DNA from: Roseofilum acuticapitatum BLCC-M154
GTDB taxonomy: Bacteria > Cyanobacteriota > Cyanobacteriia > Cyanobacteriales > Desertifilaceae
Length of the DNA stretch: 64,000 nt
NCBI RefSeq assembly: GCF_030068475.1
Contig: NZ_JAQOSP010000134.1
Coordinates: 1 to 64,000 of the forward strand
Direction: 5' to 3'
Below are positions 1 through 64,000 of the stretch, one piece after another. Position numbers and translations under genes: made by a program. How positions within the stretch are numbered: position 1 is the first letter of the stretch; each line of letters opens with the position of its first letter. Below the pieces are notes generated by a model that saw only the letters and a list, made by a program, of their open reading frames with translations, was not told where the DNA came from and made no database searches.

Positions 1-201
1 CCGGTTTCCGCAAGCGGACATGAAAATCTGTTAAGAAGCGGGCAAGATGCCCGCACTCCTCTAATCCCTTGATATTACTGGAGTGGGAGCGTCTCGCTCC
101 CTAAATTTTTAATCATGGTATTTCCGCTTCGCGGACATGAACAATCGGACTTGATATGATTGCTGTAGGAGCGAAAAATTTTTCGCCCCTACTTGGGGTG
201 C
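1..201. repeat. Intergenic cluster of dispersed palindromes downstream of hemC
   Basis: No gene is visible here. Four hairpins are: 5-25 and 121-141, two copies of a repeat with arms TTTCCGC and GCGGACATGAA; 38-54, GCGGGCA/TGCCCGC around an AGA loop, followed by ACTCC; 85-101, GGGAGCG/CGCTCCC around a TCT loop, the same family in the opposite orientation; and 165-192, a near-perfect palindrome (GTAGGaGCGAAAAA over TTTTTCGCcCCTAC) just past the hemC stop. The last could end hemC transcription on the minus strand, since its right arm carries five T residues. The related units recur at 1781-2048 and 13424-13444. Confidence 0.75.
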
Positions 202-1170
202 TTAACTACGGTTAACTTGGGCCAGAATTTCAGCCAGAATTTCCCCTGCACCGCGTCCCCGTAGCTCTTGGGCTAGATTAATTCCCAGTTGTTCAGCTTC
301 TTGGCAACTGCCGGTAATTTGGTCGCGGATCAGGCGCTGACCGTCTAAACTGGCTACCATACCCACTAATGTAAGGCGATCGCCTTCAATAGAGGTATTC
401 ACCCCGATGGGCACTTGACATCCCCCTTCTAAGCTTCGCAGAAAAGCCCGTTCAGCCAAACAGCGATAGAGAGTAGCTTCATGTTGGATGACTTGGATAA
501 TGTCCAAAATCTCCGTATCTCCCTCACGGCACTCGATACCCAATGCCCCTTGGCCTACGGCATGGAGCGAAATATCAGAGGGAATTTCCTGTTGAATGCG
601 ATCGCTCATTTCCAAGCGTTTCAAACCGGCTGCTGCTAGAATCAGGGCATCATACTCCCCATCATCGAGCTTCTTCAGCCGAGTATTCAAATTGCCGCGC
701 ACATCCTTAAACGTCAGCTTCGGGAAATGATGGCGCAATTGGGCTAAACGGCGCAAGGAAGACGTACCCACCACCGCACCATCCGGGAGCGTCTCCAAAG
801 TCTTATCCCCATACTTGGCATTCACCACCAATGCATCAGCCGGGTTTTCCCGTTCAGTCACACAACCGAGAACCAAGCCTTCCGGTAAATTAGTCGGTAA
901 ATCTTTGAGAGAATGCACCGCCAAATCCGTTTGTTTGGCCAGCATTCCCACTTCCAATTCCTTAGTAAACAACCCCTTATCGCCAATCTTCGCCAGGGGA
1001 ACATCCAAGATTTTATCCCCTTGGGTACTCATGGTTTCAATTTCAAACTGGGTATCGGGGTAGTGGGCCTGGAGTTGAGCTTGCACCCATTCGCTTTGAA
1101 CCAGAGCGAGTTGGCTTTTACGGGAACCCAGGCGTACAGTTCGGGTAGGGGTTGTAGCAGAGGAGGTCAT
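202..1170 (-). CDS. hemC: Porphobilinogen deaminase (hydroxymethylbilane synthase)
   Basis: HemC polymerises four porphobilinogen molecules into hydroxymethylbilane, the linear precursor of haem, chlorophyll and the bilins used by phycobilisomes. The 322-residue length is normal. Visible hallmarks are the N-terminal [11 protein letters not shown] motif, the catalytic aspartate in HSLKDLP (about D90), the substrate-binding GTSSLRR (136-141), RGNLNTRL (158-165), and the EGGCQVPIG loop, whose cysteine (C251) carries the dipyrromethane cofactor. It is divergent from ndk, with 124 bp between the starts. The cytoplasmic enzyme is complete and I see nothing irregular. Confidence 0.97.
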
Positions 1171-1280
1171 TAATGATCGTTTTTTTTGCAGATAGACTCA
1201 CTCGATCTAGAGTACCAGGGAATGGAGATGCAGAGATCGGAGGATGGCAAAGAATGAGATAATTGGAAGCGCTTAATCTA

Positions 1281-1288
1281 AAAAGGAG
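1281..1288 (+). promoter_or_regulatory. Ribosome binding site deciding a TTG start for ndk
   Basis: AAAAGGAG lies about 7 bases before the TTG at 1295-1297. No in-frame ATG lies nearby, and the family N-terminus ([15 protein letters not shown]) begins immediately after this codon, so TTG is the initiation codon. Confidence 0.7.
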
Positions 1289-1294
1289 ATAACT

Positions 1295-1744
1295 TTGGAA
1301 CGTACTTTTATCGCCATTAAACCTGACGGTGTGCAACGGGGATTAGTAGGTAACATCATCACTCGCTTTGAAAGTAAGGGCTTTAAATTAGTAGGCTTAA
1401 AGTTGATGAAGGTCAGTCGAGAGCTGGCAGAGCAGCACTATGATGTGCATAAGGAACGGCCTTTTTTTGCTGGCTTAGTAGAGTTTATTATTTCCAGCCC
1501 AGTAGTTGCTATGGTTTGGGAAGGGGATGGAGTTGTGGCATCAGCCCGGAAATTAATCGGTGCAACCAATCCGTTAAGTGCGGAACCGGGAACCATTCGC
1601 GGTGATTTAGGAGTGAGTGTGGGACGCAATCTCATTCATGGTTCAGATGCGATTGAAACGGCTCAACGGGAAATTGCCCTTTGGTTTAAGGAAGATGAAT
1701 TAGCCGATTGGGAACCGAGTATGACTTCTTGGTTATACGAGTAG
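1295..1744 (+). CDS. ndk: Nucleoside diphosphate kinase
   Basis: This enzyme transfers the gamma phosphate from ATP to nucleoside diphosphates through a phospho-histidine, balancing NTP and dNTP pools. The 149 residues match the family length. KPDGVQRG (about 9-16), the nucleotide-binding [15 protein letters not shown] segment (90-104) and NLIHGSD with the active-site H115 are all present. Translation starts at TTG behind a good Shine-Dalgarno. It is monocistronic in appearance: hemC is divergent on the left and an array of hairpin repeats starts 36 bp past the stop. Confidence 0.97.
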
Positions 1745-1811
1745 TGGACTGTTTCAGCTAATTTGATGCATTAGAGGAGTGGGAGCATCTTGCTCCCTGT
1801 TGTTTTCCCCT

Positions 1812-2048
1812 GCGAGCGAGACGCTCCCACTCCTTCAATCTATTGTTTTCCCCTGCGAGCGAGACGCTCCCACTCCTTCAATCTATTGTTTTCCCCTGCG
1901 AGCGAGACGCTCCCACTCCTTCAATCTATTGTTTTCCTCTGCGAGCGAGACGCTCGCACTCCTTCAATCTATTGTTTTCCCCTGCGAGCGAGACGCTCGC
2001 ACTCCTTCAATCTATTGTTTTCCCCTGCGAGCGAGACGCTCCCACTCC
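1812..2048 (+). repeat. Tandem array, six copies of a 43-bp hairpin-bearing unit
   Basis: Each unit begins with GCGAGCG-AGA-CGCTC(C/G)C, a 7-bp stem on a 3-nt loop, then ACTCCTTCAATCTATTGTTTTC. The spacing is exactly 43 bp between all six copies. Copies 4 and 5 carry CGCTCGC (perfect pairing to GCGAGCG); copies 1-3 and 6 carry CGCTCCC (one mismatch). Copy 4 also has CCTCTG rather than CCCCTG in the preceding linker. The near-identity indicates recent expansion. Confidence 0.9.
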
Positions 2049-2051
2049 TTC

Positions 2052-2212
2052 ATACAGCGCTTTGCGCTGTAGTGGGGGAGTGGGGGAATGGGGAAATGGG
2101 GGAATGGGGGAATGGGGGGAGCAAACAATAGACTTGGTAGAAGCTCTGAGCTGTTCTAGATATCGTTAAAAACCATCATTAATGTACCTCATAGCAGAGG
2201 AAACTGCTGTAT
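2052..2212. mobile_element. Miniature element bounded by ATACAGC/GCTGTAT, copy 1
   Basis: The left end is ATACAGCGCTTTGCGCTGTA and the right end contains CATAGCAG-AGGAAA-CTGCTGTAT. The ends are imperfect inverted repeats of each other (ATACAGC...TTT... against the reverse complement ATACAGCAGTTT...). A second copy with the same ends lies at 13321-13486. The interior here is a G-rich minisatellite, so only the ends are conserved. It encodes no protein. MITE-like identity is inferred from the paired ends and recurrence within the window. Confidence 0.55.
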
Positions 2213-2237
2213 CCGATCTTAATTGTTAATTGAATTG

Positions 2238-3143
2238 TTAATTAACCACAATTTCCATCCCTTCACGGGCTAACTTACCCTGGGGAAAAACCGCCTGAAT
2301 TTGTCGTTCAATCCGATCCAAAGAATCATCCGTATAACCGGGATCGTGGTGAAACATCACCAACTGCTTCACCCCAGCTTTTTTCGCCACCTCAATCCCA
2401 CTTTTCCAATTCCAATCTTTCGGTTGAGGATTATCCTTAGCCCCCTGTTCATCAATCATCCAGGTATGGGTATCATAAATCAGTACATCGGCTTCCTGGG
2501 CTAACTCAATCAATCGGGGATCGAGGTTATCTGTATCGGACTCTATATCTGTAGCATAGACTACAACTTGGTTTCCATAGTGAACGCGATAGCCCAAAGT
2601 TTGATTAATTGAATTCAAACAACAGGTATGAATTTCCATCGCTTCTAACTTCAGTACCGCTCCCGGCTCCACATCACAAAACTTCAGATCCGATCCCATA
2701 ATTTCAATGGGGACTGGAAAGTTAGGCGGTTGCATTTGTTCCTTGAGTCGCTGTTGCATGGAATCGCCATTGACTGCTGAAGAGCCATAAACATAAAATC
2801 GGTTGATGGGGATAAACGCAGGCACAAAAAACGGAAAGCCCTGAATTCGATCCCACTGACAATGGGAGAGAAATAAATGGGCTTCTACGGGCATTCGACT
2901 TAAGAGATACTTACCCAGAAGGCGAACCCCAGTACCCGCATCAAAAATCAATAGATGTTTGGGGGTTTCTAAGGTTATGCAGGAAGTATTGCCACCGTAG
3001 CGGACGGTTTGTTCACCGGGCGTAGCTATATCACCTCGAACACCCCAGAATTTAAGGGTTAAGGGAGACGCAACAACGGATTCGGTATAATCCGAGTTGG
3101 ATTCGGGTTTGACAACAGGAACTGAGGGATCGGATTGTGACAT
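2238..3143 (-). CDS. Metallo-beta-lactamase-fold protein with altered metal-binding motif
   Basis: The 301-residue protein resembles the cyanobacterial MBL-fold hydrolase group (phosphodiesterase/phosphonate PhnP-like): KFWGVRGDIATPG (31-43), YGGNTSC (49-55), LIFDAGTG (65-72), FPFF, TLGYRV, YATDIESD (196-203) and MFHHDP (263-268). The signature HxHxDH helix instead reads H94-C-Q96-W-D98-R99, so two canonical histidines are replaced, and the usual NHP position reads N-S-I. The protein may therefore bind metal poorly or act as a non-catalytic paralogue. About 28 N-terminal residues precede the fold and look disordered. Substrate unknown. Confidence 0.8.
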   Translation of the reverse strand: MSQSDPSVPVVKPESNSDYTESVVASPLTLKFWGVRGDIATPGEQTVRYGGNTSCITLETPKHLLIFDAGTGVRLLGKYLLSRMPVEAHLFLSHCQWDRIQGFPFFVPAFIPINRFYVYGSSAVNGDSMQQRLKEQMQPPNFPVPIEIMGSDLKFCDVEPGAVLKLEAMEIHTCCLNSINQTLGYRVHYGNQVVVYATDIESDTDNLDPRLIELAQEADVLIYDTHTWMIDEQGAKDNPQPKDWNWKSGIEVAKKAGVKQLVMFHHDPGYTDDSLDRIERQIQAVFPQGKLAREGMEIVVN

Positions 3144-3670
3144 CTTTCGCTAAATTTAGCCTGGGTTTAGCTGAGTATTGTTTTTGAGAAAGACCAGAGC
3201 GTAAGTCATCTTATGCCTAGCCTAGCCATTGCTGCTAAGGTTTCCTAGTGGGTTTCACAGGGATGAACAAGAGGAGATAGAAAGGTAAACAGAGTATATG
3301 GGGTCATCTTAACCCGATCTGATTCAGATGTCCCACTATCACTTTGATTCATTTTCTTGGTCGATCTCCTGTTGTCTGAGCAATGTTAATAAATACCGCT
3401 TTATTTCAAGTCTGTGCGATCGAGACTTGTTGCACCCTAAACTCTAGGTTAATCCCCGATCGGGATTGGAGATGGTTGGCATCCCTTGAGGATGATGACC
3501 TTTGTAGGTCTTCGGAATTGAGATTACCTAGATGTCCTGATTTTACCTTAATTTATTGGTTCAGGGGGGATACTTTTCCCCTAGGATAACAGACGTGAGC
3601 AAAGAGAGGGTTGCCCGAATCTCACGCCTGTTGGGGTTAGGAAGAATGGCCCTGATTTGTGCAGGACTAA
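3144..3670. other. Intergenic region with a run of six hairpins (possible structured RNA)
   Basis: I see no convincing gene. Between 3407 and 3632 successive perfect or near-perfect stems occur: CAAGTCT/AGACTTG (3407-3429), AATCCC/GGGATT (3451-3467), CATCC/GGATG (3480-3494), GACCT/AGGTC (3497-3510), AGGGG/CCCCT (3563-3582), and AACAGaCGTGAG/CTCACGcCTGTT (3588-3632). The last is 39 bp past the ppa stop on ppa's strand and may be its terminator, although no T-run follows it. The group could be an unannotated non-coding RNA on either strand. I do not recognise a known family. Confidence 0.4.
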
Positions 3671-4183
3671 TTACTTAGCGCCTGCTTCGACACATTTTTT
3701 GACCAAGGGTAAGACTCGATCGACATCTTTCCAACCTAGGGTTTCTACAGCTTTCTTCTCCAGATTTTTGTAACTTTTGAAGAATTCCTCGATCTCCTCT
3801 AGTTTATGGGGGGCAACATCTTTAAGGGATTTGACACTGCTATACCGGGGGTCTTTATCCGGAACGCAGAGAATTTTTTCATCGCGATCGCCGCCATCAA
3901 TCATTTCTAGCATTCCAATCGGTCGTGCAGCAATCACACATCCGGGAAAGGTCGGCTCATCCATCATGACCATACCATCAAGAGGATCGCCATCATCAGC
4001 TAGGGTATTGGGAATAAATCCATAATCATAGGGATAGTGGACAGAAGAATACAATACTCGGTCTAGGGCAAAGGCTTGTAATTCCTTATCATATTCGTAC
4101 TTATTCTTGCTTCCGGCTGTGATTTCGATCAATACATTCAATAAGCCGGGTTTGGGTTGGGCGGGAATGAGTGATAAATCCAA
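3671..4183 (-). CDS. ppa: Inorganic pyrophosphatase (family I)
   Basis: It hydrolyses pyrophosphate to phosphate in the cytoplasm, pulling biosynthetic reactions forward. At 170 residues it has the usual bacterial family I length. Hallmarks are KNKYEYDKE (26-34), the [12 protein letters not shown] segment (49-60), the metal-binding [14 protein letters not shown] (64-77), and the acidic [16 protein letters not shown] stretch with its D/K/R residues (99-114). The gene is probably monocistronic; the upstream small membrane-protein gene at 4330-4515 shares the strand and could be co-transcribed across the 146 bp gap. Confidence 0.97.
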
Positions 4184-4329
4184 GATTTTTCTCCAAATGG
4201 GATCGATGGAGAAAGGAAGATCGAGCCTCCTCTCCCCGAATCAAATTTTAGGGGAAGATGGTCATCTCTCCCAAGTCCGGGTCTAAATTAATGATTTTAA
4301 ATCGGCTAAATTTTTTCAGTTAATGGGGG

Positions 4330-4515
4330 TCATTCTCTGGCTTGCGGTAAGGGATAGCTCACACCCGGCACAATTCTGACATTACCTGAAGAATAGTAGG
4401 CGATCGCCCACAGGGGTAAGGCCAAGGTTAATAACGCAATGGCTGTGCCAATCACATCTGCCACCCTCGGTTTTCGGGGTTGGCTCGGACTTGCCGACTC
4501 ACTATCTGATTCCAT
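4330..4515 (-). CDS. Small single-span membrane protein, conserved hypothetical
   Basis: This 61-residue protein has a polar N-terminus rich in Ser, Pro and Arg (1-18), one hydrophobic segment (about 20-42, VIGTAIALLTLALPLWAIAY) and a short tail with SGNVRIVPG and YPLP. It resembles small cyanobacterial membrane proteins of unknown function. It lies between ppa and the ABA4-like gene on the same strand. The hydrophobic pattern and the intergenic position support it as a real gene; function unknown. Confidence 0.65.
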   Translation of the reverse strand: MESDSESASPSQPRKPRVADVIGTAIALLTLALPLWAIAYYSSGNVRIVPGVSYPLPQARE

Positions 4516-4655
4516 ACAGAAAGGGGCTTAATGACCTCTATTGAACAAAACAAGAATTAAATAGGGAGGGGGAAGTTAATCAACCCCTCCCTTCTATTTT
4601 ACTGATGGGGCAGGGCCAGATTGTTGGTTTGACAACAATCTTCACCACCTGTCGA

Positions 4656-5108
4656 TTAACCCATTTCTGGAGTAGTTGATTCCGAAGATGGAGTCAAAAA
4701 ACGCCCCTGGATGGCTTGGGTGAGGATATGGGAGAGTAAACCAATCGGCCCGGCAAACAAACAAAGGATAATCGAATGAACTGTCCAAACTCCAGTCCGT
4801 TGTCCTTCCCAATAAATCCAGCGTCCCACAAATAAGTCCATCACCAGAAAATGCACCCAACCGGTTGCCGTTGCCTGGGGATTAGCAAATAACCGAGCTA
4901 AATCCGCTAATTGGGGATTAGCTAAAGCCGCCGCCGACTCTCCATCAATCGTGCCAACGAGTAGATAAACATACAAACCCGCCAGAGCCACAAAGGGGAG
5001 GAACGACTTCATCACCCATCGAGTCCCCCCCCAATTGGGTAGCACGATCATCAACGTCCAGAAGGGCAGCACAAAGAGGTTTGCGCCATTAAATAACCAG
5101 TCGAGCAT
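4656..5108 (-). CDS. ABA4-like (DUF4281) integral membrane protein
   Basis: This 150-residue protein has about four transmembrane segments (5-25, 35-55, about 88-105 and 117-137). It matches the ABA4-like/DUF4281 family through NGANLFVLPFWTLMI at the N-terminus, the conserved HFLVMDLFVGRWIYWEGQR segment (86-104) and LFAGPIGLLSH (124-134). In plants ABA4 is needed for neoxanthin formation; cyanobacterial homologues are linked to carotenoid metabolism only by family membership. Assignment to the family is fairly secure, biochemical role is not. Confidence 0.8.
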   Translation of the reverse strand: MLDWLFNGANLFVLPFWTLMIVLPNWGGTRWVMKSFLPFVALAGLYVYLLVGTIDGESAAALANPQLADLARLFANPQATATGWVHFLVMDLFVGRWIYWEGQRTGVWTVHSIILCLFAGPIGLLSHILTQAIQGRFLTPSSESTTPEMG

Positions 5109-5167
5109 CTATTCACTTTAAATAACCCAGTAGAGGCTATTATACTCTCCTCTTTCTGAGCTATGCC

Positions 5168-5746
5168 TTAAACTAAATTGCGGTAGAGTCCTTTGGCTAC
5201 ATCTAATAGGATGATTAACTGTTCCCATTCGGGGGCATTGGGGTTCGGGCTATCGGCCCACTGAAGTTTAATTTTTTTTTGCAGGTTTTCAATCGTGATG
5301 TCATCTGTAGCTAAGGTGGGAGGAGAATCGGCCTCATCCATATCCGCACTTGCGCCTATCCCTGGAGCAGTCGGGTTAGAGCTAGGGGAGTGTTCTTGAA
5401 TCCGTTGTGCTTCTTTTGCCAACACTCGCGCCTGGCTCGACAAGTCCAATAAATTTTGCGGTAAGGAGGGTTGATCTGACAAATAGAGTGAAGATAATTG
5501 TCGCAAGAACTGGGAGACTTGATCCAGCCAGAGCAAGTCCTTGTCCCCTTCTGGGAGATGACCTGACTCATCTTGATAAATTTTTCTAATTTCTTGCGCT
5601 TTTTGGGATAAGGGCACAATTTGTTGGGCAAGAGATTCTGGCAGTCTCGGTGTATCGGAGAGATAGGCTTGGGCAGTTTGCCGTAAGAAAAGACGGACTT
5701 TACCAATCCAATCTTGATATTTCGACTGCCAATTCACATCGTTCAT
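5168..5746 (-). CDS. Hypothetical protein with an internal duplication
   Basis: I do not recognise a family. The 192-residue, soluble, helix-rich protein contains two similar blocks: residues about 13-61 (DWIGKVRLFLRQ...YLSDTPRLPESL...) and about 72-117 (LWLDQVSQFLRQ...YLSDQPSLPQNL...). Each is followed by a coiled-coil-like stretch, so an ancient duplication is likely. A low-complexity linker (120-150, Ser/Pro/Ala/Asp) leads to a C-terminal helix. It ends 59 bp before the ABA4-like gene on the same strand. A structural or partner-binding role is possible, but nothing visible indicates catalysis. Confidence 0.65.
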   Translation of the reverse strand: MNDVNWQSKYQDWIGKVRLFLRQTAQAYLSDTPRLPESLAQQIVPLSQKAQEIRKIYQDESGHLPEGDKDLLWLDQVSQFLRQLSSLYLSDQPSLPQNLLDLSSQARVLAKEAQRIQEHSPSSNPTAPGIGASADMDEADSPPTLATDDITIENLQKKIKLQWADSPNPNAPEWEQLIILLDVAKGLYRNLV

Positions 5747-5965
5747 AAACCCAATTTGCTGTTAATTTAATCTTGAATCAATTTTTAGTGATGAGAATGA
5801 TGATGTCAGAGTTCCATGGATGCTACTGAGCTAAGTTTGGGGTTTACCCTTACACCCATGTTCTGAGAATACCCACTCTTACCAATCTAAACCAGAAAGG
5901 CGATCGCGGTCAAGCAACCCAGGCTTAACTCAGTTTAAGTCAGTTTAAGCGATTTCAGGTTGGGT

Positions 5966-8900
5966 CTATTTTTCCGTCAGTTTCCATACGCCATCCCAAG
6001 TTTCATCGGGGGGATTATCTTCATAGAGCATACAGCGCTGGATATGTAATTTAGCCGCTTTATTCTCTGGATCGACGTTTAGTACCTTTTGGAACTCCTC
6101 TTGAGCTTGTTTAAACGACTCTTTCGCCTTAGCTGCAAAGGGTTCGCGAGCCAAATCAATAAACTTACGCAGTTGTGCTGAAGTCATTTCCTGAGCTTCT
6201 TCGGCCAACATTTGCCGAGTTTCTGCTGCTCCGGCAAACTGACTTACCTTGGCTTGCAGCAATTTCTTCACTTGACGGGGAGTCAGTTCATTAACTTTTT
6301 CTGGTAAAGTCATTTGCCAGTAGGTATCGGTGACGTTTTTGCGACTGAGGTCTTCAACATTGAGCATCCGCTTTAGGGTTGCTTCCCCTAAAATCTCGAT
6401 TAACTCTTCCCGGTCAACCTGGGCCAGCATCTTGGAGAGCATCTGAGTTTCATCATAGGAGATTTTCTTCAACTCCAAGTCTGATAAATCTTCTAACTGC
6501 TCCAATACCGCTAAGATTTCGTTGTAAGACAATTTATCATGGGCGGGTTGTAAATAGTGCTTGCGTCCCTGTTCATAGTGGTTTCTGATCGCTTCTTGCC
6601 GTTCTGTCAAAGGACGACCGACCACAGAAGTGCCTTCTCGAATGCCCAATAACTCATAAATGGTTACGGGTTTGCTCTTTCCTTTTACCGTAATATTATC
6701 GAGTTCTCGGACATAGACGCGATCGCTATAACTCATGAAGGTTTTCTCACTAATAACAATATCCGTTCCATATTGCTTACTGGTTCCTTCCAAACGGGAA
6801 GCCAAATTCACCCCGTCTCCAATAGAGGTGAGTTCCATCCGTTTGGACGAACCGATGTTACCACTGACGACCACATCGGAGTGAATGCCAATCCCAATAC
6901 TAATTTCCATCAAGCCTTGTTCTTTGCGCTTCTGGTTATATTCGGCCAGGCGATAGCGCATTTCCACCGCAGTTTGCATGGCGCACCAGGCATGATCTTC
7001 TAGGGGAGCGGGAGAGCCAAACACCGCCATTAGAGCATCGCCGATGTATTTATCTAGGGTTCCCCCATAGCGGAAGACGGAATCGACCATTTCCTCAAAG
7101 TAGCTGTTGAGCATGGCTACCACTTCTTCCGCTTGCAATTTTTCCGTTAATGTGGTATAGCTGCGAATGTCGCTAAACAGAACAGAAACTTCTTTGCGTT
7201 TGCCACCGAGTCCGGTGTCGCCACTAGCGAGTAGGGATTCCGCTACTTCTGGGGTCATGTAGCGATACATCAGGCTCTTGACTTGTTTTTCGTCGCTAAT
7301 GTCTTCCATCACCACCAATGCGCCATTGATTTTGGTCGGATCGAGGGCATCATTCATAGAGTTAATGGAGAGGTTGACGCTCTGCTCAATATCTTCCCCA
7401 TCTTCTCCAGAAAGGATGAGGGTTTGATCGGGATAAAATTGCTGGCGGTCTTTATTCTCTTTCGGTGCAAGGGCTGCATCCATCCATTTAGTGAAGTCCC
7501 CTTCTTTGATCCGAATGAGGGGTTTGAGCAATTGCCCTTCGAGTTCTGTTTTATCTAGTCCTAATATTTCTTTCGCACATTCGTTGACTGCAATAATATG
7601 ACCATTTTTATCGGTGGAAATTACGCCATTGGTTAAGCTCCGCAGGATATCTTCCTGCATTTTTTGCTGTTGTTTGACCTGATCGAAGAGTTTGGCATTT
7701 TGTAGCGCCACTCCTGCTTGAATATTGAAGGCCCGCATGAATTCTAGGTCATTGCGGTTAAAGCTGGATTTCCACTGTTCTGGAGCTTCGGGCCAGTGTT
7801 CGGGGTTGTAGTCGGGATATTCGCCTTGTTTTTTCTTGTTGATGAGCTGGGTTACGCCAATGAGCTGGTCGTCGGCATTGAAGACCGGCATACAGAGCAT
7901 ACTACAGGTCCGATAGCCAGTTTTTTGGTCTGTTTTTTTGGAGGTTTCGGAGCGCTCATCGTTATAGAGGTCAAAGGGAATGAGCAGGGGTTCTCCAGAT
8001 TGGGCAACCATGCCAGCAAATCCGGCGCTTCTGGGGATGCGAATTTCGGTTAAGTTGCCGCCAATGGGGATTTTTGTCCAGAGTTCTCCTTTTTCTTCGT
8101 CTAAGAGCCAGAGGGTGGAGCGGTCGGCATTCATCAGTTCTTTTGCCTGATCCATGACTTTTTTGAGGGTGTCTTCTAGATCGAGGCTGCTCTTACTGAG
8201 GGAGTTAACGGCGTTCATGAGAGCTGAGGCGGCTCTTTGCCGTTGGGTGGCGGCGTAGAAGGATTTGGAGGATTGTAGGATGAGGCGAATGGAGGGAGCA
8301 AATTCTTTGAAGACTTGCTCATCTTCTTTGGTGAAGCCGTCGTAGTCGATCTTTTCGTCTAAGTTGGCTTCGCGATCGACATCAACTTTAAGTTTATTGA
8401 TCAGTTGGACGACTGCTACTAATTCCCCGGTGTCTTCGTTTTCCAGGGGCATGGCCATCATGGTGTAGGTACGATAGCCATTTTTTTTGTCGAAGGCTTG
8501 GGCCGTGGTCGATCGCTCATCATTGTAGAAGTCGTAGGGAATATTGATGGCTTGGCGCGTGGTTGCCGCTTCTCCGGCGATCCCTTTGTCGGCGGGAATG
8601 CGAATTTCTAGGGCGTTGCCTTTTTCGTCTTTGGCAACGATGGTGAAGAGTTCATTTTTTTCTTCATCAAACAGAAAGATACTGGTGCGATCGGCGTTGA
8701 GGAGTTCCCCGGTTTTTAGGGTAATCGATCGCAACATTTCATCGAGGATGGCATCAAACCCTTGATTATCGAGTAGGTTATCCAACATCGATAGGGTTTG
8801 ATTCACGACTTTAAGCTTGTCTTCAACATCAGTAACGACTTGCTTAAAGGTATCTTTTTTCAGGGGCGCTAAAAAAGCGGAGAAATCGCCGCCGCCTCCT

Positions 8901-9103
8901 GTGGTGACTAATCCTCCGCCTCTGGTGGGGGTGGTACTCGGTTCTGGGGAAGCCGGTTGGGTGGCATTTCCCTCTACATCTATGACGGTTGCGGATACGG
9001 TATGGGACGGAGTTCCATCTGCGCTAATTGCATCAATATCGATCGTGGTGGCGGTTGTGTCCACAATAGGAGAGTTGGAAGATGAGGTTGCCATAGATGT
9101 CAC
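5966..9103 (-). CDS. Class III adenylate cyclase with GAF-GAF-PAS sensory region
   Basis: The 1045-residue protein has a disordered N-terminus (1-100), two GAF domains (about 107-285 and 305-480, each with a NADRT/NADRS motif and a YNDERS segment), a PAS domain (about 488-610) and a class III cyclase domain (about 636-820). The cyclase shows VSVLFSDIRSYT and LDKYIGDALMAVFG, giving the two metal-binding aspartates, and the lysine in LDKY that favours adenine, then SIGDGVNLASRLEG. A helical C-terminal part (about 840-1045) ends in a TPR-like VDPENKAAKLH segment. It probably makes cAMP in response to ligands or cAMP/cGMP bound by the GAF domains. No transmembrane segment is seen. Confidence 0.92.
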   Translation of the reverse strand: MTSMATSSSNSPIVDTTATTIDIDAISADGTPSHTVSATVIDVEGNATQPASPEPSTTPTRGGGLVTTGGGGDFSAFLAPLKKDTFKQVVTDVEDKLKVVNQTLSMLDNLLDNQGFDAILDEMLRSITLKTGELLNADRTSIFLFDEEKNELFTIVAKDEKGNALEIRIPADKGIAGEAATTRQAINIPYDFYNDERSTTAQAFDKKNGYRTYTMMAMPLENEDTGELVAVVQLINKLKVDVDREANLDEKIDYDGFTKEDEQVFKEFAPSIRLILQSSKSFYAATQRQRAASALMNAVNSLSKSSLDLEDTLKKVMDQAKELMNADRSTLWLLDEEKGELWTKIPIGGNLTEIRIPRSAGFAGMVAQSGEPLLIPFDLYNDERSETSKKTDQKTGYRTCSMLCMPVFNADDQLIGVTQLINKKKQGEYPDYNPEHWPEAPEQWKSSFNRNDLEFMRAFNIQAGVALQNAKLFDQVKQQQKMQEDILRSLTNGVISTDKNGHIIAVNECAKEILGLDKTELEGQLLKPLIRIKEGDFTKWMDAALAPKENKDRQQFYPDQTLILSGEDGEDIEQSVNLSINSMNDALDPTKINGALVVMEDISDEKQVKSLMYRYMTPEVAESLLASGDTGLGGKRKEVSVLFSDIRSYTTLTEKLQAEEVVAMLNSYFEEMVDSVFRYGGTLDKYIGDALMAVFGSPAPLEDHAWCAMQTAVEMRYRLAEYNQKRKEQGLMEISIGIGIHSDVVVSGNIGSSKRMELTSIGDGVNLASRLEGTSKQYGTDIVISEKTFMSYSDRVYVRELDNITVKGKSKPVTIYELLGIREGTSVVGRPLTERQEAIRNHYEQGRKHYLQPAHDKLSYNEILAVLEQLEDLSDLELKKISYDETQMLSKMLAQVDREELIEILGEATLKRMLNVEDLSRKNVTDTYWQMTLPEKVNELTPRQVKKLLQAKVSQFAGAAETRQMLAEEAQEMTSAQLRKFIDLAREPFAAKAKESFKQAQEEFQKVLNVDPENKAAKLHIQRCMLYEDNPPDETWDGVWKLTEK

Positions 9104-9422
9104 CGATATATAAGATTTATGTCTTGGTTTGGTAGGAAACTCAAGGGCCTAACGGCGTTTTTTTAATGTATTGAGCTACAGCTAAGATAACGAAACCATC
9201 GGTTAGGTGGATCTTAAAGGAGGAATCGAGAAGATTCAAGAGCTAGGATAGCCTAATTTTAATAGCAATTGAATTTTGCAGCCATGGATGGGGGGGTATC
9301 CAAGGGCTATCCTTGGTGCTGGTTAAGGGTTTTATCAGTGTACCGAAAAATAAGTCTAGGGGGTTGGGTGGGGGCAACTCTGGGAAATTTAGATAGGTGT
9401 TCATGGAAGATAATGATCGGGT
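9104..9422. other. Intergenic region between recN and the cyclase gene
   Basis: This 319-bp gap must hold the cyclase promoter and leader on the minus strand and the 3' end of the recN transcript. I see no gene, no strong hairpin with a T-run and no repeat shared with the rest of the window. The short forward open frame at 9269-9520 overlaps recN and has no family resemblance. Confidence 0.6.
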
Positions 9423-11150
9423 TTAAGGGGACTGATGATAGCGTTGACGTTTTTTTGCCGCTTGCACCAATAAGGATTGGGCAAAGGATAGGGCTTCAAT
9501 CGCCGAGTTTCCTCCGGTGAGTTGAGCAAGTTCTTGGGAGCGTTGTTGCTCGTTGAGGGTTGTGACTCGAATGACGGTTCTAGGATCGTTGATGTCTGTT
9601 TCGGTAATGGTTTCTTTACGCACTTGTAAGTGGCGATCGGCGAGGGAGGCAATCAGGGGTTGATGGGTAACACAGAGAACTTGATGATGTTGGGAGAGAT
9701 GATGGAGTTTGTCGGCGATCGCCTCTGCCACTCGTCCCGATACCCCAGCATCGATTTCGTCAAAGACGAGGGTATTGACGGGGTTAATCTGGGAGAAACA
9801 GGCGGTTAGGGCTAACAAAAAGCGGCTCATTTCTCCTCCGGAAGCGGTAGTGGCTAGGGGTTGGATGGGTTCTCCGGGGTTGGTACTGATGCCGAAGGTG
9901 ATGCGATCGCCCCCTGTGGCTGTTATGGGGATAGCACTCAGAGCGACTTTGAATTGCACTTTATCCATGGCTAGGGGTTTGAGTTCCTTGACCAAACGCG
10001 CCTCTAGTTTAGCGGCTGCCTTTTGCCGTTGTAAGTGTAGCTGATTACATAATGTTTTTAATTGCTCTAGGGCTTGTTGATAGTTTTTTTCCAATTGTTC
10101 TAAGGATTCACTGCTGGCAGTGAGGTCTTGGAGTTCGGTTTGAATGCTGTGCCAGTAGGTCAAGCTCTCGGATAGGGATGGGCCATATTTACGACAGATT
10201 TGTTTGAGTTCAATGATGCGTGATTCGACCCTATCGAGCTGTTCGGGGTCAGTTTCCAGGCGATCGCCATAGGCATTGATTTGTTGTCCGGCTTCTTCGA
10301 CTTGCACGAGGGCTTCATTTACTAAGTCTAGAATCGGTTGCAGTTGGCGATCGTAGGGTAAAATATCATCGAGTAGGGTTTTGGCTTGTCCGAGCAGATC
10401 GGCAGCCGCTAGGGAGCGATCGCCCTGATAGAGAGCTTGATAAATTTGATAACTTTTCTGTTGCAGTTCTACACTGTGGGAGAGCCGTTGACTCTCTTGT
10501 TCGAGTTCGCCTAATTCATCGGCGGTTGTTAATTGGGCCTGATTTAATTCTTTGAGTTGATATTCTAAAAGGTCGATCCGTTGCAGTCGAGATTGTTCAT
10601 CTTGGCGCTGGCGCTGAAGTTGAGTCTTCAGTTTTTGACTGGTTTCATAGGCAATTGCCACTTGTTGCTGTAGGGCTAAGAGTTCATCCCCCCCATAGAG
10701 ATCTAACCATTGCCTTTGTCGTTGAGGATCTCCGAGTTGTACCGTTTGCCCTTGAGCCGTGAGACTGGCTAACCCTTCCCGCAGCGCTTCCATTTGTCCA
10801 CGGTTCACCAGAATTCCATTTAAGCGCGATCGCGATCGATATGTCTCTTCATAGATTTTGATCTCCCGACTACAAGTTAATGTTTCGTCTTCGAGTGGCT
10901 CAATGTCCTGTTCTTGCAGCCATTTCCCGATGAAGGGAGAGAGGGTAAAGGTCGCTTCAATTAACCCCTGAGAAGCTCCAGAACGGATCGCTTTCGGGTT
11001 TAACTTACCTCCTAGGGCAGCATCCAGGGCATCTAGAATGATCGATTTCCCAGCTCCAGTTTCCCCGGTGAACACCGTTAAGCCTGGGCCAAAGTCCAAT
11101 TCTAGGCGATCGATTAAAGCAAAATTCTCAATTTTCAGGGAGATTAACAT
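9423..11150 (-). CDS. recN: DNA repair protein RecN
   Basis: RecN is an SMC-like ATPase that gathers broken DNA ends for RecA-dependent double-strand break repair. It has an N-terminal Walker A (GETGAGKS, near residue 30), long coiled-coil arms through the middle (about 150-380) and a C-terminal half with the ABC signature TASGGEMSRF, Walker B VFDEIDAGVSG and the THQPLIA switch. I place the start at the methionine of MLISLKIENFALID (11150), the usual family N-terminus; an in-frame methionine seven codons further upstream is possible. The total is about 575 residues, the normal length. Confidence 0.95.
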   Translation of the reverse strand: MLISLKIENFALIDRLELDFGPGLTVFTGETGAGKSIILDALDAALGGKLNPKAIRSGASQGLIEATFTLSPFIGKWLQEQDIEPLEDETLTCSREIKIYEETYRSRSRLNGILVNRGQMEALREGLASLTAQGQTVQLGDPQRQRQWLDLYGGDELLALQQQVAIAYETSQKLKTQLQRQRQDEQSRLQRIDLLEYQLKELNQAQLTTADELGELEQESQRLSHSVELQQKSYQIYQALYQGDRSLAAADLLGQAKTLLDDILPYDRQLQPILDLVNEALVQVEEAGQQINAYGDRLETDPEQLDRVESRIIELKQICRKYGPSLSESLTYWHSIQTELQDLTASSESLEQLEKNYQQALEQLKTLCNQLHLQRQKAAAKLEARLVKELKPLAMDKVQFKVALSAIPITATGGDRITFGISTNPGEPIQPLATTASGGEMSRFLLALTACFSQINPVNTLVFDEIDAGVSGRVAEAIADKLHHLSQHHQVLCVTHQPLIASLADRHLQVRKETITETDINDPRTVIRVTTLNEQQRSQELAQLTGGNSAIEALSFAQSLLVQAAKKRQRYHQSP

Positions 11151-11271
11151 AGACGGCATACTTACCAGCAAAGCACTTGATCCGGGAAACCGAATGAAAT
11201 TGATCGAGCTTGTGGGAGGGCAAATTGTTACAATTACTTTACAAAGCGATCGATCTGTCCCACCTCAAGCC

Positions 11272-13341
11272 ATGAATGTCAATATGTCATCTTCATCTTC
11301 CCATCAACAGGGGTTGTCAACTGTTGAGGACTCTGGAAGTCCCCATGATTCTTCTTCTGCACATTTTAGTCCTATGTCAGAACCGACGCTCATACCCAAT
11401 GATTCAGCCGTAGAACCCCCGGAAATCCATTACGATCCCCTGGAGTTAGTCGCCTTTTACCGTTCCCGTATCTGGGAAGTTTGGGGACGAATCATCGCCC
11501 TAGTCTGGTCTTTTTTGGGCTTAGTGGTAGGGTTATGGTGGGATAAACGAACCGGAAGTTCGGAAAACCAGCAACGACGCAGGGCGGTTCAGTTGCGGGA
11601 GACCTTAACCCGATTAGGGCCAGCTTATATTAAGGTCGGGCAAGCTTTATCCACCCGGCCGGATTTGCTGCCCCCTGTGTTTTTAGAGGAGTTAACCCGG
11701 CTTCAAGACCAACTGCCCCCGTTTCCCAATGAGGTGGCGTACCAGTTTATTGAGGAAGAGTTAGGCGATCGCCCCGAATTTATCTATGCTGAAATTAGTC
11801 CTAAACCGGTAGCGGCTGCTTCTTTGGGTCAGGTTTACAAAGGTAAGCTCAAGACTGGGGAAATCGTCGCCATTAAGGTTCAACGACCCGATTTACGGGA
11901 ACGAATTTCCCTCGATCTGTATATTCTTCGTAGTTTAGCCGGTTGGATACAGAAAAGTTGGCGCTTACGCAGCGATCTCGTCGCTATTGCTGATGAATTT
12001 GGCGCTCGCATTTATGAAGAAATGGACTATACCCATGAAGGCAGAAATGCGGAGCGCTTTGAGCAATTGTATGGCTATCTGCCGGATATTTATGTGCCCC
12101 GAATTTATTGGCAATATACCAACCGTCGGGTATTAACCATGGAATGGATTACGGGCACAAAATTAACAGATTTAGAGAAAATTCGCCAGCAAGGTTTAGA
12201 TGCGTCCTATTTAATTGAAGTGGGGGTTGAATGTTCCCTACGGCAATTGCTCGAACATGGCTTTTTCCATGCCGATCCCCATCCGGGTAACTTACTGGCT
12301 TCTGGGGATGGCAAATTGGTCTATCTGGATTTTGGCATGATGAGCGAAGTTAAGCCTTATCAACGCTATGGGTTGATTGAGGCGATCGTTCATTTAGTCA
12401 ATCGAGATTTTTCTGCCTTGGCCCATGATTATGTCAAATTAGAATTTCTCACGCCAGATACGGATTTAACCCCGATTATTCCCGCTTTATCTCAGGTTTT
12501 TAATGATGCTCTGGGCGCATCTGTGGCGGAGTTAAACTTTAAGAATATTACCGATCAACTTTCTCAGGTGATGTATGATTACCCCTTTCGAGTTCCCGCC
12601 TATTATGCCTTGATTATCCGCTCTCTGGTGACTTTAGAAGGGATTGCCATTAATGTAAATCCCAATTTTAAGGTGTTGAGTAAGGCCTATCCTTATGTGG
12701 CTAAACGGTTATTAACGGATCAGTCCCCAGAATTGCGAACCTCTTTAAGGGAGTTATTATTCAAAGATGGTAGTTTTCGCTGGAATCGGCTGGAAAACTT
12801 GCTCAAAAATGCCCGCAATAGCCAAGATTACGATCTAGATGTGGTGTTGAATCAGACCATTGATTTTCTGTTTTCCGATCGAGGGAGTTTTATTCGCGAT
12901 CGCATCGTTGAAGAAATTGTTAAAAGTGTGGATGCTCTGGGACGAAATACTTTAGAAAATGTCACCTATCGCTTCCGGAAAACAGTGGGGATGAATGGAC
13001 AAAATCCAGTTCAACCGGTTTCTGTAACCGATCCAGAAGATCGGAAGAATCTTGAACATATTCAGCGAATTTTACAAATTGTGCAGGAAACTCAAGGGTT
13101 TGATCCGATGAAGATTGTGCCGTTATTGCCCAAAGTGCTGTTTAAACCTGAAACTCAGCAAATGGGACAACAAATTGCGAGTGGATTGGCTCAACGGGTT
13201 TTGGCGCGGTTTATTCGGGAAGTTTTGCTGAGTGAAGAGATAGAAAAGGGGACTTCTGAAAAAAAGTGGGCATCGGTTCCTAAGTCAGATTCTCCTCCTT
13301 TGGCTTTACCTGCTGCGGTGATACAGCGCTTTGCGCGGTAA
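11272..13341 (+). CDS. ABC1/UbiB-family atypical kinase-like protein
   Basis: The about 689-residue protein carries the UbiB signature: KVGQ in the GPAYIKVGQALSTRPDLLPP segment, an Ala-rich loop (PVAAASLGQVYKG), the VAIKVQRP lysine, HADPHPGN and DFG. In cyanobacteria such proteins associate with prenyl-lipid or quinone metabolism and thylakoid or plastoglobule-like membranes; the substrate is unknown. A hydrophobic segment lies near the N-terminus (ALVWSFLGLVVGLWW). Open frame extends back into recN, but the start at 11272 follows an AT-rich stretch typical of a promoter; 11194 and 11374 are alternatives. The last codons (IQRFAR, stop) fall inside a dispersed repeat beginning at 13321. Confidence 0.88.
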   Translation: MNVNMSSSSSHQQGLSTVEDSGSPHDSSSAHFSPMSEPTLIPNDSAVEPPEIHYDPLELVAFYRSRIWEVWGRIIALVWSFLGLVVGLWWDKRTGSSENQQRRRAVQLRETLTRLGPAYIKVGQALSTRPDLLPPVFLEELTRLQDQLPPFPNEVAYQFIEEELGDRPEFIYAEISPKPVAAASLGQVYKGKLKTGEIVAIKVQRPDLRERISLDLYILRSLAGWIQKSWRLRSDLVAIADEFGARIYEEMDYTHEGRNAERFEQLYGYLPDIYVPRIYWQYTNRRVLTMEWITGTKLTDLEKIRQQGLDASYLIEVGVECSLRQLLEHGFFHADPHPGNLLASGDGKLVYLDFGMMSEVKPYQRYGLIEAIVHLVNRDFSALAHDYVKLEFLTPDTDLTPIIPALSQVFNDALGASVAELNFKNITDQLSQVMYDYPFRVPAYYALIIRSLVTLEGIAINVNPNFKVLSKAYPYVAKRLLTDQSPELRTSLRELLFKDGSFRWNRLENLLKNARNSQDYDLDVVLNQTIDFLFSDRGSFIRDRIVEEIVKSVDALGRNTLENVTYRFRKTVGMNGQNPVQPVSVTDPEDRKNLEHIQRILQIVQETQGFDPMKIVPLLPKVLFKPETQQMGQQIASGLAQRVLARFIREVLLSEEIEKGTSEKKWASVPKSDSPPLALPAAVIQRFAR

Positions 13342-13486
13342 TGAGGTGCAGTAGTAAAAGATCCCCCCTAACCCCCCTTAATAAGAGGGGGGAATAAGAA
13401 AGTCCCCCTTTTTTAAGGGGGATTTTCCGCAAGCGGACATGAAAGGGGGATCAAAGTCTACCGCATAGCAGCGAAAACTGCTGTAT
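13321..13486. mobile_element. Miniature element bounded by ATACAGC/GCTGTAT, copy 2
   Basis: The left end ATACAGCGCTTTGCGCGGTA matches the copy at 2052 in its first 16 bases. The right end CATAGCAG-CGAAAA-CTGCTGTAT matches 2190-2212 apart from two loop positions. Left-end ATACAGC...GCGGTA and right-end TACCGC...GCTGTAT are inverted repeats. The left end lies inside the coding sequence of the UbiB-like gene and supplies its stop codon (13339-13341). The interior holds a second repeat (13360-13452). MITE-like nature is inferred. Confidence 0.6.
13360..13452. repeat. GATCCCCC-ended nested inverted repeat
   Basis: Terminal GATCCCCC (13360-13367) pairs with GGGGGATC (13445-13452). Inside are CCCCCCTTA/TAAGAGGGGGG (about 13372-13392) and CCCCCTT/AAGGGGG stems (about 13404-13421). 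A palindromic 21-mer, identical to bases 5-25, sits at 13424-13444 directly before the right terminal arm, as if inserted into it. No coding capacity. Confidence 0.7.
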
Positions 13487-13618
13487 AGTCCTTTGCCCTA
13501 GGCAAAATGCAAGAATCTGAAGCAGTGGAAAGTGGTTTTTCCTTTTGTGAATTGTTCTAGAGTTAGGTTGGGTCTAGCGACGACCCAACCTAAATAGTAT
13601 TGGAGCAAGAACTAGGAG

Positions 13619-14554
13619 CTAATTGGCTAGAACAGCATCTTCCTGTTGTTTGCGCTCAATATCTTGATCGGAGGGGAATTTAACATCCCAAACTAAACCG
13701 AGACGTTGCAAGATAGAAATCACCCACCAGGAAAAGTCTACTTGCCACCAATTCATGCTAAACCGAGCTGAGTAAGGAAAAGCGTGATGGTTGTTGTGCC
13801 AACCTTCTCCTAGGGTAATAATGGCAATTAGGGGATTATTGCGGCTGAAATCTCCGGTTTTGAAGGGTTGAGTTCCCCACAAATGGCAAATGGAGTTGAC
13901 GGTGAGGGTTCCTTGGAAACTGAGCATAATTCGTAATGCTCCGCCCCAGATTAGGCCTCGCAATGCTCCTTCCCAAGTGCCACAAATGGCTCCACCGATG
14001 GCAGCCGGAAGGACTAAACCCAGGACTATCCAGACTAGACAGAAACGATCGACCCATTGCACGACGCGATCGCTTTTTAAATCATTGATATAGGGTAAGG
14101 GTTCCACCCAAGTAGCACCCACCATCCAACCAAAATGGCCGTGCCAAAATCCTTGTATTTTCCCCCAGAAGCTTTCTCCATGTAGATGGGGGGAATGAAC
14201 GTCTCCGGGTTGATCGCTGTAGAGGTGATGCTGACGATGATGGCTTACCCAACTGGCGATCGTTCCTTGAGTCGATATGCAAGCACAAATACCGATTAGG
14301 GCTTTCATAATTGGCCCGGTTTTAAAGGCTTTATGGGAGAATAGGCGATGATATCCTACACTCACCCCTAGAATGGTGAGAATGTAAAAACCGACGAGTA
14401 AGGCGATGTCAAGGGGAGCAACCGATTTTTCCCACCAGATTACTGCGGCGATCGCCACTAGGAACCCAATTCTAGGAAGGGTTAGGGTGATCGTGTTAAT
14501 CACTCTGCGGCGATTAAGATCGGCTACGGCTTCAGAACTACTGTAGTTGGTCAT
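13619..14554 (-). CDS. desC: Acyl-lipid/acyl-CoA delta-9-type fatty acid desaturase
   Basis: A membrane di-iron desaturase that introduces the first double bond into acyl chains, a key to membrane fluidity in the cold. It shows the three histidine boxes of the family: HRLFSH, HHRQHH (in SWVSHHRQHHLYSD) and HNNHH (in EGWHNNHHAFPYSARF), with hydrophobic segments near 20-35, 45-62 and 175-215. I chose the ATG at 14554, which has AAAAGG at a good distance; a GTG ten codons upstream (14584) is the alternative. The resulting length is about 311 residues. The delta-9 assignment rests on box sequences and length, not on substrate evidence. Confidence 0.88.
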   Translation of the reverse strand: MTNYSSSEAVADLNRRRVINTITLTLPRIGFLVAIAAVIWWEKSVAPLDIALLVGFYILTILGVSVGYHRLFSHKAFKTGPIMKALIGICACISTQGTIASWVSHHRQHHLYSDQPGDVHSPHLHGESFWGKIQGFWHGHFGWMVGATWVEPLPYINDLKSDRVVQWVDRFCLVWIVLGLVLPAAIGGAICGTWEGALRGLIWGGALRIMLSFQGTLTVNSICHLWGTQPFKTGDFSRNNPLIAIITLGEGWHNNHHAFPYSARFSMNWWQVDFSWWVISILQRLGLVWDVKFPSDQDIERKQQEDAVLAN

Positions 14555-14584
14555 CCAGGAACCTTTTATCAAATCATTAAGCAC

Positions 14585-14954
14585 TTTTACGGATTGTATC
14601 AGCTTTTCGACCGTTCCAGGGTAATCTTAGGTTCTCTTAAGATTTTGTTAATGTCTCAAAGCCTTACTGAGTCAGCCATTTTTGATTTTAAAAAAGCTTG
14701 TCGCTCCTGAGAACCCTCGTCTCATACTTCTACCTAAGCGGCTCTCGAAGGGACGGTTCTCTCTGCCCGACTCCCCCAGGATTGAGAGGCTTAAATTCTG
14801 CTATAATCCTTTTAAAGGTATATAACAAAAAAAAGATATTTATAGGAATCTCGCAGTTTAGGTTGATTCCCTATAGGGTAATTCGTCCTTAAAATAGAAT
14901 CAGCAGTAATATGAAATAGGCTGATTTAATCGAACCTGAGTAGGAGGAAAATCT
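14585..14954. other. Intergenic region between desC and the DUF3181 gene
   Basis: This 370-bp region holds divergent promoters. An inverted repeat GAGAACC (14709-14715)/GGTTCTC (14755-14761) encloses a 39-nt loop. AT-rich sequence (about 14800-14930) with CTATAATCC near 14800 may be a -10 region for the downstream gene. A Shine-Dalgarno AGGAGG lies at about 14942, before the ATG at 14955. I see no gene. Confidence 0.5.
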
Positions 14955-15263
14955 ATGAGCAGTAGCTATCCCACGGAAGTAATCGAGAAATTAGCGGCAG
15001 AAATCGGCGAAAATGTCTATATGGATATTGCCAAATGGCATCTTTATCTCAATGATGCCCATCTTCATACCCCTTTAGCCGAGCATCTCTATCCTTTATT
15101 AGAGGATCATCGTTTAGAAGAAAACCAAGTGTTAGAAATTCTGCAAGCAATCACCGTAAAACTAGGGGGAGGACGCAGACAAATACCGCTTTTAGATTTA
15201 ATGCCCATGCAAGCACAGTTAAATTTAATGGATTTGCTTGAAGAATTTCAACATAATCTTTAA
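14955..15263 (+). CDS. DUF3181 family protein (cyanobacterial conserved hypothetical)
   Basis: A small acidic soluble protein of 102 residues, mostly helical, with the family features EKLAAEIGENVYMDIAKWHLYL (10-31), LYPLLEDHRL and the RQIPLLDLMP segment (76-85). It matches the DUF3181 group found throughout cyanobacteria; its function is unknown. It has a strong Shine-Dalgarno and is transcribed alone. The next gene is convergent, with 69 bp between the stops. Confidence 0.8.
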   Translation: MSSSYPTEVIEKLAAEIGENVYMDIAKWHLYLNDAHLHTPLAEHLYPLLEDHRLEENQVLEILQAITVKLGGGRRQIPLLDLMPMQAQLNLMDLLEEFQHNL

Positions 15264-15332
15264 GAGCGTTATGCACTGGCAATAGGTCATAGGATTAGGT
15301 AATAACGATTTCCTTTTGCCTCAAGTCCCCGA

Positions 15333-16799
15333 TCAAACACCAAATAAGTTTTTGAGTCTTTTTCTTACCCAAACCACCGGATTTTTATCATCTTCAGAGG
15401 CATCAACTAAGCCCATTTCCCGCAACTGCTTTTGTCGTTCAGAAAGTTCTTCTTGGTGTTTCGCAAACTCTTGAACGATGACTTCAGAGAGTTCTGGGTG
15501 TTCGCGCAAAAGTTGTTCAAATCCCTTATGATTAATGGCAAATAAAATGGTCTCTTCGACGGCACGAACTGAGGCTGTACGTGGAATTCCCAGCATTAAG
15601 GACAGTTCACCAAAAAAATTACCGGGGTCTAAATTGGTTAAATGTTTATTAATTTTTTCGACATAAACCTCAACTTTACCTGATAGAACAATATAAAATC
15701 CATCACCTGGATCGCCTTCTCGAAAGAGGACTTCAGAGGCTCTTAAACGTCGCCGACATCCGACTTCAATCAGTTGCCTTAATTCCAGTTCGGTGAAGTT
15801 TTCAAAATAGGTAACTTGGGGCAGTAGATCTCGAAGGGCTAAAGGTTGCGGTGGCTGAATGGCTGTTTTTTGGGTGACTTCTAAGATTTCCTGAAGTTCT
15901 GATTTTCTGCGTCCTAAAGGATAGAGAACTTCTGGATTTCTGAGCCAGAGATCTTGTTGAGGAAAGGGGATGGTAATCTGATATTGTCTGAGGTGATATT
16001 CAATTAAAAAATTGAGGGAACTGGTAATATGGGGTTCTAAATCTACACGGGAAACCCAAACCCAGAGTTCAAAATCTAAGGAACTGGCTCCAAAGCCGAT
16101 AAAAATGACTTTGGGTGGAGGATCAGAACTGACTGAAGGTTCCAGATAAGCGGCTTTAAGGAGGGCTTCAGTGACTAGAACTGGATCGCTACCATATTCT
16201 ACTCCTACGGGAATTTGAATCCGGTTTGTGGGGGATTCAAAATTCCAATTGAGAATAATATTTTCGACTAAATGGCTATTGGGAACAATGACGGAACCTC
16301 CGCGCCGAGTCCGAATTAAGGTAGAGCGCAGGGAAATTTCTTTAACATAGCCATCCATGCCGTCAAATTGGACAAAATCTCCAATGCGGAGTTTGCGTTC
16401 TACGAGTAAAGTAAGTCCACTGGTGAAGTTTTTGGTGATGCTTTGTAAGCCTAAACCAATACCAACGCCTAAACCGCCTGCTAGTACGGTTAGAGAGGCA
16501 ATATCAAAGCCATTGGTTTGTAGAATAATTAAAAAGCCAATGGTGGAAAAGCTGTAACTGACAATGGTGGCGATCGCCTGGCGGTTGCCTTCATCAATTT
16601 TGAGCTTGCGGAGCAGACGATATTTGAGGAAATTTTTTAGGAGTCTGGCACAGACGAGAACAATGGCTAAGGAAACGAGAATATTGATAATGGCAAGAAT
16701 GGTGATCTGTTCATTGCCAATGGTGAGAATAGAGGAGGTAGAAATATGGTTAATTAGGTTAACTATCGTTTCCCAAAGTCTTGCGATCGTGCTACTCAT
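15333..16799 (-). CDS. MscS-type channel with C-terminal cyclic-nucleotide-binding domain
   Basis: The 488-residue protein has three N-terminal transmembrane segments (about 25-50, 70-92 and 95-115). The third leads into a Gly/Ala-rich pore helix (LAGGLGVGIGLGLQSITKNF, about 110-132). An MscS beta domain (130-180) and an alpha/beta domain follow. A cyclic-nucleotide-binding domain occupies about 345-460, with FFGELSLMLGIPRTASVRA, the phosphate-binding cassette pattern GEL...RTAxVR. This is the architecture of bacterial cyclic-nucleotide-gated channels (bCNG), which derive from MscS but often respond to ligand rather than tension. A cAMP-producing cyclase lies 6 kb away, which makes a shared signal plausible. 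Confidence 0.9.
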   Translation of the reverse strand: MSSTIARLWETIVNLINHISTSSILTIGNEQITILAIINILVSLAIVLVCARLLKNFLKYRLLRKLKIDEGNRQAIATIVSYSFSTIGFLIILQTNGFDIASLTVLAGGLGVGIGLGLQSITKNFTSGLTLLVERKLRIGDFVQFDGMDGYVKEISLRSTLIRTRRGGSVIVPNSHLVENIILNWNFESPTNRIQIPVGVEYGSDPVLVTEALLKAAYLEPSVSSDPPPKVIFIGFGASSLDFELWVWVSRVDLEPHITSSLNFLIEYHLRQYQITIPFPQQDLWLRNPEVLYPLGRRKSELQEILEVTQKTAIQPPQPLALRDLLPQVTYFENFTELELRQLIEVGCRRRLRASEVLFREGDPGDGFYIVLSGKVEVYVEKINKHLTNLDPGNFFGELSLMLGIPRTASVRAVEETILFAINHKGFEQLLREHPELSEVIVQEFAKHQEELSERQKQLREMGLVDASEDDKNPVVWVRKRLKNLFGV

Positions 16800-17003
16800 G
16801 TCAGCCTAGTAAGAAGTCTATATTACCGATACTCATAAACCTGATGGGTTTTCAGGAGATATATTGAGATTTGGTTATGTTTTATCATATTTCTGCGATC
16901 GCCGCGCTTATGTATGGGTTGAGAACATTGAATGGTCTAATTTGTGCTACCATTGCCCGGATATCATTGGACAAGGCTATATTCTGGTACTCCCCCATAA
17001 CCC

Positions 17004-18521
17004 ATGAGCTTTACCTCTCTCCTTTATGGTGTATTTTTATTCAGTGTTTGTATTCTCTATTGGTCAAGTCGATCGGGGAAAACACGGTTTCTGTTATTGG
17101 CGATCGCCTCATTACTCTTTTACGCCTCTTGGCAACCCCAATATATTCCCCTGCTGTTGGCAATGACTTGGGTGAACTATAGTTTAGCCAAAGTCCTGGT
17201 TCCGGACTCTGTACAGGGTTCCCACGCCCAAGACTGGCAGCTCTCTAACCAAGAGTGGCAGTTTGCTCAAGCGGGTTGGAATCAACGGCGTTTTTTTGTT
17301 TTAGTCCTTGGTATCCTCTTAAATATCTTTCTGTTATTCGGCTTTAAGTATATTCCCTTTGTCCTCGGTTCCGTGGGTCAAATCGCTCAACTCCCCACTG
17401 CTACGGCTTCTGCGGACTGGGTGAGTGACAATGTAATCGCCCCTTTGGGACTGAGTTTCTTCTGTTTCGAGGCGATCGCCTATTTAGTCGATGTCTATCG
17501 AGGCGCACCCGCAGCCAAAAGTTTCACCAAATTCGCCGCCTATAAACTCTTTTTTCCCAAACTCATTTCCGGCCCCATCACCCTTTATCACCAACTCACC
17601 ACCCAACTGAGAAATCCTCAATTTCCCACCATCGAAATGTTTACCGAAGGCTTATGGCTCATTGCATTAGGAGCCACCAAAAAAGCCCTCATTGCTGACC
17701 GTTTAGCCGTGATTGTAGACCTCAGTTTTACTCATTTAGTCCGTGCCGGAAGTTGGGATTTAGGGTTAGCCACCCTCGCCTATGGACTGCAACTCTATTT
17801 AGACTTTAGTGGCTATGTCGATATTGTGCGCGGCAGTGCCATTTTACTCGGCTTAACTTTACCCGAAAACTTTGAAGACCCCTACTTTACCACCAGCATC
17901 GCCGACTTTTGGCGACGCTGGCACATGACCCTCGGAAATTGGCTCAGAAACTATCTCTATTTTCCCTTGGGAGGCTCTCGTTTAGGACTCTTTAGAACCT
18001 GTTTCAATCTGCTGATGGTCATGCTGATTGCCGGAATTTGGCATGGTGCAGCCTGGGGATTTATTATCTGGGGGGTTTATCATGGATTGGCATTAGTTGT
18101 CCATCGTTTAATCGATAGTATTTCCAAAACAAGTTATGCCTTAAAAACGTTTTGGAAAAGTTTACCCGGCACAGTATTAGCTTGGCTCATGACCCAACTG
18201 ATGGTCTTTACGGCTTGGATATTTTTCCGCCTGCCTAACTTAAAAGACTCCTGGTTTGCCATTTCCCACTTGTTCGGCAAAGAGGCCGATCCCCAATTTA
18301 CCCAGAAAATTTATCTGGATACTTTGGGAATCGATCGCCTCCAATTTACCTGGATATTATTCGCTCTCGTGGGTGTGATGGCCCTTCTCTTTTTATTGCA
18401 GCGTCGCTTAAATTTACAGCTTAATTGGCCCATTAAGTTAGTTTTAATTCCTATCAGTTTATATTTAGTCTGGTTACTCGCTCCCCAAGGGGCACTACCC
18501 TATATTTACTTTGATTTTTAG
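17004..18521 (+). CDS. MBOAT-family O-acyltransferase
   Basis: A 505-residue polytopic membrane protein of the AlgI/DltB group. The hallmark is the LDFSGYVDIVRG...NFEDPYFTTSIADFWRRWH block (about 270-310), followed by YFPLGGSR and WHGAAWGFIIWGVYHGL, which contains the conserved histidine (about 345-360). AlgI-type proteins move acetyl or acyl groups across the membrane to polysaccharide or other exported acceptors; the acceptor here is unknown. It starts at the ATG of MSFTSLLYGVF. The UPF0182 gene follows on the same strand after 75 bp and may be co-transcribed. Confidence 0.92.
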   Translation: MSFTSLLYGVFLFSVCILYWSSRSGKTRFLLLAIASLLFYASWQPQYIPLLLAMTWVNYSLAKVLVPDSVQGSHAQDWQLSNQEWQFAQAGWNQRRFFVLVLGILLNIFLLFGFKYIPFVLGSVGQIAQLPTATASADWVSDNVIAPLGLSFFCFEAIAYLVDVYRGAPAAKSFTKFAAYKLFFPKLISGPITLYHQLTTQLRNPQFPTIEMFTEGLWLIALGATKKALIADRLAVIVDLSFTHLVRAGSWDLGLATLAYGLQLYLDFSGYVDIVRGSAILLGLTLPENFEDPYFTTSIADFWRRWHMTLGNWLRNYLYFPLGGSRLGLFRTCFNLLMVMLIAGIWHGAAWGFIIWGVYHGLALVVHRLIDSISKTSYALKTFWKSLPGTVLAWLMTQLMVFTAWIFFRLPNLKDSWFAISHLFGKEADPQFTQKIYLDTLGIDRLQFTWILFALVGVMALLFLLQRRLNLQLNWPIKLVLIPISLYLVWLLAPQGALPYIYFDF

Positions 18522-18596
18522 CGACGATTCCGCTATCCTATGAATAGGAGTAGCTAACCTGAATGTTAAGCCAAAAGAGTCAATCGCCGCCAAAAT

Positions 18597-21515
18597 ATGC
18601 AGTGGTTAAGATCGCCCAAAATCGGTTGGATATCAGTCATCCTCTTGGCAGGATGGCTCACCTTCGACATCACCACCAACTTAATTGCCGAAGGACTCTG
18701 GTTTAACGAACTCGGTTATGGGACTGAATTTTCTCTGCGAGTGCAAACCCAACTCATCGTCGGAGCGATCGTTTTTGGACTCAGCACCCTTTATCTGTGC
18801 GGTAACCTCTGGGTGGCTAACCTCCTCAAACATCCCAACCCCCCGGAAGATCAAGACGCTTATCCCAAATATCCCAAAAGCGTTCCCCTCGGTTGGTTAT
18901 TCGTCTCCCTCGGACTCTTAACCCTCGTCTTGGGATTAATGCTCCTGCAATATGGAGAAGTCATCCTCCAATATTGGCATACCGATTTTAATATTGCCCG
19001 TCCAACCCCCGAACTGCCCCCTCGCTTTCGCCCAGAATCAGCCGTTGACACCTTTTTAGAGCTACCCTCTTCTCCCCTGAAAGCCTTACTCATTCTCGCC
19101 TTTCCTATCCTTCTCGTTTGCATTCCCCAAAGAACCTTACTGGCGATCGCCATTCTCTTAAGTTACGGTTTAGGAATCATTTTATCCAGCCATTGGGCCA
19201 GAATTTTAGCCGTTTTTAATCCCACCTCCTTTTATCAAGTCGATCCCCTCTTTAATCAAGATATTAGCTTCTACATCTTCAGCTTACCCGTTCTCCATCT
19301 CCTCGAATTTTGGCTCGTTATCCTCTGTGTTTTTTCCCTACTTGGCATTACCATTATCTATCTCTTATCGGGTAGAAGTTTAGCCCTCGGTAGTTTCCCC
19401 GGTTTTTCCCCTAAACAGCGCCGCCATCTGCAAGTCATCAGTGCTGCTGTCATGTTTAGCGTTGCCTATAGTTATGCCCTCTCTCGCTATGAACTGCTCT
19501 ATTCTCCCACCGGAGTCATTTATGGAGCAAGCTTCACCGATATTTATACCCAAAAACCCATGATTGAAGTGCTGTCTATTTTGGCAGCCGCCTATGGAAT
19601 TTTCCTCTTAGGTCGTTCTGTTTATTGGGCGAAGAAATGCGATATTTGGAGAAACCTGATTTATGTAATGATTCTCTATTTAGGGATTGCTGGAGTGAGT
19701 AACTATGCCCTTCCTGTCCTCAGTCAACGCTTAATTGTCCAACCCAATGAACTGGGTCGAGAAACTCCATTTATCAAGCGTAGCATTGAGTTTACTCGGT
19801 CAGCCTTTAATTTAGACAAAATTGAAGTTTATCCCTTTAATCCTGAAGGACAGTTAACCGTACAAGACTTGCTCAACAATAAACTCACGCTCGATAACAT
19901 CAGGCTCTGGGATACCCGCCCCCTATTGCAAACCAACCGTCAACTTCAGCAAATTCGCTTATATTATAAATTTCTGGATGCAGATATTGAACGCTACACT
20001 TTCCGCAAACCTGATTATCAAGGAAGTTCTAAACAACAGGTTATTTTAGCCCCTAGAGAATTAGACTATGAAGGAGTTCCTCAAGAGGCCAAAACTTGGG
20101 TGAATGAACATTTAGTCTATACCCATGGATACGGGTTTACGATGTCCCCGGTGAATACGGTAGCAGAGGATGGCTTGCCGGAATATTATGTCAAAGATAT
20201 TGGGTCAGAAAATCCCCAAGGAGAAACGACTCCTGTTTGGATTTCGGAACCTCGAATTCGAGATAGTATCCCCATTGGTCAACCGAGAATTTATTATGGG
20301 GAATTGACCAATACTTATATTATGACTCCTTCGACGGAGCCAGAGTTAGATTATCCCCAAGGAGATGCCAACCAATATAACTTTTATGATGGTACAGGGG
20401 GAGTCCCGATCGCCAGTCGTTGGAGACGGTGGTTATTTGCTAAATACTTGAAAGATTGGGAAATGCTGTTAACCCAATCTTTTACCCCAGAAACTAAAGT
20501 TTTATTTCGCCGCAATATCGTCGATCGCGTCAAGGCGATCGCGCCCTTCCTCCAATTCGATCAAGACCCCTATTTAGTGGTTGCTAATACCGATTTAAGT
20601 GGCGATCGGAGTGCTAATAAAGAAAATTTTTTATACTGGATTATTGACGGCTATACAACCAGCGATCGCTATCCCTATTCTGACCCTGGAGAGCTGTCCT
20701 TTAACTATATTCGTAACTCCGTAAAAGTTGTCGTCGATGCCTACAATGGCAAGGTCTATTTCTTCATTGCCGATGACTCCGATCCGATGATTCAAACCCT
20801 AGCCAAAATATTTCCTAAGCTGTTCCGCTCCTTAGACGATATGCCCCCATCTCTAAGGGTTCATATTCGCTATCCTGTAGATCTATTTAATATCCAATCT
20901 AATCAACTTTTAACTTATCATATGCGCGATCCGCAAGTATTTTACAACCGCGAAGATCAATGGCGCGTTCCTCTAGAAATTTATGGCGGTCAACCCCAAA
21001 CCGTAGAACCTTACTATTTAATTATTAAATTACCCACAGAAAACCGAGAGGAATTTATCTTACTCTATCCCTTTACCCCCGCCAGCCGTAATAACCTAAT
21101 TGCCTGGTTAGCGGGTCGTTCCGATGGCGAAAATTATGGTAAACTTTTACTCTATCAGTTTTCTAAACAACAGCTCATTTATGGGCCCGAACAAATTGAT
21201 GCTCTGATTAATCAAGACCCGGAAATTTCCCGTCAGATTTCTCTGTGGGATCGGCAGGGATCAAAAGCAATTCAGGGTAATCTCCTAATTATTCCCATTG
21301 AAAAATCCCTGCTTTACGTGGAACCTCTGTATTTAGAAGCGGAGCAAAATAGTCTACCTACCCTAGTGCGCGTGATTGTAGCTTATAACAATCAGATCGT
21401 GATGGCGAATACTCTAGATAGAGCGATCGATGCTATTTTTAATTCGTCGAATTCTCCTTCAGCTAACCCCAATCCAACCGTCATTCGCAACTTAGATGAA
21501 ATTGTCCCGCCCTAG
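18597..21515 (+). CDS. UPF0182 family large membrane protein
   Basis: This 972-residue protein begins with about seven transmembrane segments (between 10 and 375), among them WISVILLAGWLTFDITTNL and LGWLFVSLGLLTLVLGLML. A large extramembrane region follows, with the family features RPLLQTNRQLQQIRLYYKF, DVDIERY-like DADIERY, APRELD, YTHGYGFTMSPVN and IYYGE. Length and motif order match UPF0182. The function of this family is not established. Location just after the MBOAT gene on the same strand suggests membrane or cell-surface work, which is inference only. Confidence 0.93.
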   Translation: MQWLRSPKIGWISVILLAGWLTFDITTNLIAEGLWFNELGYGTEFSLRVQTQLIVGAIVFGLSTLYLCGNLWVANLLKHPNPPEDQDAYPKYPKSVPLGWLFVSLGLLTLVLGLMLLQYGEVILQYWHTDFNIARPTPELPPRFRPESAVDTFLELPSSPLKALLILAFPILLVCIPQRTLLAIAILLSYGLGIILSSHWARILAVFNPTSFYQVDPLFNQDISFYIFSLPVLHLLEFWLVILCVFSLLGITIIYLLSGRSLALGSFPGFSPKQRRHLQVISAAVMFSVAYSYALSRYELLYSPTGVIYGASFTDIYTQKPMIEVLSILAAAYGIFLLGRSVYWAKKCDIWRNLIYVMILYLGIAGVSNYALPVLSQRLIVQPNELGRETPFIKRSIEFTRSAFNLDKIEVYPFNPEGQLTVQDLLNNKLTLDNIRLWDTRPLLQTNRQLQQIRLYYKFLDADIERYTFRKPDYQGSSKQQVILAPRELDYEGVPQEAKTWVNEHLVYTHGYGFTMSPVNTVAEDGLPEYYVKDIGSENPQGETTPVWISEPRIRDSIPIGQPRIYYGELTNTYIMTPSTEPELDYPQGDANQYNFYDGTGGVPIASRWRRWLFAKYLKDWEMLLTQSFTPETKVLFRRNIVDRVKAIAPFLQFDQDPYLVVANTDLSGDRSANKENFLYWIIDGYTTSDRYPYSDPGELSFNYIRNSVKVVVDAYNGKVYFFIADDSDPMIQTLAKIFPKLFRSLDDMPPSLRVHIRYPVDLFNIQSNQLLTYHMRDPQVFYNREDQWRVPLEIYGGQPQTVEPYYLIIKLPTENREEFILLYPFTPASRNNLIAWLAGRSDGENYGKLLLYQFSKQQLIYGPEQIDALINQDPEISRQISLWDRQGSKAIQGNLLIIPIEKSLLYVEPLYLEAEQNSLPTLVRVIVAYNNQIVMANTLDRAIDAIFNSSNSPSANPNPTVIRNLDEIVPP

Positions 21516-21567
21516 AGGTTAGAATGGGTAAGGCAGATGGCAAGCTCCGATCTCAACGGTAGGGTTT

Positions 21568-21765
21568 ATGCAAAAAAAACGACAACAGATCCACGATCTC
21601 GTCGATCAACTTCCGGAAGAATACTTACAAGAAGTTTGGACTTTTTTAGTGCCTCTGTGTGTGGATGCTTATGTACTGACCATGATTCAAGTGACTATGG
21701 ATACAATAAAGCCAGGTGACTTCATGACTCGTGAAGAAGCTCTAGGGTTTTTGCATCACCGATGA
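21568..21765 (+). CDS. Small putative antitoxin
   Basis: The 65-residue protein begins with a DUF2281-like helix (IHDLVDQLPEEYLQEVWTFLVPL, about 8-30) seen in antitoxins of type II modules, and ends in FMTREEALGFLHHR. It lies 28 bp before a RelE/ParE-like small ORF on the same strand. The central segment (about 31-50) is more hydrophobic than usual for an antitoxin. Role assigned from the gene pair; the family match is weak. Confidence 0.55.
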   Translation: MQKKRQQIHDLVDQLPEEYLQEVWTFLVPLCVDAYVLTMIQVTMDTIKPGDFMTREEALGFLHHR

Positions 21766-21793
21766 CTGAATTACTGGCAGAGGTGAAAATCCG

Positions 21794-22093
21794 ATGACTG
21801 TTGCGCCTTCCTCCACGGTATCCCAGATTCAATATCAACTGCTCTATCACCGTAGCTTTCTTCAAGATCTACAAAAGTTACAGAGGAAAGAGAAGAGCAG
21901 CTATGAAAAGATTTATCACTTTGTATTTACGGAGTTTCTGAGCCTGAAACGCCTAGAAGATCTGCCCAAACTCCATCGACTCGGGCCAGAGCGGATGTTC
22001 TATCATTTTACGATGGGAGAATACCTGATTGCGATCGCCGTGATGGGACAAATTGTTAAATTTATCCGGATTCTTCCCAAACCGAAGATCTAA
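21794..22093 (+). CDS. Putative RelE/ParE-superfamily toxin
   Basis: A basic protein of 99 residues with the RelE/ParE fold pattern: a helical hairpin (YHRSFLQDLQKLQRKEKSSYEKIYHFVF, about 18-45), then LPKLHRLGPERMFYHFTMGEYLIAIAVMGQIVKFIRILPKP (about 58-97), equivalent to the strand-rich core ending in a V/I-R-I-L strand. It stops soon after that strand, so the C-terminal catalytic residues seen in many RelE ribonucleases may be missing. It is preceded by the small gene at 21568 with no intervening promoter visible. Activity is unproven. Confidence 0.6.
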   Translation: MTVAPSSTVSQIQYQLLYHRSFLQDLQKLQRKEKSSYEKIYHFVFTEFLSLKRLEDLPKLHRLGPERMFYHFTMGEYLIAIAVMGQIVKFIRILPKPKI

Positions 22094-22189
22094 ACGGTAT
22101 TGTGTCTAGGGGAGAGTCTCAAAGTAAGCTCTCATTCGTTTTGATCGGCGATCGCCGAAAATGCCTCAACCCTTTGGAGAAGACTGGTT

Positions 22190-23776
22190 ATGGATGCAGC
22201 AACCCTCTGGCAACGCTATCAAGACTGGCTGTACACCCACGACGGCCTCGGATTTTATCTCGATATTAGTCGAATGAGGTTTGACGATCGCTTCGTTGCC
22301 GAAATGAAACCCAAGTTTGACAAAGCCTTTGCGGAAATGGCCAAACTCGAAGCTGGGGCGATCGCCAACCCAGATGAAGGCCGCATGGTGGGCCACTATT
22401 GGTTACGCAACACCGATATCGCCCCCAACTCCCAACTAAAAGCCGAAATCAACGACACCCTAGAAGCCATCCATCGCTTTGCCCAAGATATCCACTCCGG
22501 AACCATCAAACCCCCCAACGCCCCTAAATTTACCGATATTCTCTCCATTGGGATTGGGGGATCGGCTCTGGGGCCGGAATTCGTCGCTGAAGCCTTAGCC
22601 TCCTCCTCTCCCCAACTCAACATTCACTTCATAGACAACACCGATCCCACCGGTATCGATCGCACCCTAGGTAAACTTAAAGATAAACTGCACACTACCC
22701 TGGCGATTGTGATCTCCAAATCGGGAGGCACACCAGAAACCCGCAACGGCATGGTCGAAGTTCAAGCCGCCTATCAAGCCGCCAACCTCCCCTACAGTCC
22801 CCACTTTATCGCCATTACCGGCCATGGCAGTAAACTAGAAAAGATGGCGGAATCGGAAAATTGGTTAGCCACCTTCCCCATGCACGACTGGGTAGGGGGA
22901 CGCACTTCCGAACTCTCCGCCGTTGGCTTAGTTCCCGCCGCTCTGCAAGGCATCGACATCGATCAAATGTTAGCGGGAGCCAAAGAAATGGATGAAGCCA
23001 CCCGCATCCCCGAACTCAAACAAAATCCCGCCGCCCTCCTCGCCCTTGCCTGGTATTTTGCGGGAAACGGCAAAGGGGAAAAAGATATGGTCATTTTGCC
23101 CTACAAAGATAGCTTGCTGCTCTTTAGCCGCTATCTGCAACAGTTGGTGATGGAATCCTTGGGCAAAGAAAAGGATTTAGACGGCAATACGGTCTATCAA
23201 GGGATTGCCGTTTATGGAAATAAAGGCTCCACCGACCAACATGCCTATGTCCAGCAATTGCGCGAAGGTGTACCCAATTTCTTTGTCACCTTTATTGAAG
23301 TCCTCAAAGACCGGGATCAAGAGTCTCCCGAAGTTGAACCAGGTGTGACATCGGGCGACTATCTGTCGGGACTCTTGCAAGGAACCCGCCAAGCCTTATA
23401 CGACAATAACCGCGATTCGATTACGGTTACGATTCCGGAAGTGACTCCCCGCACCGTAGGTGCATTAATTGCCCTCTATGAGCGGGCAGTGGGATTATAT
23501 GCCACCTTGGTGAATATCAATGCCTATCACCAACCGGGAGTAGAAGCGGGTAAAAAAGCGGCTGCCAGTATTCTCCAGTTGCAAAATCAAATTGTGCAGG
23601 CTTTAGCCGAGAGTAATCAGCCTTTATCTTTGGCGGAATTAGCGGCTGCTGCCAATGCTCCAGAAGAAACCGAAGCGGTTTACAAAATTGTCCGTCATTT
23701 AGCGGCCAATAATCGCGGAGTCGTCTTGCAAGGTGATGCTTCTCAACTCCAGCAGTTGAAGGTCACGGGGGAATAG
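22190..23776 (+). CDS. pgi: Glucose-6-phosphate isomerase
   Basis: It interconverts glucose-6-phosphate and fructose-6-phosphate in the cytoplasm, linking the Calvin cycle, glycolysis and glycogen metabolism. The 528 residues fit the cyanobacterial form. Visible are [18 protein letters not shown] (about 119-136), [13 protein letters not shown] (about 174-186), [13 protein letters not shown], the [12 protein letters not shown] segment and the [13 protein letters not shown] catalytic stretch (about 350-362). It follows the toxin-like gene by 96 bp. A G-rich then C-rich low-complexity tract starts at the stop. Confidence 0.97.
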
Positions 23777-23826
23777 GGAATGGGGAATAGGGAATAGGCT
23801 ATCCCCCCATCCCCCCATCCCCCCAT
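23768..23826. repeat. Low-complexity inverted tract (GGGGAATA / CCCCCCAT)
   Basis: Starting inside the last codons of pgi, GGGGAATAGGGAAT-like units on the left face CCCCCCAT units on the right across CTAT. The two halves can fold into a G:C-rich hairpin that would end pgi transcription. The same unit type appears at about 2073-2120. Confidence 0.5.
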
Positions 23827-24033
23827 TCAATTCAACTTCAAGGCACTTGCGGGGACTTCTTCCCAAGAAGAAACGGTACGCATCCGAGCTGTCCATCCGG
23901 CTTGTTTTTGGTCTTCTGTGAGGTTGCTGTTAAAGGAGTCGTGGCAGTCCTGAGCTTGTTTGTGATCGGAACAGGCAATGCAAGCATAGATCATGCCAGA
24001 GGGATCGATTTGTTCATTCACCCAAATAGTCAT
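23827..24033 (-). CDS. Conserved cyanobacterial hypothetical, 68 residues
   Basis: The protein starts MTIWVNEQIDPSGMIYACIACSD and contains an AC-xx-CSD pair and CHDSF, then GWTARMRTVSSWEEVPASALKLN. The three cysteines and the short length are consistent with a small conserved soluble protein I recall in other cyanobacteria, without known function. The gene is convergent with pgi (50 bp gap) and 36 bp downstream of the GNAT gene on its own strand, so it may be its second cistron. Confidence 0.7.
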   Translation of the reverse strand: MTIWVNEQIDPSGMIYACIACSDHKQAQDCHDSFNSNLTEDQKQAGWTARMRTVSSWEEVPASALKLN

Positions 24034-24069
24034 AGGGCATATACTCCTAAAGTAAGAAATATCTAGATT

Positions 24070-24561
24070 CTAAGTGGCTAAGTCGCTAAGGGCTGAACCG
24101 GTGACGCGACAAATTCGCCAGTCGGGAAGCACATCAGCGCCCATGCGTTGGTAGAAGGCGATCGCCGGTTGATTCCAGTCCAATACCGCCCACTCAAAGC
24201 GCCCACAACCCCGCTCTAGAGCGATTTTTGCCAAAGTTTTCAATAGGGCAGACCCAATCCCTTGACGGCGATATTCGGGTCGCACAAACAGGTCTTCGAG
24301 ATAGAGTCCGGGTTGGGTGCGAAAGGTAGAATAGTTATGGAAAAAGAGGGCAAACCCCACCGGTTTTCCCTCCCATTGGGCAATTAAGGCTTCTACATAG
24401 TGTCGATCGCACAGATGTTTTTCCAGCTCGGCTACACTCCCGACCACTTGATCGGATAATTGCTCATATTCGGCTAACGCGCCGATCAAGTCGAATAGAA
24501 TGGGGACATCATCGCGGGTTGCGGGTCGAATATCGAGTTGGGGGCGATCGCCTGGAGTCAT
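24070..24561 (-). CDS. GNAT-family N-acetyltransferase (diamine acetyltransferase-like)
   Basis: A 163-residue, single GNAT domain. IRPATRDDVPILFDLI (11-26) is the N-terminal strand-helix, LYLEDLFVRPEYRRQGIGSALLKTL (about 86-110) is the acetyl-CoA-binding motif A (RRQGIG), and FEWAVLDWNQPAIAFYQRMGA (about 120-140) is motif B. The layout is most like spermidine/spermine N1-acetyltransferase or diamine acetyltransferases; the substrate cannot be set from sequence. It lies 26 bp after the sigma-factor stop on the same strand, so it may be co-transcribed with it. Confidence 0.88.
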   Translation of the reverse strand: MTPGDRPQLDIRPATRDDVPILFDLIGALAEYEQLSDQVVGSVAELEKHLCDRHYVEALIAQWEGKPVGFALFFHNYSTFRTQPGLYLEDLFVRPEYRRQGIGSALLKTLAKIALERGCGRFEWAVLDWNQPAIAFYQRMGADVLPDWRICRVTGSALSDLAT

Positions 24562-24587
24562 GGTTGCATCAAATACCGATTTTTAAG

Positions 24588-25709
24588 TTAGCGCAGCCAA
24601 GCTTTCAACCGTTGAGCCACTTGAGGACGACGCAATTTCCGCATAGCTTTGGTTTGAATTTGCCGCACTCGTTCGCGGGAGAGATTGAACAAATGGCTGA
24701 CTTCTTCTAGAGTATAGGGTTTTCCGGTGCTTAAGCCATACCTTAAGGAAATAATATCTTTTTCCCGTTCCGTCAGTACATCGCTGAGAACCGAGAGGAT
24801 TTCCTGACGCATCATGGTTTCGCTAATCTGCGCTTCTGGAGATTGGGTTCCCTGATCTTCGAGTAAATCGAGTAATTCCGTATCTTGATCTTCTCCAAAG
24901 CGATGATTTAAAGAGAGCGATCGCCGACGCACTTGATGCAAATAGCGCAATTGTGCAATCGAAATTTCCAATGCTTCTGCTAGTTCCACTTCCGTGGGGT
25001 TGCGTTCGAGTTTTTGCCGCAGTTGCTGTTGCATCACCCGCATTTTATTCAGCTTTTCCACCACATGAATGGGCAATCTTACTGTGCGTCCATGGTTAGC
25101 TAAGGTGCGGGTGATTCCCTGACGAATCCACCAGTAGGCATAGGTAGAAAACTTATAACCCTTTTCGGGATCGAACTTTTCTGCGGCTCGATTTAATCCC
25201 AATGCACCCTCTTGAATCAGATCGAGAAATGGAACTCCTCGATTCACATATCGTTTCGCAATCGACACCACCAATCGCAGATTCGATCGCACCATTTTTT
25301 GTTTGGCAATTTGGCTTTGTTTAAGTTTAATGCCAATTTCAGCTTCTCTTAACCCACTCGCACCAGCTAGTTCGCTAAGGGTTGGACTTTTTCCTGTCTT
25401 AGCGATAATTTGTTCAGTGATTTTTTGCAGATCCACCCCTTCTTGAACTTGGCGAGATAAGATTACTTCTTCTTCTGCACTCAAGAGGGGATAACGTGCC
25501 ATTTCTTTGAGAAATAGACCTACCGTATCCTCATTGATCCAAGCGATTGAATCTGTCCAATCTTGGGTAGATAATGAGGAAGCAGGGTCTACGGGATCTG
25601 ATGATAATAAATTCAGGGGACTTAAAACAGAAGCTTTTGCCTCTGACTTCATCTGGGAATTATCGTATTCCCGATCGATCGATCCGTGATTTTTTGGGCT
25701 GTTCAACAT
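24588..25709 (-). CDS. Group 2 RNA polymerase sigma factor (sigma-70 family)
   Basis: It directs RNA polymerase to alternative promoters. Region 1.2 is FLKEMARYPLLSAEEEVILSRQVQEG. Region 2 includes NLRLVVSIAKRYVNRGVPFLDLIQEGALGLNRAAEKFDPEKGYKFSTYAYWWIRQGITR. Region 3 follows RLPIHVVEKLNK. Region 4 ends in LTEREKDIISLRYGL...TLEEVSHLFNLSRERVRQIQ. The missing long region 1.1 makes it group 2. Its length of about 373 residues is longer than SigB/SigD and suggests the SigC type, without proof. I chose the ATG at 25709; a TTG at 25739 is the longest alternative. Residues 1-60 are non-conserved. Confidence 0.93.
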   Translation of the reverse strand: MLNSPKNHGSIDREYDNSQMKSEAKASVLSPLNLLSSDPVDPASSLSTQDWTDSIAWINEDTVGLFLKEMARYPLLSAEEEVILSRQVQEGVDLQKITEQIIAKTGKSPTLSELAGASGLREAEIGIKLKQSQIAKQKMVRSNLRLVVSIAKRYVNRGVPFLDLIQEGALGLNRAAEKFDPEKGYKFSTYAYWWIRQGITRTLANHGRTVRLPIHVVEKLNKMRVMQQQLRQKLERNPTEVELAEALEISIAQLRYLHQVRRRSLSLNHRFGEDQDTELLDLLEDQGTQSPEAQISETMMRQEILSVLSDVLTEREKDIISLRYGLSTGKPYTLEEVSHLFNLSRERVRQIQTKAMRKLRRPQVAQRLKAWLR

Positions 25710-25739
25710 AGGAAATGACAAAATTGAGTGGCACTTCAA

Positions 25740-26085
25740 AGGATTAAGGATCTGTGGTGTGAGGAGCGATTATTTTAGAAGACGACTTGTAAGCTTAAGT
25801 CAAGGGAATTTGAGCGAGAAGGGTTCGGAGTGTCCTTAGTGTAATAGCATAATTTAAGGTTGGCAATAAAGAGCTGAGTAAAGGATACAAAAGTTATTGT
25901 TGTGTTGTTTTTTCTCAAGTTTCTGTGGACTACGATACACTCTGACCCTGAAAATGATAAATCCTAATCTTTTTGATAGAATTTAACCCGTCTCAAGCTA
26001 CCGATCGGGCTTGGCGCTGGTGATGGGTAACTGGTCATCGGCTTTGGAGACGGTAGTATGGAAGCAGTTCGCCATCTAAAGCTTT
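25740..26085. other. Divergent promoter region, sigma factor / priA
   Basis: The 346-bp region separates two divergent genes. It contains an AT-rich stretch (about 25840-25990) with TACGATACACTCTGACC (near 25930) that may carry priA promoter elements. No gene, repeat shared with other parts of the window, or strong terminator is seen. Confidence 0.4.
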
Positions 26086-28605
26086 ATGATCAGTAAACTG
26101 GATCGCCTGCAAGAACCTGTTAGCAGTTTCCGAGTATCAGCCTCGAAGAGTCCGTTTTATCTGGAGTCTGCTGCCCAAGAGCGCTGGGTAGAGGTTTTGC
26201 TGGATGTGGATCAACAGGACTTAGGGGAGCCAAAGCTTTATACCTATGCTATAAGCCCCAACTTGAGGGTGCAACCGGGGGATATTCTGAGTGTACCTTC
26301 TCGTTCTGGACAATTGGGGGCGATCGCCATTCGTCTGTTATCGGAACCTCCAGCAGATTTTCCCCCAGAAAAGATTAAGTCGGTTTATGAGGTCATTAGT
26401 CCGGGTTTTTTTCCCCCCAGGTATTGGAAACTGTTAACCCAAGTGGCCGATTATTACCATACTCCCTTAATGCGGGTGATTCGTATGGCTCTCCCTCCAG
26501 GATTATTGGCTAAATCCCAACGTCGTATCCGCTTAACGGACTGCATCCCCAAAGAAGCCCAAATTTTTCTGGATGTCTCAGCCCAACAAGTCCTGAATGT
26601 CCTATCGAGTAGCTCAACGGGAGATTATTCTTGGAGTTATCTGAAAAAACAGGTATATCAGGCCGATCGCGGACTGAACGATTTGTTAAAACGGGGATGG
26701 GTAGAAAGCTACATAGAGCCGCCTAAATCTCTTCAACCCAAGCGCCAACAGGTGGTAACCCTAGTTAAGTTTACTGTACCTGAACCTAAAGAATTAACAC
26801 CCCGACAACAGGAAATTTTAAGCCTTCTCGCTCGTCAGGGGGGGGAAATGTTGGTGACTGAACTGCTGCAACAAGGACAAACGTCTTCGGGGTTAATCAA
26901 AAGCTTAGAACAGAAGCAATGGGTGGTCATCGAAGAGCAGGAACAACTCCGCACTGATACCGGCCCCATGCCCGATCGCGATACAGCTAAACCCCTCACT
27001 CCCGCACAAGCTCAAGCCTTACAAGCCATTCAGGAGAGATCGGGGTATCATCCCTTTCTGCTCCATGGAATCACCGGATCGGGCAAAACAGAAGTTTATC
27101 TTCAGGCGATCGCCCCCATTTTAGAACAAGGACAATCCATCCTCGTCCTCGTCCCAGAAATTGGCCTCACCCCCCAACTCACCGATCGCTTCCGGGCCCG
27201 ATTCGGCGCAAAAATCCGCGTTTACCATAGTGCCCTATCCGATGGTGAACGTTACGATACCTGGCGGCAGATGCTCCAAGGAACCCCCCAAATCGTCATC
27301 GGAACCCGATCCGCCGTTTTTGCCCCCTTGCCTCGTCTGGGCTTAATTATCCTGGATGAAGAACACGACACCAGCTTCAAACAAAGCCAACCCGCACCCA
27401 CCTACCACGCTCGTCAAGTCGCCCAATGGCGGGCACAATTGGAAAATTGCCCCCTGATTTTGGGTAGCGCCACCCCATCCATGGAAACCTGGTTTAGCAG
27501 TCGGTCGGGGAATACTTACACGCGCCTGAGTTTACCCGAACGGGTAGAAAACCGGCCCCTGCCCCCCATTTCCATTGTGGACTTGCGTCAGGAACTCAAA
27601 CAGGGAAACCGCTCAATTTTTAGCCGCAGTCTACAAGATCATTTAAGAGGTTTGCGCGAACGCCAGCAACAAGGCATCCTCTTCATCCCCCGTCGCGGCC
27701 ATAGTACCTTTGTCTCCTGTCGCAGTTGCGGTTATGTCCTCGAATGTCCCCATTGTGATGTCTCCCTCTCCTACCACTACACCCACGAAGGAGCCACCGA
27801 ACGGTTGCGCTGTCATTACTGCAACTTTTCCCAACTGCAACCCTCCCACTGTCCCGAATGTCAATCCCCCTATCTGAAGCACTTTGGCACAGGAACCCAA
27901 CGAGTCACCCAAGAACTGGCCAAACTCTTCCCAGAATTGCGCGTCATTCGCTTTGACAGCGACACCACCCGCACCAAAAACGCCCACCGCACTCTCCTGA
28001 CTCGGTTTGTGCAAGGAGAAGCCGACTTATTAGTGGGAACCCAGATGTTAACCAAAGGATTAGACATTCCCGGAGTCACCCTAGTCGGAGTCGTGGCCGC
28101 TGATGGCTTGTTGCATCAGGGAGATTATCGCGCTGGGGAAGCGGCCGTGCAAATTTTGACCCAAGTTTCCGGTCGTGCCGGTCGCGGAGATGACCCCGGC
28201 CAAGTGATTATTCAAACCTATTCCCCCGACCATCGCGCCATTCAAGCCGTTCAACACAATGCCTATGACAGGTTTATGGAGCAGGAGCTACTGGAGCGAG
28301 AGTCCTACCATTATCCGCCCTACAGTTCCTTAGTGCTGTTTCGCTTCAGTGGCTTAGATTTAATGGAAGTGCAAACGGCTGCCCAACAGGTGGCCGAAGT
28401 CCTAGAGTCGAGAGCAGGAAGCTATCAGGTCTTAGGCCCTGCACCGGCGCGGGTGATGCGGGTCTCCGATGCCTATCGCTGGCAGATTTTGCTCAAGTTT
28501 CCTCCAGGAATGGAGATTAGTCTGCCAGGGTTAGGGGAGTTGCGATCGCTCTCTTCTGCTAGAGTCCGTTTAAGCGTAGATATCGATCCCCTAAACTTTG
28601 GATAA
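26086..28605 (+). CDS. priA: Primosomal protein N' (replication restart helicase PriA)
   Basis: PriA recognises stalled forks and reloads the replicative helicase. The 839 residues comprise an N-terminal DNA-binding part (about 30-130), a winged-helix linker, and a superfamily 2 helicase core with Walker A GITGSGKTE (about 327-335), DEEHD Walker B (about 425), GSATPS (motif III) and QVSGRAGRG (motif VI). A zinc-binding insertion has eight cysteines in the CRSCG, CPHCD, CHYC and CPECQ pairs (about 545-600). The protein is complete and slightly longer than E. coli PriA, as is usual in cyanobacteria. Confidence 0.96.
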   Translation: MISKLDRLQEPVSSFRVSASKSPFYLESAAQERWVEVLLDVDQQDLGEPKLYTYAISPNLRVQPGDILSVPSRSGQLGAIAIRLLSEPPADFPPEKIKSVYEVISPGFFPPRYWKLLTQVADYYHTPLMRVIRMALPPGLLAKSQRRIRLTDCIPKEAQIFLDVSAQQVLNVLSSSSTGDYSWSYLKKQVYQADRGLNDLLKRGWVESYIEPPKSLQPKRQQVVTLVKFTVPEPKELTPRQQEILSLLARQGGEMLVTELLQQGQTSSGLIKSLEQKQWVVIEEQEQLRTDTGPMPDRDTAKPLTPAQAQALQAIQERSGYHPFLLHGITGSGKTEVYLQAIAPILEQGQSILVLVPEIGLTPQLTDRFRARFGAKIRVYHSALSDGERYDTWRQMLQGTPQIVIGTRSAVFAPLPRLGLIILDEEHDTSFKQSQPAPTYHARQVAQWRAQLENCPLILGSATPSMETWFSSRSGNTYTRLSLPERVENRPLPPISIVDLRQELKQGNRSIFSRSLQDHLRGLRERQQQGILFIPRRGHSTFVSCRSCGYVLECPHCDVSLSYHYTHEGATERLRCHYCNFSQLQPSHCPECQSPYLKHFGTGTQRVTQELAKLFPELRVIRFDSDTTRTKNAHRTLLTRFVQGEADLLVGTQMLTKGLDIPGVTLVGVVAADGLLHQGDYRAGEAAVQILTQVSGRAGRGDDPGQVIIQTYSPDHRAIQAVQHNAYDRFMEQELLERESYHYPPYSSLVLFRFSGLDLMEVQTAAQQVAEVLESRAGSYQVLGPAPARVMRVSDAYRWQILLKFPPGMEISLPGLGELRSLSSARVRLSVDIDPLNFG

Positions 28606-28612
28606 TTGACAC

Positions 28613-28648
28613 TATAATATCAAATCCTTAAATAGATTTGATATTATA
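28613..28648 (+). terminator. 14-bp perfect A/T-rich inverted repeat after priA
   Basis: TATAATATCAAATC (28613-28626) pairs perfectly with GATTTGATATTATA (28635-28648) across an 8-nt loop, starting 8 bp after the priA stop. A low-G:C stem without a distinct T-run is weak as an intrinsic terminator, but the position fits. It could instead be a protein-binding palindrome. Confidence 0.5.
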
Positions 28649-28672
28649 TCTTACCCCATGACCTATTACTTG

Positions 28673-28690
28673 ACCCCCCCTTTGGGGGGT
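28673..28690. other. G:C hairpin ACCCCCC-CTTT-GGGGGGT
   Basis: A strong stem (A-C7 against G6-T) 25 bp past the A/T palindrome. It may act together with it as a bidirectional transcription barrier between priA and the opposing tRNA-Pro transcript, which would reach it about 86 bp after the tRNA end. The nearby segment 28690-28765 is short and shows no gene. Confidence 0.4.
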
Positions 28691-28775
28691 GCTATGGTGA
28701 ATTTAGGTGCAGGCATCCCTTTCAGTACACCCTGCCGCAGGTGAGAACCCTTTTATCATAAGCAATTGAGATGAA

Positions 28776-28849
28776 TCGGGATGACAGGATTTGAACCTGC
28801 GACATCCTGCTCCCAAAGCAGGCGCGCTACCAAGCTGCGCTACATCCCG
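28776..28849 (-). tRNA. tRNA-Pro (anticodon UGG)
   Basis: Read on the minus strand, the 74-nt gene starts CGGGATG and ends CATCCCG plus discriminator A, giving a perfect 7-bp acceptor stem. The D arm is GCGC...GCGC with AGCTTGGTAG. The anticodon arm is CCTGC-TTTGGGA-GCAGG with anticodon TGG. The T arm holds GTTCAAATC. No CCA is encoded in the 3' end. It reads the CCN proline codons. Confidence 0.95.
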
Positions 28850-29031
28850 GATGAATCTGATTACAGTGTAACCTATTCAAGTGAAATTTGGCTAGAGACC
28901 ATCTCAACAAAAAATAGGTCATTCAAGGCGATAGACTTTGCAGATAGGTAAAAATCCCGCCAAAAAACAAAAAGGGAAATAACGGTAGATAGCCCTTTCA
29001 TGCACTGAAGATGAATCTCGATCGATCTCTC

Positions 29032-29562
29032 CTAGTTAGGATACCAAAACATCCCCTTAATCCCTTCTGGATCTTGGAGAAAACCCAGACTGCGGTAAAA
29101 TTCAACCACATGGGGATCGGCAAACAAGGTAATGTTGCTAATATCTTCACTACGAAGTTTCTTAATCGTATGTTTCATCAGGGCTTTGCCCAAACCCTTC
29201 CCCTGGAATGCTGGATGAACCACCACATCCCAGAGCGTTGCATTAAAAGCATGGTCTGAGGTTGCCCTGGCAAAGCCAATCAACCGACGATGATTACCTC
29301 GTAAGTCCCACATCGAAATCACGAGAAAGCTATGTTCGATCGCTTTTTTGACTTTCCGTAAAGGACGGCGAGACCAACCTACTGCATCACATAGCTCTTC
29401 CAGTTCATATAGGTCAATGTCCCGATTGGTGCTAAACACAATACGTGAGATTTTGCCCGAATCGCTCTTGAGATCCAAACTGGCAAAGTCTTCCAGTGCT
29501 TTCACTGGACTTGGTGTTATCGGAGCATCCGAGCTGCTAAACAAGCTTTTCCAAAAACCCAT
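29032..29562 (-). CDS. GNAT-family N-acetyltransferase (Ycf52-like)
   Basis: A 176-residue protein. After a variable N-terminus (1-38) it shows [23 protein letters not shown] (41-63), [10 protein letters not shown], a [19 protein letters not shown] acetyl-CoA motif (QGKGLGK, about 114-132), and VEFYRSLGF near the C-terminus. This pattern is that of the cyanobacterial and plastid GNATs (Ycf52 group), of which some acetylate arylalkylamines such as serotonin or act on protein N-termini. Substrate is not determined from sequence. It is divergent from the ACT-like gene with 77 bp between. Confidence 0.85.
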
Positions 29563-29639
29563 GCAGGTGTAATTGAAGTAGTCAAAGTTAAATAAACAAT
29601 ATTAGCTTAGTATATCTCCCACAATCTTTTCCTTCTATT

Positions 29640-30365
29640 ATGGCTCAGGGTTTAAAATCCTCTACCTTAGAACTGCTCAAACGCTTTAACCGGGCGTTTC
29701 CCCAATTCTATGAACAGTTTGTCAGTTCTGACATCCAATTGCAAAACCTGAAGCTGGCCTATCAACTCTACAAAACCCAGAAAGCTGTCATCGAAGTTCG
29801 GGCTGAAGGCTCGAAAAGCGCTCTCCACTTTGCTTATCGTAATCAGTCCTTCCTCTTGAGTGATATCTTTGGGGTTCTGGCTGCCTATGGATTAACCATT
29901 CATAGCCTCAGTCTCTATGGTCAAATCCATCCGCCCATGCTGGTATTTATTAAGCTGGTGGTTTCTAGGGGAGGCAAAACCCTGATGGAGAAAACTGCGG
30001 AAAATGTCTGTCGAGCGATTCAGGAAGCATTAGCTGGCCACTTTGAGGTGGAGGAAATGTTGGCGGTCGAGTTTAACCTGGATGCGGGTTTAGAACAGGT
30101 CGATACAGAGTTTTATGTCGATCCGGTGTTCCATTTACCGGCTTTGCTCATTGAAGCAGATAATCAACCCGGCTTGTTCTACAAGGTGATGTATGCCATT
30201 TGGCAAGAAGATTTATTGGTGGTGAATGCTAATCTGTTGGTTTGGAGGGGACGCACTCGCTTGATTCTCTACTTGCTCGGCCCCAATGAGAGCTTGATTC
30301 CGGAATATTTGGGTCAGAAGATTGCCGAAAGTGTGAAGCAGAGGTTATTGGGGGATCTCAATTAG
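29640..30365 (+). CDS. Tandem ACT-like domain protein (conserved in cyanobacteria)
   Basis: The 241-residue protein has two ACT-like units: about 48-107 (AVIEVRAEGSKSALHFAY...SDIFGVLAAYGLTIHSL) and about 168-220 (ALLIEADNQPGLFYKVMYAIWQ...VNANLL). In both, a beta strand with a D/NxPG- or xxLL-type turn leads to a helix, as in the C-terminal ACT pair of the GlnD uridylyltransferase. No catalytic domain is present, so it may be a free-standing sensor of small ligands (amino acids). The family name is uncertain. It precedes the alpha/beta hydrolase by 66 bp on the same strand. Confidence 0.7.
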   Translation: MAQGLKSSTLELLKRFNRAFPQFYEQFVSSDIQLQNLKLAYQLYKTQKAVIEVRAEGSKSALHFAYRNQSFLLSDIFGVLAAYGLTIHSLSLYGQIHPPMLVFIKLVVSRGGKTLMEKTAENVCRAIQEALAGHFEVEEMLAVEFNLDAGLEQVDTEFYVDPVFHLPALLIEADNQPGLFYKVMYAIWQEDLLVVNANLLVWRGRTRLILYLLGPNESLIPEYLGQKIAESVKQRLLGDLN

Positions 30366-30431
30366 CTCTCCATCGGGATCGAAATTGCTGAAGGGATCGG
30401 ACTAGGACACGGTTCAGGATAGGATAGAAGG

Positions 30432-31316
30432 ATGGCAAAAATCGATATCCTGGGCGTTTCCCATACATACGAATTAACTGAACCGAAAACGGCTAATCCG
30501 ACCTTGGTGTTTGTTCATGGTTGGTTATTGAGCCGGGCTTATTGGCGGCCTTTGGTTGAACAACTGCGATCGCACTATCAATGTTTGGCCTATGATTTGC
30601 GTGGCTTTGGTGAGTCCCATGCTAGTCCTGGTTTACAAGACCCTGAAGGTGAGCTGGTTTTGGGGTATTCTCCCAGTGATTATGCTAAGGATTTGGGTAT
30701 TCTCCTCGATCAATTGGAAATTGAGAAGGCTTGGCTGGTGGGCCATTCCCTGGGGGGCAGTGTGTGCCTATGGGCGGCTGCTCAATTGGGCGATCGCATT
30801 GAAGGGGTGATTGGACTCAATTCTGGGGGCGGCATTTACTTAAAAGAGGAGTTCGAGCGCTTCCGCTCTGCGGGCGCTCAGTTGGTCAAACGGCGGCCTC
30901 GGTGGTTGGTGGATATACCTTTGCTCGATTGGCTCTTTACTCGCTCTCAGGTCTATCAACCCCTCTCTAGAGTTTGGGGGAAACAACGGTTAGCTGATTT
31001 TGTCAGCGCCCAATATGAGGCGGCATTAGGCTCTTTATTGGATTCAACCACAGAGGAACAGGTTCACCGCTTACCCCAATTGGTTGCCCATCTACAACAG
31101 CCGGTTTATTTTATTGCGGGGGCTGAGGATAAGGTGATGGAACCTCGCTATGTGAGACATTTGGCTAGTTTTCACGAGTTGTTCCGCTCTGGATATGACA
31201 ATGTGGTGGAAGTTCCTAGTTGTGGCCATTTTTCCATGCTTGAAGCAACCGATCGGGTGGCCGAGCAGATCGATCGCCTGGTTCAGGCTCCAATAGGCGA
31301 TCGCCTGGCGAGTTAA
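30432..31316 (+). CDS. Alpha/beta hydrolase
   Basis: A 294-residue hydrolase fold: VFVHGWLLS (27-35) provides the oxyanion-hole [14 protein letters not shown] (52-63) the strand-4 region, GHSLGG (104-109) the nucleophile serine S106, GAEDKVM (about 231-237) the acid and CGHFSML (about 261-267) the histidine. The substrate is unknown; haloperoxidase, esterase or lipase activity is equally possible. Its stop codon overlaps the stop of the convergent tsaD by 4 bp. Confidence 0.9.
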
Positions 31317-32356
31317 GGACGATAGAGGGTTTGAAGTTTAGATAAATCCATCCGCGATTGCGCCCCTAGAGTTAAAGAAGAGCGATCGCCTTTTTCCCAA
31401 TGAGCGGCTGCCGCACAAGCAATCATTGCCGCATTATCGGTACAGTATTTCATCGGTGGAAACAGCACCTCTAGATTATTCTCCTCTCCAGCCGCCTTCA
31501 GGTGTTGCCGTAATCCCCGATTCGCCGCTACTCCTCCTCCAATGGCAATGGTAGATAAATTGTGGTCGAGAGCCGCTCGGATGGCGCGTTTAGTCAAGGC
31601 TCTAGCCACCGTTTCCTGGAAACTCGCCGCTAAATCGGCAATGGGTAAATCGGGGTTATCCGCCTTCAGTTGATTCACCAGGCGCATCACCGCCGTTTTT
31701 AAGCCACTGAAACTACAGTCATAGGGATGATATCCCCCTTGGGGTAAGGAAATGCGGCCTTCGGGTAAGGAAAAAGCTTGGGGATTACCCGTTTGAGCCA
31801 ATTGGTCAATAATGGGGCCTCCTGGATAGCCCAATCCCAGCAAACGAGCGACTTTATCAAAGGCTTCTCCAGCCGCATCATCACGGGTTCTCCCCAGAGT
31901 CGTATAGTTGCCGCATTGGTGAACCTGGATTAGGCTCGTATGACCCCCAGAGACCAACAGACACAAGAAGGGGGGTTTTAAGTCGGGGTTGGTGAGATAG
32001 GAGGCATAGATATGGCCTTCCAGGTGGTGAACGCCAATAAAGGGTTTATCGTGCAATAAGGCTAGGGTTTTAGCCGCAGTCATGCCCACCAGTAAAGCTC
32101 CCACTAAACCAGGGGCACAGGTGGCGGCGATCGCATCGATTTCTGACCAGGACAGGTTCGCTTCTTCTAGGGCAGTGGCGATCGCCCCATTCACCGTTTC
32201 CAAATGACGACGAGAGGCCACCTCTGGCACAACTCCCCCATACTGGCCATGCTCGGCCATCTGGGAAGCCACAAAATTACTCAGAACGTTACAATTTTTT
32301 ACAATTGCCACAGAAGTTTCGTCACAACTTGTTTCAATTGCTAGAACCGTTACCAT
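31313..32356 (-). CDS. tsaD: tRNA N6-adenosine threonylcarbamoyltransferase
   Basis: TsaD transfers the threonylcarbamoyl group to A37 of ANN-decoding tRNAs, together with TsaB and TsaE. The 347 residues include [15 protein letters not shown] (1-15), the HHLEGH metal site with H111 and H115, [16 protein letters not shown] (about 158-167), LPGGPI-like [11 protein letters not shown] and [10 protein letters not shown] (about 273-282). It is divergent from psaF, a common neighbourhood in cyanobacteria. Confidence 0.96.
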
Positions 32357-32430
32357 TGCCTGCTACCTTGTTGTAAGGGAAAAACCTTTTCTGAACACCA
32401 CTCCCTTGTGGACAGGTCAGAAAAGCCCAT

Positions 32431-32472
32431 TTTAGAGACTTTTTTAAGCTTAATCTTTACTGAGTCTCTTAA
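32431..32472. promoter_or_regulatory. Inverted repeat in the tsaD/psaF intergenic region
   Basis: AGAGACT (32434-32440) and AGTCTCT (32463-32469) form a 7-bp inverted repeat across 22 nt, with near-symmetric flanks (TTT and TAA). It lies in the divergent promoter region, where an operator is plausible. The regulator is unknown. Confidence 0.3.
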
Positions 32473-32555
32473 GTCCAGTATGATTGGCTTTCATAAGAGC
32501 CTTCGGTTTCTTTGTAACATAAAATTTGCACTTCGTAACAAAAGGAAACACTTCC

Positions 32556-33050
32556 ATGCGACGATTGCTTGTTCTGGTTTTGATGTGTTGTTTGTGGCTG
32601 GGCTTTGTTCCCCCCGCTTCTGCGGATTTAGCCAACTTGGTTCCCTGTAGTGAATCACCCGCTTTTCTGCAACGGGCTAAAGCAGCTCGAGCCACCACCG
32701 ATGATCCCCAATCTGGGGCCAAACGATTTGAACGCTATTCCGAAGCCCTCTGTGGCGAAGATGGCCTCCCCCACCTCGTGGTTGATGGTCGTCTGAGTCA
32801 TGCTGGCGATTTCATTATCCCCAGCTTACTCTTCCTGTACATTGCCGGTTGGATTGGTTGGGTAGGTCGTGCTTACCTAATCGCTATCCGGGGTGAGAAA
32901 AACGCGGAAGAAAAAGAAGTGGTTATCGATGTACCTCTAGCGATCAAAATGATGCTCACTGGCTTTGCTTGGCCCCTGGTCGCAGCCAAAGACATGATGA
33001 GCGGAGAAATGTTCGCTAAAGATAGCGAAATTACGGTTTCACCCCGTTAA
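32556..33050 (+). CDS. psaF: Photosystem I reaction centre subunit III (PsaF)
   Basis: PsaF lies at the lumenal side of photosystem I next to the plastocyanin/cytochrome c6 site. I start it at the ATG of [12 protein letters not shown] (32556), which gives a normal signal peptide (1-23, ending PPASA) and about 164 residues; an ATG ten codons upstream is the alternative. [20 protein letters not shown] is the mature N-terminus, and VPC and LCG carry the conserved cysteines. The lumenal [18 protein letters not shown] segment precedes the membrane helix ([18 protein letters not shown]). psaJ follows 39 bp downstream and is surely co-transcribed. Confidence 0.97.
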
Positions 33051-33089
33051 CATTCTGTTCAAGTCTGTGTTTTGTTTTGGAGTCTTCAC

Positions 33090-33215
33090 ATGGAAGGTTT
33101 ACTTAAGTATCTGTCCACCGCTCCAGTTCTGATTATGTTATTACTAACAGTCACGGCTGGCATTTTAATTGAGTTTAACCGTTTTTACCCTGACTTACTT
33201 TTCCATCCGATGTAA
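33090..33215 (+). CDS. psaJ: Photosystem I subunit IX (PsaJ)
   Basis: A 41-residue single-span membrane protein starting [17 protein letters not shown] and ending [10 protein letters not shown], the typical PsaJ ends. The transmembrane helix is about 11-30, with the conserved glutamate after it (IEFNRFYPD). It helps anchor PsaF in photosystem I. It follows psaF by 39 bp and is followed 63 bp later by a strong terminator. Confidence 0.96.
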
Positions 33216-33278
33216 GTTTCAGGCATACTCACCTAGCAATTTGCTGTGTTGGGAAGGAAAAATTGAATTAAATCATTA

Positions 33279-33309
33279 CGCCTTTGGCCTTACCCCAAAG
33301 GCGTTTTTT
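33279..33309 (+). terminator. Rho-independent terminator of psaF-psaJ
   Basis: CGCCTTTGG (33279-33287) pairs perfectly with CCAAAGGCG (33295-33303), with a 7-nt loop and six T residues directly after (33304-33309). It is the clearest intrinsic terminator in the window. Confidence 0.95.
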
Positions 33310-33370
33310 CGTTATCGACAGTTGACCGTTAAGATTATGGCTAAAAGGAAAATTTTTAGGGCTATTTCCA

Positions 33371-34180
33371 TTAAATTAACGGACTTTCTTCATCTTCTTC
33401 ACTCGTAATATAATCATAGTCAAAAACAAAAGCATTCTCATGGCGAATAACAGAAAACCCCAAGTTCGTTACCGTTTCTGTGGAAAACGTTGCCATAACC
33501 AATTCCCTCGCTTTCTTATCTGAGACTTGAGGCTTTTGGACAAAAAAGCTTCGTTTAGCAAAAAACAAGCGCTCATCCTTTGGGGTAATAATATGATTAA
33601 TTTTATGGGTATGTTGAATTGGCTTAATATAACTATTGAGGAAAAACTCTTGGTTAATTTGCATCAGATAAAGCCGTTCATGTTGTAGCCAACTCATGCC
33701 AAACATCATTAACAACAGCTCAAAACCCAGGGTATAAGTAAAAACATTATTTTTTTCTTCAGGATTAACCACCAGTTGTAGCACAGATTCCAAAAACTTC
33801 TGCGGCTTACATCGTAAATCATGGGCAGAATGAACATAAAACTGGCGGATATAGAGTCTTAATTGTTGTTCATCCAAAACCGTAGGAATTTGAAACAACT
33901 GTAAATAATATTCCACCTTTTCCTTGGTTCTTTGATCTTGGACTAATTTCGCCACAATACCATCAGCCGTATATTCATCCAAAAATTCAGCTTGGATATC
34001 TGATGGCGCAGACAATAACAGATGGCATAGGGACAATACATATCTTCTGTGCCGCCAAGATAACCCCTCTGTCCATTGACGGGCTTCTAAAGGGAGTTGG
34101 GCAAGAATCGATTGCATGGTATCAAATAGAGTCATGATACAGGATTGAGGAAGATGAGCAGATAAGTAACGGCCGATCAT
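33371..34180 (-). CDS. Conserved hypothetical protein, 269 residues
   Basis: I do not recognise a family. The protein is soluble, Leu- and His-rich and mostly helical, with a C-terminal FDYDYITSEEDEESPLI acidic tail. Features include LSWRHRRYVLSLCHLLLSAP (40-59), LRLYIRQFYVHSAHDLRCK (about 106-124) and a YTLGFELLLMMFGMSWLQHERLYLM segment (about 149-173). The ATG at 34180 has an AAGG upstream; MTLFDTMQ at 34135 is the alternative. It is divergent from the HerA-like ATPase (113 bp between) and convergent with psaJ. A link with the ATPase is possible but unproven. Confidence 0.65.
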   Translation of the reverse strand: MIGRYLSAHLPQSCIMTLFDTMQSILAQLPLEARQWTEGLSWRHRRYVLSLCHLLLSAPSDIQAEFLDEYTADGIVAKLVQDQRTKEKVEYYLQLFQIPTVLDEQQLRLYIRQFYVHSAHDLRCKPQKFLESVLQLVVNPEEKNNVFTYTLGFELLLMMFGMSWLQHERLYLMQINQEFFLNSYIKPIQHTHKINHIITPKDERLFFAKRSFFVQKPQVSDKKARELVMATFSTETVTNLGFSVIRHENAFVFDYDYITSEEDEESPLI

Positions 34181-34293
34181 ACCTTAAGTAAATTATACTT
34201 TTAAAACCTGCTGACCGGATATCTCTATATGAACTCAGTGATATACTAAAGAATCATAATTTTTAAGTTCTAATTTTTAATTTTTAATCGATC

Positions 34294-35991
34294 ATGACTC
34301 CTCTAGGTTCCGTTGTTCAAGGCTCCCTTTCTAAAGGATTAGAAGTGCGCTTGCATCCTGATGTCTCTGTGGAAGAAATGCGCGTGGGAAAATTTTTGGT
34401 GATTCAGGGCAGGCGATCGCGGTTTTTCTGTCTGTTAACCGATGTAACATTGGGAACAGCAAGCCCGCGCATCTTAGCCAATCCCCCCGATCCCAACAAC
34501 TTCTTTTTACAGGAAGTCTTAGCAGGAAGTAGCACCTACGGAACCCTAGAAGTCACTCCCATGTTGATGATTACCCCCCAAGAGCAGGAGATTTCGCCCT
34601 CTCGTTCAGAAGCTCAATCCAATTTAGCCTCATTTACTGCCCAAACTACCGTTGATTTTACCCTCAAACCGGTTAAAACCATTCCTAGCCACTTTAGCCA
34701 AGTCTATGAAGCACAAGAACTGGACTTTCGCACGGTGTTTGGTTGGGAGGACGATCCCCATCGCCATAATTTTTCCATTGGTCAACCGGTGGATATGGAG
34801 GTTCCGATTTGCATTGATTTAGACCGATTTGTGGAACGAAGTAACGGAATTTTCGGCAAATCGGGAACCGGTAAATCCTTTTTAGCGCGTTTATTGCTCT
34901 CTGGGATTATTAAACAGCGAGTGGGCGTGAATTTAATCTTTGATATGCATTCTGAATATGGCTGGGAAGCCGTTTGTGAAGGGAAAACGGTGAATACAGC
35001 CAAAGGGTTAAGACAACTGTTTCCTTCCCAAGTTCAAGTGTATACCCTCGATCCAGAGTCTGCCCAACGCCGAGGCATTCGGGATGCCCAAGAATTATAT
35101 TTGAGTTTTGAGCAAATTGAGGTTGAAGATCTGGCTCTGGTGCAACAGGAGTTGAATCTATCGGAGGCGAGTTTAGATAGCGCTCTGTTGCTGAAAAATC
35201 AGTTAGGCAAAAATTGGATCTTAGAATTGCTGAATATGAGTAATGAACAGATCCAAGATTTTTGTCTCGATAATAATGGTAGCAAGTCGTCGGTTACGGC
35301 ACTACAACGAAAACTTAACCGTTTGACGCAACTGAAATATTTAAGGGGAGTGACGCGCCAAAATCCTTTTGGGCAAATTCTAGATACCTTAGCTGCGGGT
35401 AAGCATGTGGTGATTGAGTTTGGTTCCCAAGCGAATCTCCTCTCCTATATGTTAGCGACGAATATGATTACCCGCCGGATTCATCAATCTTATGTGAAGA
35501 AAGCTGAACATTTTTTACAGACAAAAAAATCGAGCGATCGCCCCTTACCCCTCGTCATTACCATCGAAGAAGCTCACCGGTTCCTCGATCCAAGTATCAG
35601 TAGTCAAACTATTTTTGGCACGATCGCCAGAGAAATGCGAAAATACTTTGTCACGCTCTTAGTCGTCGATCAGCGTCCCTCTGGCATTGATAAGGAAGTG
35701 ATGTCTCAAATGGGAACCCGCGTGACCGCTTTACTGAATGATGATAAGGATATTGAAGCAATTTTTACTGGAGTTTCTGGAGCCGGAAACTTGCGATCGG
35801 TTCTCTCTAAACTCGATTCTAAACAACAAGCTTTGATTTTAGGTCATGCCGTACCTATGCCAGTCGTCGTCCAAACTCGACCCTACGATCAAAAATTCTA
35901 TACTGAAGTCGGTGAAACCGCTTGGGAAGATATCCCTGATGAAGATATTTTTGCAGCAGAAGAAGCCGCGATGAGCGATCTGGGGTTTTGA
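34294..35991 (+). CDS. HerA-like (FtsK/HerA superfamily) ATPase
   Basis: The 565-residue protein carries an N-terminal beta-barrel region typical of HerA (about 1-100), then a P-loop with Walker A GIFGKSGTGKSF (about 185-196), IFDMHSEYGW (about 212-221) as in DUF87 proteins, a Walker B LVITIEEAHRF (about 418-428), and the RQM/DQRP-type arginine-rich ends (LVVDQRPSGIDKEVMSQ). HerA ATPases translocate DNA and work with the NurA nuclease in archaea; some bacterial members serve in anti-phage defence with SIR2 or nuclease partners. No NurA or defence nuclease is adjacent, so a housekeeping role is more likely. Complete. Confidence 0.88.
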   Translation: MTPLGSVVQGSLSKGLEVRLHPDVSVEEMRVGKFLVIQGRRSRFFCLLTDVTLGTASPRILANPPDPNNFFLQEVLAGSSTYGTLEVTPMLMITPQEQEISPSRSEAQSNLASFTAQTTVDFTLKPVKTIPSHFSQVYEAQELDFRTVFGWEDDPHRHNFSIGQPVDMEVPICIDLDRFVERSNGIFGKSGTGKSFLARLLLSGIIKQRVGVNLIFDMHSEYGWEAVCEGKTVNTAKGLRQLFPSQVQVYTLDPESAQRRGIRDAQELYLSFEQIEVEDLALVQQELNLSEASLDSALLLKNQLGKNWILELLNMSNEQIQDFCLDNNGSKSSVTALQRKLNRLTQLKYLRGVTRQNPFGQILDTLAAGKHVVIEFGSQANLLSYMLATNMITRRIHQSYVKKAEHFLQTKKSSDRPLPLVITIEEAHRFLDPSISSQTIFGTIAREMRKYFVTLLVVDQRPSGIDKEVMSQMGTRVTALLNDDKDIEAIFTGVSGAGNLRSVLSKLDSKQQALILGHAVPMPVVVQTRPYDQKFYTEVGETAWEDIPDEDIFAAEEAAMSDLGF

Positions 35992-36087
35992 TCCCCTACA
36001 GCAAAATTGCCGGTTATATAGCACAATAGAAAAACAGGATCGACGGGAGAATAACCCATCAATTAGGCTGGAGATAGCAAATCGAAA

Positions 36088-39000
36088 ATGTCGAGATCGG
36101 CAGAGGATTGGATAGAAAGTTATACCATTTTCCTTCAGGAGTATCTTCAAGAGGGACAGTTATCCCCTGGAATTGGAGAATGGATACAAGAGGCGATCGC
36201 CGCCCAAATTTGCCTATCTAACCTATCTTGCTGGCATCATCAGAGTATCTCTAAGCTTCTTCAACGGGATCTGAATCCAGAAAACTGGCCTCCTTTGCTG
36301 GAAAAAGGAGCTGAATTTCAAGTCCACTGCTTAAGCCTTTATCACCAACAAAAGAGAATCAAAACAACGGATTGTTGGCAAGTTTTAGGAGAAGAAAGTG
36401 CTGATATTATCTATAGTCGGGATATTACTGACCAAAAAGAACAAGAACTGAAGCTGAAAGAATGTATTGAATTTGAGCATTTAATCAGTAGCCTCTGTAC
36501 TCAGTTTATGCGCTTAGACTCTAGGGAACTGGATCGGGCGCTAGAAGCGGCGATCGGTCGTTTGGCGCAATATTATCAATGCGATCGCGCTTACTTATTT
36601 GACTTAGTGAGCGATCGCCAGATCGCCCAACTCCGCTATCAGTGGCATCATCGAGATCTTAGCCCCTTACCCCCCCTCTGGCATCAAATTCCCGTAGAAT
36701 TTACCCCTTGGTGGATGAAGCATCTAGAGGAGCAGCAAGTCATCCCCATTCATTGCTTACAAGATTTTCCCCCAGAAGCCAAAGCTGAACATGCGATCGC
36801 CTCTGCGATGCAAACGCAATCTTTGTTACTGCTTCCCCTGATCGACAACGATCATTTAAGGGGATATCTGGGATTTTCCACAGTTCGACAGGCTAAAACT
36901 TGGCAAAAGGATCAGATTAGCCAACTGAAATGGGCAAGTGAATTACTGGCCAATACCTTAAAACGACAACAGGTAGAACTCAGACTAGAATCACTCCATG
37001 AACAGATGGAATTGTCCATAGAAGAACGTACCCAAGAACTGCAAAAGGTGAACGATCGACTGCAAGCGGAAATTCTTGAACGCCATCAGATGGAAAATGC
37101 TTTGCGCCAAAGTGAAGTTCGGTTTCGTCACATTTTTGAAGATAGTCCTTTAGGGATTGCTATTCTCAATCTTGAGTATGGTTTAGAACGGGTTAATTTC
37201 TCTTTGTGCCGCATGTTGGGCTACTCTAGTGTAGACTTGCAATCCCTAACTTTAGTCGATTTACTTCACCCTGACGATCGCCACTTGGGTCAGACACTGC
37301 TGAATCGATTAATGAAGGGGGAAATTCCCTCTTTTCAGGTTAAACAACGCTGTATTCATAAGAGTCAAAAATTTTTGTGGGTAAAGCTGATTGCTTCAGT
37401 CATTTCTACCCCTAATGCTTTGGTAAACTCTCTCCCAGTTAGTCCTACCCATGGGATTGTCATCGTCGAGAATATCACTAAGGAAAAACAGGCGGACGAA
37501 ACCCTCAAGTTAATTCAGTTTACCCTAAATCGGGTCATGGATTCTGTCTTGCTGCTTGATGATCGAGGTCAACTCATTTATGTTAACGATCGCGCTTGTC
37601 AGACCTTGGAGTATTCCCGCGATCGATTGTTGCAGATGAATATCGGGGAAATCGATCGCTCTTGTGGCACTTGCACTTGGACAAAGTTCTGGCATCAGGT
37701 CAAATCTTCCGGATTTATGCGGGTTGAGTCCATCTATCAGAGCCAATCGGGTGTGGAAATTCCTGTAGAAATTAATCTCAATTTCTTTCAGTATCGGGGG
37801 TTAGAGTATAGCTGTGCGATCGCCCGCGATTTGCGCGATCGCCAAAAAGCCGAAGCTGCTCTACAGAAAAGTCAACAACTTCTGGCAGCGTCCCAACAAG
37901 CTGCTCGTTTAGGTAGCTGGGAATTCGATCTGATCGCTGAAGAAATTTTTTGGTCAGATGAAGTCTTTCGCATTTTTGGTCAAGATCCGACTTGGGATCA
38001 ACCCCCAACCTATGCCCAACATATTCAACACTATCACCCCGACGATCGCAGTCAATTTCAGGCGATCGTTGAGCAAGCCATTTCCCAAGGACAGGAATAT
38101 ACATTTGAATTACGCATCCTTCGCCCTTGGGGTGAAGTGCGTAATATTTGGGCCCAAGGACAACCCATTGTTAACGAGCAGGGAGAGGTAATTAAACTCT
38201 TTGGACTCATTCAAGATATTACTGCTCGTAAACAGGTAGAAGTGGCTTTGAAAGAGAATGAAAGGCGCTACCGTACCTTGGTTTCTCACATCCCAGGGAT
38301 GATTTATCGCTGTTCACCCAATGAAGATTGGACTGTAGAATTTATTAGTGATGCGATTGAAGGGATTACCGGTTACAGTGCCCAGGAAATGATGTCTCAG
38401 ATAGTACCGGGGATAGCTGCCTTGCTGCATCCAGAGGATTTAGCTGGGGTACAAGAGCAAGTAAACTCAGCTTTAGAGCAACACTGTCCCTTTGAGCTGG
38501 AGTATCGGATGATTGCCCGTGATGGTAGCATCCGTTGGGTTTATGAGAAAGGTCAAGGAGTCTGGAATGAGCAACAGGAGCTGGTTTATCTTGATGGGGC
38601 GATCTTTGATGTGAGCGATCGCAAATTAGCAGAAGCCCAACTGAAAGCCTCCTTAGCTGAAAAAGAAGTTTTGTTGCGGGAAATCCATCACCGAGTCAAA
38701 AATAATCTCAATATCATCTACAGTTTACTGGATATGCAATCTCGGCAAGTCAGCGATCCGAGTCTCAATGAGCTGTTACTCGATAGCCAAAAGCGCCTCA
38801 AAACCATGGCTCTCATTCATGAGAAGCTCTATTGCTCTAAGAGTCTCTCTCGGATCGATTTTGCCGAATATATCCATAGTTTGGCTCTCAGTATTTCTGC
38901 CTCCTATCGGATGCACTCCAATCAGATTAACCTAGAAATTGAAGCCGATCCCGTCCAAGTCAACATAGAAACCGCCATTCCCACCGGTTTAATCATCAAC

Positions 39001-39267
39001 GAATTAGTCACGAATGCCTTAAAACATGCCTTTCCCGGCGATCGAAAGGGAACCGTGTGGATTAAATTCCGTGAAATTGACAATAGACAACTGGATTTAA
39101 AGATTATTGATAATGGAGTAGGGCTATCTTCTGGAGTAAGCTGGCAACAGTCCCCTTCCCTAGGAATGCGTTTAGTCTCTATTCTAGCGGATCAGTTAGA
39201 TGCCGATCTTAAAGTGGAAACCAAAAACGGAACAGGTTTTCACTTAAAGTTCAAACAATGTTCTTGA
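36088..39267 (+). CDS. PAS/GAF sensor histidine kinase (HisKA_2/HWE-like)
   Basis: The 1059-residue cytoplasmic kinase has an unassigned N-terminus (1-130), a GAF domain (about 145-290, with cysteine and histidine residues), a coiled coil (about 300-335), and four PAS domains with PAC (about 335-460, 470-590, 600-715, 720-845). The transmitter domain carries LREIHHRVKNNLNIIYSLLDMQS (about 865-890), the HisKA_2 phosphoacceptor motif, then an ATPase domain with NELVTNALKHAF and IIDNGVGL. Such HWE-like kinases often act in light or stress signalling. The receiver-kinase at 39283 follows after 15 bp, so the two probably form an operon. Confidence 0.9.
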   Translation: MSRSAEDWIESYTIFLQEYLQEGQLSPGIGEWIQEAIAAQICLSNLSCWHHQSISKLLQRDLNPENWPPLLEKGAEFQVHCLSLYHQQKRIKTTDCWQVLGEESADIIYSRDITDQKEQELKLKECIEFEHLISSLCTQFMRLDSRELDRALEAAIGRLAQYYQCDRAYLFDLVSDRQIAQLRYQWHHRDLSPLPPLWHQIPVEFTPWWMKHLEEQQVIPIHCLQDFPPEAKAEHAIASAMQTQSLLLLPLIDNDHLRGYLGFSTVRQAKTWQKDQISQLKWASELLANTLKRQQVELRLESLHEQMELSIEERTQELQKVNDRLQAEILERHQMENALRQSEVRFRHIFEDSPLGIAILNLEYGLERVNFSLCRMLGYSSVDLQSLTLVDLLHPDDRHLGQTLLNRLMKGEIPSFQVKQRCIHKSQKFLWVKLIASVISTPNALVNSLPVSPTHGIVIVENITKEKQADETLKLIQFTLNRVMDSVLLLDDRGQLIYVNDRACQTLEYSRDRLLQMNIGEIDRSCGTCTWTKFWHQVKSSGFMRVESIYQSQSGVEIPVEINLNFFQYRGLEYSCAIARDLRDRQKAEAALQKSQQLLAASQQAARLGSWEFDLIAEEIFWSDEVFRIFGQDPTWDQPPTYAQHIQHYHPDDRSQFQAIVEQAISQGQEYTFELRILRPWGEVRNIWAQGQPIVNEQGEVIKLFGLIQDITARKQVEVALKENERRYRTLVSHIPGMIYRCSPNEDWTVEFISDAIEGITGYSAQEMMSQIVPGIAALLHPEDLAGVQEQVNSALEQHCPFELEYRMIARDGSIRWVYEKGQGVWNEQQELVYLDGAIFDVSDRKLAEAQLKASLAEKEVLLREIHHRVKNNLNIIYSLLDMQSRQVSDPSLNELLLDSQKRLKTMALIHEKLYCSKSLSRIDFAEYIHSLALSISASYRMHSNQINLEIEADPVQVNIETAIPTGLIINELVTNALKHAFPGDRKGTVWIKFREIDNRQLDLKIIDNGVGLSSGVSWQQSPSLGMRLVSILADQLDADLKVETKNGTGFHLKFKQCS

Positions 39268-39282
39268 TCAAATTATTGAACT

Positions 39283-40386
39283 ATGACTGCTTTAGTTAAA
39301 AAAATTTTAATTGTCGAGGATGAGTTAATCGCAGCTCATAACTTAGCAGATAATATCAAAGAATTAGGGTATGAAGTTTCTGGAATTGTTAAAACCGGTA
39401 AAGCAGCGATCGATCGGGTTATCAATGACCCGCCCAATTTGATTTTAATGGATATTAAGCTCCAAGGCGATATGAGTGGAATTGAAGCTGCCCGTGCCCT
39501 TCAAGACTATGATATCCCCATTATTTATTTAACCGCTTTTAGTGATACCAAAACCTTGGAAGATGCCACCGAAACTTTGGCCTATGGATACCTGAATAAA
39601 CCCGCAAAGCTAGAAGATATTAAATCCGCCATCGCCCTGTCTCTAGCTAAACACCAAAAAGATCGCAAAATGGCATCTCTTTGGCTTCAGGAGAAAAAAC
39701 TCAGTGAGCTGAAATCTCGTTTTGTCTCGATGATTTCCCATGATTTACGGGCCCCTTTAACTCATATTTTGGTATCCCTAGAAATTTTGCGGCAATATGG
39801 AGATGAGTTGAATCTATCTCAAAAAAGTAAGCAGTTCGATCGAATGCAAATTGCAATTAAAAACATGACTCTACAACTGGAGGAAATGCTAACTATCGAT
39901 CGGGTAGAATCGGGGAAGTTACCCTTAAATCCTGTGCCGATTGATATCGTTAAGTTTTGCCGAGAAAGATTGGATTTTTTCGAGATTATTGCTGACCATA
40001 AATGTGAGTTAAAGTTTGACTATGATCCCGAACACTTGTGTCAATATCTTGATGAAGATATCCTTCAGCATATTTTAAATAACTTACTCTCTAATGCAAT
40101 TAAATATTCTCCAGAAGGGGGAGAGGTTCGCTTGACTCTAACGGCTCAACCGGATGGGGTTCTTTTAGAAGTTAAGGATCGGGGGATTGGAATTCCCCCC
40201 GAAGATCTAGACAACCTCTATAGCCCCTTTGAACGAGCGACTAATGTGGGCAAAATTAAGGGTACTGGGATCGGCTTGTATATTGTTAAGCAAGCTGTGG
40301 AATGTCATCAAGGAACAATTGAGGTTTCGAGTCAGGTGGGAGTCGGTACAACCTTTCGGGTTCGGTTGCCTTCTTTGGAGGTGTAG
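39283..40386 (+). CDS. Receiver-histidine kinase hybrid (REC-HisKA-HATPase)
   Basis: A 367-residue protein with an N-terminal receiver (7-125: acidic E12-D13, phosphoacceptor D57, K106), followed by a HisKA domain with ISHDLRAPL (H153) and a HATPase (LLSNAIKYS, DRGIGI and GTGIGLYI). The domain order differs from classical hybrids in having the receiver first. It is likely to receive phosphoryl groups from the large kinase immediately upstream (15-bp gap) and to signal through its own kinase core. No output domain is present. Confidence 0.9.
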   Translation: MTALVKKILIVEDELIAAHNLADNIKELGYEVSGIVKTGKAAIDRVINDPPNLILMDIKLQGDMSGIEAARALQDYDIPIIYLTAFSDTKTLEDATETLAYGYLNKPAKLEDIKSAIALSLAKHQKDRKMASLWLQEKKLSELKSRFVSMISHDLRAPLTHILVSLEILRQYGDELNLSQKSKQFDRMQIAIKNMTLQLEEMLTIDRVESGKLPLNPVPIDIVKFCRERLDFFEIIADHKCELKFDYDPEHLCQYLDEDILQHILNNLLSNAIKYSPEGGEVRLTLTAQPDGVLLEVKDRGIGIPPEDLDNLYSPFERATNVGKIKGTGIGLYIVKQAVECHQGTIEVSSQVGVGTTFRVRLPSLEV

Positions 40387-40986
40387 AGATAGGGTGATGG
40401 GGGGTTGATTTAATCGACAAGTTACGCTATACTACAAATGAAGTCTAGAAAGGCTTGAGAGCTTTCCCATGAGGGTTTGAGGAACTGAAAGGGAGAAAAT
40501 TCGTCATTCCAGCACATCGGCCAAGGTTCGGCAATTTCGATGATGAACCGAACTGACACATCCTGGAAAATATTCGATCCTAGAGATGGACAAGAGAGAT
40601 GAATTTCTGTAAGTCAAATAAGTAAAAAAACTTAGTCTAATTGGCGTAAGAAAAGGAAACTTCAAGTTCACCTGAAAGGAGGAGGTATTGAAGTAGAAGT
40701 TTAACTTATCTTAGAAACAAAGCAAGTTAGACAACAGCCGGAAATTCACCCCATCTTTGAAAGAGACGTTCAAGTTAGGGAATATCCCAACGGAACCAGG
40801 GGCTAAAAGGTCGATTAACTGATTGCTCCAGTCCGAGTTGTCAAGTTTTGGCAACGGATCGGGAACCCTAGGAATAGATACCCCCAATATAGATAGATGT
40901 CCGGGAAACGTCTATGAAATTCAGTAGACGGTTTTTGGCTCTCAAGTTTTCAGCTTTAACCCCGATCTTGACGACGACTTAATCCT
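40387..40986. other. Long intergenic region with a probable gene relic
   Basis: This 600-bp region between the receiver-kinase and the sigma factor lacks an intact gene. In frame with 40540 the sequence 40540-40893 reads as protein-like blocks interrupted by stops (listed separately). AT-rich sequence at about 40400-40450 (TACGCTATACTACAAATG) may be a promoter, though its target is unclear. The sigma factor's leader must lie in the last part. No shared repeat was noticed. Confidence 0.4.
40540..40893 (+). pseudogene. Possible decayed coding sequence
   Basis: One continuous frame from ATG 40540 gives blocks that look like protein but are broken by stops at 40600, 40633, 40702, 40804 and 40816 and at 40894. 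Blocks include KLQVHLKGGGIEVEV, QVRQQPEIHPIFERD, VQVREYPNGTRG and LIAPVRVVKFWQRIGNP. The composition resembles a real protein more than random sequence, and the frame is consistent over 350 bp with no frameshift required. No family recognised. It could also be non-coding by chance. Confidence 0.35.
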
Positions 40987-41982
40987 ATGCCTAAAACCAT
41001 GACCAAGACACAGACCAAGACACAAACTAAGACCCCCACCTATACGGCAGATATGGTAAGGACTTACCTCCATGAAATCGGTCGTATTCCCCTGTTGAGC
41101 CATGAGCAAGAGATTGTCTTGGGTAAACAGGTTCAGCATATGATGCAGTTGATTGAAGTTAAGGAGAAACAAGAAGTTCAACTCGATCGCTCGATCAGTG
41201 ACCGGGAATGGGCGGATCTAGTGCAATTAGATCCTCAAGAGTTGGATCGGATTGTTAAGCAAGGTCAACGAGCTAAACAAAAAATGATTGAAGCGAACTT
41301 GCGTCTGGTGGTGGCGATCGCAAAAAAATACCAGAAACGAAATATGGAGTTTCTGGATTTAATCCAAGAAGGAACCCTCGGTCTAGAGCGAGGAGTGGAA
41401 AAGTTTGACCCCATGAGGGGTTATAAATTCTCTACTTATGCCTATTGGTGGATTCGCCAAGCCATTACGCGGGCGATCGCCCAACAAGGTCGAACCATTC
41501 GCCTACCGATCCACATTACCGAAAAACTCAACAAAATCAAGAAAATTCAACGGGAACTCTCCCAGCAACTCGGTCGCAGTGCTACTCCCACGGAAATTGC
41601 TGAGGCTTTAGACCTCAAACCGGCTCAAATCCGTGAATACCTCACCCTCTCCCGTCAACCGGTCTCCCTAGACCTACGGGTGGGTGATAACCAAGATACG
41701 GAACTCCAAGAACTCTTGGAAGATGACGGAATTTCTCCGGAACACTATGCCACTCAAGAACTCCTGCGCCAAGACTTACACCATCTGATTGCCGACCTCA
41801 CCCCTCAACAGCGAGAGGTATTGAACTTAAGGTTTGGACTAACAGATGGTCATGAGTTATCCCTCTCTCAAGTGGGTCAACGCATGAGTTTAAGTCGGGA
41901 GCGCGTCCGCCAATTGGAACGACAAGCCTTAACCTACTTGCGTCGCCATCGGGGTCTGGTGCGCGAGTATTTAGCCAGCTAA
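40987..41982 (+). CDS. Group 2 RNA polymerase sigma factor (SigB/SigD-type length)
   Basis: The 331-residue factor has an MPKTMTKTQTKTQTKTPTYTADMVRTYLHEIGRIPLL N-terminus (a K/T/Q-rich lead then region 1.2). Region 2 includes NLRLVVAIAKKYQKRNMEFLDLIQEGTLGLERGVEKFDPMRGYKFSTYAYWWIRQAITRAI, and region 4 contains LTPQQREVLNLRFGL...SLSQVGQRMSLSRERVRQLERQAL. It lacks region 1.1, hence group 2. Its length is that of SigB, SigD or SigE-like members; I cannot choose among them. It stands alone after the long relic-bearing gap and is followed by a GTG-start secreted protein 131 bp later. Confidence 0.92.
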   Translation: MPKTMTKTQTKTQTKTPTYTADMVRTYLHEIGRIPLLSHEQEIVLGKQVQHMMQLIEVKEKQEVQLDRSISDREWADLVQLDPQELDRIVKQGQRAKQKMIEANLRLVVAIAKKYQKRNMEFLDLIQEGTLGLERGVEKFDPMRGYKFSTYAYWWIRQAITRAIAQQGRTIRLPIHITEKLNKIKKIQRELSQQLGRSATPTEIAEALDLKPAQIREYLTLSRQPVSLDLRVGDNQDTELQELLEDDGISPEHYATQELLRQDLHHLIADLTPQQREVLNLRFGLTDGHELSLSQVGQRMSLSRERVRQLERQALTYLRRHRGLVREYLAS

Positions 41983-42113
41983 AGGTTAGTTGTGTTTTGC
42001 CGAAAACCTCAGAAGCACTCAGTTTCAACTCCAAGAAACCCCATGGGTGCTTCTAAGGAAGTCAACCGATCCCACTGATTAATATCTATCTATTCTTAAA
42101 GGAGGAGACTAGG

Positions 42114-42662
42114 GTGCTTCAATTATTTTCATCTCAAATGCAACGCTTAACCTCAACGTTGGCACACTCCTCATCCGTGCTAACCCCTCTAATGGTTACG
42201 CTCTTAGTCTCCTTCGGAAATAGCGCTCCCTCGCTGTCTCAAACGGCTTCGAGTGTTGAGATCGCTCCTTCTCCATCTGAAACCACTGCCCACTTCCCAG
42301 ATGGGGTTTATTTCTATGGAGAATCTCCTCAACTGGATCAGATCGGCCATGGTTATATGGTGTTTGAAGCCCGTCAGCACAAGCTGTTGGGGGCTTTATA
42401 TCTTCCCAATTCTTCTTTTGACTGTTTCTATGGACAAGTTGGCCCTAACCACTTAGGGATGACGGTGATTGATAGTTACGATCGCACTCCCTATCCCTAT
42501 CAAATGGCTTTAGAACCGGTGGCGATCGCCTCTAGTCCAGATGCTCTCAACATCCAGTTTAAGCCACAAGGTATGCACCGCATTGCAGAACTGAGGGATG
42601 ATGAGCTTGGCTATCTAGAAACCTGTCGTCAAGATGTACAACAATTAACCATTAACAATTAA
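42114..42662 (+). CDS. Hypothetical secreted or lipid-associated protein
   Basis: The 182-residue protein begins at GTG with a GGAGG Shine-Dalgarno 10 bp upstream (42101-42105). A hydrophobic region (about 20-38, LTPLMVTLLVSFGN) followed by APSLSQ suggests a signal peptide with cleavage near 40-45. The mature part starts with SSVEIAPSPSE, then FPDGVYFYGESPQLDQIGHGYMVFEARQHKLLGALYLPNSSFDCFYGQV, and two conserved-looking cysteines (C103 and C170 region). No family is recognised by eye. It is convergent with exbD, with 24 bp between. Confidence 0.65.
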   Translation: MLQLFSSQMQRLTSTLAHSSSVLTPLMVTLLVSFGNSAPSLSQTASSVEIAPSPSETTAHFPDGVYFYGESPQLDQIGHGYMVFEARQHKLLGALYLPNSSFDCFYGQVGPNHLGMTVIDSYDRTPYPYQMALEPVAIASSPDALNIQFKPQGMHRIAELRDDELGYLETCRQDVQQLTINN

Positions 42663-42686
42663 TATTGTTTGACCATTCCCCGATGA

Positions 42687-43238
42687 TTATTCCTGAGCCT
42701 CTGGAGTCGCTGGTGCTGGGGGGACAGTAGCGGGGGGTTCGGGAGCAGGAACGGGAGTGGGTAAGGGGGTTAAACCGGGAATGCCTAAATCTAGGTTCGG
42801 TGCTTCGGGGGGTTGAACTTCTGGGGCACTCACCCCTGTGGGAAGGGTGGCCAAAGCGACGCGATCGCCGCCCACAGACCGCATTAAATCCAAAATTTGG
42901 ACAACATCTTCATAAAGGGCGGTTTTCGAGGCATACAGCACCATTAAGCCCTGGGGAGCCTGAATCTGATAGGCCAGCAGCCGTTGCCGCAATTGATCCC
43001 TAGGCACTAATTCCTGTTCAATATAGGTTTGTCCGACCGTATCTACACTGACGATCAGCATATCCTGCATTTGGGTGGTTCCTGTGGCAGCACTAGGCAA
43101 ATCTACCGTAATTGCTTGCTGGCGCGTCAACCCCACCGCCGCTAGGATAAAAAAGGTCAAAATGCAGAAAATAACATCAATGAGGGGGATCACTTCGATC
43201 CGCGCTTCTTCACTTGGATTATCCCAGTTGATTTTCAT
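42687..43238 (-). CDS. ExbD/TolR-family biopolymer transport protein
   Basis: The 183-residue protein has a short cytoplasmic N-terminus, one transmembrane helix (about 15-38, EVIPLIDVIFCILTFFILAAVGL) with the proton-carrying aspartate in PLIDVIF, a periplasmic part, and a Pro/Ala-rich tail (about 140-183) longer than usual. ExbD pairs with ExbB and TonB-like proteins to power outer-membrane uptake. No exbB is adjacent, so it would have to be encoded elsewhere. It lies 21 bp downstream of smtB on the same strand. Confidence 0.85.
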   Translation of the reverse strand: MKINWDNPSEEARIEVIPLIDVIFCILTFFILAAVGLTRQQAITVDLPSAATGTTQMQDMLIVSVDTVGQTYIEQELVPRDQLRQRLLAYQIQAPQGLMVLYASKTALYEDVVQILDLMRSVGGDRVALATLPTGVSAPEVQPPEAPNLDLGIPGLTPLPTPVPAPEPPATVPPAPATPEAQE

Positions 43239-43259
43239 AGTGTGGTTGCTTCTCGGTTT

Positions 43260-43634
43260 TCAGGTTGATTCGCTTTCGTCTAGGTGTTCGGCAACAGTCT
43301 GATAGAGATCGAGGATATGGCGATCGTCTAGATAATAATAGACTTTTCGGCCCCGTTTTTGGTAACGGACAAGTCGGTGAGCGCGGAGGATTCGCAGTTG
43401 GTGAGAAACGGCGGATTCGGTGAGTTCTAGGGTGCTGGCTAAATCACACACGCACAATTCCTCTGTCGCTAAGAGGGACAGGATTCTTAAGCGATTGGGG
43501 TCTCCAAGGATACTAAAGAATTCTGCCATTTTTGTGGCTCTCCGGGGATGGAGAAGATGGGATTCTAAATCTTTGCGGTGTTCGGTATCTAAGTCTTCGG
43601 GGGGACAGTGGGGGGAGCAGTGAGGTTGTGACAT
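43260..43634 (-). CDS. smtB: SmtB/ArsR-family metal-responsive repressor
   Basis: A 124-residue winged-helix repressor (helix-turn-helix about 64-84, TESAVSHQLRIL). The zinc-sensing alpha5 residues of SmtB are all present at the same numbering: D104, H106, H117 and E120 (in LDDRHILDLYQTVAEHLDESE). An alpha3 CVC pair (C61, C63) plus D64 and an N-terminal H/C cluster (H5, C6, H9, C10) match CadC/ZiaR-type alpha3N sites, so a second metal-binding site may exist. It is divergent from smtA; two candidate operators lie between them. It would repress smtA until zinc binds. exbD follows on the same strand. Confidence 0.92.
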   Translation of the reverse strand: MSQPHCSPHCPPEDLDTEHRKDLESHLLHPRRATKMAEFFSILGDPNRLRILSLLATEELCVCDLASTLELTESAVSHQLRILRAHRLVRYQKRGRKVYYYLDDRHILDLYQTVAEHLDESEST

Positions 43635-43688
43635 GAAGTTGAGTAATGAGTGAGTACACCGTTATTGTGTTGCTTCCTCAAATTTAAC

Positions 43689-43714
43689 AATATCTGAACA
43701 ATCTTTCAATTATT
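43689..43714. promoter_or_regulatory. Candidate SmtB operator 1 (12-2-12 imperfect inverted repeat)
   Basis: TGAACA-AT-CTTTCA (43695-43708) within AATATCTGAACA and CTTTCAATTATT. It resembles the SmtB-type consensus TGAACA-N2-TGTTCA with 8 of 12 symmetric positions. It lies 55 bp before the smtB start codon and 52 bp before smtA. Confidence 0.55.
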
Positions 43715-43721
43715 GTGTGCT

Positions 43722-43747
43722 AACATATGAATATCTGTTCAGATATA
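43722..43747. promoter_or_regulatory. Candidate SmtB operator 2
   Basis: TGAATA-TC-TGTTCA (43728-43741) is a 5-of-6 match in its core to the SmtB consensus inverted repeat TGAACA-N2-TGTTCA. Its right edge lies 19 bp before the smtA start codon, with GTTAAGGAGA (Shine-Dalgarno) following. Confidence 0.7.
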
Positions 43748-43765
43748 AGTTAAGGAGACAAAATT

Positions 43766-43933
43766 ATGGCAACTGCAACCCAACTCAAATGTGCTTGTGA
43801 GTCTTGTAGCTGTAAGGTTGACGAGACAACTGGGGTCAAGAAAAACGGCCAAGTTTATTGTAGTGAAGCTTGTGCCAATGGTCATCCTGATGGTTCAGGC
43901 TGTGGGCATGAGGGATGTGATTGTCACAAATAG
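43766..43933 (+). CDS. smtA: Bacterial metallothionein SmtA
   Basis: A 55-residue zinc-binding protein with nine cysteines (C9, C11, C14, C16, C32, C36, C46, C51, C53) and histidines H40, H48 and H54, in the KCACESCSC...YCSEAC...HPDGSGCGHEGCDC pattern of cyanobacterial SmtA (zinc-finger site plus cluster). It has a one-residue shorter loop (GSGCGH) than the Synechococcus PCC 7942 protein. It starts at ATG behind AAGGAGA and is probably controlled by the divergent SmtB. It binds excess zinc and possibly cadmium. Confidence 0.97.
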   Translation: MATATQLKCACESCSCKVDETTGVKKNGQVYCSEACANGHPDGSGCGHEGCDCHK

Positions 43934-44010
43934 TATAAAATCTGAATAAGTTGGGCAGGGTATGCGGGTAGAAGTTGTAATGATATCGCTTATCCTCCTG
44001 CCGACCCTAC

Positions 44011-44127
44011 TGCCGTGACAACTCTAAAATGGTGGGTTACGGCGGATTGAGAGATTGCTATCACAGTCTAGGTTTTAGCCGCCTAACCCACCCTACGCTA
44101 ATGCACATTTTTAGCTGTGTCACGGCA
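44011..44127. mobile_element. Nested inverted-repeat element (MITE-like)
   Basis: An outer perfect 10-bp inverted repeat TGCCGTGACA (44011-44020)/TGTCACGGCA (44118-44127) encloses an inner one, GGTGGGTTACGGCGG (44031-44045)/CCGCCTAACCCACC (44079-44092, one unpaired base). It is 117 bp long and encodes nothing. The GGTGGGTTACG/CTAACCCACCC motif recurs in my memory of other cyanobacterial intergenic repeats. No target-site duplication is obvious. Confidence 0.65.
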
Positions 44128-44169
44128 TTACGATGATTGGGTATTGTATTGGCAGGAGTCAGCGTTGCT

Positions 44170-44781
44170 ATGGCTAAACTGAAAATTCTCCAGGAAGGGC
44201 AATCCTACACCTTTCGGTCTTATTTTGAGTTGCCCTATGAAGCCGACGATATTTTAGCCGAGTTTGACTATACTCTGGTTAAATCCCGTCTCTCTCTACC
44301 CCAAACCACTCAACCTCTAGACCGCGTACCAGAACTCAAGCAACGCATTGAAGAGACTTTACCCTTTATTAGCTTGAGTAATGAGACGGCAAGACGAGAA
44401 ACCCTGGTTTCCCCAGTCTTGCTAGAAACGATCCGCTATTGCCATTGTCAGATGCGGATTGAATATCCTTTAACTGTTAATAATTGGCTCAAGGGTAATT
44501 TTGATTATCTGTTGCGATCGACTCATAATTTACTGGTGGTTGAAGCCAAAAATGATGACCTGACCAGAGGATTTACTCAATTAGCCGTTGAGTTAATTGC
44601 TCTGTCGCATATTGAGGAACAAGCCGTATTCTATGGAGCGGTGACGATGGGGGATGTGTGGCGTTTTGGTCAATTGGATCGCGATCTTAAACAAGTGACT
44701 CAGGATCTCAATTTATTTAAGGTTCCTGATGATTTAGACCCCTTGCTCAAGAGTTTGTTGGGCATTTTGCAGGGGGCATAA
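44170..44781 (+). CDS. PD-(D/E)XK nuclease-like hypothetical protein
   Basis: The protein of about 203 residues (start at MAKLKILQ; a GTA-preceded ATG at 44137 is the longest option) holds FDYLL...NLLVVEAKNDDLTRGFTQLAVELIAL. This is the FD-(x)n-VEAK pattern of PD-(D/E)XK endonucleases, followed by the helix with the Q typical of such folds. N-terminal part (1-90) is rich in basic and acidic residues and lacks membrane spans. Whether it cuts DNA is unknown; no restriction methylase or CRISPR gene is nearby. Confidence 0.65.
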   Translation: MAKLKILQEGQSYTFRSYFELPYEADDILAEFDYTLVKSRLSLPQTTQPLDRVPELKQRIEETLPFISLSNETARRETLVSPVLLETIRYCHCQMRIEYPLTVNNWLKGNFDYLLRSTHNLLVVEAKNDDLTRGFTQLAVELIALSHIEEQAVFYGAVTMGDVWRFGQLDRDLKQVTQDLNLFKVPDDLDPLLKSLLGILQGA

Positions 44782-44932
44782 ACTCCTTATCATTCAATTA
44801 ATCGTTTGATGCCTAAATATCCTCTATCTAGACCCAAGGATTGGGTGGGCGATCGGGAAAAATCCCTGTTAGAAACTTTGTAGAGAACTGTTGTAGGGGT
44901 GAACAAGTAATTATTCGCCCCTAGAGCCTGAA

Positions 44933-45619
44933 TTAACTTTCTCCTTCGGGATAAATGGGGACTCCATCAAGGGTTCCAAAGCGTCCCAAGGGCCAAAAGC
45001 GAAGTATGGCGCGACCAATGATATTTTTGCGCGGTACGGCCCCCCAACAGCGACTATCATAACTGCTGTTGCGATTATCGCCTAAAACCACATAGGAGTC
45101 TTGAGGCACGATTTGAGGCTGATCGAGAAATTGTTGATCGGGAGGGCAAACTTCTATGCTGGTAAATTGATGATCTGAGGTTTCGGTAATCTGGGCGGAG
45201 GGGTTAATATTAGAGGCTACATAATGCTCGTCTAAGGGGCGATCGTTGATGTAAACTTGCCCACTGACAATTTCAATTTTATCTCCCGGTAAACCAATGA
45301 CTCGCTTAATTAAAGCATCTTTGAAATTGGGGTCTTTTTCCTTCATCCGGTCGGTGGGGGAAAAGACAATGATATCTCCCCGTTTGGGATCGCTAAACCG
45401 ATAGCCTAGTTTATCGATAATGAGGCGATCGTTGGTGGGTTCATATTGCAGTGTCGGTAGCATTGACCCGGAGGGAATATAACGGGCTTCGGCCACAAAA
45501 TGACGAATTCCAATGGCCAGAATGGCGGCCAGTCCAATGGTTTTGAGTCCCTCAATCCAGGGATTTTCGGGAGTTGGGTTGGTATTCTGGTCAGAGTTGG
45601 GTTTATTCACACGAGTCAT
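44933..45619 (-). CDS. lepB: Signal peptidase I
   Basis: The 228-residue membrane serine peptidase removes signal peptides. It has one transmembrane helix (about 23-40, [16 protein letters not shown]), the catalytic SGSM(L)PTL with S52, the [18 protein letters not shown] segment, the general-base lysine in KRVIGLPGD (K105) and the [11 protein letters not shown] box (about 180-190). It is separated by 277 bp from the divergent flavoprotein gene. Confidence 0.96.
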
Positions 45620-45896
45620 AGGTTAGGACGAAGTTGAAGCAAGGGAGAGGCACAGGCTGAGAGGCAGATAGTGCCTATTGATGATTTAGGAGCTTGTTTT
45701 AGTGTACTGCTAGAATACAATAGGTTCTAACGATGTTATCTATAAGTTTCCTATTCTGTCTACTTGTGTTGAATCCGTCATCTACTTTGTACAAGTTGTT
45801 TTTCCTACTCAGTCGTTCAAGGGGGTTGGGATTCGGTATAGCTTGATTTGAGGTGTAGAAGTTTGGGAAAGTTCCTTTATCCGATCGCTACCTATT

Positions 45897-47300
45897 GTGT
45901 CTGTTGATTACGATCTGATTATTTGGGGGGGTTCGCCTGCGGGAACCTATGCGGCAGTAATGGCGGCACAATACGGGGCCAGAGTTGCCCTGATTTTGCC
46001 GCCAGAGTCTTCTCACAGCTACACTGTCCAGGATTGCTTAAGGTTGCCCCTGCCGTTGCGATCGGGGCAAAATGGACGGTATCCGATGAGGGATGGTGAG
46101 GCGCTCTCCTATGAACGGTTATGCCAATGGGTACAAGTTGGGGTGGAGACTTTGGCGTTGATTGATTCTCCTGCTGCTCTGGAGCAGTTAGGGGTTGATT
46201 TGATTTACGAGGGGGCGGAGTTTGAGGAAAAGGGGGGACAAATTTCAGTCGCTTTAAGGAACCGTCGTTTGCTCTCTTGTGCCTATTTGTTGGCTCCTGC
46301 AACTGATCCTAGGGTGGAGATTGAGGGGTTGGCGAGTACGGGTTATCTGACTCCTAAGAGTTTGGCGAGTTTGCAGTCTGTACCCTCTTGTTTGGCGATT
46401 ATTGGCTCTGCTCCTTGTGGCGTTGAGCTGGCGCACCTGTTCCAAGAGTTGGGGTCTAAGGTGACTCTGATTACGGAAAATTCGCGACTTTTACCCCAGG
46501 AAGAACCGGAAGTGTCGGATCTGATTCAATGCCAACTGGAGGCTCTGGGGGTGGAGATTTTAGGGGAAACTCAGGTGACTCAAGCGCGACTGATTGAGGA
46601 CAAAACTTGGTTACAAGTCGGTAATCGGGCGATCGCCTTTGATAAGCTCTTATTAGTCACTCCTCCTGCTCTGCCGTTTCCTGCTCCCACCTTGGAGTTA
46701 CTGGGAATAGACTGGACTAACCAGCATTTAAGGGTGAATAATAAGCTGCAAACTACGAACCCGAAGATTTATGCTTGTGGGGATATTTTAGGGGGATATT
46801 CTTTGCCCCATATTAGCTTATATGAAGCGAAACTTGCCCTAAAAAATGCTTTATTCTTACCCTTCTTTACCCTTGATTATCAGCAGTTACCCTACACCAT
46901 CTATAGCAAGCCCACCTTAGCTAGAGTGGGGTTAACGGAAGCTGGGGCAAGACGGCGATATGGGGATAAAGTTCAGGTGATTCAAGAGCAGCTAAAAATG
47001 AATCCGGCGGCGGTTTTATCCGGAGAGGTTACTGGATTTATTAAAGTGATTGTGCAACCCGATGGTAGGATTTTGGGGGCAACGGTTTTGGGAACTAGAG
47101 CAGAAGAAGTTATTCAATCTTTGAGTCTAGCGATTAATCATCAGATCAAGGTGCAAGCTTTGCCGGATAGTCCGGGAGTCTTCGGCAGTGTATCACAACT
47201 GCTGACGAGAGTGGGCGATCGCTGGCAACTTCAGCAATTTCATCAGTCCTTTTGGTCTCAAACCTTTCTCAAGTGGTGGCTATCCTGGAAGCGAGGTTAA
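45897..47300 (+). CDS. Pyridine nucleotide-disulphide oxidoreductase-like FAD protein lacking the cysteine pair
   Basis: A 467-residue protein starting at GTG. It has the Rossmann motif DLIIWGGSPAGTYAAVMAAQYGARVALI (about 6-33, GGSPAGT replacing GxGxxG), a second nucleotide site (SCLAIIGSAPCGVELAHLFQELGSKVTLI), and a C-terminal dimerisation domain with PTLARVGLTE and GATVLGTRAEEVI. The GGTCVNVGCxP-type redox cysteines are absent: after ILPPESS the sequence continues SYTVQDC. It may therefore be an NAD(P)H-quinone- or ferric-type flavin reductase, or a degenerate member of the dihydrolipoamide dehydrogenase/mercuric reductase family. No operon partner is adjacent. Confidence 0.8.
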   Translation: MSVDYDLIIWGGSPAGTYAAVMAAQYGARVALILPPESSHSYTVQDCLRLPLPLRSGQNGRYPMRDGEALSYERLCQWVQVGVETLALIDSPAALEQLGVDLIYEGAEFEEKGGQISVALRNRRLLSCAYLLAPATDPRVEIEGLASTGYLTPKSLASLQSVPSCLAIIGSAPCGVELAHLFQELGSKVTLITENSRLLPQEEPEVSDLIQCQLEALGVEILGETQVTQARLIEDKTWLQVGNRAIAFDKLLLVTPPALPFPAPTLELLGIDWTNQHLRVNNKLQTTNPKIYACGDILGGYSLPHISLYEAKLALKNALFLPFFTLDYQQLPYTIYSKPTLARVGLTEAGARRRYGDKVQVIQEQLKMNPAAVLSGEVTGFIKVIVQPDGRILGATVLGTRAEEVIQSLSLAINHQIKVQALPDSPGVFGSVSQLLTRVGDRWQLQQFHQSFWSQTFLKWWLSWKRG

Positions 47301-47387
47301 AGGATTCATCATTAGGGTTAACAATTATGGTATTCTAAGACGGTCATTTCCCAGAATTCGATCGGGCTTAATCTGATTTTCTCAATC

Positions 47388-48110
47388 ATGGATAAATTTA
47401 GAGTTGAAGTCATTGCTCAAACCCCCAATCCTCAACAGGTAATTTATGCAGCAATGCATCAAGATTATAGTGAAAATCTAGTTTACGATGAACGAGAAAA
47501 ATGGCCGAATGAATCTAAAGCGGGAGAACTGATTGTTAAACATTTATTATCCGGGGGTCGGGGACATTATGGCCCCTTAGAACATCCTCAAATTGTCTTG
47601 AATTGTGGTTATTTTCCCCACAGTGTCATGCAACAGGTACGGACTCATCGGGTCGGAATTTCATTCGATGTACAATCGAATAGATATACAGGATCGCGAA
47701 TTATACAAGCGGCTCAGGGTTTAAAATCGATTGAAGAGGTGTTTTACCTGCGTCCAGTGGGAGAATATAGTAATCGTCAAGGCAAGCATTATACCTATAC
47801 CGAAGAACAGCGACAATCAGATTTAGAATGGTGTTTGGAAGCCGCAAAACGGTATCAGCAAATGGTGGAGATGGGGATATCGGAAGAACATGCACGGGGA
47901 ATTATTCCTTTTGATGTTAGGCAGCATTTTGTGGTCTCTTTGAATGGGCGATCGCTGATGCATTTGTTAGACTTAAGATATAAGCTTGATGCTCAACTAG
48001 AATGCCAAAAACTTTGCGAACATATCTTTCCCCATTTCCAAAGTTGGATGCCTGAAGTGGCAAAATGGTATGAGAAAAATCGGCTGAAAAAGGCGAAGCT
48101 ATCCCCCTAA
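47388..48110 (+). CDS. thyX: Flavin-dependent thymidylate synthase
   Basis: ThyX makes dTMP from dUMP using FADH2 and methylenetetrahydrofolate. The 240-residue protein carries QQVRTHRVGISFDVQSNRYTG, the ThyX motif (RHRxxS variant with THR, S, Q and RY), along with EHPQIVLNCGYFPHSVM before it and ILPFDVRQHF-like GIIPFDVRQHFVVSLNGRSLMHLLDLR after. Its 3' end overlaps the convergent LysE gene by 12 bp. Confidence 0.95.
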   Translation: MDKFRVEVIAQTPNPQQVIYAAMHQDYSENLVYDEREKWPNESKAGELIVKHLLSGGRGHYGPLEHPQIVLNCGYFPHSVMQQVRTHRVGISFDVQSNRYTGSRIIQAAQGLKSIEEVFYLRPVGEYSNRQGKHYTYTEEQRQSDLEWCLEAAKRYQQMVEMGISEEHARGIIPFDVRQHFVVSLNGRSLMHLLDLRYKLDAQLECQKLCEHIFPHFQSWMPEVAKWYEKNRLKKAKLSP

Positions 48111-48725
48111 TTTAAAGATGATACTCCAGAAGGCAAGTAATCCAAATCCGGATAAAATAATGCCGGAAATACGGTTAATCCAGCGCAAACGATGGGGAGT
48201 AATTTTGTCTTTCATGAAGCCAATACCAGTAACCAGAACACACCACCAGAGTGCTGACCCAGAAAAGACACTTAACACGAGCAGAAGTGCTAATCCTTGT
48301 CCATAGGTATTTCCGGCTCCAAGTCCGGCAAAAATGGCAGCAAAGGAGAGAATGGTGAGGGGATTGGTGAGGGTTAAAAATAGGGTGGAAACATAAGCAC
48401 GCCATAGGGTTTTACCGTCAATTTTAGCGGCTTGTTCGCTAGGTGAACTGCGAAAGGTTTGCCATCCTAAATAACAGAGAAAAAGTCCACCTATCAGCCG
48501 TAGTCCAATTTGATGTTCGATTAAGAGATTCGAGATAAAGGTTAATCCTAATGCGGCAATACAGCCATAGAAACCATCGGCGGTGGCTGCACCTAAACCG
48601 GAGATTAATCCGGCAATTCTGCCTTGGCTTAAGGTGCGCCGGATACATAAGATGCCAATGGGGCCAACGGGTGCAGCAATGGAAAAACCGATGATTAATC
48701 CTTTGAGAATGACTGCAAGTGCCAT
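48099..48725 (-). CDS. LysE/RhtB-family amino-acid exporter
   Basis: A 208-residue polytopic protein with about six transmembrane segments (near 8-30, 38-65, 70-90, 112-135, 145-170, 182-205). AAPVGPIGILCIRRTLSQGRIAGLISGLGAATADG (16-50) and SGFGLLAFWSII near the end are the family signature. It probably expels lysine, arginine, threonine or a related compound. An Lrp-type regulator lies divergently 134 bp away and is its likely controller. Confidence 0.9.
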   Translation of the reverse strand: MALAVILKGLIIGFSIAAPVGPIGILCIRRTLSQGRIAGLISGLGAATADGFYGCIAALGLTFISNLLIEHQIGLRLIGGLFLCYLGWQTFRSSPSEQAAKIDGKTLWRAYVSTLFLTLTNPLTILSFAAIFAGLGAGNTYGQGLALLLVLSVFSGSALWWCVLVTGIGFMKDKITPHRLRWINRISGIILSGFGLLAFWSIIFKLGG

Positions 48726-48859
48726 GAGTAATGAGTAATCGGTTTCTCTGATGACTTTGGGTTACTGTACTTTAGAATAACTAAGTTTTAAGGGAAGTTA
48801 AAGGGGAAATAAAAGGTAAATGACTTGATTTTTTGGATAATATAAGGTAAAATAGAAAA

Positions 48860-49321
48860 ATGACTTTCGATTCTGAAAAACTGTTAGATTTGACGGGATG
48901 GCAGATCCTAGAGATTCTGCAAGTAGAGGCCAGAATCTCGTTTGCCGAGTTGGGGAGAAAGGTGGGGTTGTCTGCTCCGGCGATCGCCGAACGGGTGAAG
49001 CGCATGGAAGAAACAGGTATCATTACCGGATACCACGCCCAGGTACATCCAGAAAAAGTGGGCTATCCTATTGCCGCCATCATTGCCCTAACCACAACTC
49101 CCCAGCAATATCCGCAGATCTTAGCCGTCATTCAAGCCTTACCAGAAGTGAGATCCTGTCACCATGTTACCGGTAATGTTTCATTCTTCATGGAAGTGAC
49201 CGTATCTTCGATGACACACTTAGAGGAGATTATCAATCAACTGAGTCAATTTGGGCAAACCTCCACCTCTATTATTCTCTCATCACCGCTTCCGAGACGA
49301 GGAATTATGGGGAGTGAATGA
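48860..49321 (+). CDS. Lrp/AsnC-family transcriptional regulator
   Basis: A 153-residue protein with an N-terminal winged helix (LLDLTGWQILEILQVEARISFAELGRKVGLSAPAIAERVKRMEETGII, about 6-55) and an RAM effector-binding domain (about 70-145, with the PEVRSCHHVTGNVSFFMEVTV segment that has the G-x-x-D-like glycine of amino acid sensors). It is divergent from the LysE-type exporter and likely controls it in response to an amino acid. Its last 39 bp overlap the convergent hybrid kinase gene. Confidence 0.92.
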   Translation: MTFDSEKLLDLTGWQILEILQVEARISFAELGRKVGLSAPAIAERVKRMEETGIITGYHAQVHPEKVGYPIAAIIALTTTPQQYPQILAVIQALPEVRSCHHVTGNVSFFMEVTVSSMTHLEEIINQLSQFGQTSTSIILSSPLPRRGIMGSE

Positions 49322-51211
49322 GTTATGGCGATCGCGCTCCAAATAATCCTGAGTGATTTGCATAATAATATCTAAGCGAAAATTTTCAAACAACATCGTC
49401 AGAGCTTCAGATAAATCCTTATGAGTGGGGGCGATCTCTTTAATCAACTCAGCAACCCGTTCTTCATTGACTTCTCTCGCTGCATAATAGAGATTTTCTA
49501 TCCAGGTTTGGGCAACTTGATTAAACTCTTCTAACCAGAAGGGATCGCTGCGTTTCCGATGTTTTTTAAGCTTCCTTTTCGATTGGGGCATCGTTTCATA
49601 AATATAAGAAGCATCTAAATAACGGGATAAACTATTAAAAATCACCCGACTCTTAAAGGGTTTACAAATAAAATCATCGGAACCAGCTTGGATAATTTCT
49701 GCTCGTCTCTCTTCAAAAGCACTAGCAGTTAGGGCAATAATCACGGTTGATTGTAGACCATTCTGTTGTTCTTGCTCTCGAATGATACGAGTTGCTTCTA
49801 AACCATCAATAACTGGCATCCGAGTATCCATAAGAATCAAGTCAGGTTGCCAATTGCTCCACAGCGCGATCGCTTCTTGACCATTACTGGCTTCCATCAC
49901 TTCAAACCCCACTGGGTCGAGCAACTTAACCAAAAGCTTGCGATTTTCTGGGGTATCATCAACCACTAAGATCCGATAACTTTTTTGATCCGGAGTTAAA
50001 TGAGTCACTTGCAGATCATCCCGTTCCTTGAATGAAGGTGAAAATTGATTGCCTAGGTTCAAGGGCATGTAAAATGTAAATAGAGTTCCTATTCCCACTT
50101 CACTACTAACCGAAATCTCCCCCCCCATTAAACGCACAAACTTCTGCGTAATGGATAATCCTAAACCACTACCTTGAGCTGATTTAAGCCCCGTTGAAGT
50201 TTGTACAAAAGCCTTAAATAAATCCTGTTGTTCTTCTTTAGAAATACCTGGACCTGTATCACTGACCTGGAATTCAAGATCGGATCGATCTAGATTTGTT
50301 TTTACATTAACGCTCAATTGCACGCGACCCACTTCAGTAAATTTAATAGAATTACCAATTAAATTAATCAAGCAACTCCGCAACTTTTGCTCATCCGCTT
50401 GAATGTACTGGGGCACTTGTGGATCGACATTAAATTCTAAGATGATCTTTTTAGATTCCGCCTTAACTTGAAATAAATCCTCTAATCCATCTAATAAAGA
50501 GTAAAGATCTAAATCCTTCTCGTTTAAATGAATAATTCCAGCTTCAATTTTGGAGAGATCCAAAATATCGTCAATCAAATCCAATAAATGCTCACCACTT
50601 CGATTGATAATCTCTAAATATTCTCGCTGTTCATCATCCGTTTGATAATCCCGAAGCATCACTTGAGTAAACCCTAAAATAGAATTTAAAGGAGTTCTAA
50701 GTTCATGACTCATATTGGCTAAAAATTGACTTTTTGCCTTAGATGCTGCTGCCGCTTCTTCTTCAGCTTTTTTCCGCTCTTGAATTTCCTGTTGTAGGGT
50801 TTTATTTTGCTCTTGTAGTTGATTTTGCAGTCGTCGAATCGTCAACTGATGTTGAATGCGAGCTAAAACCTCTTCTACCTGAAACGGTTTGGTGATATAA
50901 TCTACGCCCCCAACTTGAAAGGCTCTCACTTTATCCAGCACTTCATCTAAGGCACTGAGAAACACGATGGGAATATTCTGGGTTTGTTCATCTTCTTTAA
51001 GCTGCTGACAAATTTCATAGCCATCCATATCAGGTAGTTTAATATCTAAAAGAATTAAATCCAAGTTTCCGGATCGGGAAGCTCTTAGGGCCATTTCCCC
51101 TTTCACCGCGCCCTTTACTTTGTATCCCGCTTCGGATAAAGTTTGAGATAATACCTGGAGATTTTCCAGTTGATCGTCAACAATTAAAATATTACCTTTA
51201 TAAGTATCCAC
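49283..51211 (-). CDS. Hybrid sensor kinase REC-HisKA-HATPase-REC
   Basis: The 642-residue protein has an N-terminal receiver (8-125; D56 and K109 in TKPF), a coiled coil (about 135-160), a HisKA domain with [14 protein letters not shown] (H about 168), HATPase (NLIGNSIKFT, DTGPGIS, GSGLGLSITQKF), a second receiver (about 415-535, with PDLILMDTRMPVIDG) and a C-terminal extension (about 560-642). It lacks any membrane segment. It follows the similar kinase at 51231 by 19 bp and is probably co-transcribed with it. Confidence 0.92.
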   Translation of the reverse strand: MDTYKGNILIVDDQLENLQVLSQTLSEAGYKVKGAVKGEMALRASRSGNLDLILLDIKLPDMDGYEICQQLKEDEQTQNIPIVFLSALDEVLDKVRAFQVGGVDYITKPFQVEEVLARIQHQLTIRRLQNQLQEQNKTLQQEIQERKKAEEEAAAASKAKSQFLANMSHELRTPLNSILGFTQVMLRDYQTDDEQREYLEIINRSGEHLLDLIDDILDLSKIEAGIIHLNEKDLDLYSLLDGLEDLFQVKAESKKIILEFNVDPQVPQYIQADEQKLRSCLINLIGNSIKFTEVGRVQLSVNVKTNLDRSDLEFQVSDTGPGISKEEQQDLFKAFVQTSTGLKSAQGSGLGLSITQKFVRLMGGEISVSSEVGIGTLFTFYMPLNLGNQFSPSFKERDDLQVTHLTPDQKSYRILVVDDTPENRKLLVKLLDPVGFEVMEASNGQEAIALWSNWQPDLILMDTRMPVIDGLEATRIIREQEQQNGLQSTVIIALTASAFEERRAEIIQAGSDDFICKPFKSRVIFNSLSRYLDASYIYETMPQSKRKLKKHRKRSDPFWLEEFNQVAQTWIENLYYAAREVNEERVAELIKEIAPTHKDLSEALTMLFENFRLDIIMQITQDYLERDRHNSFTPHNSSSRKR

Positions 51212-51230
51212 AGCTTTTAAAAACCATCTC

Positions 51231-53228
51231 CTAATCTAAATTATCTATCTCTTCGATCAAACTTAAAATTTGATCGCATCGGAATTTTTTGACTAAATCA
51301 GTGAGCGCTTTAGCCAGAGAAAACTGTTGCTCTGGAATTTGAGCAATTAACTGTAAAAGCAGATCGTCATCAATCGCATCAGCAGCATCGTACAACTGCT
51401 TTCGCCATTCATGGGGCATGACCTTGAGACTATCGGCTTTAAGAATAAATGGGGATACAGAATCCGTAATGGACGCTTGCCTCGGTTTTTCTGAATGATA
51501 GCTATGAATATAACGTACCCCTAAATATTGGGCAATTTTTTCAAAAATCAGATCCTCTGTGAAGGGTTTCAGTACACAATCATTACACCCTACCTTCCGT
51601 ATATGCTCGATTTCCTGTTCTAAGATGCTTGCGGTTAAGGCAATAATAATGGGGGCTTGATCCGTAGAGGGTGTATTGGCTCTAATATACTTAGTCACCT
51701 CCTCGCCATTCATGACCGGCATCCGAATATCCATCCAAATTAAGTGGGGTTTCCAAGTTTCCCAAATGGCGATCGCTTGGGAGCCATTTTCTGCTGTTTG
51801 GACTTCAAAACCAATGGGGGCTAAAAAATGTAACAAAAGTTGGCGATTTTCCCATTGATCGTCTACAACCAAAATCCGATAGATGGGCTGTTCTGGAGCT
51901 AAACCCACGACTCTAGAGTTTCCAAGGCTAGGAGTGATTTGCTCTGAATCCACCCTAGACACTTCAATAGTAAACTGAAATTTACTGCCATAACCGACTT
52001 GACTTTCAAGGGTAATTGTACCATTCATTAACTGCACAAACTTTTGGGCAATAGTCAAGCCTAAACCGGTTCCCTCTTGAGAAACTTTTCCCGTTTTACT
52101 TTGGACAAAGGCTTCAAATAGTTTGGGCTGGTCTTCCGGATCGATTCCCGGCCCTGTATCTTCTACTTCCACTTGCAAAACCACTTTTTTGGCAGATGGT
52201 GCTGGCGGAGTATCGATCTGTAAAACTCGGAGAATGACTTGGCCTTTTTGGGTAAATTTTAGTCCATTATTGAGTAAGTTAATTAAAATTTGGCGTAATT
52301 TAACTTGGTCGGCACAAATATAGGTAGGTACTTGGGGAGAAATGGAAAAAAGTAATTCTATCTGTTTCTGTTCTGCTCTGAGTTTAAACATATCTTCTAA
52401 ATCATTAATCATTCTCATGAAATCAAAACAACTTTCCTCTAAGGTCATTCTCCCCGATTCGATTTTAGACAAGTCTAAAACATTATTAATTAAGGTTAAG
52501 AGATGCTGTCCACTGCGATTCATAATGCGGACATTTTCTTGATGTTCTGAGGGCAAAGAAAGGGAACGCTCCATTAATTGGCAAAAGCCCAAAATTACAT
52601 TCAGAGGCGATCTTAGCTCATGACTCATGTTTGCCAAAAACTCACTTTTAGCCCGATTGGCTAATTCTGCGGTTTGTTTGGCAAATTCTAATTCTTGAGT
52701 TCTTTGATAGACTTTTTTCTCCAGATCCTGATTCAGCTCTGTTAGTTCGGAGTTAATCAGTTGTAATTTTTTATTTTGTCGCGCTAATTTTTGATCTTGA
52801 TCGTAGCTGCGTAATGCCTCAATCACGGTTAACTTTAAATCTTCCCCATCCCAGGGTTTGGAAATATAACGGTATAATTTAGCATGATTAACGACTCTTC
52901 CAACTACATCAGCACTGGCTTGACCGGTCAATAAGATTTTTAATGTTTTAGGAGATAATTCATGAATTCTGATCAAGAGTTCATCCCCAGACATTTTCGG
53001 CATCATATGATCGGATATAATTAAAGCAATATCAATTTTATCCAGTAAAAAATCCTCGGCAATTTCTAGAGCTTCCATGCCACTTTCAGCTTGTTCAATG
53101 AAGTAACCTGATGTTAACCAAGTTTTCAGTTGTCGCTTTAAGCTATCTAAAATACTTGGCTCATCATCGACACAGAGGATCGCTCGATTAGAAGTCATAA
53201 AATTAGCCCTCGATTGATCTTTAAACAA
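51231..53228 (-). CDS. Hybrid sensor kinase REC-HisKA-HATPase-REC
   Basis: A 665-residue protein. The first receiver (about 15-135) contains [18 protein letters not shown] and the RpfG-like [14 protein letters not shown] with D as phosphoacceptor. A coiled coil then leads to [19 protein letters not shown] (H about 202), HATPase motifs [20 protein letters not shown] and [12 protein letters not shown], then a second receiver (about 450-570, with [15 protein letters not shown]). A C-terminal extension ends in a helical tail. It is the first of two in the same direction and may pass phosphoryl groups with the neighbours at 49283 and 53424. Confidence 0.92.
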
Positions 53229-53423
53229 CAGAACCTTTATAGGGGAATTCTTCCTTTACTCCCAAGGATCAGCCTATTTATGGCAAAAATATCCATAGAG
53301 ACTTACAATGAAGGATAATCACAGGGTTAGTATGAATCAAAAATAACTTTAGACTCATGATGGCTCTGTTTCTGTTTCTCAAATCCAATTCCCATTTTGC
53401 ATTCATTGTCTGACCTATCGCTA

Positions 53424-56400
53424 ATGATTAAGCAGGAACCTGTCCCGGTTAAACCCAATATCCTTGTTGTCGATGATATCCCAGCAAACCTGCATTTGTT
53501 TGCTAAGATGCTCAGTCAAGAGGGCTATAAGGTGCGATCGGCGGTTACAGGTGCATTGGCAATATCAGGTGCTAAGGCAATGCTACCTGACTTGATTTTA
53601 CTCGATATTTTAATGCCAGAACTTGATGGTTATCAAGTTTGTGCTTTGCTCAAAGGCGATCCGTTAACTCAGGATATCCCAATTATTTTTATTAGTGCCC
53701 TAGGTGAAGAAATTGATAAGGCTAGAGCTTTTGAAGTTGGGGCAGTTGATTATGTGACGAAACCTTTTCTGAAATCTGAGGTGCTGGCTCGGATTGACTA
53801 TCATATCCGAGCGTCTCAGACCCAAAAACAACTGCTGACCCAGAATTTACGGTTGCAAGAAGAAATTGAATATCGCCGGTTGATGGAAGCTAAACTGGAG
53901 TGCTTTAGTGTCCATCTCAAACAGATCCATCGTTTAAATACTTCTCAGTATCGAACCATAGAAGCTTTGTTTCGAGATTATCTGCAAACGGGATGTTCTA
54001 TTTTTGGGTGTTCAGTGGGTTTGATGGGTCATCTGGAAGGGGATTTGTATGTGATTGATGCCCTGGAATCAACGTTTGATAGCATGAGTCCATCCTGGGA
54101 GCTGAGGGTTCAGGATACTGATTTGGATTGGGTAGTTCGCCGCCAAAAAACGGTTACCCATGAAGAAATCCATCGGGGGTTGAGGTCTCTTAAGTCTTTG
54201 AATTTGGGGTGCTGTCTGTTGAAGTCGTTTATGGGCACGCCGATTTGGGTAAGGGATGAACTGTATGGGATTTTGATCTTTGGCTCAACTCACGATCGCC
54301 TGGAGGGATTTGATACTCAAGCGCAGGATATTGTGGAGCTGATGGCTCAAGGGTTGGGTAAGTGGATCGGGATTCGACAAACGGCTCTGAAACAGAAACA
54401 GGCGGAAGAAGAGACCCAATTATTACTGAAGGTGACTCAAGCAATTAGCCGATCGCCGGATTTTGACAGCGCTTTGCAATCCGCTCTGGAACATCTCTGT
54501 GAAGCTAGTGGTTGGAGCTATGGTGAAGTTTGGCTTCCGAGTCCTGATGGTCAGACGTTAACCCTGAGTCCTGCTTGGCATTGCCATAAACAGGAGCCTC
54601 CAGAGGTATTGAGCCATTTAGAGCGGTTTCGTCTGGGTCGTCAAGAGCAGATTTGGAGCAGTGGAACGGGCTTACTGGGGAATGTTTGGGCAACTGGAAA
54701 GGCGGAATATGTGCCGGATGTTCCCCAGCGATCGCCAGAAATTTGTCAACAACTGGATTTAGCGGCTCTGTGTCATATCCAGCAAGGGTTATGGATTCCG
54801 ATTCTTTCGGTCTCAGGAGATGGACAGCAGGAACAGGTGGTGGCAGTATTAGTGCTGTTTTTGTCAGGAATCTCGACCTTAGAGTTTCACCATCAATCCC
54901 ATCAACTGTTAGCTTTTGCTTCGGCGATCGCCTCCCAACTGGGAACCATCCTACATCAGAAACAGATTGAAGCCGAACAAAGAGCGATGCTCATGGCTAT
55001 GGACGATCTGATCATGGTTTATAACCAGGAGGGAATTTGTCTGAAATTTATGACCAATAATCCCCTCTTTCTCCAGGAACCCCCAGAAAATAAATTACAC
55101 AAGAGTTTATATGACTGTTTACCCCAAGCCGAAGCCGATGAACACCTAAGAGCGATTCGACAGGCGATCGCCACCGGAGAAACCCAAACCCTTCAATATC
55201 ATCTCAACATCGGCGATCGACGCATGTGGTTTTCAGGCAAAATTTCCCCCCTATCTCACAAAACCATCCTCTTAGTTGTCCGGGATATCACTCCCCTAGA
55301 AACCATAACCACTGCCCTTCAACAAAGTGAAGCCCGTTTTCGAGCCATTTTTGAACAAGCAGGAATTGGCATATATATTACCACCTTAGAAGGTCATATT
55401 TTACAAACCAATGCCGCCTTTGAATCCTTCCTCGGCTATCCCTCAACAGACCTTCAAAACCGTCCTATTCACGACATAATTTATGCCGATGACAATCTAG
55501 ATGACCCCGATTTTCAAAACTTATTACTCGGTAGAATTCAATCCTATCAAGTTGAAAAACGCTATGTTCACCACAATGGCGAAATCCGATGGGGAAGAGT
55601 AACCCTTTCACCCGTTCAAGAACACCAGAAAATCCAATTTATTTTTGCCCTCGTCGAAGACATTACAGAAACTCGTAAAATAGAATGGGAGATCAAAGAA
55701 AATGAAAGGCGATATCGCGAACTTATTGAAGTCCAAAAAGATGTTTTAATTTGTCGCTGGAAACCCAACACCGAACTGACATTTGTTAATCAGTATTTCT
55801 GTCATTTTTTTCATCAAAATCCTGGGGATTTAATTGGCAAAAAACTGAACTCATGGCTAGTTAACTCCAAATCTATACAAGACCTTGAAAATAACATCCT
55901 AGAACTCTTAACCACCCTAAATCCTAAAACTTGGGAATACGAGTATCGCTCAGGGACAGGAGAACACAGATGGTTACGGTGGACGAATCAACCCATTGTT
56001 GACCGTTGGGGAATTTTAGTCGATATTCAAGCCTTTGGTGTAGATATCACCGCTCAAAAGCAGCGAGAGTTAGCATTAAAGTTAATTTCCCAAGGCATTG
56101 CCTCTGCTACAGGCAACAACTTTTTCGAGAGTTGTACTCAATATTTAGCTAATATTTTACAAGTTAAATATGCCTTGCTTGCTAAAGTCTGTGATTCCCA
56201 GTTTCATAAAGTTGATATTTTAGCCTTCTGGAATGGTAAAGAAGTTCAGAGAATTGAGCAATTTGAAACAATTAATGCCCCCTGCGATCGACTGTTATCT
56301 GGAGAGTCGGTATATTATCCCGATAACTTACAAGATCGCTTTGGAAATCATCCCCTAATTACTCAGTTAAATGCTCAAAGCTATTTGGGAATTCCCTTAA

Positions 56401-58625
56401 AAGATACCCACCAAAAAATCATTGGTTACCTGTCCATTTTAGACACAAAATCATTAAATATAGACGATCAAAAACAAGTTATTATCGATATATTTGTAGC
56501 TCGATCCGAAGCAGAACTAGAACGGAATATTTCGGAAAAAAAATTAGAAAAAATCGCCCAACAAGAGCGGTCTATTGCGAGAATATTATCTCACATACAA
56601 CAAATATTGGATCTCGATAAAACCTTAAAATTAACAACCGATGAAATCCGCCAGTTATTTGATAGCGATCGGGTCGCAATTTATCAACTAAACCCTAACT
56701 TTAGTGGTCAATTTATTGCGGACTCATTCTCTTCAGGATGGACTTCTTTATTAGATTTGCAAATTCAACTTTCTTGCCCGTCAGAACTCATTATCGATGA
56801 AAGTTGTGCAATTAAGCATTGGCTTGATACTCCCAGTCAATGCCCTTATCCTTTGAAATGCATTTCCTTAGAACAATCCGATCGTCAGGGGCAATATTTA
56901 TGCATGACAGATATTTATCAAGCCGGTTTTGAAGTTGATTATCTGAAGTTTGTGGAAAAAATGCAAGCTAGATCCTATCTGATAATTCCTTTATTTTCCT
57001 CTAACAAGCTCTGGGGATTATTGGGAATCTATCAAAATCGATCGGCTCGTGAATGGCAAGAAAATGAAATTAAAATAGCCCTATATATTGCAAATTGTCT
57101 CAGCATCGCCATTCAACAATGGCAATTAGTCGATCAAATTCAGAAGAAATCAGAAGAGTTAAAAATAGCCAAAGAAAATGCTGATGCTTCCAATCGAGCT
57201 AAAAGTGCTTTTTTAGCTAAAATGAGTCATGAATTTCGCACTCCTCTCAACGCGATCTTAGGGTTTGCCCAAGTCATGGGGCGCGATGGCTCCTTATCTG
57301 GAACTCAGCAAGAGCAATTGAAGATTATTAATCAAAGTGGCGAACATCTGCTTAATTTAATCAATGATGTGCTAGAAATGTCGAGGATAGAATCTGGTAA
57401 AGTTGACCTAAATACCACTGATTTTGATTTACTCAAAGTGCTGGAAAATTTAAAAAGTATATTGCAACTTAAAGCCCGACTGAAGGGATTAGAATTAAAA
57501 ATACAAGTTAGAGAAAGAGTGCATCAATATGTTCATGGAGATCGGAAAAAATTAGGGCAAGTTCTGCTGAATTTGGTGGATAATGGGATTAAATTTACCT
57601 CTCAAGGTTCTGTTACCCTAGAAGTGACGCGATCGGATAGATCTGCTAACCATCCCGATCGCGATAAGGTTCAATTTAAGGTAATTGATACCGGTATAGG
57701 AATTGCCCCGGACAATATAGAAACTTTGTTTAAGCCTTTTGTGCAAAGTAAGGGATCGGCTCCCCTTTCTGATTTCTGTCACAACGATCAAGAAGGGACA
57801 GGATTAGGATTAGCCATTAGTCAACATTTCGTTGAGTTAATGGGAGGTCAATTAAGGGTAGACTCAACGGTAGGAGTAGGGAGTACCTTCTTTTTTGAGA
57901 TTCCGTTACCCCTTGGTCAAGCTGAATCGATTATGTCTCATCGTCCTCAACAAACCATCATTGGGTTAGCTCCCGATCAGCCCATTTATCGGATCTTAGT
58001 GGTTGATGATGAACGGGATCAGCGCTTATTAATGCTGCATTTGCTCACTCATGTCGGGTTTGAAGTGCAGGCGGCTGAAAATGGACAAGAAGCGATCGCC
58101 CTTTGGCAAAGTTGGCAACCCCATCTGATCCTCATGGATATGCGGATGCCTGTTCTCAATGGCTTAGATGCCACCCATCAGATTAAATCAACTATCCAAG
58201 GTCAAGCCACCGTAGTGATGGCGCTTACTGCTCATGCCTTTGAGGAGGATCGAGAACAGGTTTTAGCGGCTGGATGTGATGACTTTATTAGCAAACCCTT
58301 TCACGAACAAGTGCTGTTAGAAAAAATAGCTCACTATCTGGGCGCTCGTTATCTGTATGAAACTTCTCCCCTGGAATCAACCCTGGAACACCTAGAAAGC
58401 CTACACTCTGCTGTAAGCCTCTCCTCCATCAGTTTGCCCTGGAAAACCTTATCGACTGAATGCTTATTAGCCCTTCACCAAAGTTCCATTGAAGCCGATC
58501 AAGACTCAATTCTTGATCTGAGTGCAGAAATTGACAATCCACACATCACCGAGTGGTTAATGAAGCGCGTCCATCACTTTGAGTTTGAAGCCATTTGTGA
58601 GGCGATCGCCCCTTTTCTGCCCTGA
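53424..58625 (+). CDS. Giant hybrid kinase: REC, GAFs, PASs, GAFs, HisKA, HATPase, REC
   Basis: The protein (about 1733 residues from the ATG; a TTG nine codons earlier is also in frame) has a first receiver (about 10-130, D61, TKPF), two GAF-like regions (about 170-335 and 345-520), three PAS domains (about 525-630, 635-760, 765-885), two more GAF-like regions (about 890-1050, 1060-1245), HisKA (FLAKMSHEFRTPLN, H about 1269), HATPase (NLVDNGIKFT, DTGIGIAPD and GTGLGLAISQHF) and a C-terminal receiver (about 1520-1645, D about 1572). Neither upstream ATG nor TTG has a strong Shine-Dalgarno, so the start is unsure. It is divergent from the two smaller hybrid kinases (194 bp). Confidence 0.88.
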   Translation: MIKQEPVPVKPNILVVDDIPANLHLFAKMLSQEGYKVRSAVTGALAISGAKAMLPDLILLDILMPELDGYQVCALLKGDPLTQDIPIIFISALGEEIDKARAFEVGAVDYVTKPFLKSEVLARIDYHIRASQTQKQLLTQNLRLQEEIEYRRLMEAKLECFSVHLKQIHRLNTSQYRTIEALFRDYLQTGCSIFGCSVGLMGHLEGDLYVIDALESTFDSMSPSWELRVQDTDLDWVVRRQKTVTHEEIHRGLRSLKSLNLGCCLLKSFMGTPIWVRDELYGILIFGSTHDRLEGFDTQAQDIVELMAQGLGKWIGIRQTALKQKQAEEETQLLLKVTQAISRSPDFDSALQSALEHLCEASGWSYGEVWLPSPDGQTLTLSPAWHCHKQEPPEVLSHLERFRLGRQEQIWSSGTGLLGNVWATGKAEYVPDVPQRSPEICQQLDLAALCHIQQGLWIPILSVSGDGQQEQVVAVLVLFLSGISTLEFHHQSHQLLAFASAIASQLGTILHQKQIEAEQRAMLMAMDDLIMVYNQEGICLKFMTNNPLFLQEPPENKLHKSLYDCLPQAEADEHLRAIRQAIATGETQTLQYHLNIGDRRMWFSGKISPLSHKTILLVVRDITPLETITTALQQSEARFRAIFEQAGIGIYITTLEGHILQTNAAFESFLGYPSTDLQNRPIHDIIYADDNLDDPDFQNLLLGRIQSYQVEKRYVHHNGEIRWGRVTLSPVQEHQKIQFIFALVEDITETRKIEWEIKENERRYRELIEVQKDVLICRWKPNTELTFVNQYFCHFFHQNPGDLIGKKLNSWLVNSKSIQDLENNILELLTTLNPKTWEYEYRSGTGEHRWLRWTNQPIVDRWGILVDIQAFGVDITAQKQRELALKLISQGIASATGNNFFESCTQYLANILQVKYALLAKVCDSQFHKVDILAFWNGKEVQRIEQFETINAPCDRLLSGESVYYPDNLQDRFGNHPLITQLNAQSYLGIPLKDTHQKIIGYLSILDTKSLNIDDQKQVIIDIFVARSEAELERNISEKKLEKIAQQERSIARILSHIQQILDLDKTLKLTTDEIRQLFDSDRVAIYQLNPNFSGQFIADSFSSGWTSLLDLQIQLSCPSELIIDESCAIKHWLDTPSQCPYPLKCISLEQSDRQGQYLCMTDIYQAGFEVDYLKFVEKMQARSYLIIPLFSSNKLWGLLGIYQNRSAREWQENEIKIALYIANCLSIAIQQWQLVDQIQKKSEELKIAKENADASNRAKSAFLAKMSHEFRTPLNAILGFAQVMGRDGSLSGTQQEQLKIINQSGEHLLNLINDVLEMSRIESGKVDLNTTDFDLLKVLENLKSILQLKARLKGLELKIQVRERVHQYVHGDRKKLGQVLLNLVDNGIKFTSQGSVTLEVTRSDRSANHPDRDKVQFKVIDTGIGIAPDNIETLFKPFVQSKGSAPLSDFCHNDQEGTGLGLAISQHFVELMGGQLRVDSTVGVGSTFFFEIPLPLGQAESIMSHRPQQTIIGLAPDQPIYRILVVDDERDQRLLMLHLLTHVGFEVQAAENGQEAIALWQSWQPHLILMDMRMPVLNGLDATHQIKSTIQGQATVVMALTAHAFEEDREQVLAAGCDDFISKPFHEQVLLEKIAHYLGARYLYETSPLESTLEHLESLHSAVSLSSISLPWKTLSTECLLALHQSSIEADQDSILDLSAEIDNPHITEWLMKRVHHFEFEAICEAIAPFLP

Positions 58626-58635
58626 AAAGAATGCC

Positions 58636-59811
58636 CTAGCCAGAATGAGAGGCCCGGCGACGAGCATCAAGAGACACCACAGGCGCTTGACGGCTCTCCC
58701 TCGCCACTCGCACCAACAATCCCGCAGACAACAAACTAGCAATCATCGAATTACCACCATAACTAAACATCGGTAGCGGTAAACCCGTAGTGGGAAGCGC
58801 TCCCGTCGCCACCCCAATATTAATTAGCGATTGCCCCACCAGCAAAAAAGTAGCGCCGATCGCAATTAAACGATGGAACTTATCCGTACACTTGAGCGCC
58901 ACCATTAAGCCCAGAGTCGCATACACCCCCAGCATCAACAACAACAGCAAACTCCCCACCAAGCCAAACTCCTCAGCATAGACCGCAAAAATAAAATCCG
59001 TGTACTGAATCGGTAAATAGAACCATTTTTGTTGAGAGAGTCCTAACCCCATTCCCCAAAAGCCTCCTGAGCCGATCGCCATCAAACTCTGAGTTAATTG
59101 ATAACCATTCCCCATCGGATCGGCCCAAGGATCTAAAAATGTCATGATTCGCTGCCGTTGATACCCATTAATCCCTAAGCTCAACATCCCCAAACCCAAG
59201 CCCACACCCCCTGTCATTAACAGAGAACGATAGGGTAAACCCGAAGCCAGGGCGATCGCAAATAACGTCATTCCACAAAACGTCGCCGTACTCAAATTCG
59301 GTTGCAGCAAAATCCCCACCAACACCGCCCCAAAAATCCCCAACCATCGCCAGCGAATCACCGGTTTCAACGACGGCCATAAACCAAAAACTTGCGCCCC
59401 CTGCAACACCAAAAACGGCTTAATCAACTCCGAAGGTTGTATCGGAAACGCCCCCAAAGATAACCAGCGTGTTGCCCCATTAATCGTCGTCCCCAATCCC
59501 GGAAGCACCGTTATCCCAATCAACCCCAGAAACAACAGCAGAAACCATTGGGAGACTCTCATCATCGACTTCAAGGGCGTATGAACCATGAAATTAAATC
59601 CCACACAGCCCAACAGCGCCCAAGCCATTTGCCGCTTCACATAATAAAACCCATCCCCATAGTAATTATTCGCCAGGGGATAGGATGCAGAAAATAGCAT
59701 CACCAACCCAACCGATAACCAAAGGAATGTTAACCACCGCAATAGCCTCGCTTCTATTGCCCATTCCTTCACTGAGGGGTCAATCCAAGGAATTAACTGT
59801 TGAACGTTCAA
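58636..59811 (-). CDS. ftsW: FtsW/RodA/SpoVE-family SEDS protein (FtsW-like)
   Basis: A polytopic protein of 391 residues with about ten transmembrane segments. Family signatures are ARLLRWLTFLWLSVGLVMLFSAS (21-43), ATRWLSLGAFPIQPSELIKP (about 132-152), QPNLSTA, NPMGNGYQ-like DPMGNGYQLTQSLMAIGSGG, AVYAEEFGLVGSLLL and TGLPLPMFSYGGNSM. SEDS proteins polymerise peptidoglycan and FtsW serves at the septum. The stop lies 10 bp from the stop of the giant kinase (convergent). Confidence 0.93.
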   Translation of the reverse strand: MNVQQLIPWIDPSVKEWAIEARLLRWLTFLWLSVGLVMLFSASYPLANNYYGDGFYYVKRQMAWALLGCVGFNFMVHTPLKSMMRVSQWFLLLFLGLIGITVLPGLGTTINGATRWLSLGAFPIQPSELIKPFLVLQGAQVFGLWPSLKPVIRWRWLGIFGAVLVGILLQPNLSTATFCGMTLFAIALASGLPYRSLLMTGGVGLGLGMLSLGINGYQRQRIMTFLDPWADPMGNGYQLTQSLMAIGSGGFWGMGLGLSQQKWFYLPIQYTDFIFAVYAEEFGLVGSLLLLLMLGVYATLGLMVALKCTDKFHRLIAIGATFLLVGQSLINIGVATGALPTTGLPLPMFSYGGNSMIASLLSAGLLVRVARESRQAPVVSLDARRRASHSG

Positions 59812-59856
59812 TGACTTGTCGTTATAAAACCCAATTCTCCATGGACTCTAACAAAC

Positions 59857-59899
59857 AACAAAGCAAAAGTAAAGTTTAAACCCTTACTTTTGCTCTGTT
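59857..59899 (-). terminator. Terminator of the apc operon (long stem)
   Basis: AACAaAGCAAAAGTAA (59857-59872) pairs with TTACTTTTGCTcTGTT (59884-59899), 15 of 16 positions matching, loop about 11 nt. On the minus strand the stem is followed by TTTGTTAG-like T-rich sequence. It lies 64 bp beyond the apcC stop. Confidence 0.7.
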
Positions 59900-59963
59900 A
59901 GAAAACTCTTTGAATTGCTCTATCAGTAGGATAAACCCCCATCCAGAGCGCAACCGATATAGA

Positions 59964-60167
59964 TTAGAGTAAACCTGTGTTGGTTCCCACCTTACCAGTT
60001 GCCAACTCCACCTTAACGATTTTTCCACCCATTTTCATAATTCGCTGTTGTTCGCGAAACCAGTTATCATAGGGAACCAACTTTGTGAAGTAGGTATTTT
60101 GGAGTTCTCGTTGCGTCCGAATTCTGCTTAAACTCGGCACACAAGCCGTTACTTTAAACATCCGCAT
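59964..60167 (-). CDS. apcC: Phycobilisome core linker polypeptide ApcC (Lc 7.8)
   Basis: The 67-residue linker starts MRMFKVTACVPSLSRIRTQRELQNTYFTKLVPYDNWFREQQRI and caps allophycocyanin trimers at the ends of core cylinders. It ends in VELATGKVGTNTGLL. Length and sequence match the family. It lies 229 bp downstream of apcB and precedes a long-stem terminator. It is the last gene of apcE-A-B-C. Confidence 0.97.
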   Translation of the reverse strand: MRMFKVTACVPSLSRIRTQRELQNTYFTKLVPYDNWFREQQRIMKMGGKIVKVELATGKVGTNTGLL

Positions 60168-60396
60168 GGGCTAACTTCTCCTATTGTGATTCAAAAACTC
60201 AGAAAAAATGGTATCAAAAACCTCCAAAATCTGGGAGTCAAGAGCCAATTCTAGACCATTGCGATCGGTAATTGACTACCGAGACAAACCCTTTCTCTCG
60301 ATTAGGCTTGTAACAGTCTAGGACTTACCCTCGACTTCCCAGACTCTACTTCTGAAGGGAGTTTATAAAGCACCACCTTCAATTGAAGCACTTAGC
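60168..60396 (-). other. apcB-apcC intergenic spacer
   Basis: A 229-bp spacer with short stems, including GTCTAGGAC...-type segments near 60310-60350, which may slow or partly end transcription before apcC and set its lower dose compared with apcA and apcB. The AGGAGAAGTTAGCCC before the apcC start contains the Shine-Dalgarno (60175-60181). No gene. Confidence 0.4.
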
Positions 60397-60882
60397 CTAG
60401 CTTAAGCCAGAGCAGATGTAATCGAAATAAACACCCATTTCTTTACCAGCAGCTTCACCAACTAAGCTGGCGGTAACTTTTTTCATGGCTTGGATAGCTT
60501 GAACAGTAGAACCAACAGGTACTCCCAAGGAGTTGTAGGTTTCTTTCAAACCATTGAGAACCCGCTCATCTAAGATAGAGGGATCGCCAGCTAACATGGC
60601 ATAGGTCGCATAGCGCAGATAGTAATCCATATCACGGATACAAGCAGCATAGCGACGGGTGGTGTACATATTTCCACCGGGACGAGTTACATCGGAGTAC
60701 AGCAGAGCTTGAGCTACTGCTTCTTTCACGATGGTGGAAGCATTTGCACTAATTGCAGTCGCTGCACGAACCCGCAGAGCGCCGGTTCCGAAGTAGCCTT
60801 TGAGCTTGTCTAGAGCAGAAGAATCAAGGTACTTACCTTGAACGTCAGAAGAGTTGATAACAGCAGTAATTGCGTCTTGCAT
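60397..60882 (-). CDS. apcB: Allophycocyanin beta subunit
   Basis: A bilin-binding globin-like subunit of 161 residues. It forms trimers with ApcA, passing energy to photosystem II. C81 ([19 protein letters not shown]) binds phycocyanobilin and the GGNMY asparagine region (about 69-73) is the usual gamma-N-methylasparagine site. [20 protein letters not shown] and [15 protein letters not shown] are family ends. It follows apcA by 86 bp. Confidence 0.98.
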
Positions 60883-60968
60883 GGTTGTGTTCTTGATGTA
60901 GTTACTTAAAAATGGTCAGTTGTAGTTAATGCTCAAAACCTGAGCCTTGGCTAAAACTTGGGTGAAGT

Positions 60969-61454
60969 CTAGGAAAGACCACCTTTCACATAATCGAAGT
61001 AAGAACCGGCTTCAGCCGCATCTTCACCTGACATCAGGGAAGTCGCTACCGCTTTCATGCAACTCACACTTTCAGCCACTGCATCCAGGGAAGTGCCCAA
61101 AGATTTGTACATCTCTTTTGCACCAACCAAACCGATTTCTTCGATGGGGGTGACATCACCAGCCACGATTCCATAGGTAATTAGACGCAGATAGTAGTCC
61201 ATGTCCCGCAGACAAGTTGCGGTCATTTCATCGCCATAAGCATTTCCACCAGGGGAAACCACATCCGGGCGTTTTTGGAAGAGTTGATCGCCAGCTTCCT
61301 TAACAATGCGCTCGCGAGAGTCGGTTAGGATTTGAGCAATCCGCAAACGTTGCTCACCAGATGTTACAAAAGCTTTGATCCGATCCAGTTCACCTGGGCT
61401 GAGATAACGAGCTTCAGCATCAGCATTCACGATGGACTTCGTGACGATACTCAT
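60969..61454 (-). CDS. apcA: Allophycocyanin alpha subunit
   Basis: A 161-residue subunit starting [23 protein letters not shown]81 in [21 protein letters not shown] carries the bilin, and [15 protein letters not shown] closes it. A strong Shine-Dalgarno (GGAGG, plus-strand 61468-61472) precedes the ATG. It forms the core trimer with ApcB. It is separated from apcE by 449 bp that hold a hairpin and a likely own promoter, as usual in cyanobacteria. Confidence 0.98.
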
Positions 61455-61903
61455 GTTGTGGAGTCCTCCAAAATAGAAATTGTCACCAATTGGGTTTTAT
61501 ATAGATGGCTTGCGCCAAAGGGTCTGAGTCTAGTGTAAGCAACCTTGGCATAGCTCAAGGAAATTCGCTTAAAAACACAGGATTCTGACTCAGCGATCGC
61601 CGGACATTAACCTCCGATCTAGATCCTTGGTTTTATATCCGTCCGAAATCATTGTCAGGCATTGAGTTCACATCCTAAATCTATTCTTAATATTTTTTAA
61701 CATTTTCCCTCATTTTGATCCCTTCTCCGATCCCCTGAGTATAAGTATTTAAGACCATTTCCCTGTACTTTTTTGGGTGTTACAAATCTTGACTCTTTTC
61801 ATCTTCCATTAAGAAAGCCCATCAGGGATTGAGCCTCCGCTCTTCCCCAATGGACTTTCTGCTCATCCTAGGATTTGAGTGTTAATTTTAACTCAAATAG
61901 CCC
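61455..61903 (-). promoter_or_regulatory. apcE-apcA intergenic region with hairpin and probable apcA promoter
   Basis: Near the apcE stop, AGAAAGcCCAT (61812-61822) and ATGGaCTTTCT (61850-61860) form an 11-bp stem over a 27-nt loop, which on the minus strand can terminate or attenuate apcE transcripts. Further down, TATACT (61743-61738 on the minus strand) is a candidate -10. The leader (about 61480-61735) contains a GCTTGC/GTAAGC stem (about 61508-61545) and should form a long 5' untranslated region of apcA. No gene is seen. Confidence 0.5.

Positions 61904-64000
<2,097 letters not shown>

Follow-up and report, generated by a model that had tools for sequence, protein, structure and literature searches.

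The window, by which we mean the whole 64,000-nt stretch of the Roseofilum acuticapitatum BLCC-M154 genome analysed here, carries a UbiB-like gene and a fatty acid desaturase gene facing it, with a short repeat lying across the 3′ end of the first. A second copy of the repeat is found elsewhere in the window. The features of the locus, together with a related element from sister genomes, are the following:

11038–13341, plus strand: UbiB-like/ABC1 atypical kinase gene, taken as the longest ORF with a predicted start, TAA at 13339–13341 (PF03109, 8e-84)
13321–13486, plus strand: mobile repeat copy (putative MITE) of 166 bp, from own-genome BLAST matches, inverted ends and end-pattern counts
13321–13347, plus strand: left terminal inverted repeat, from inverted-repeat comparison
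13322–13323, no strand: left TA, putative target-site duplication (43 of 44 paired copies flanked by TA left and right; single TA in the empty sites of another copy)
13324–13483, plus strand: predicted element core CAGC...GCTG, 160 bp, as implied by the TA duplication
13324–13341, plus strand: element-encoded tail QRFAR and stop (codons CAG CGC TTT GCG CGG TAA), read from the sequence letters, tail absent from relatives
13360–13452, no strand: internal repeat nested in the element, GATCCCCC...GGGGGATC, whose arms form a hairpin, from the sequence, its inverted arms and the RNA fold
13425–13444, plus strand: nested 20-mer TTCCGCAAGCGGACATGAAA, recurring exactly at 6–25
13460–13486, minus strand: right terminal inverted repeat, from inverted-repeat comparison
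13484–13485, no strand: right TA, putative target-site duplication, from paired copies and empty-site comparisons
13619–14584, minus strand: fatty acid desaturase gene facing the UbiB-like gene (PF00487, 6.7e-21)
2052–2212, plus strand: second family copy, alike at both ends but not in its interior, from sequence and end-pattern comparison
L251 1001–2032 and L252 1366–2396, sister Roseofilum genomes: ~1.03 kb IS630-family element with TACAGCGCTTTGCGCTGT-type ends

The copy at 13321–13486 starts with ATACAGCGCTTTGCGC and its end is the reverse complement of ATACAGCAGTTTTCGC. Its terminal inverted repeat is 27 nt long, with 74% identity. Most copies have a left end that forms a hairpin by itself (TACAGCGC-TTT-GCGCTGTA). 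Further repeats had been predicted to be nested inside the element, and this was borne out by the inverted arms GATCCCCC/CCCCCTT and by the 20-mer with its exact recurrence near the start of the window. Variants of this 20-mer also occurred in the flanks of other family copies. The original prediction had paired the copy with 2052–2212 by their shared ends, and correctly so: the left 16-mer is identical, and the right end of 2052–2212 is one mismatch away from the pattern. With up to two mismatches, ATACAGCNNTTTNCGC was found six times in the window, versus a mean of 1.26 in shuffled sequences (largest count 5; 0 of 100 shuffles reached 6). These two copies account for four of the six matches, one at each of their ends. 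A tandem array of a ~43-bp unit (CTGCGAGCGAGACGCTCCCACTCCTTCAATCTATTGTTTTCCC) occupies 1800–2051 and abuts the second copy at 2052.

In the whole genome, the 19-nt ATACAGCNNTTTNCGCNGY was found 155 times with at most one mismatch, versus 0 for the reversed control. BLAST with the element against its own genome gave at least 60 full-length and partial matches (40 of the 366 first-look candidates were scored). Among the fetched own-genome loci, which are a subset of the genome, 44 loosely paired copies of 102–251 bp were recognized; family copies mostly measure 130–170 bp. Several own-genome contigs start or stop inside repeat copies. The family ends were present in all six same-genus genomes (own included), and one of 23 other genomes had a single match. 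At the level of the order, the exact 19-mer end TACAGCGCTTTGCGCTGTA was found in 12 of 291 genomes, namely all six of the genus and six others. The 9-Mb genome G246, from another family of the same order, had 71 exact matches of this 19-mer. The interiors varied. Copies L065, L072, L078 and L081 have ends in common with L001 and interiors unrelated to it (GGGGAATGGGGG runs, AGTAATGAG repeats, GATCCCCC palindromes), which look as if different dispersed repeats had been captured between one pair of ends.

The ORF at 11038–13341 ends in LPAAVIQRFAR, its final codons being GCG GTG ATA CAG CGC TTT GCG CGG TAA. The CAG codon is the exact first triplet of the element core, which makes QRFAR and the TAA repeat sequence, whether they came by simple insertion or by recombination between copies. 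The whole of IQRFAR had originally been assigned to the repeat; this stands for QRFAR and the stop, but not for the isoleucine, whose ATA codon consists of a host A and the TA target. The reading frame stops five codons into the core, and an in-frame insert of the Rickettsia palindromic element type was rejected for this closed frame.

The protein ends were surveyed in 108 relatives, 28 from one set and the 80 top-ranking of 176 in another, with at least five contigs common to both sets as judged by length. The contig of one relative stops before the protein end, leaving 107 readable ends. None of these 107 had QRFA or QRKA within the last 30 residues, a count that rests on tblastn anchoring of the protein ends. 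This agrees with the original claim that the protein end derives from the repeat, from which different C-termini were expected in an alignment of relatives; IQRFAR was conserved at none of the readable ends of repeat-free strains. The same-genus orthologs ended in LPAAVVSIK (two), LPAAAVVSMES and LPAAAVVSMEP, and a more distant one in LAPAAFSAKS. The nearest named orthologs, from Roseofilum halophilum BLCC-M91 and the MAG UBA2566, were both 89% identical. Among the genomes examined, the repeat-derived UbiB tail is private to the source genome. That IQRFAR should be the ancestral C-terminus, resembling the repeat by chance or convergence, is hardly credible, given that the tail is missing from all readable relatives and that the identity extends across the entire repeat (copy L002, 96% over positions 1–165), beyond the 18 coding bases.

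The LALPAA stretch, located just before the end in four of five same-genus UbiB proteins, is intact in the source protein. A [LVIF]Px[AVST] motif, after a variable linker, lies at most 13 residues from the C-terminus in 57 of the 99 distinct UbiB-like ends of relatives. On both grounds, the C-terminal change is probably neutral.

TA was found on both sides of 43 of the 44 paired copies, a count that is not independent, since TA and the outer A/T are partly built into the search pattern. For four copies from the own genome, both flanks were joined and searched in the sister genomes, and the junction was aligned with one, none or two TAs. The site of copy L214 (G000:C91) was uninterrupted in four of five same-genus genomes, and the fifth matched one side only. 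At the L214 junction, a single TA was better than none or two in all four comparisons. Over all tested copies, one TA gave the best fit in 10 of the 12 pairings of occupied with empty sites; at copy L247, no TA scored 2 points higher in two of four. With one TA best in the empty-site comparisons, the alignments indicate insertion of the element at TA, with duplication of this dinucleotide, and an element core of CAGC...GCTG.

IS200/IS605 elements and REP/TnpA-REP systems insert without target duplication, beside a fixed short motif. Such an origin was suggested by the left-end hairpin, and it was ruled out by the TA duplication and by the IS630 partner described below. The empty-site comparisons pointed to duplication of TA, and the flanks varied beyond the A/T next to it.

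Elements of ~1.03 kb with the ends TACAGCGC-TTT/AAA-GCGCTGT were found in two sister genomes (L251 in G001 and L252 in G002), and an IS630-family end match was also noted at L262. One ORF of L251 had the IS630 helix-turn-helix domain (PF01710, 1.4e-6). The next had a DDE_3 endonuclease domain (PF13358, 1.8e-34) and was above the cut-off for IS630 in NCBIfam. In the L251/L252 element these two ORFs lie in two frames, with a run of nine As near their junction, suggesting a programmed frameshift. A DNA search with the L251 element matched 13321–13353 of the window at 88% identity. Among 40 scored candidates out of 135, the IS element had 12 matches in the own genome, all of them to its ends, and a search of that genome for a DDE_3 transposase found none. 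The host thus appears to carry miniature copies without a transposase, unless the latter was lost from the draft assembly. The sister genome G004 had a 167-bp copy (L277 1636–1802, identical with L326 2824–2990, G004:C42) with both ends and an interior of ~150 bp matching the IS end at 76%, which is likely an internal-deletion derivative of the IS. An IS5/IS427 partner (PF13340) was also considered and rejected: it had matches in four of six same-genus genomes, and none of the loci L263–L278 had both ends around a transposase.

The repeat is thus short and transposase-less, has terminal inverted repeats, and occurs in dispersed copies with occupied and, at L214, empty sites, as MITEs do. The TA duplication at sister copies and the ends in common with an IS630-family element point to the group of origin. 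On these features, 13321–13486 is best read as an IS630/Tc1-mariner-type MITE.

As RNA, the 166 nt of the repeat fold at −75.6 kcal/mol, far better than shuffled sequences (z −7.4). Three terminator-like sites (1.0 expected) were recognized on the minus strand at 13389–13422, inside the repeat and downstream of the facing desaturase, the transcript of which the repeat may end. Both properties would also suit an ancient, non-mobile structured 3′ untranslated element, serving mRNA stability or termination. We consider such an origin very improbable: the sequence is absent after ubiB in all same-genus orthologs, and its copies stand at unrelated genes, with empty sites in relatives. Moreover, no terminator-like site was found in the repeat on the ubiB strand, and the Rfam search of the repeat gave only matches below the gathering scores.

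The surroundings of the repeat differ between genomes. Compared with five same-genus genomes, the UbiB-like gene and the desaturase (11038–14584) are convergent neighbours only in the source genome. In all five others the desaturase is on a contig other than that of ubiB, and no desaturase was encoded in the available sequence beside ubiB. The right flank (13487–13616) had no match in another genome among the matches listed, and the stretch right of the element had none beside the ubiB or desaturase genes of relatives. Homology to relatives on this side begins only at ~13601, at the desaturase 3′ end. With the desaturase away from ubiB in the five genomes and the right stretch unmatched there, the history of this locus includes, judging from gene order, a rearrangement in the element or close to it.

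Such a junction could have formed by recombination between two copies, one on the ubiB side and one on the desaturase side. The tail would still be repeat-derived, and the copy would be a recombinant. The 167-bp family copy in G004 lies ~0.4 kb past the desaturase 3′ end, which is also the side of the repeat in the window, and for this reason simple insertion is put forward less firmly. Recombination would, however, still need the prior insertion of a copy next to or into ubiB, and no copy was found within 200 bases beyond the desaturase in four close relatives. Relatives that are element-free at this site likewise differ from one another downstream of ubiB, so that a rearrangement needs no element. 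We regard recombination between copies as a serious rival to simple insertion, though on balance a rather unlikely one. The original claim of an insertion at the gene’s 3′ end therefore stands in part: the empty sites indicate that the family inserts at other sites, whereas at ubiB a rearrangement belongs to the locus history.

Simple insertion remains the reading we prefer. It is likely that 13321–13486 is a non-autonomous IS630/Tc1-mariner MITE, inserted into a TA at the ubiB 3′ end by a cut-and-paste event and supplying the tail and stop of the protein. An IS630-family transposase would act on the TACAGC... ends of the non-autonomous element, which would be pasted into the UbiB-like gene at a TA of its 3′ end, with duplication of the TA. 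Translation would then pass from the host/target ATA into the element codons CAG CGC TTT GCG CGG and, after these five, end at the element TAA. Such an insertion would leave the conserved portion of the protein with its LALPAA untouched, and was hence probably tolerated. If the core and one TA are taken out on paper, the junction reads ATA TAG, which would correspond to an ancestral AAVI-stop end and a five-residue extension. The empty site predicted between ubiB and the desaturase is GTGATATAG. We infer, from sequence comparison, the arrival of the ubiB copy by simple transposition, its mobilisation by this IS and the neutrality of the tail.

The UbiB-like gene is not a one-off, as two more genes of the own genome end in the repeat. 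At L085 (G000:C60), a gene ends in VEAIAC-IQRFAL-stop, by the same reading of the same element end. This insertion is shared with the sister genome G005, and three element-free orthologs from the genus end differently there. At L214 (~1003–1141), the final DIS of a small ORF, read as LDIS in four relatives, is replaced by a 31-residue ending DTALCAVV..., of which the 30 residues after the D are repeat-encoded. Copies L004, L250 and L022 lie a few bases downstream of a stop codon.

Based on mechanical ORF calls, 13 of 38 copies lay within −15 to +20 bp of an ORF stop, and three of 38 inside ORFs. The near-stop fraction was 13/35 for the copies versus 169/1010 for background TAs from these flanks that lay outside ORFs (Fisher p 0.005). 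In this test, six of the 44 copies were dropped for short flanks, and the ORFs were uncurated. The ORF length cut-off excluded L214, and the count includes the window copy at 2052, which is sited in the repeat array. We do not rely on the skew, because it would also arise if insertions in genes and promoters were selected against. It is doubtful that the family prefers gene ends, with TAA and TAG as TA targets, and that ends reading IQRFAL-stop or IQRFAR-stop make insertions harmless, repeatedly rewriting C-termini in the genus.

RUP, a repeat of Streptococcus pneumoniae, is thought to use an IS630 transposase. TA-flanked MITEs are common in bacteria, and the Roseofilum repeat resembles RUP, Correia/NEMIS and ERIC in its ~100–200 bp length, inverted repeats, 5′-TA-3′ termini and strongly base-paired transcripts (PMC2229807). 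The likeness is one of description, not of sequence; the hosts are unrelated, and the Roseofilum interiors are variable and made of other repeats. For the IS630-family ISY100 of Synechocystis, insertion at TA with duplication was shown experimentally (PMC2170065). The TA target and its duplication, the terminal inverted repeats, and the IS630 helix-turn-helix and DDE_3 domains of the sister-genome element place the repeat beside ISY100 and the IS630-Tc1-mariner group (PMC2170065). Unlike IS630 insertion sequences, the window element has no transposase, and the ORFs of its full-length relative lie in two frames. Nezha and the Anabaena MITEs are likewise cyanobacterial, and they are likened here by host group, not by end sequences.

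The effect on the protein has parallels as well. In Coxiella burnetii, the QMITE insertions in functional annotated genes were all at 3′ ends, and QMITE1/QMITE2 exchange C-terminal residues for a tail of their own ahead of the stop (PMC5896051), much as the repeat supplies the ubiB tail here. They belong to a different family, and one of the two is flanked by 7–9 bp repeats instead of TA (PMC5896051). Rickettsia palindromic elements are also ~150-bp repeats translated within host proteins, but their insertions are in-frame fusions, while the Roseofilum element ends the frame (PMC10969869). The donation of C-terminal residues by MITEs is thus already established, in Rickettsia and Coxiella. Neither a Roseofilum MITE nor a prior description of the repeat was found in titles, abstracts and listings, which is weak evidence, as most subscription papers were outside this scope. 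The repeat family seems to be undescribed, whereas MITE insertion at gene ends is itself well-precedented.

With element-free relatives available for comparison, the ubiB locus is a clear case of a MITE that provides the terminus of a conserved protein. The locus further links one particular IS630-family element with a Roseofilum repeat family that appears to be undescribed. In genomes of this sort, annotated C-termini may stem from repeats, and it would be wrong to take them as conserved protein sequence.
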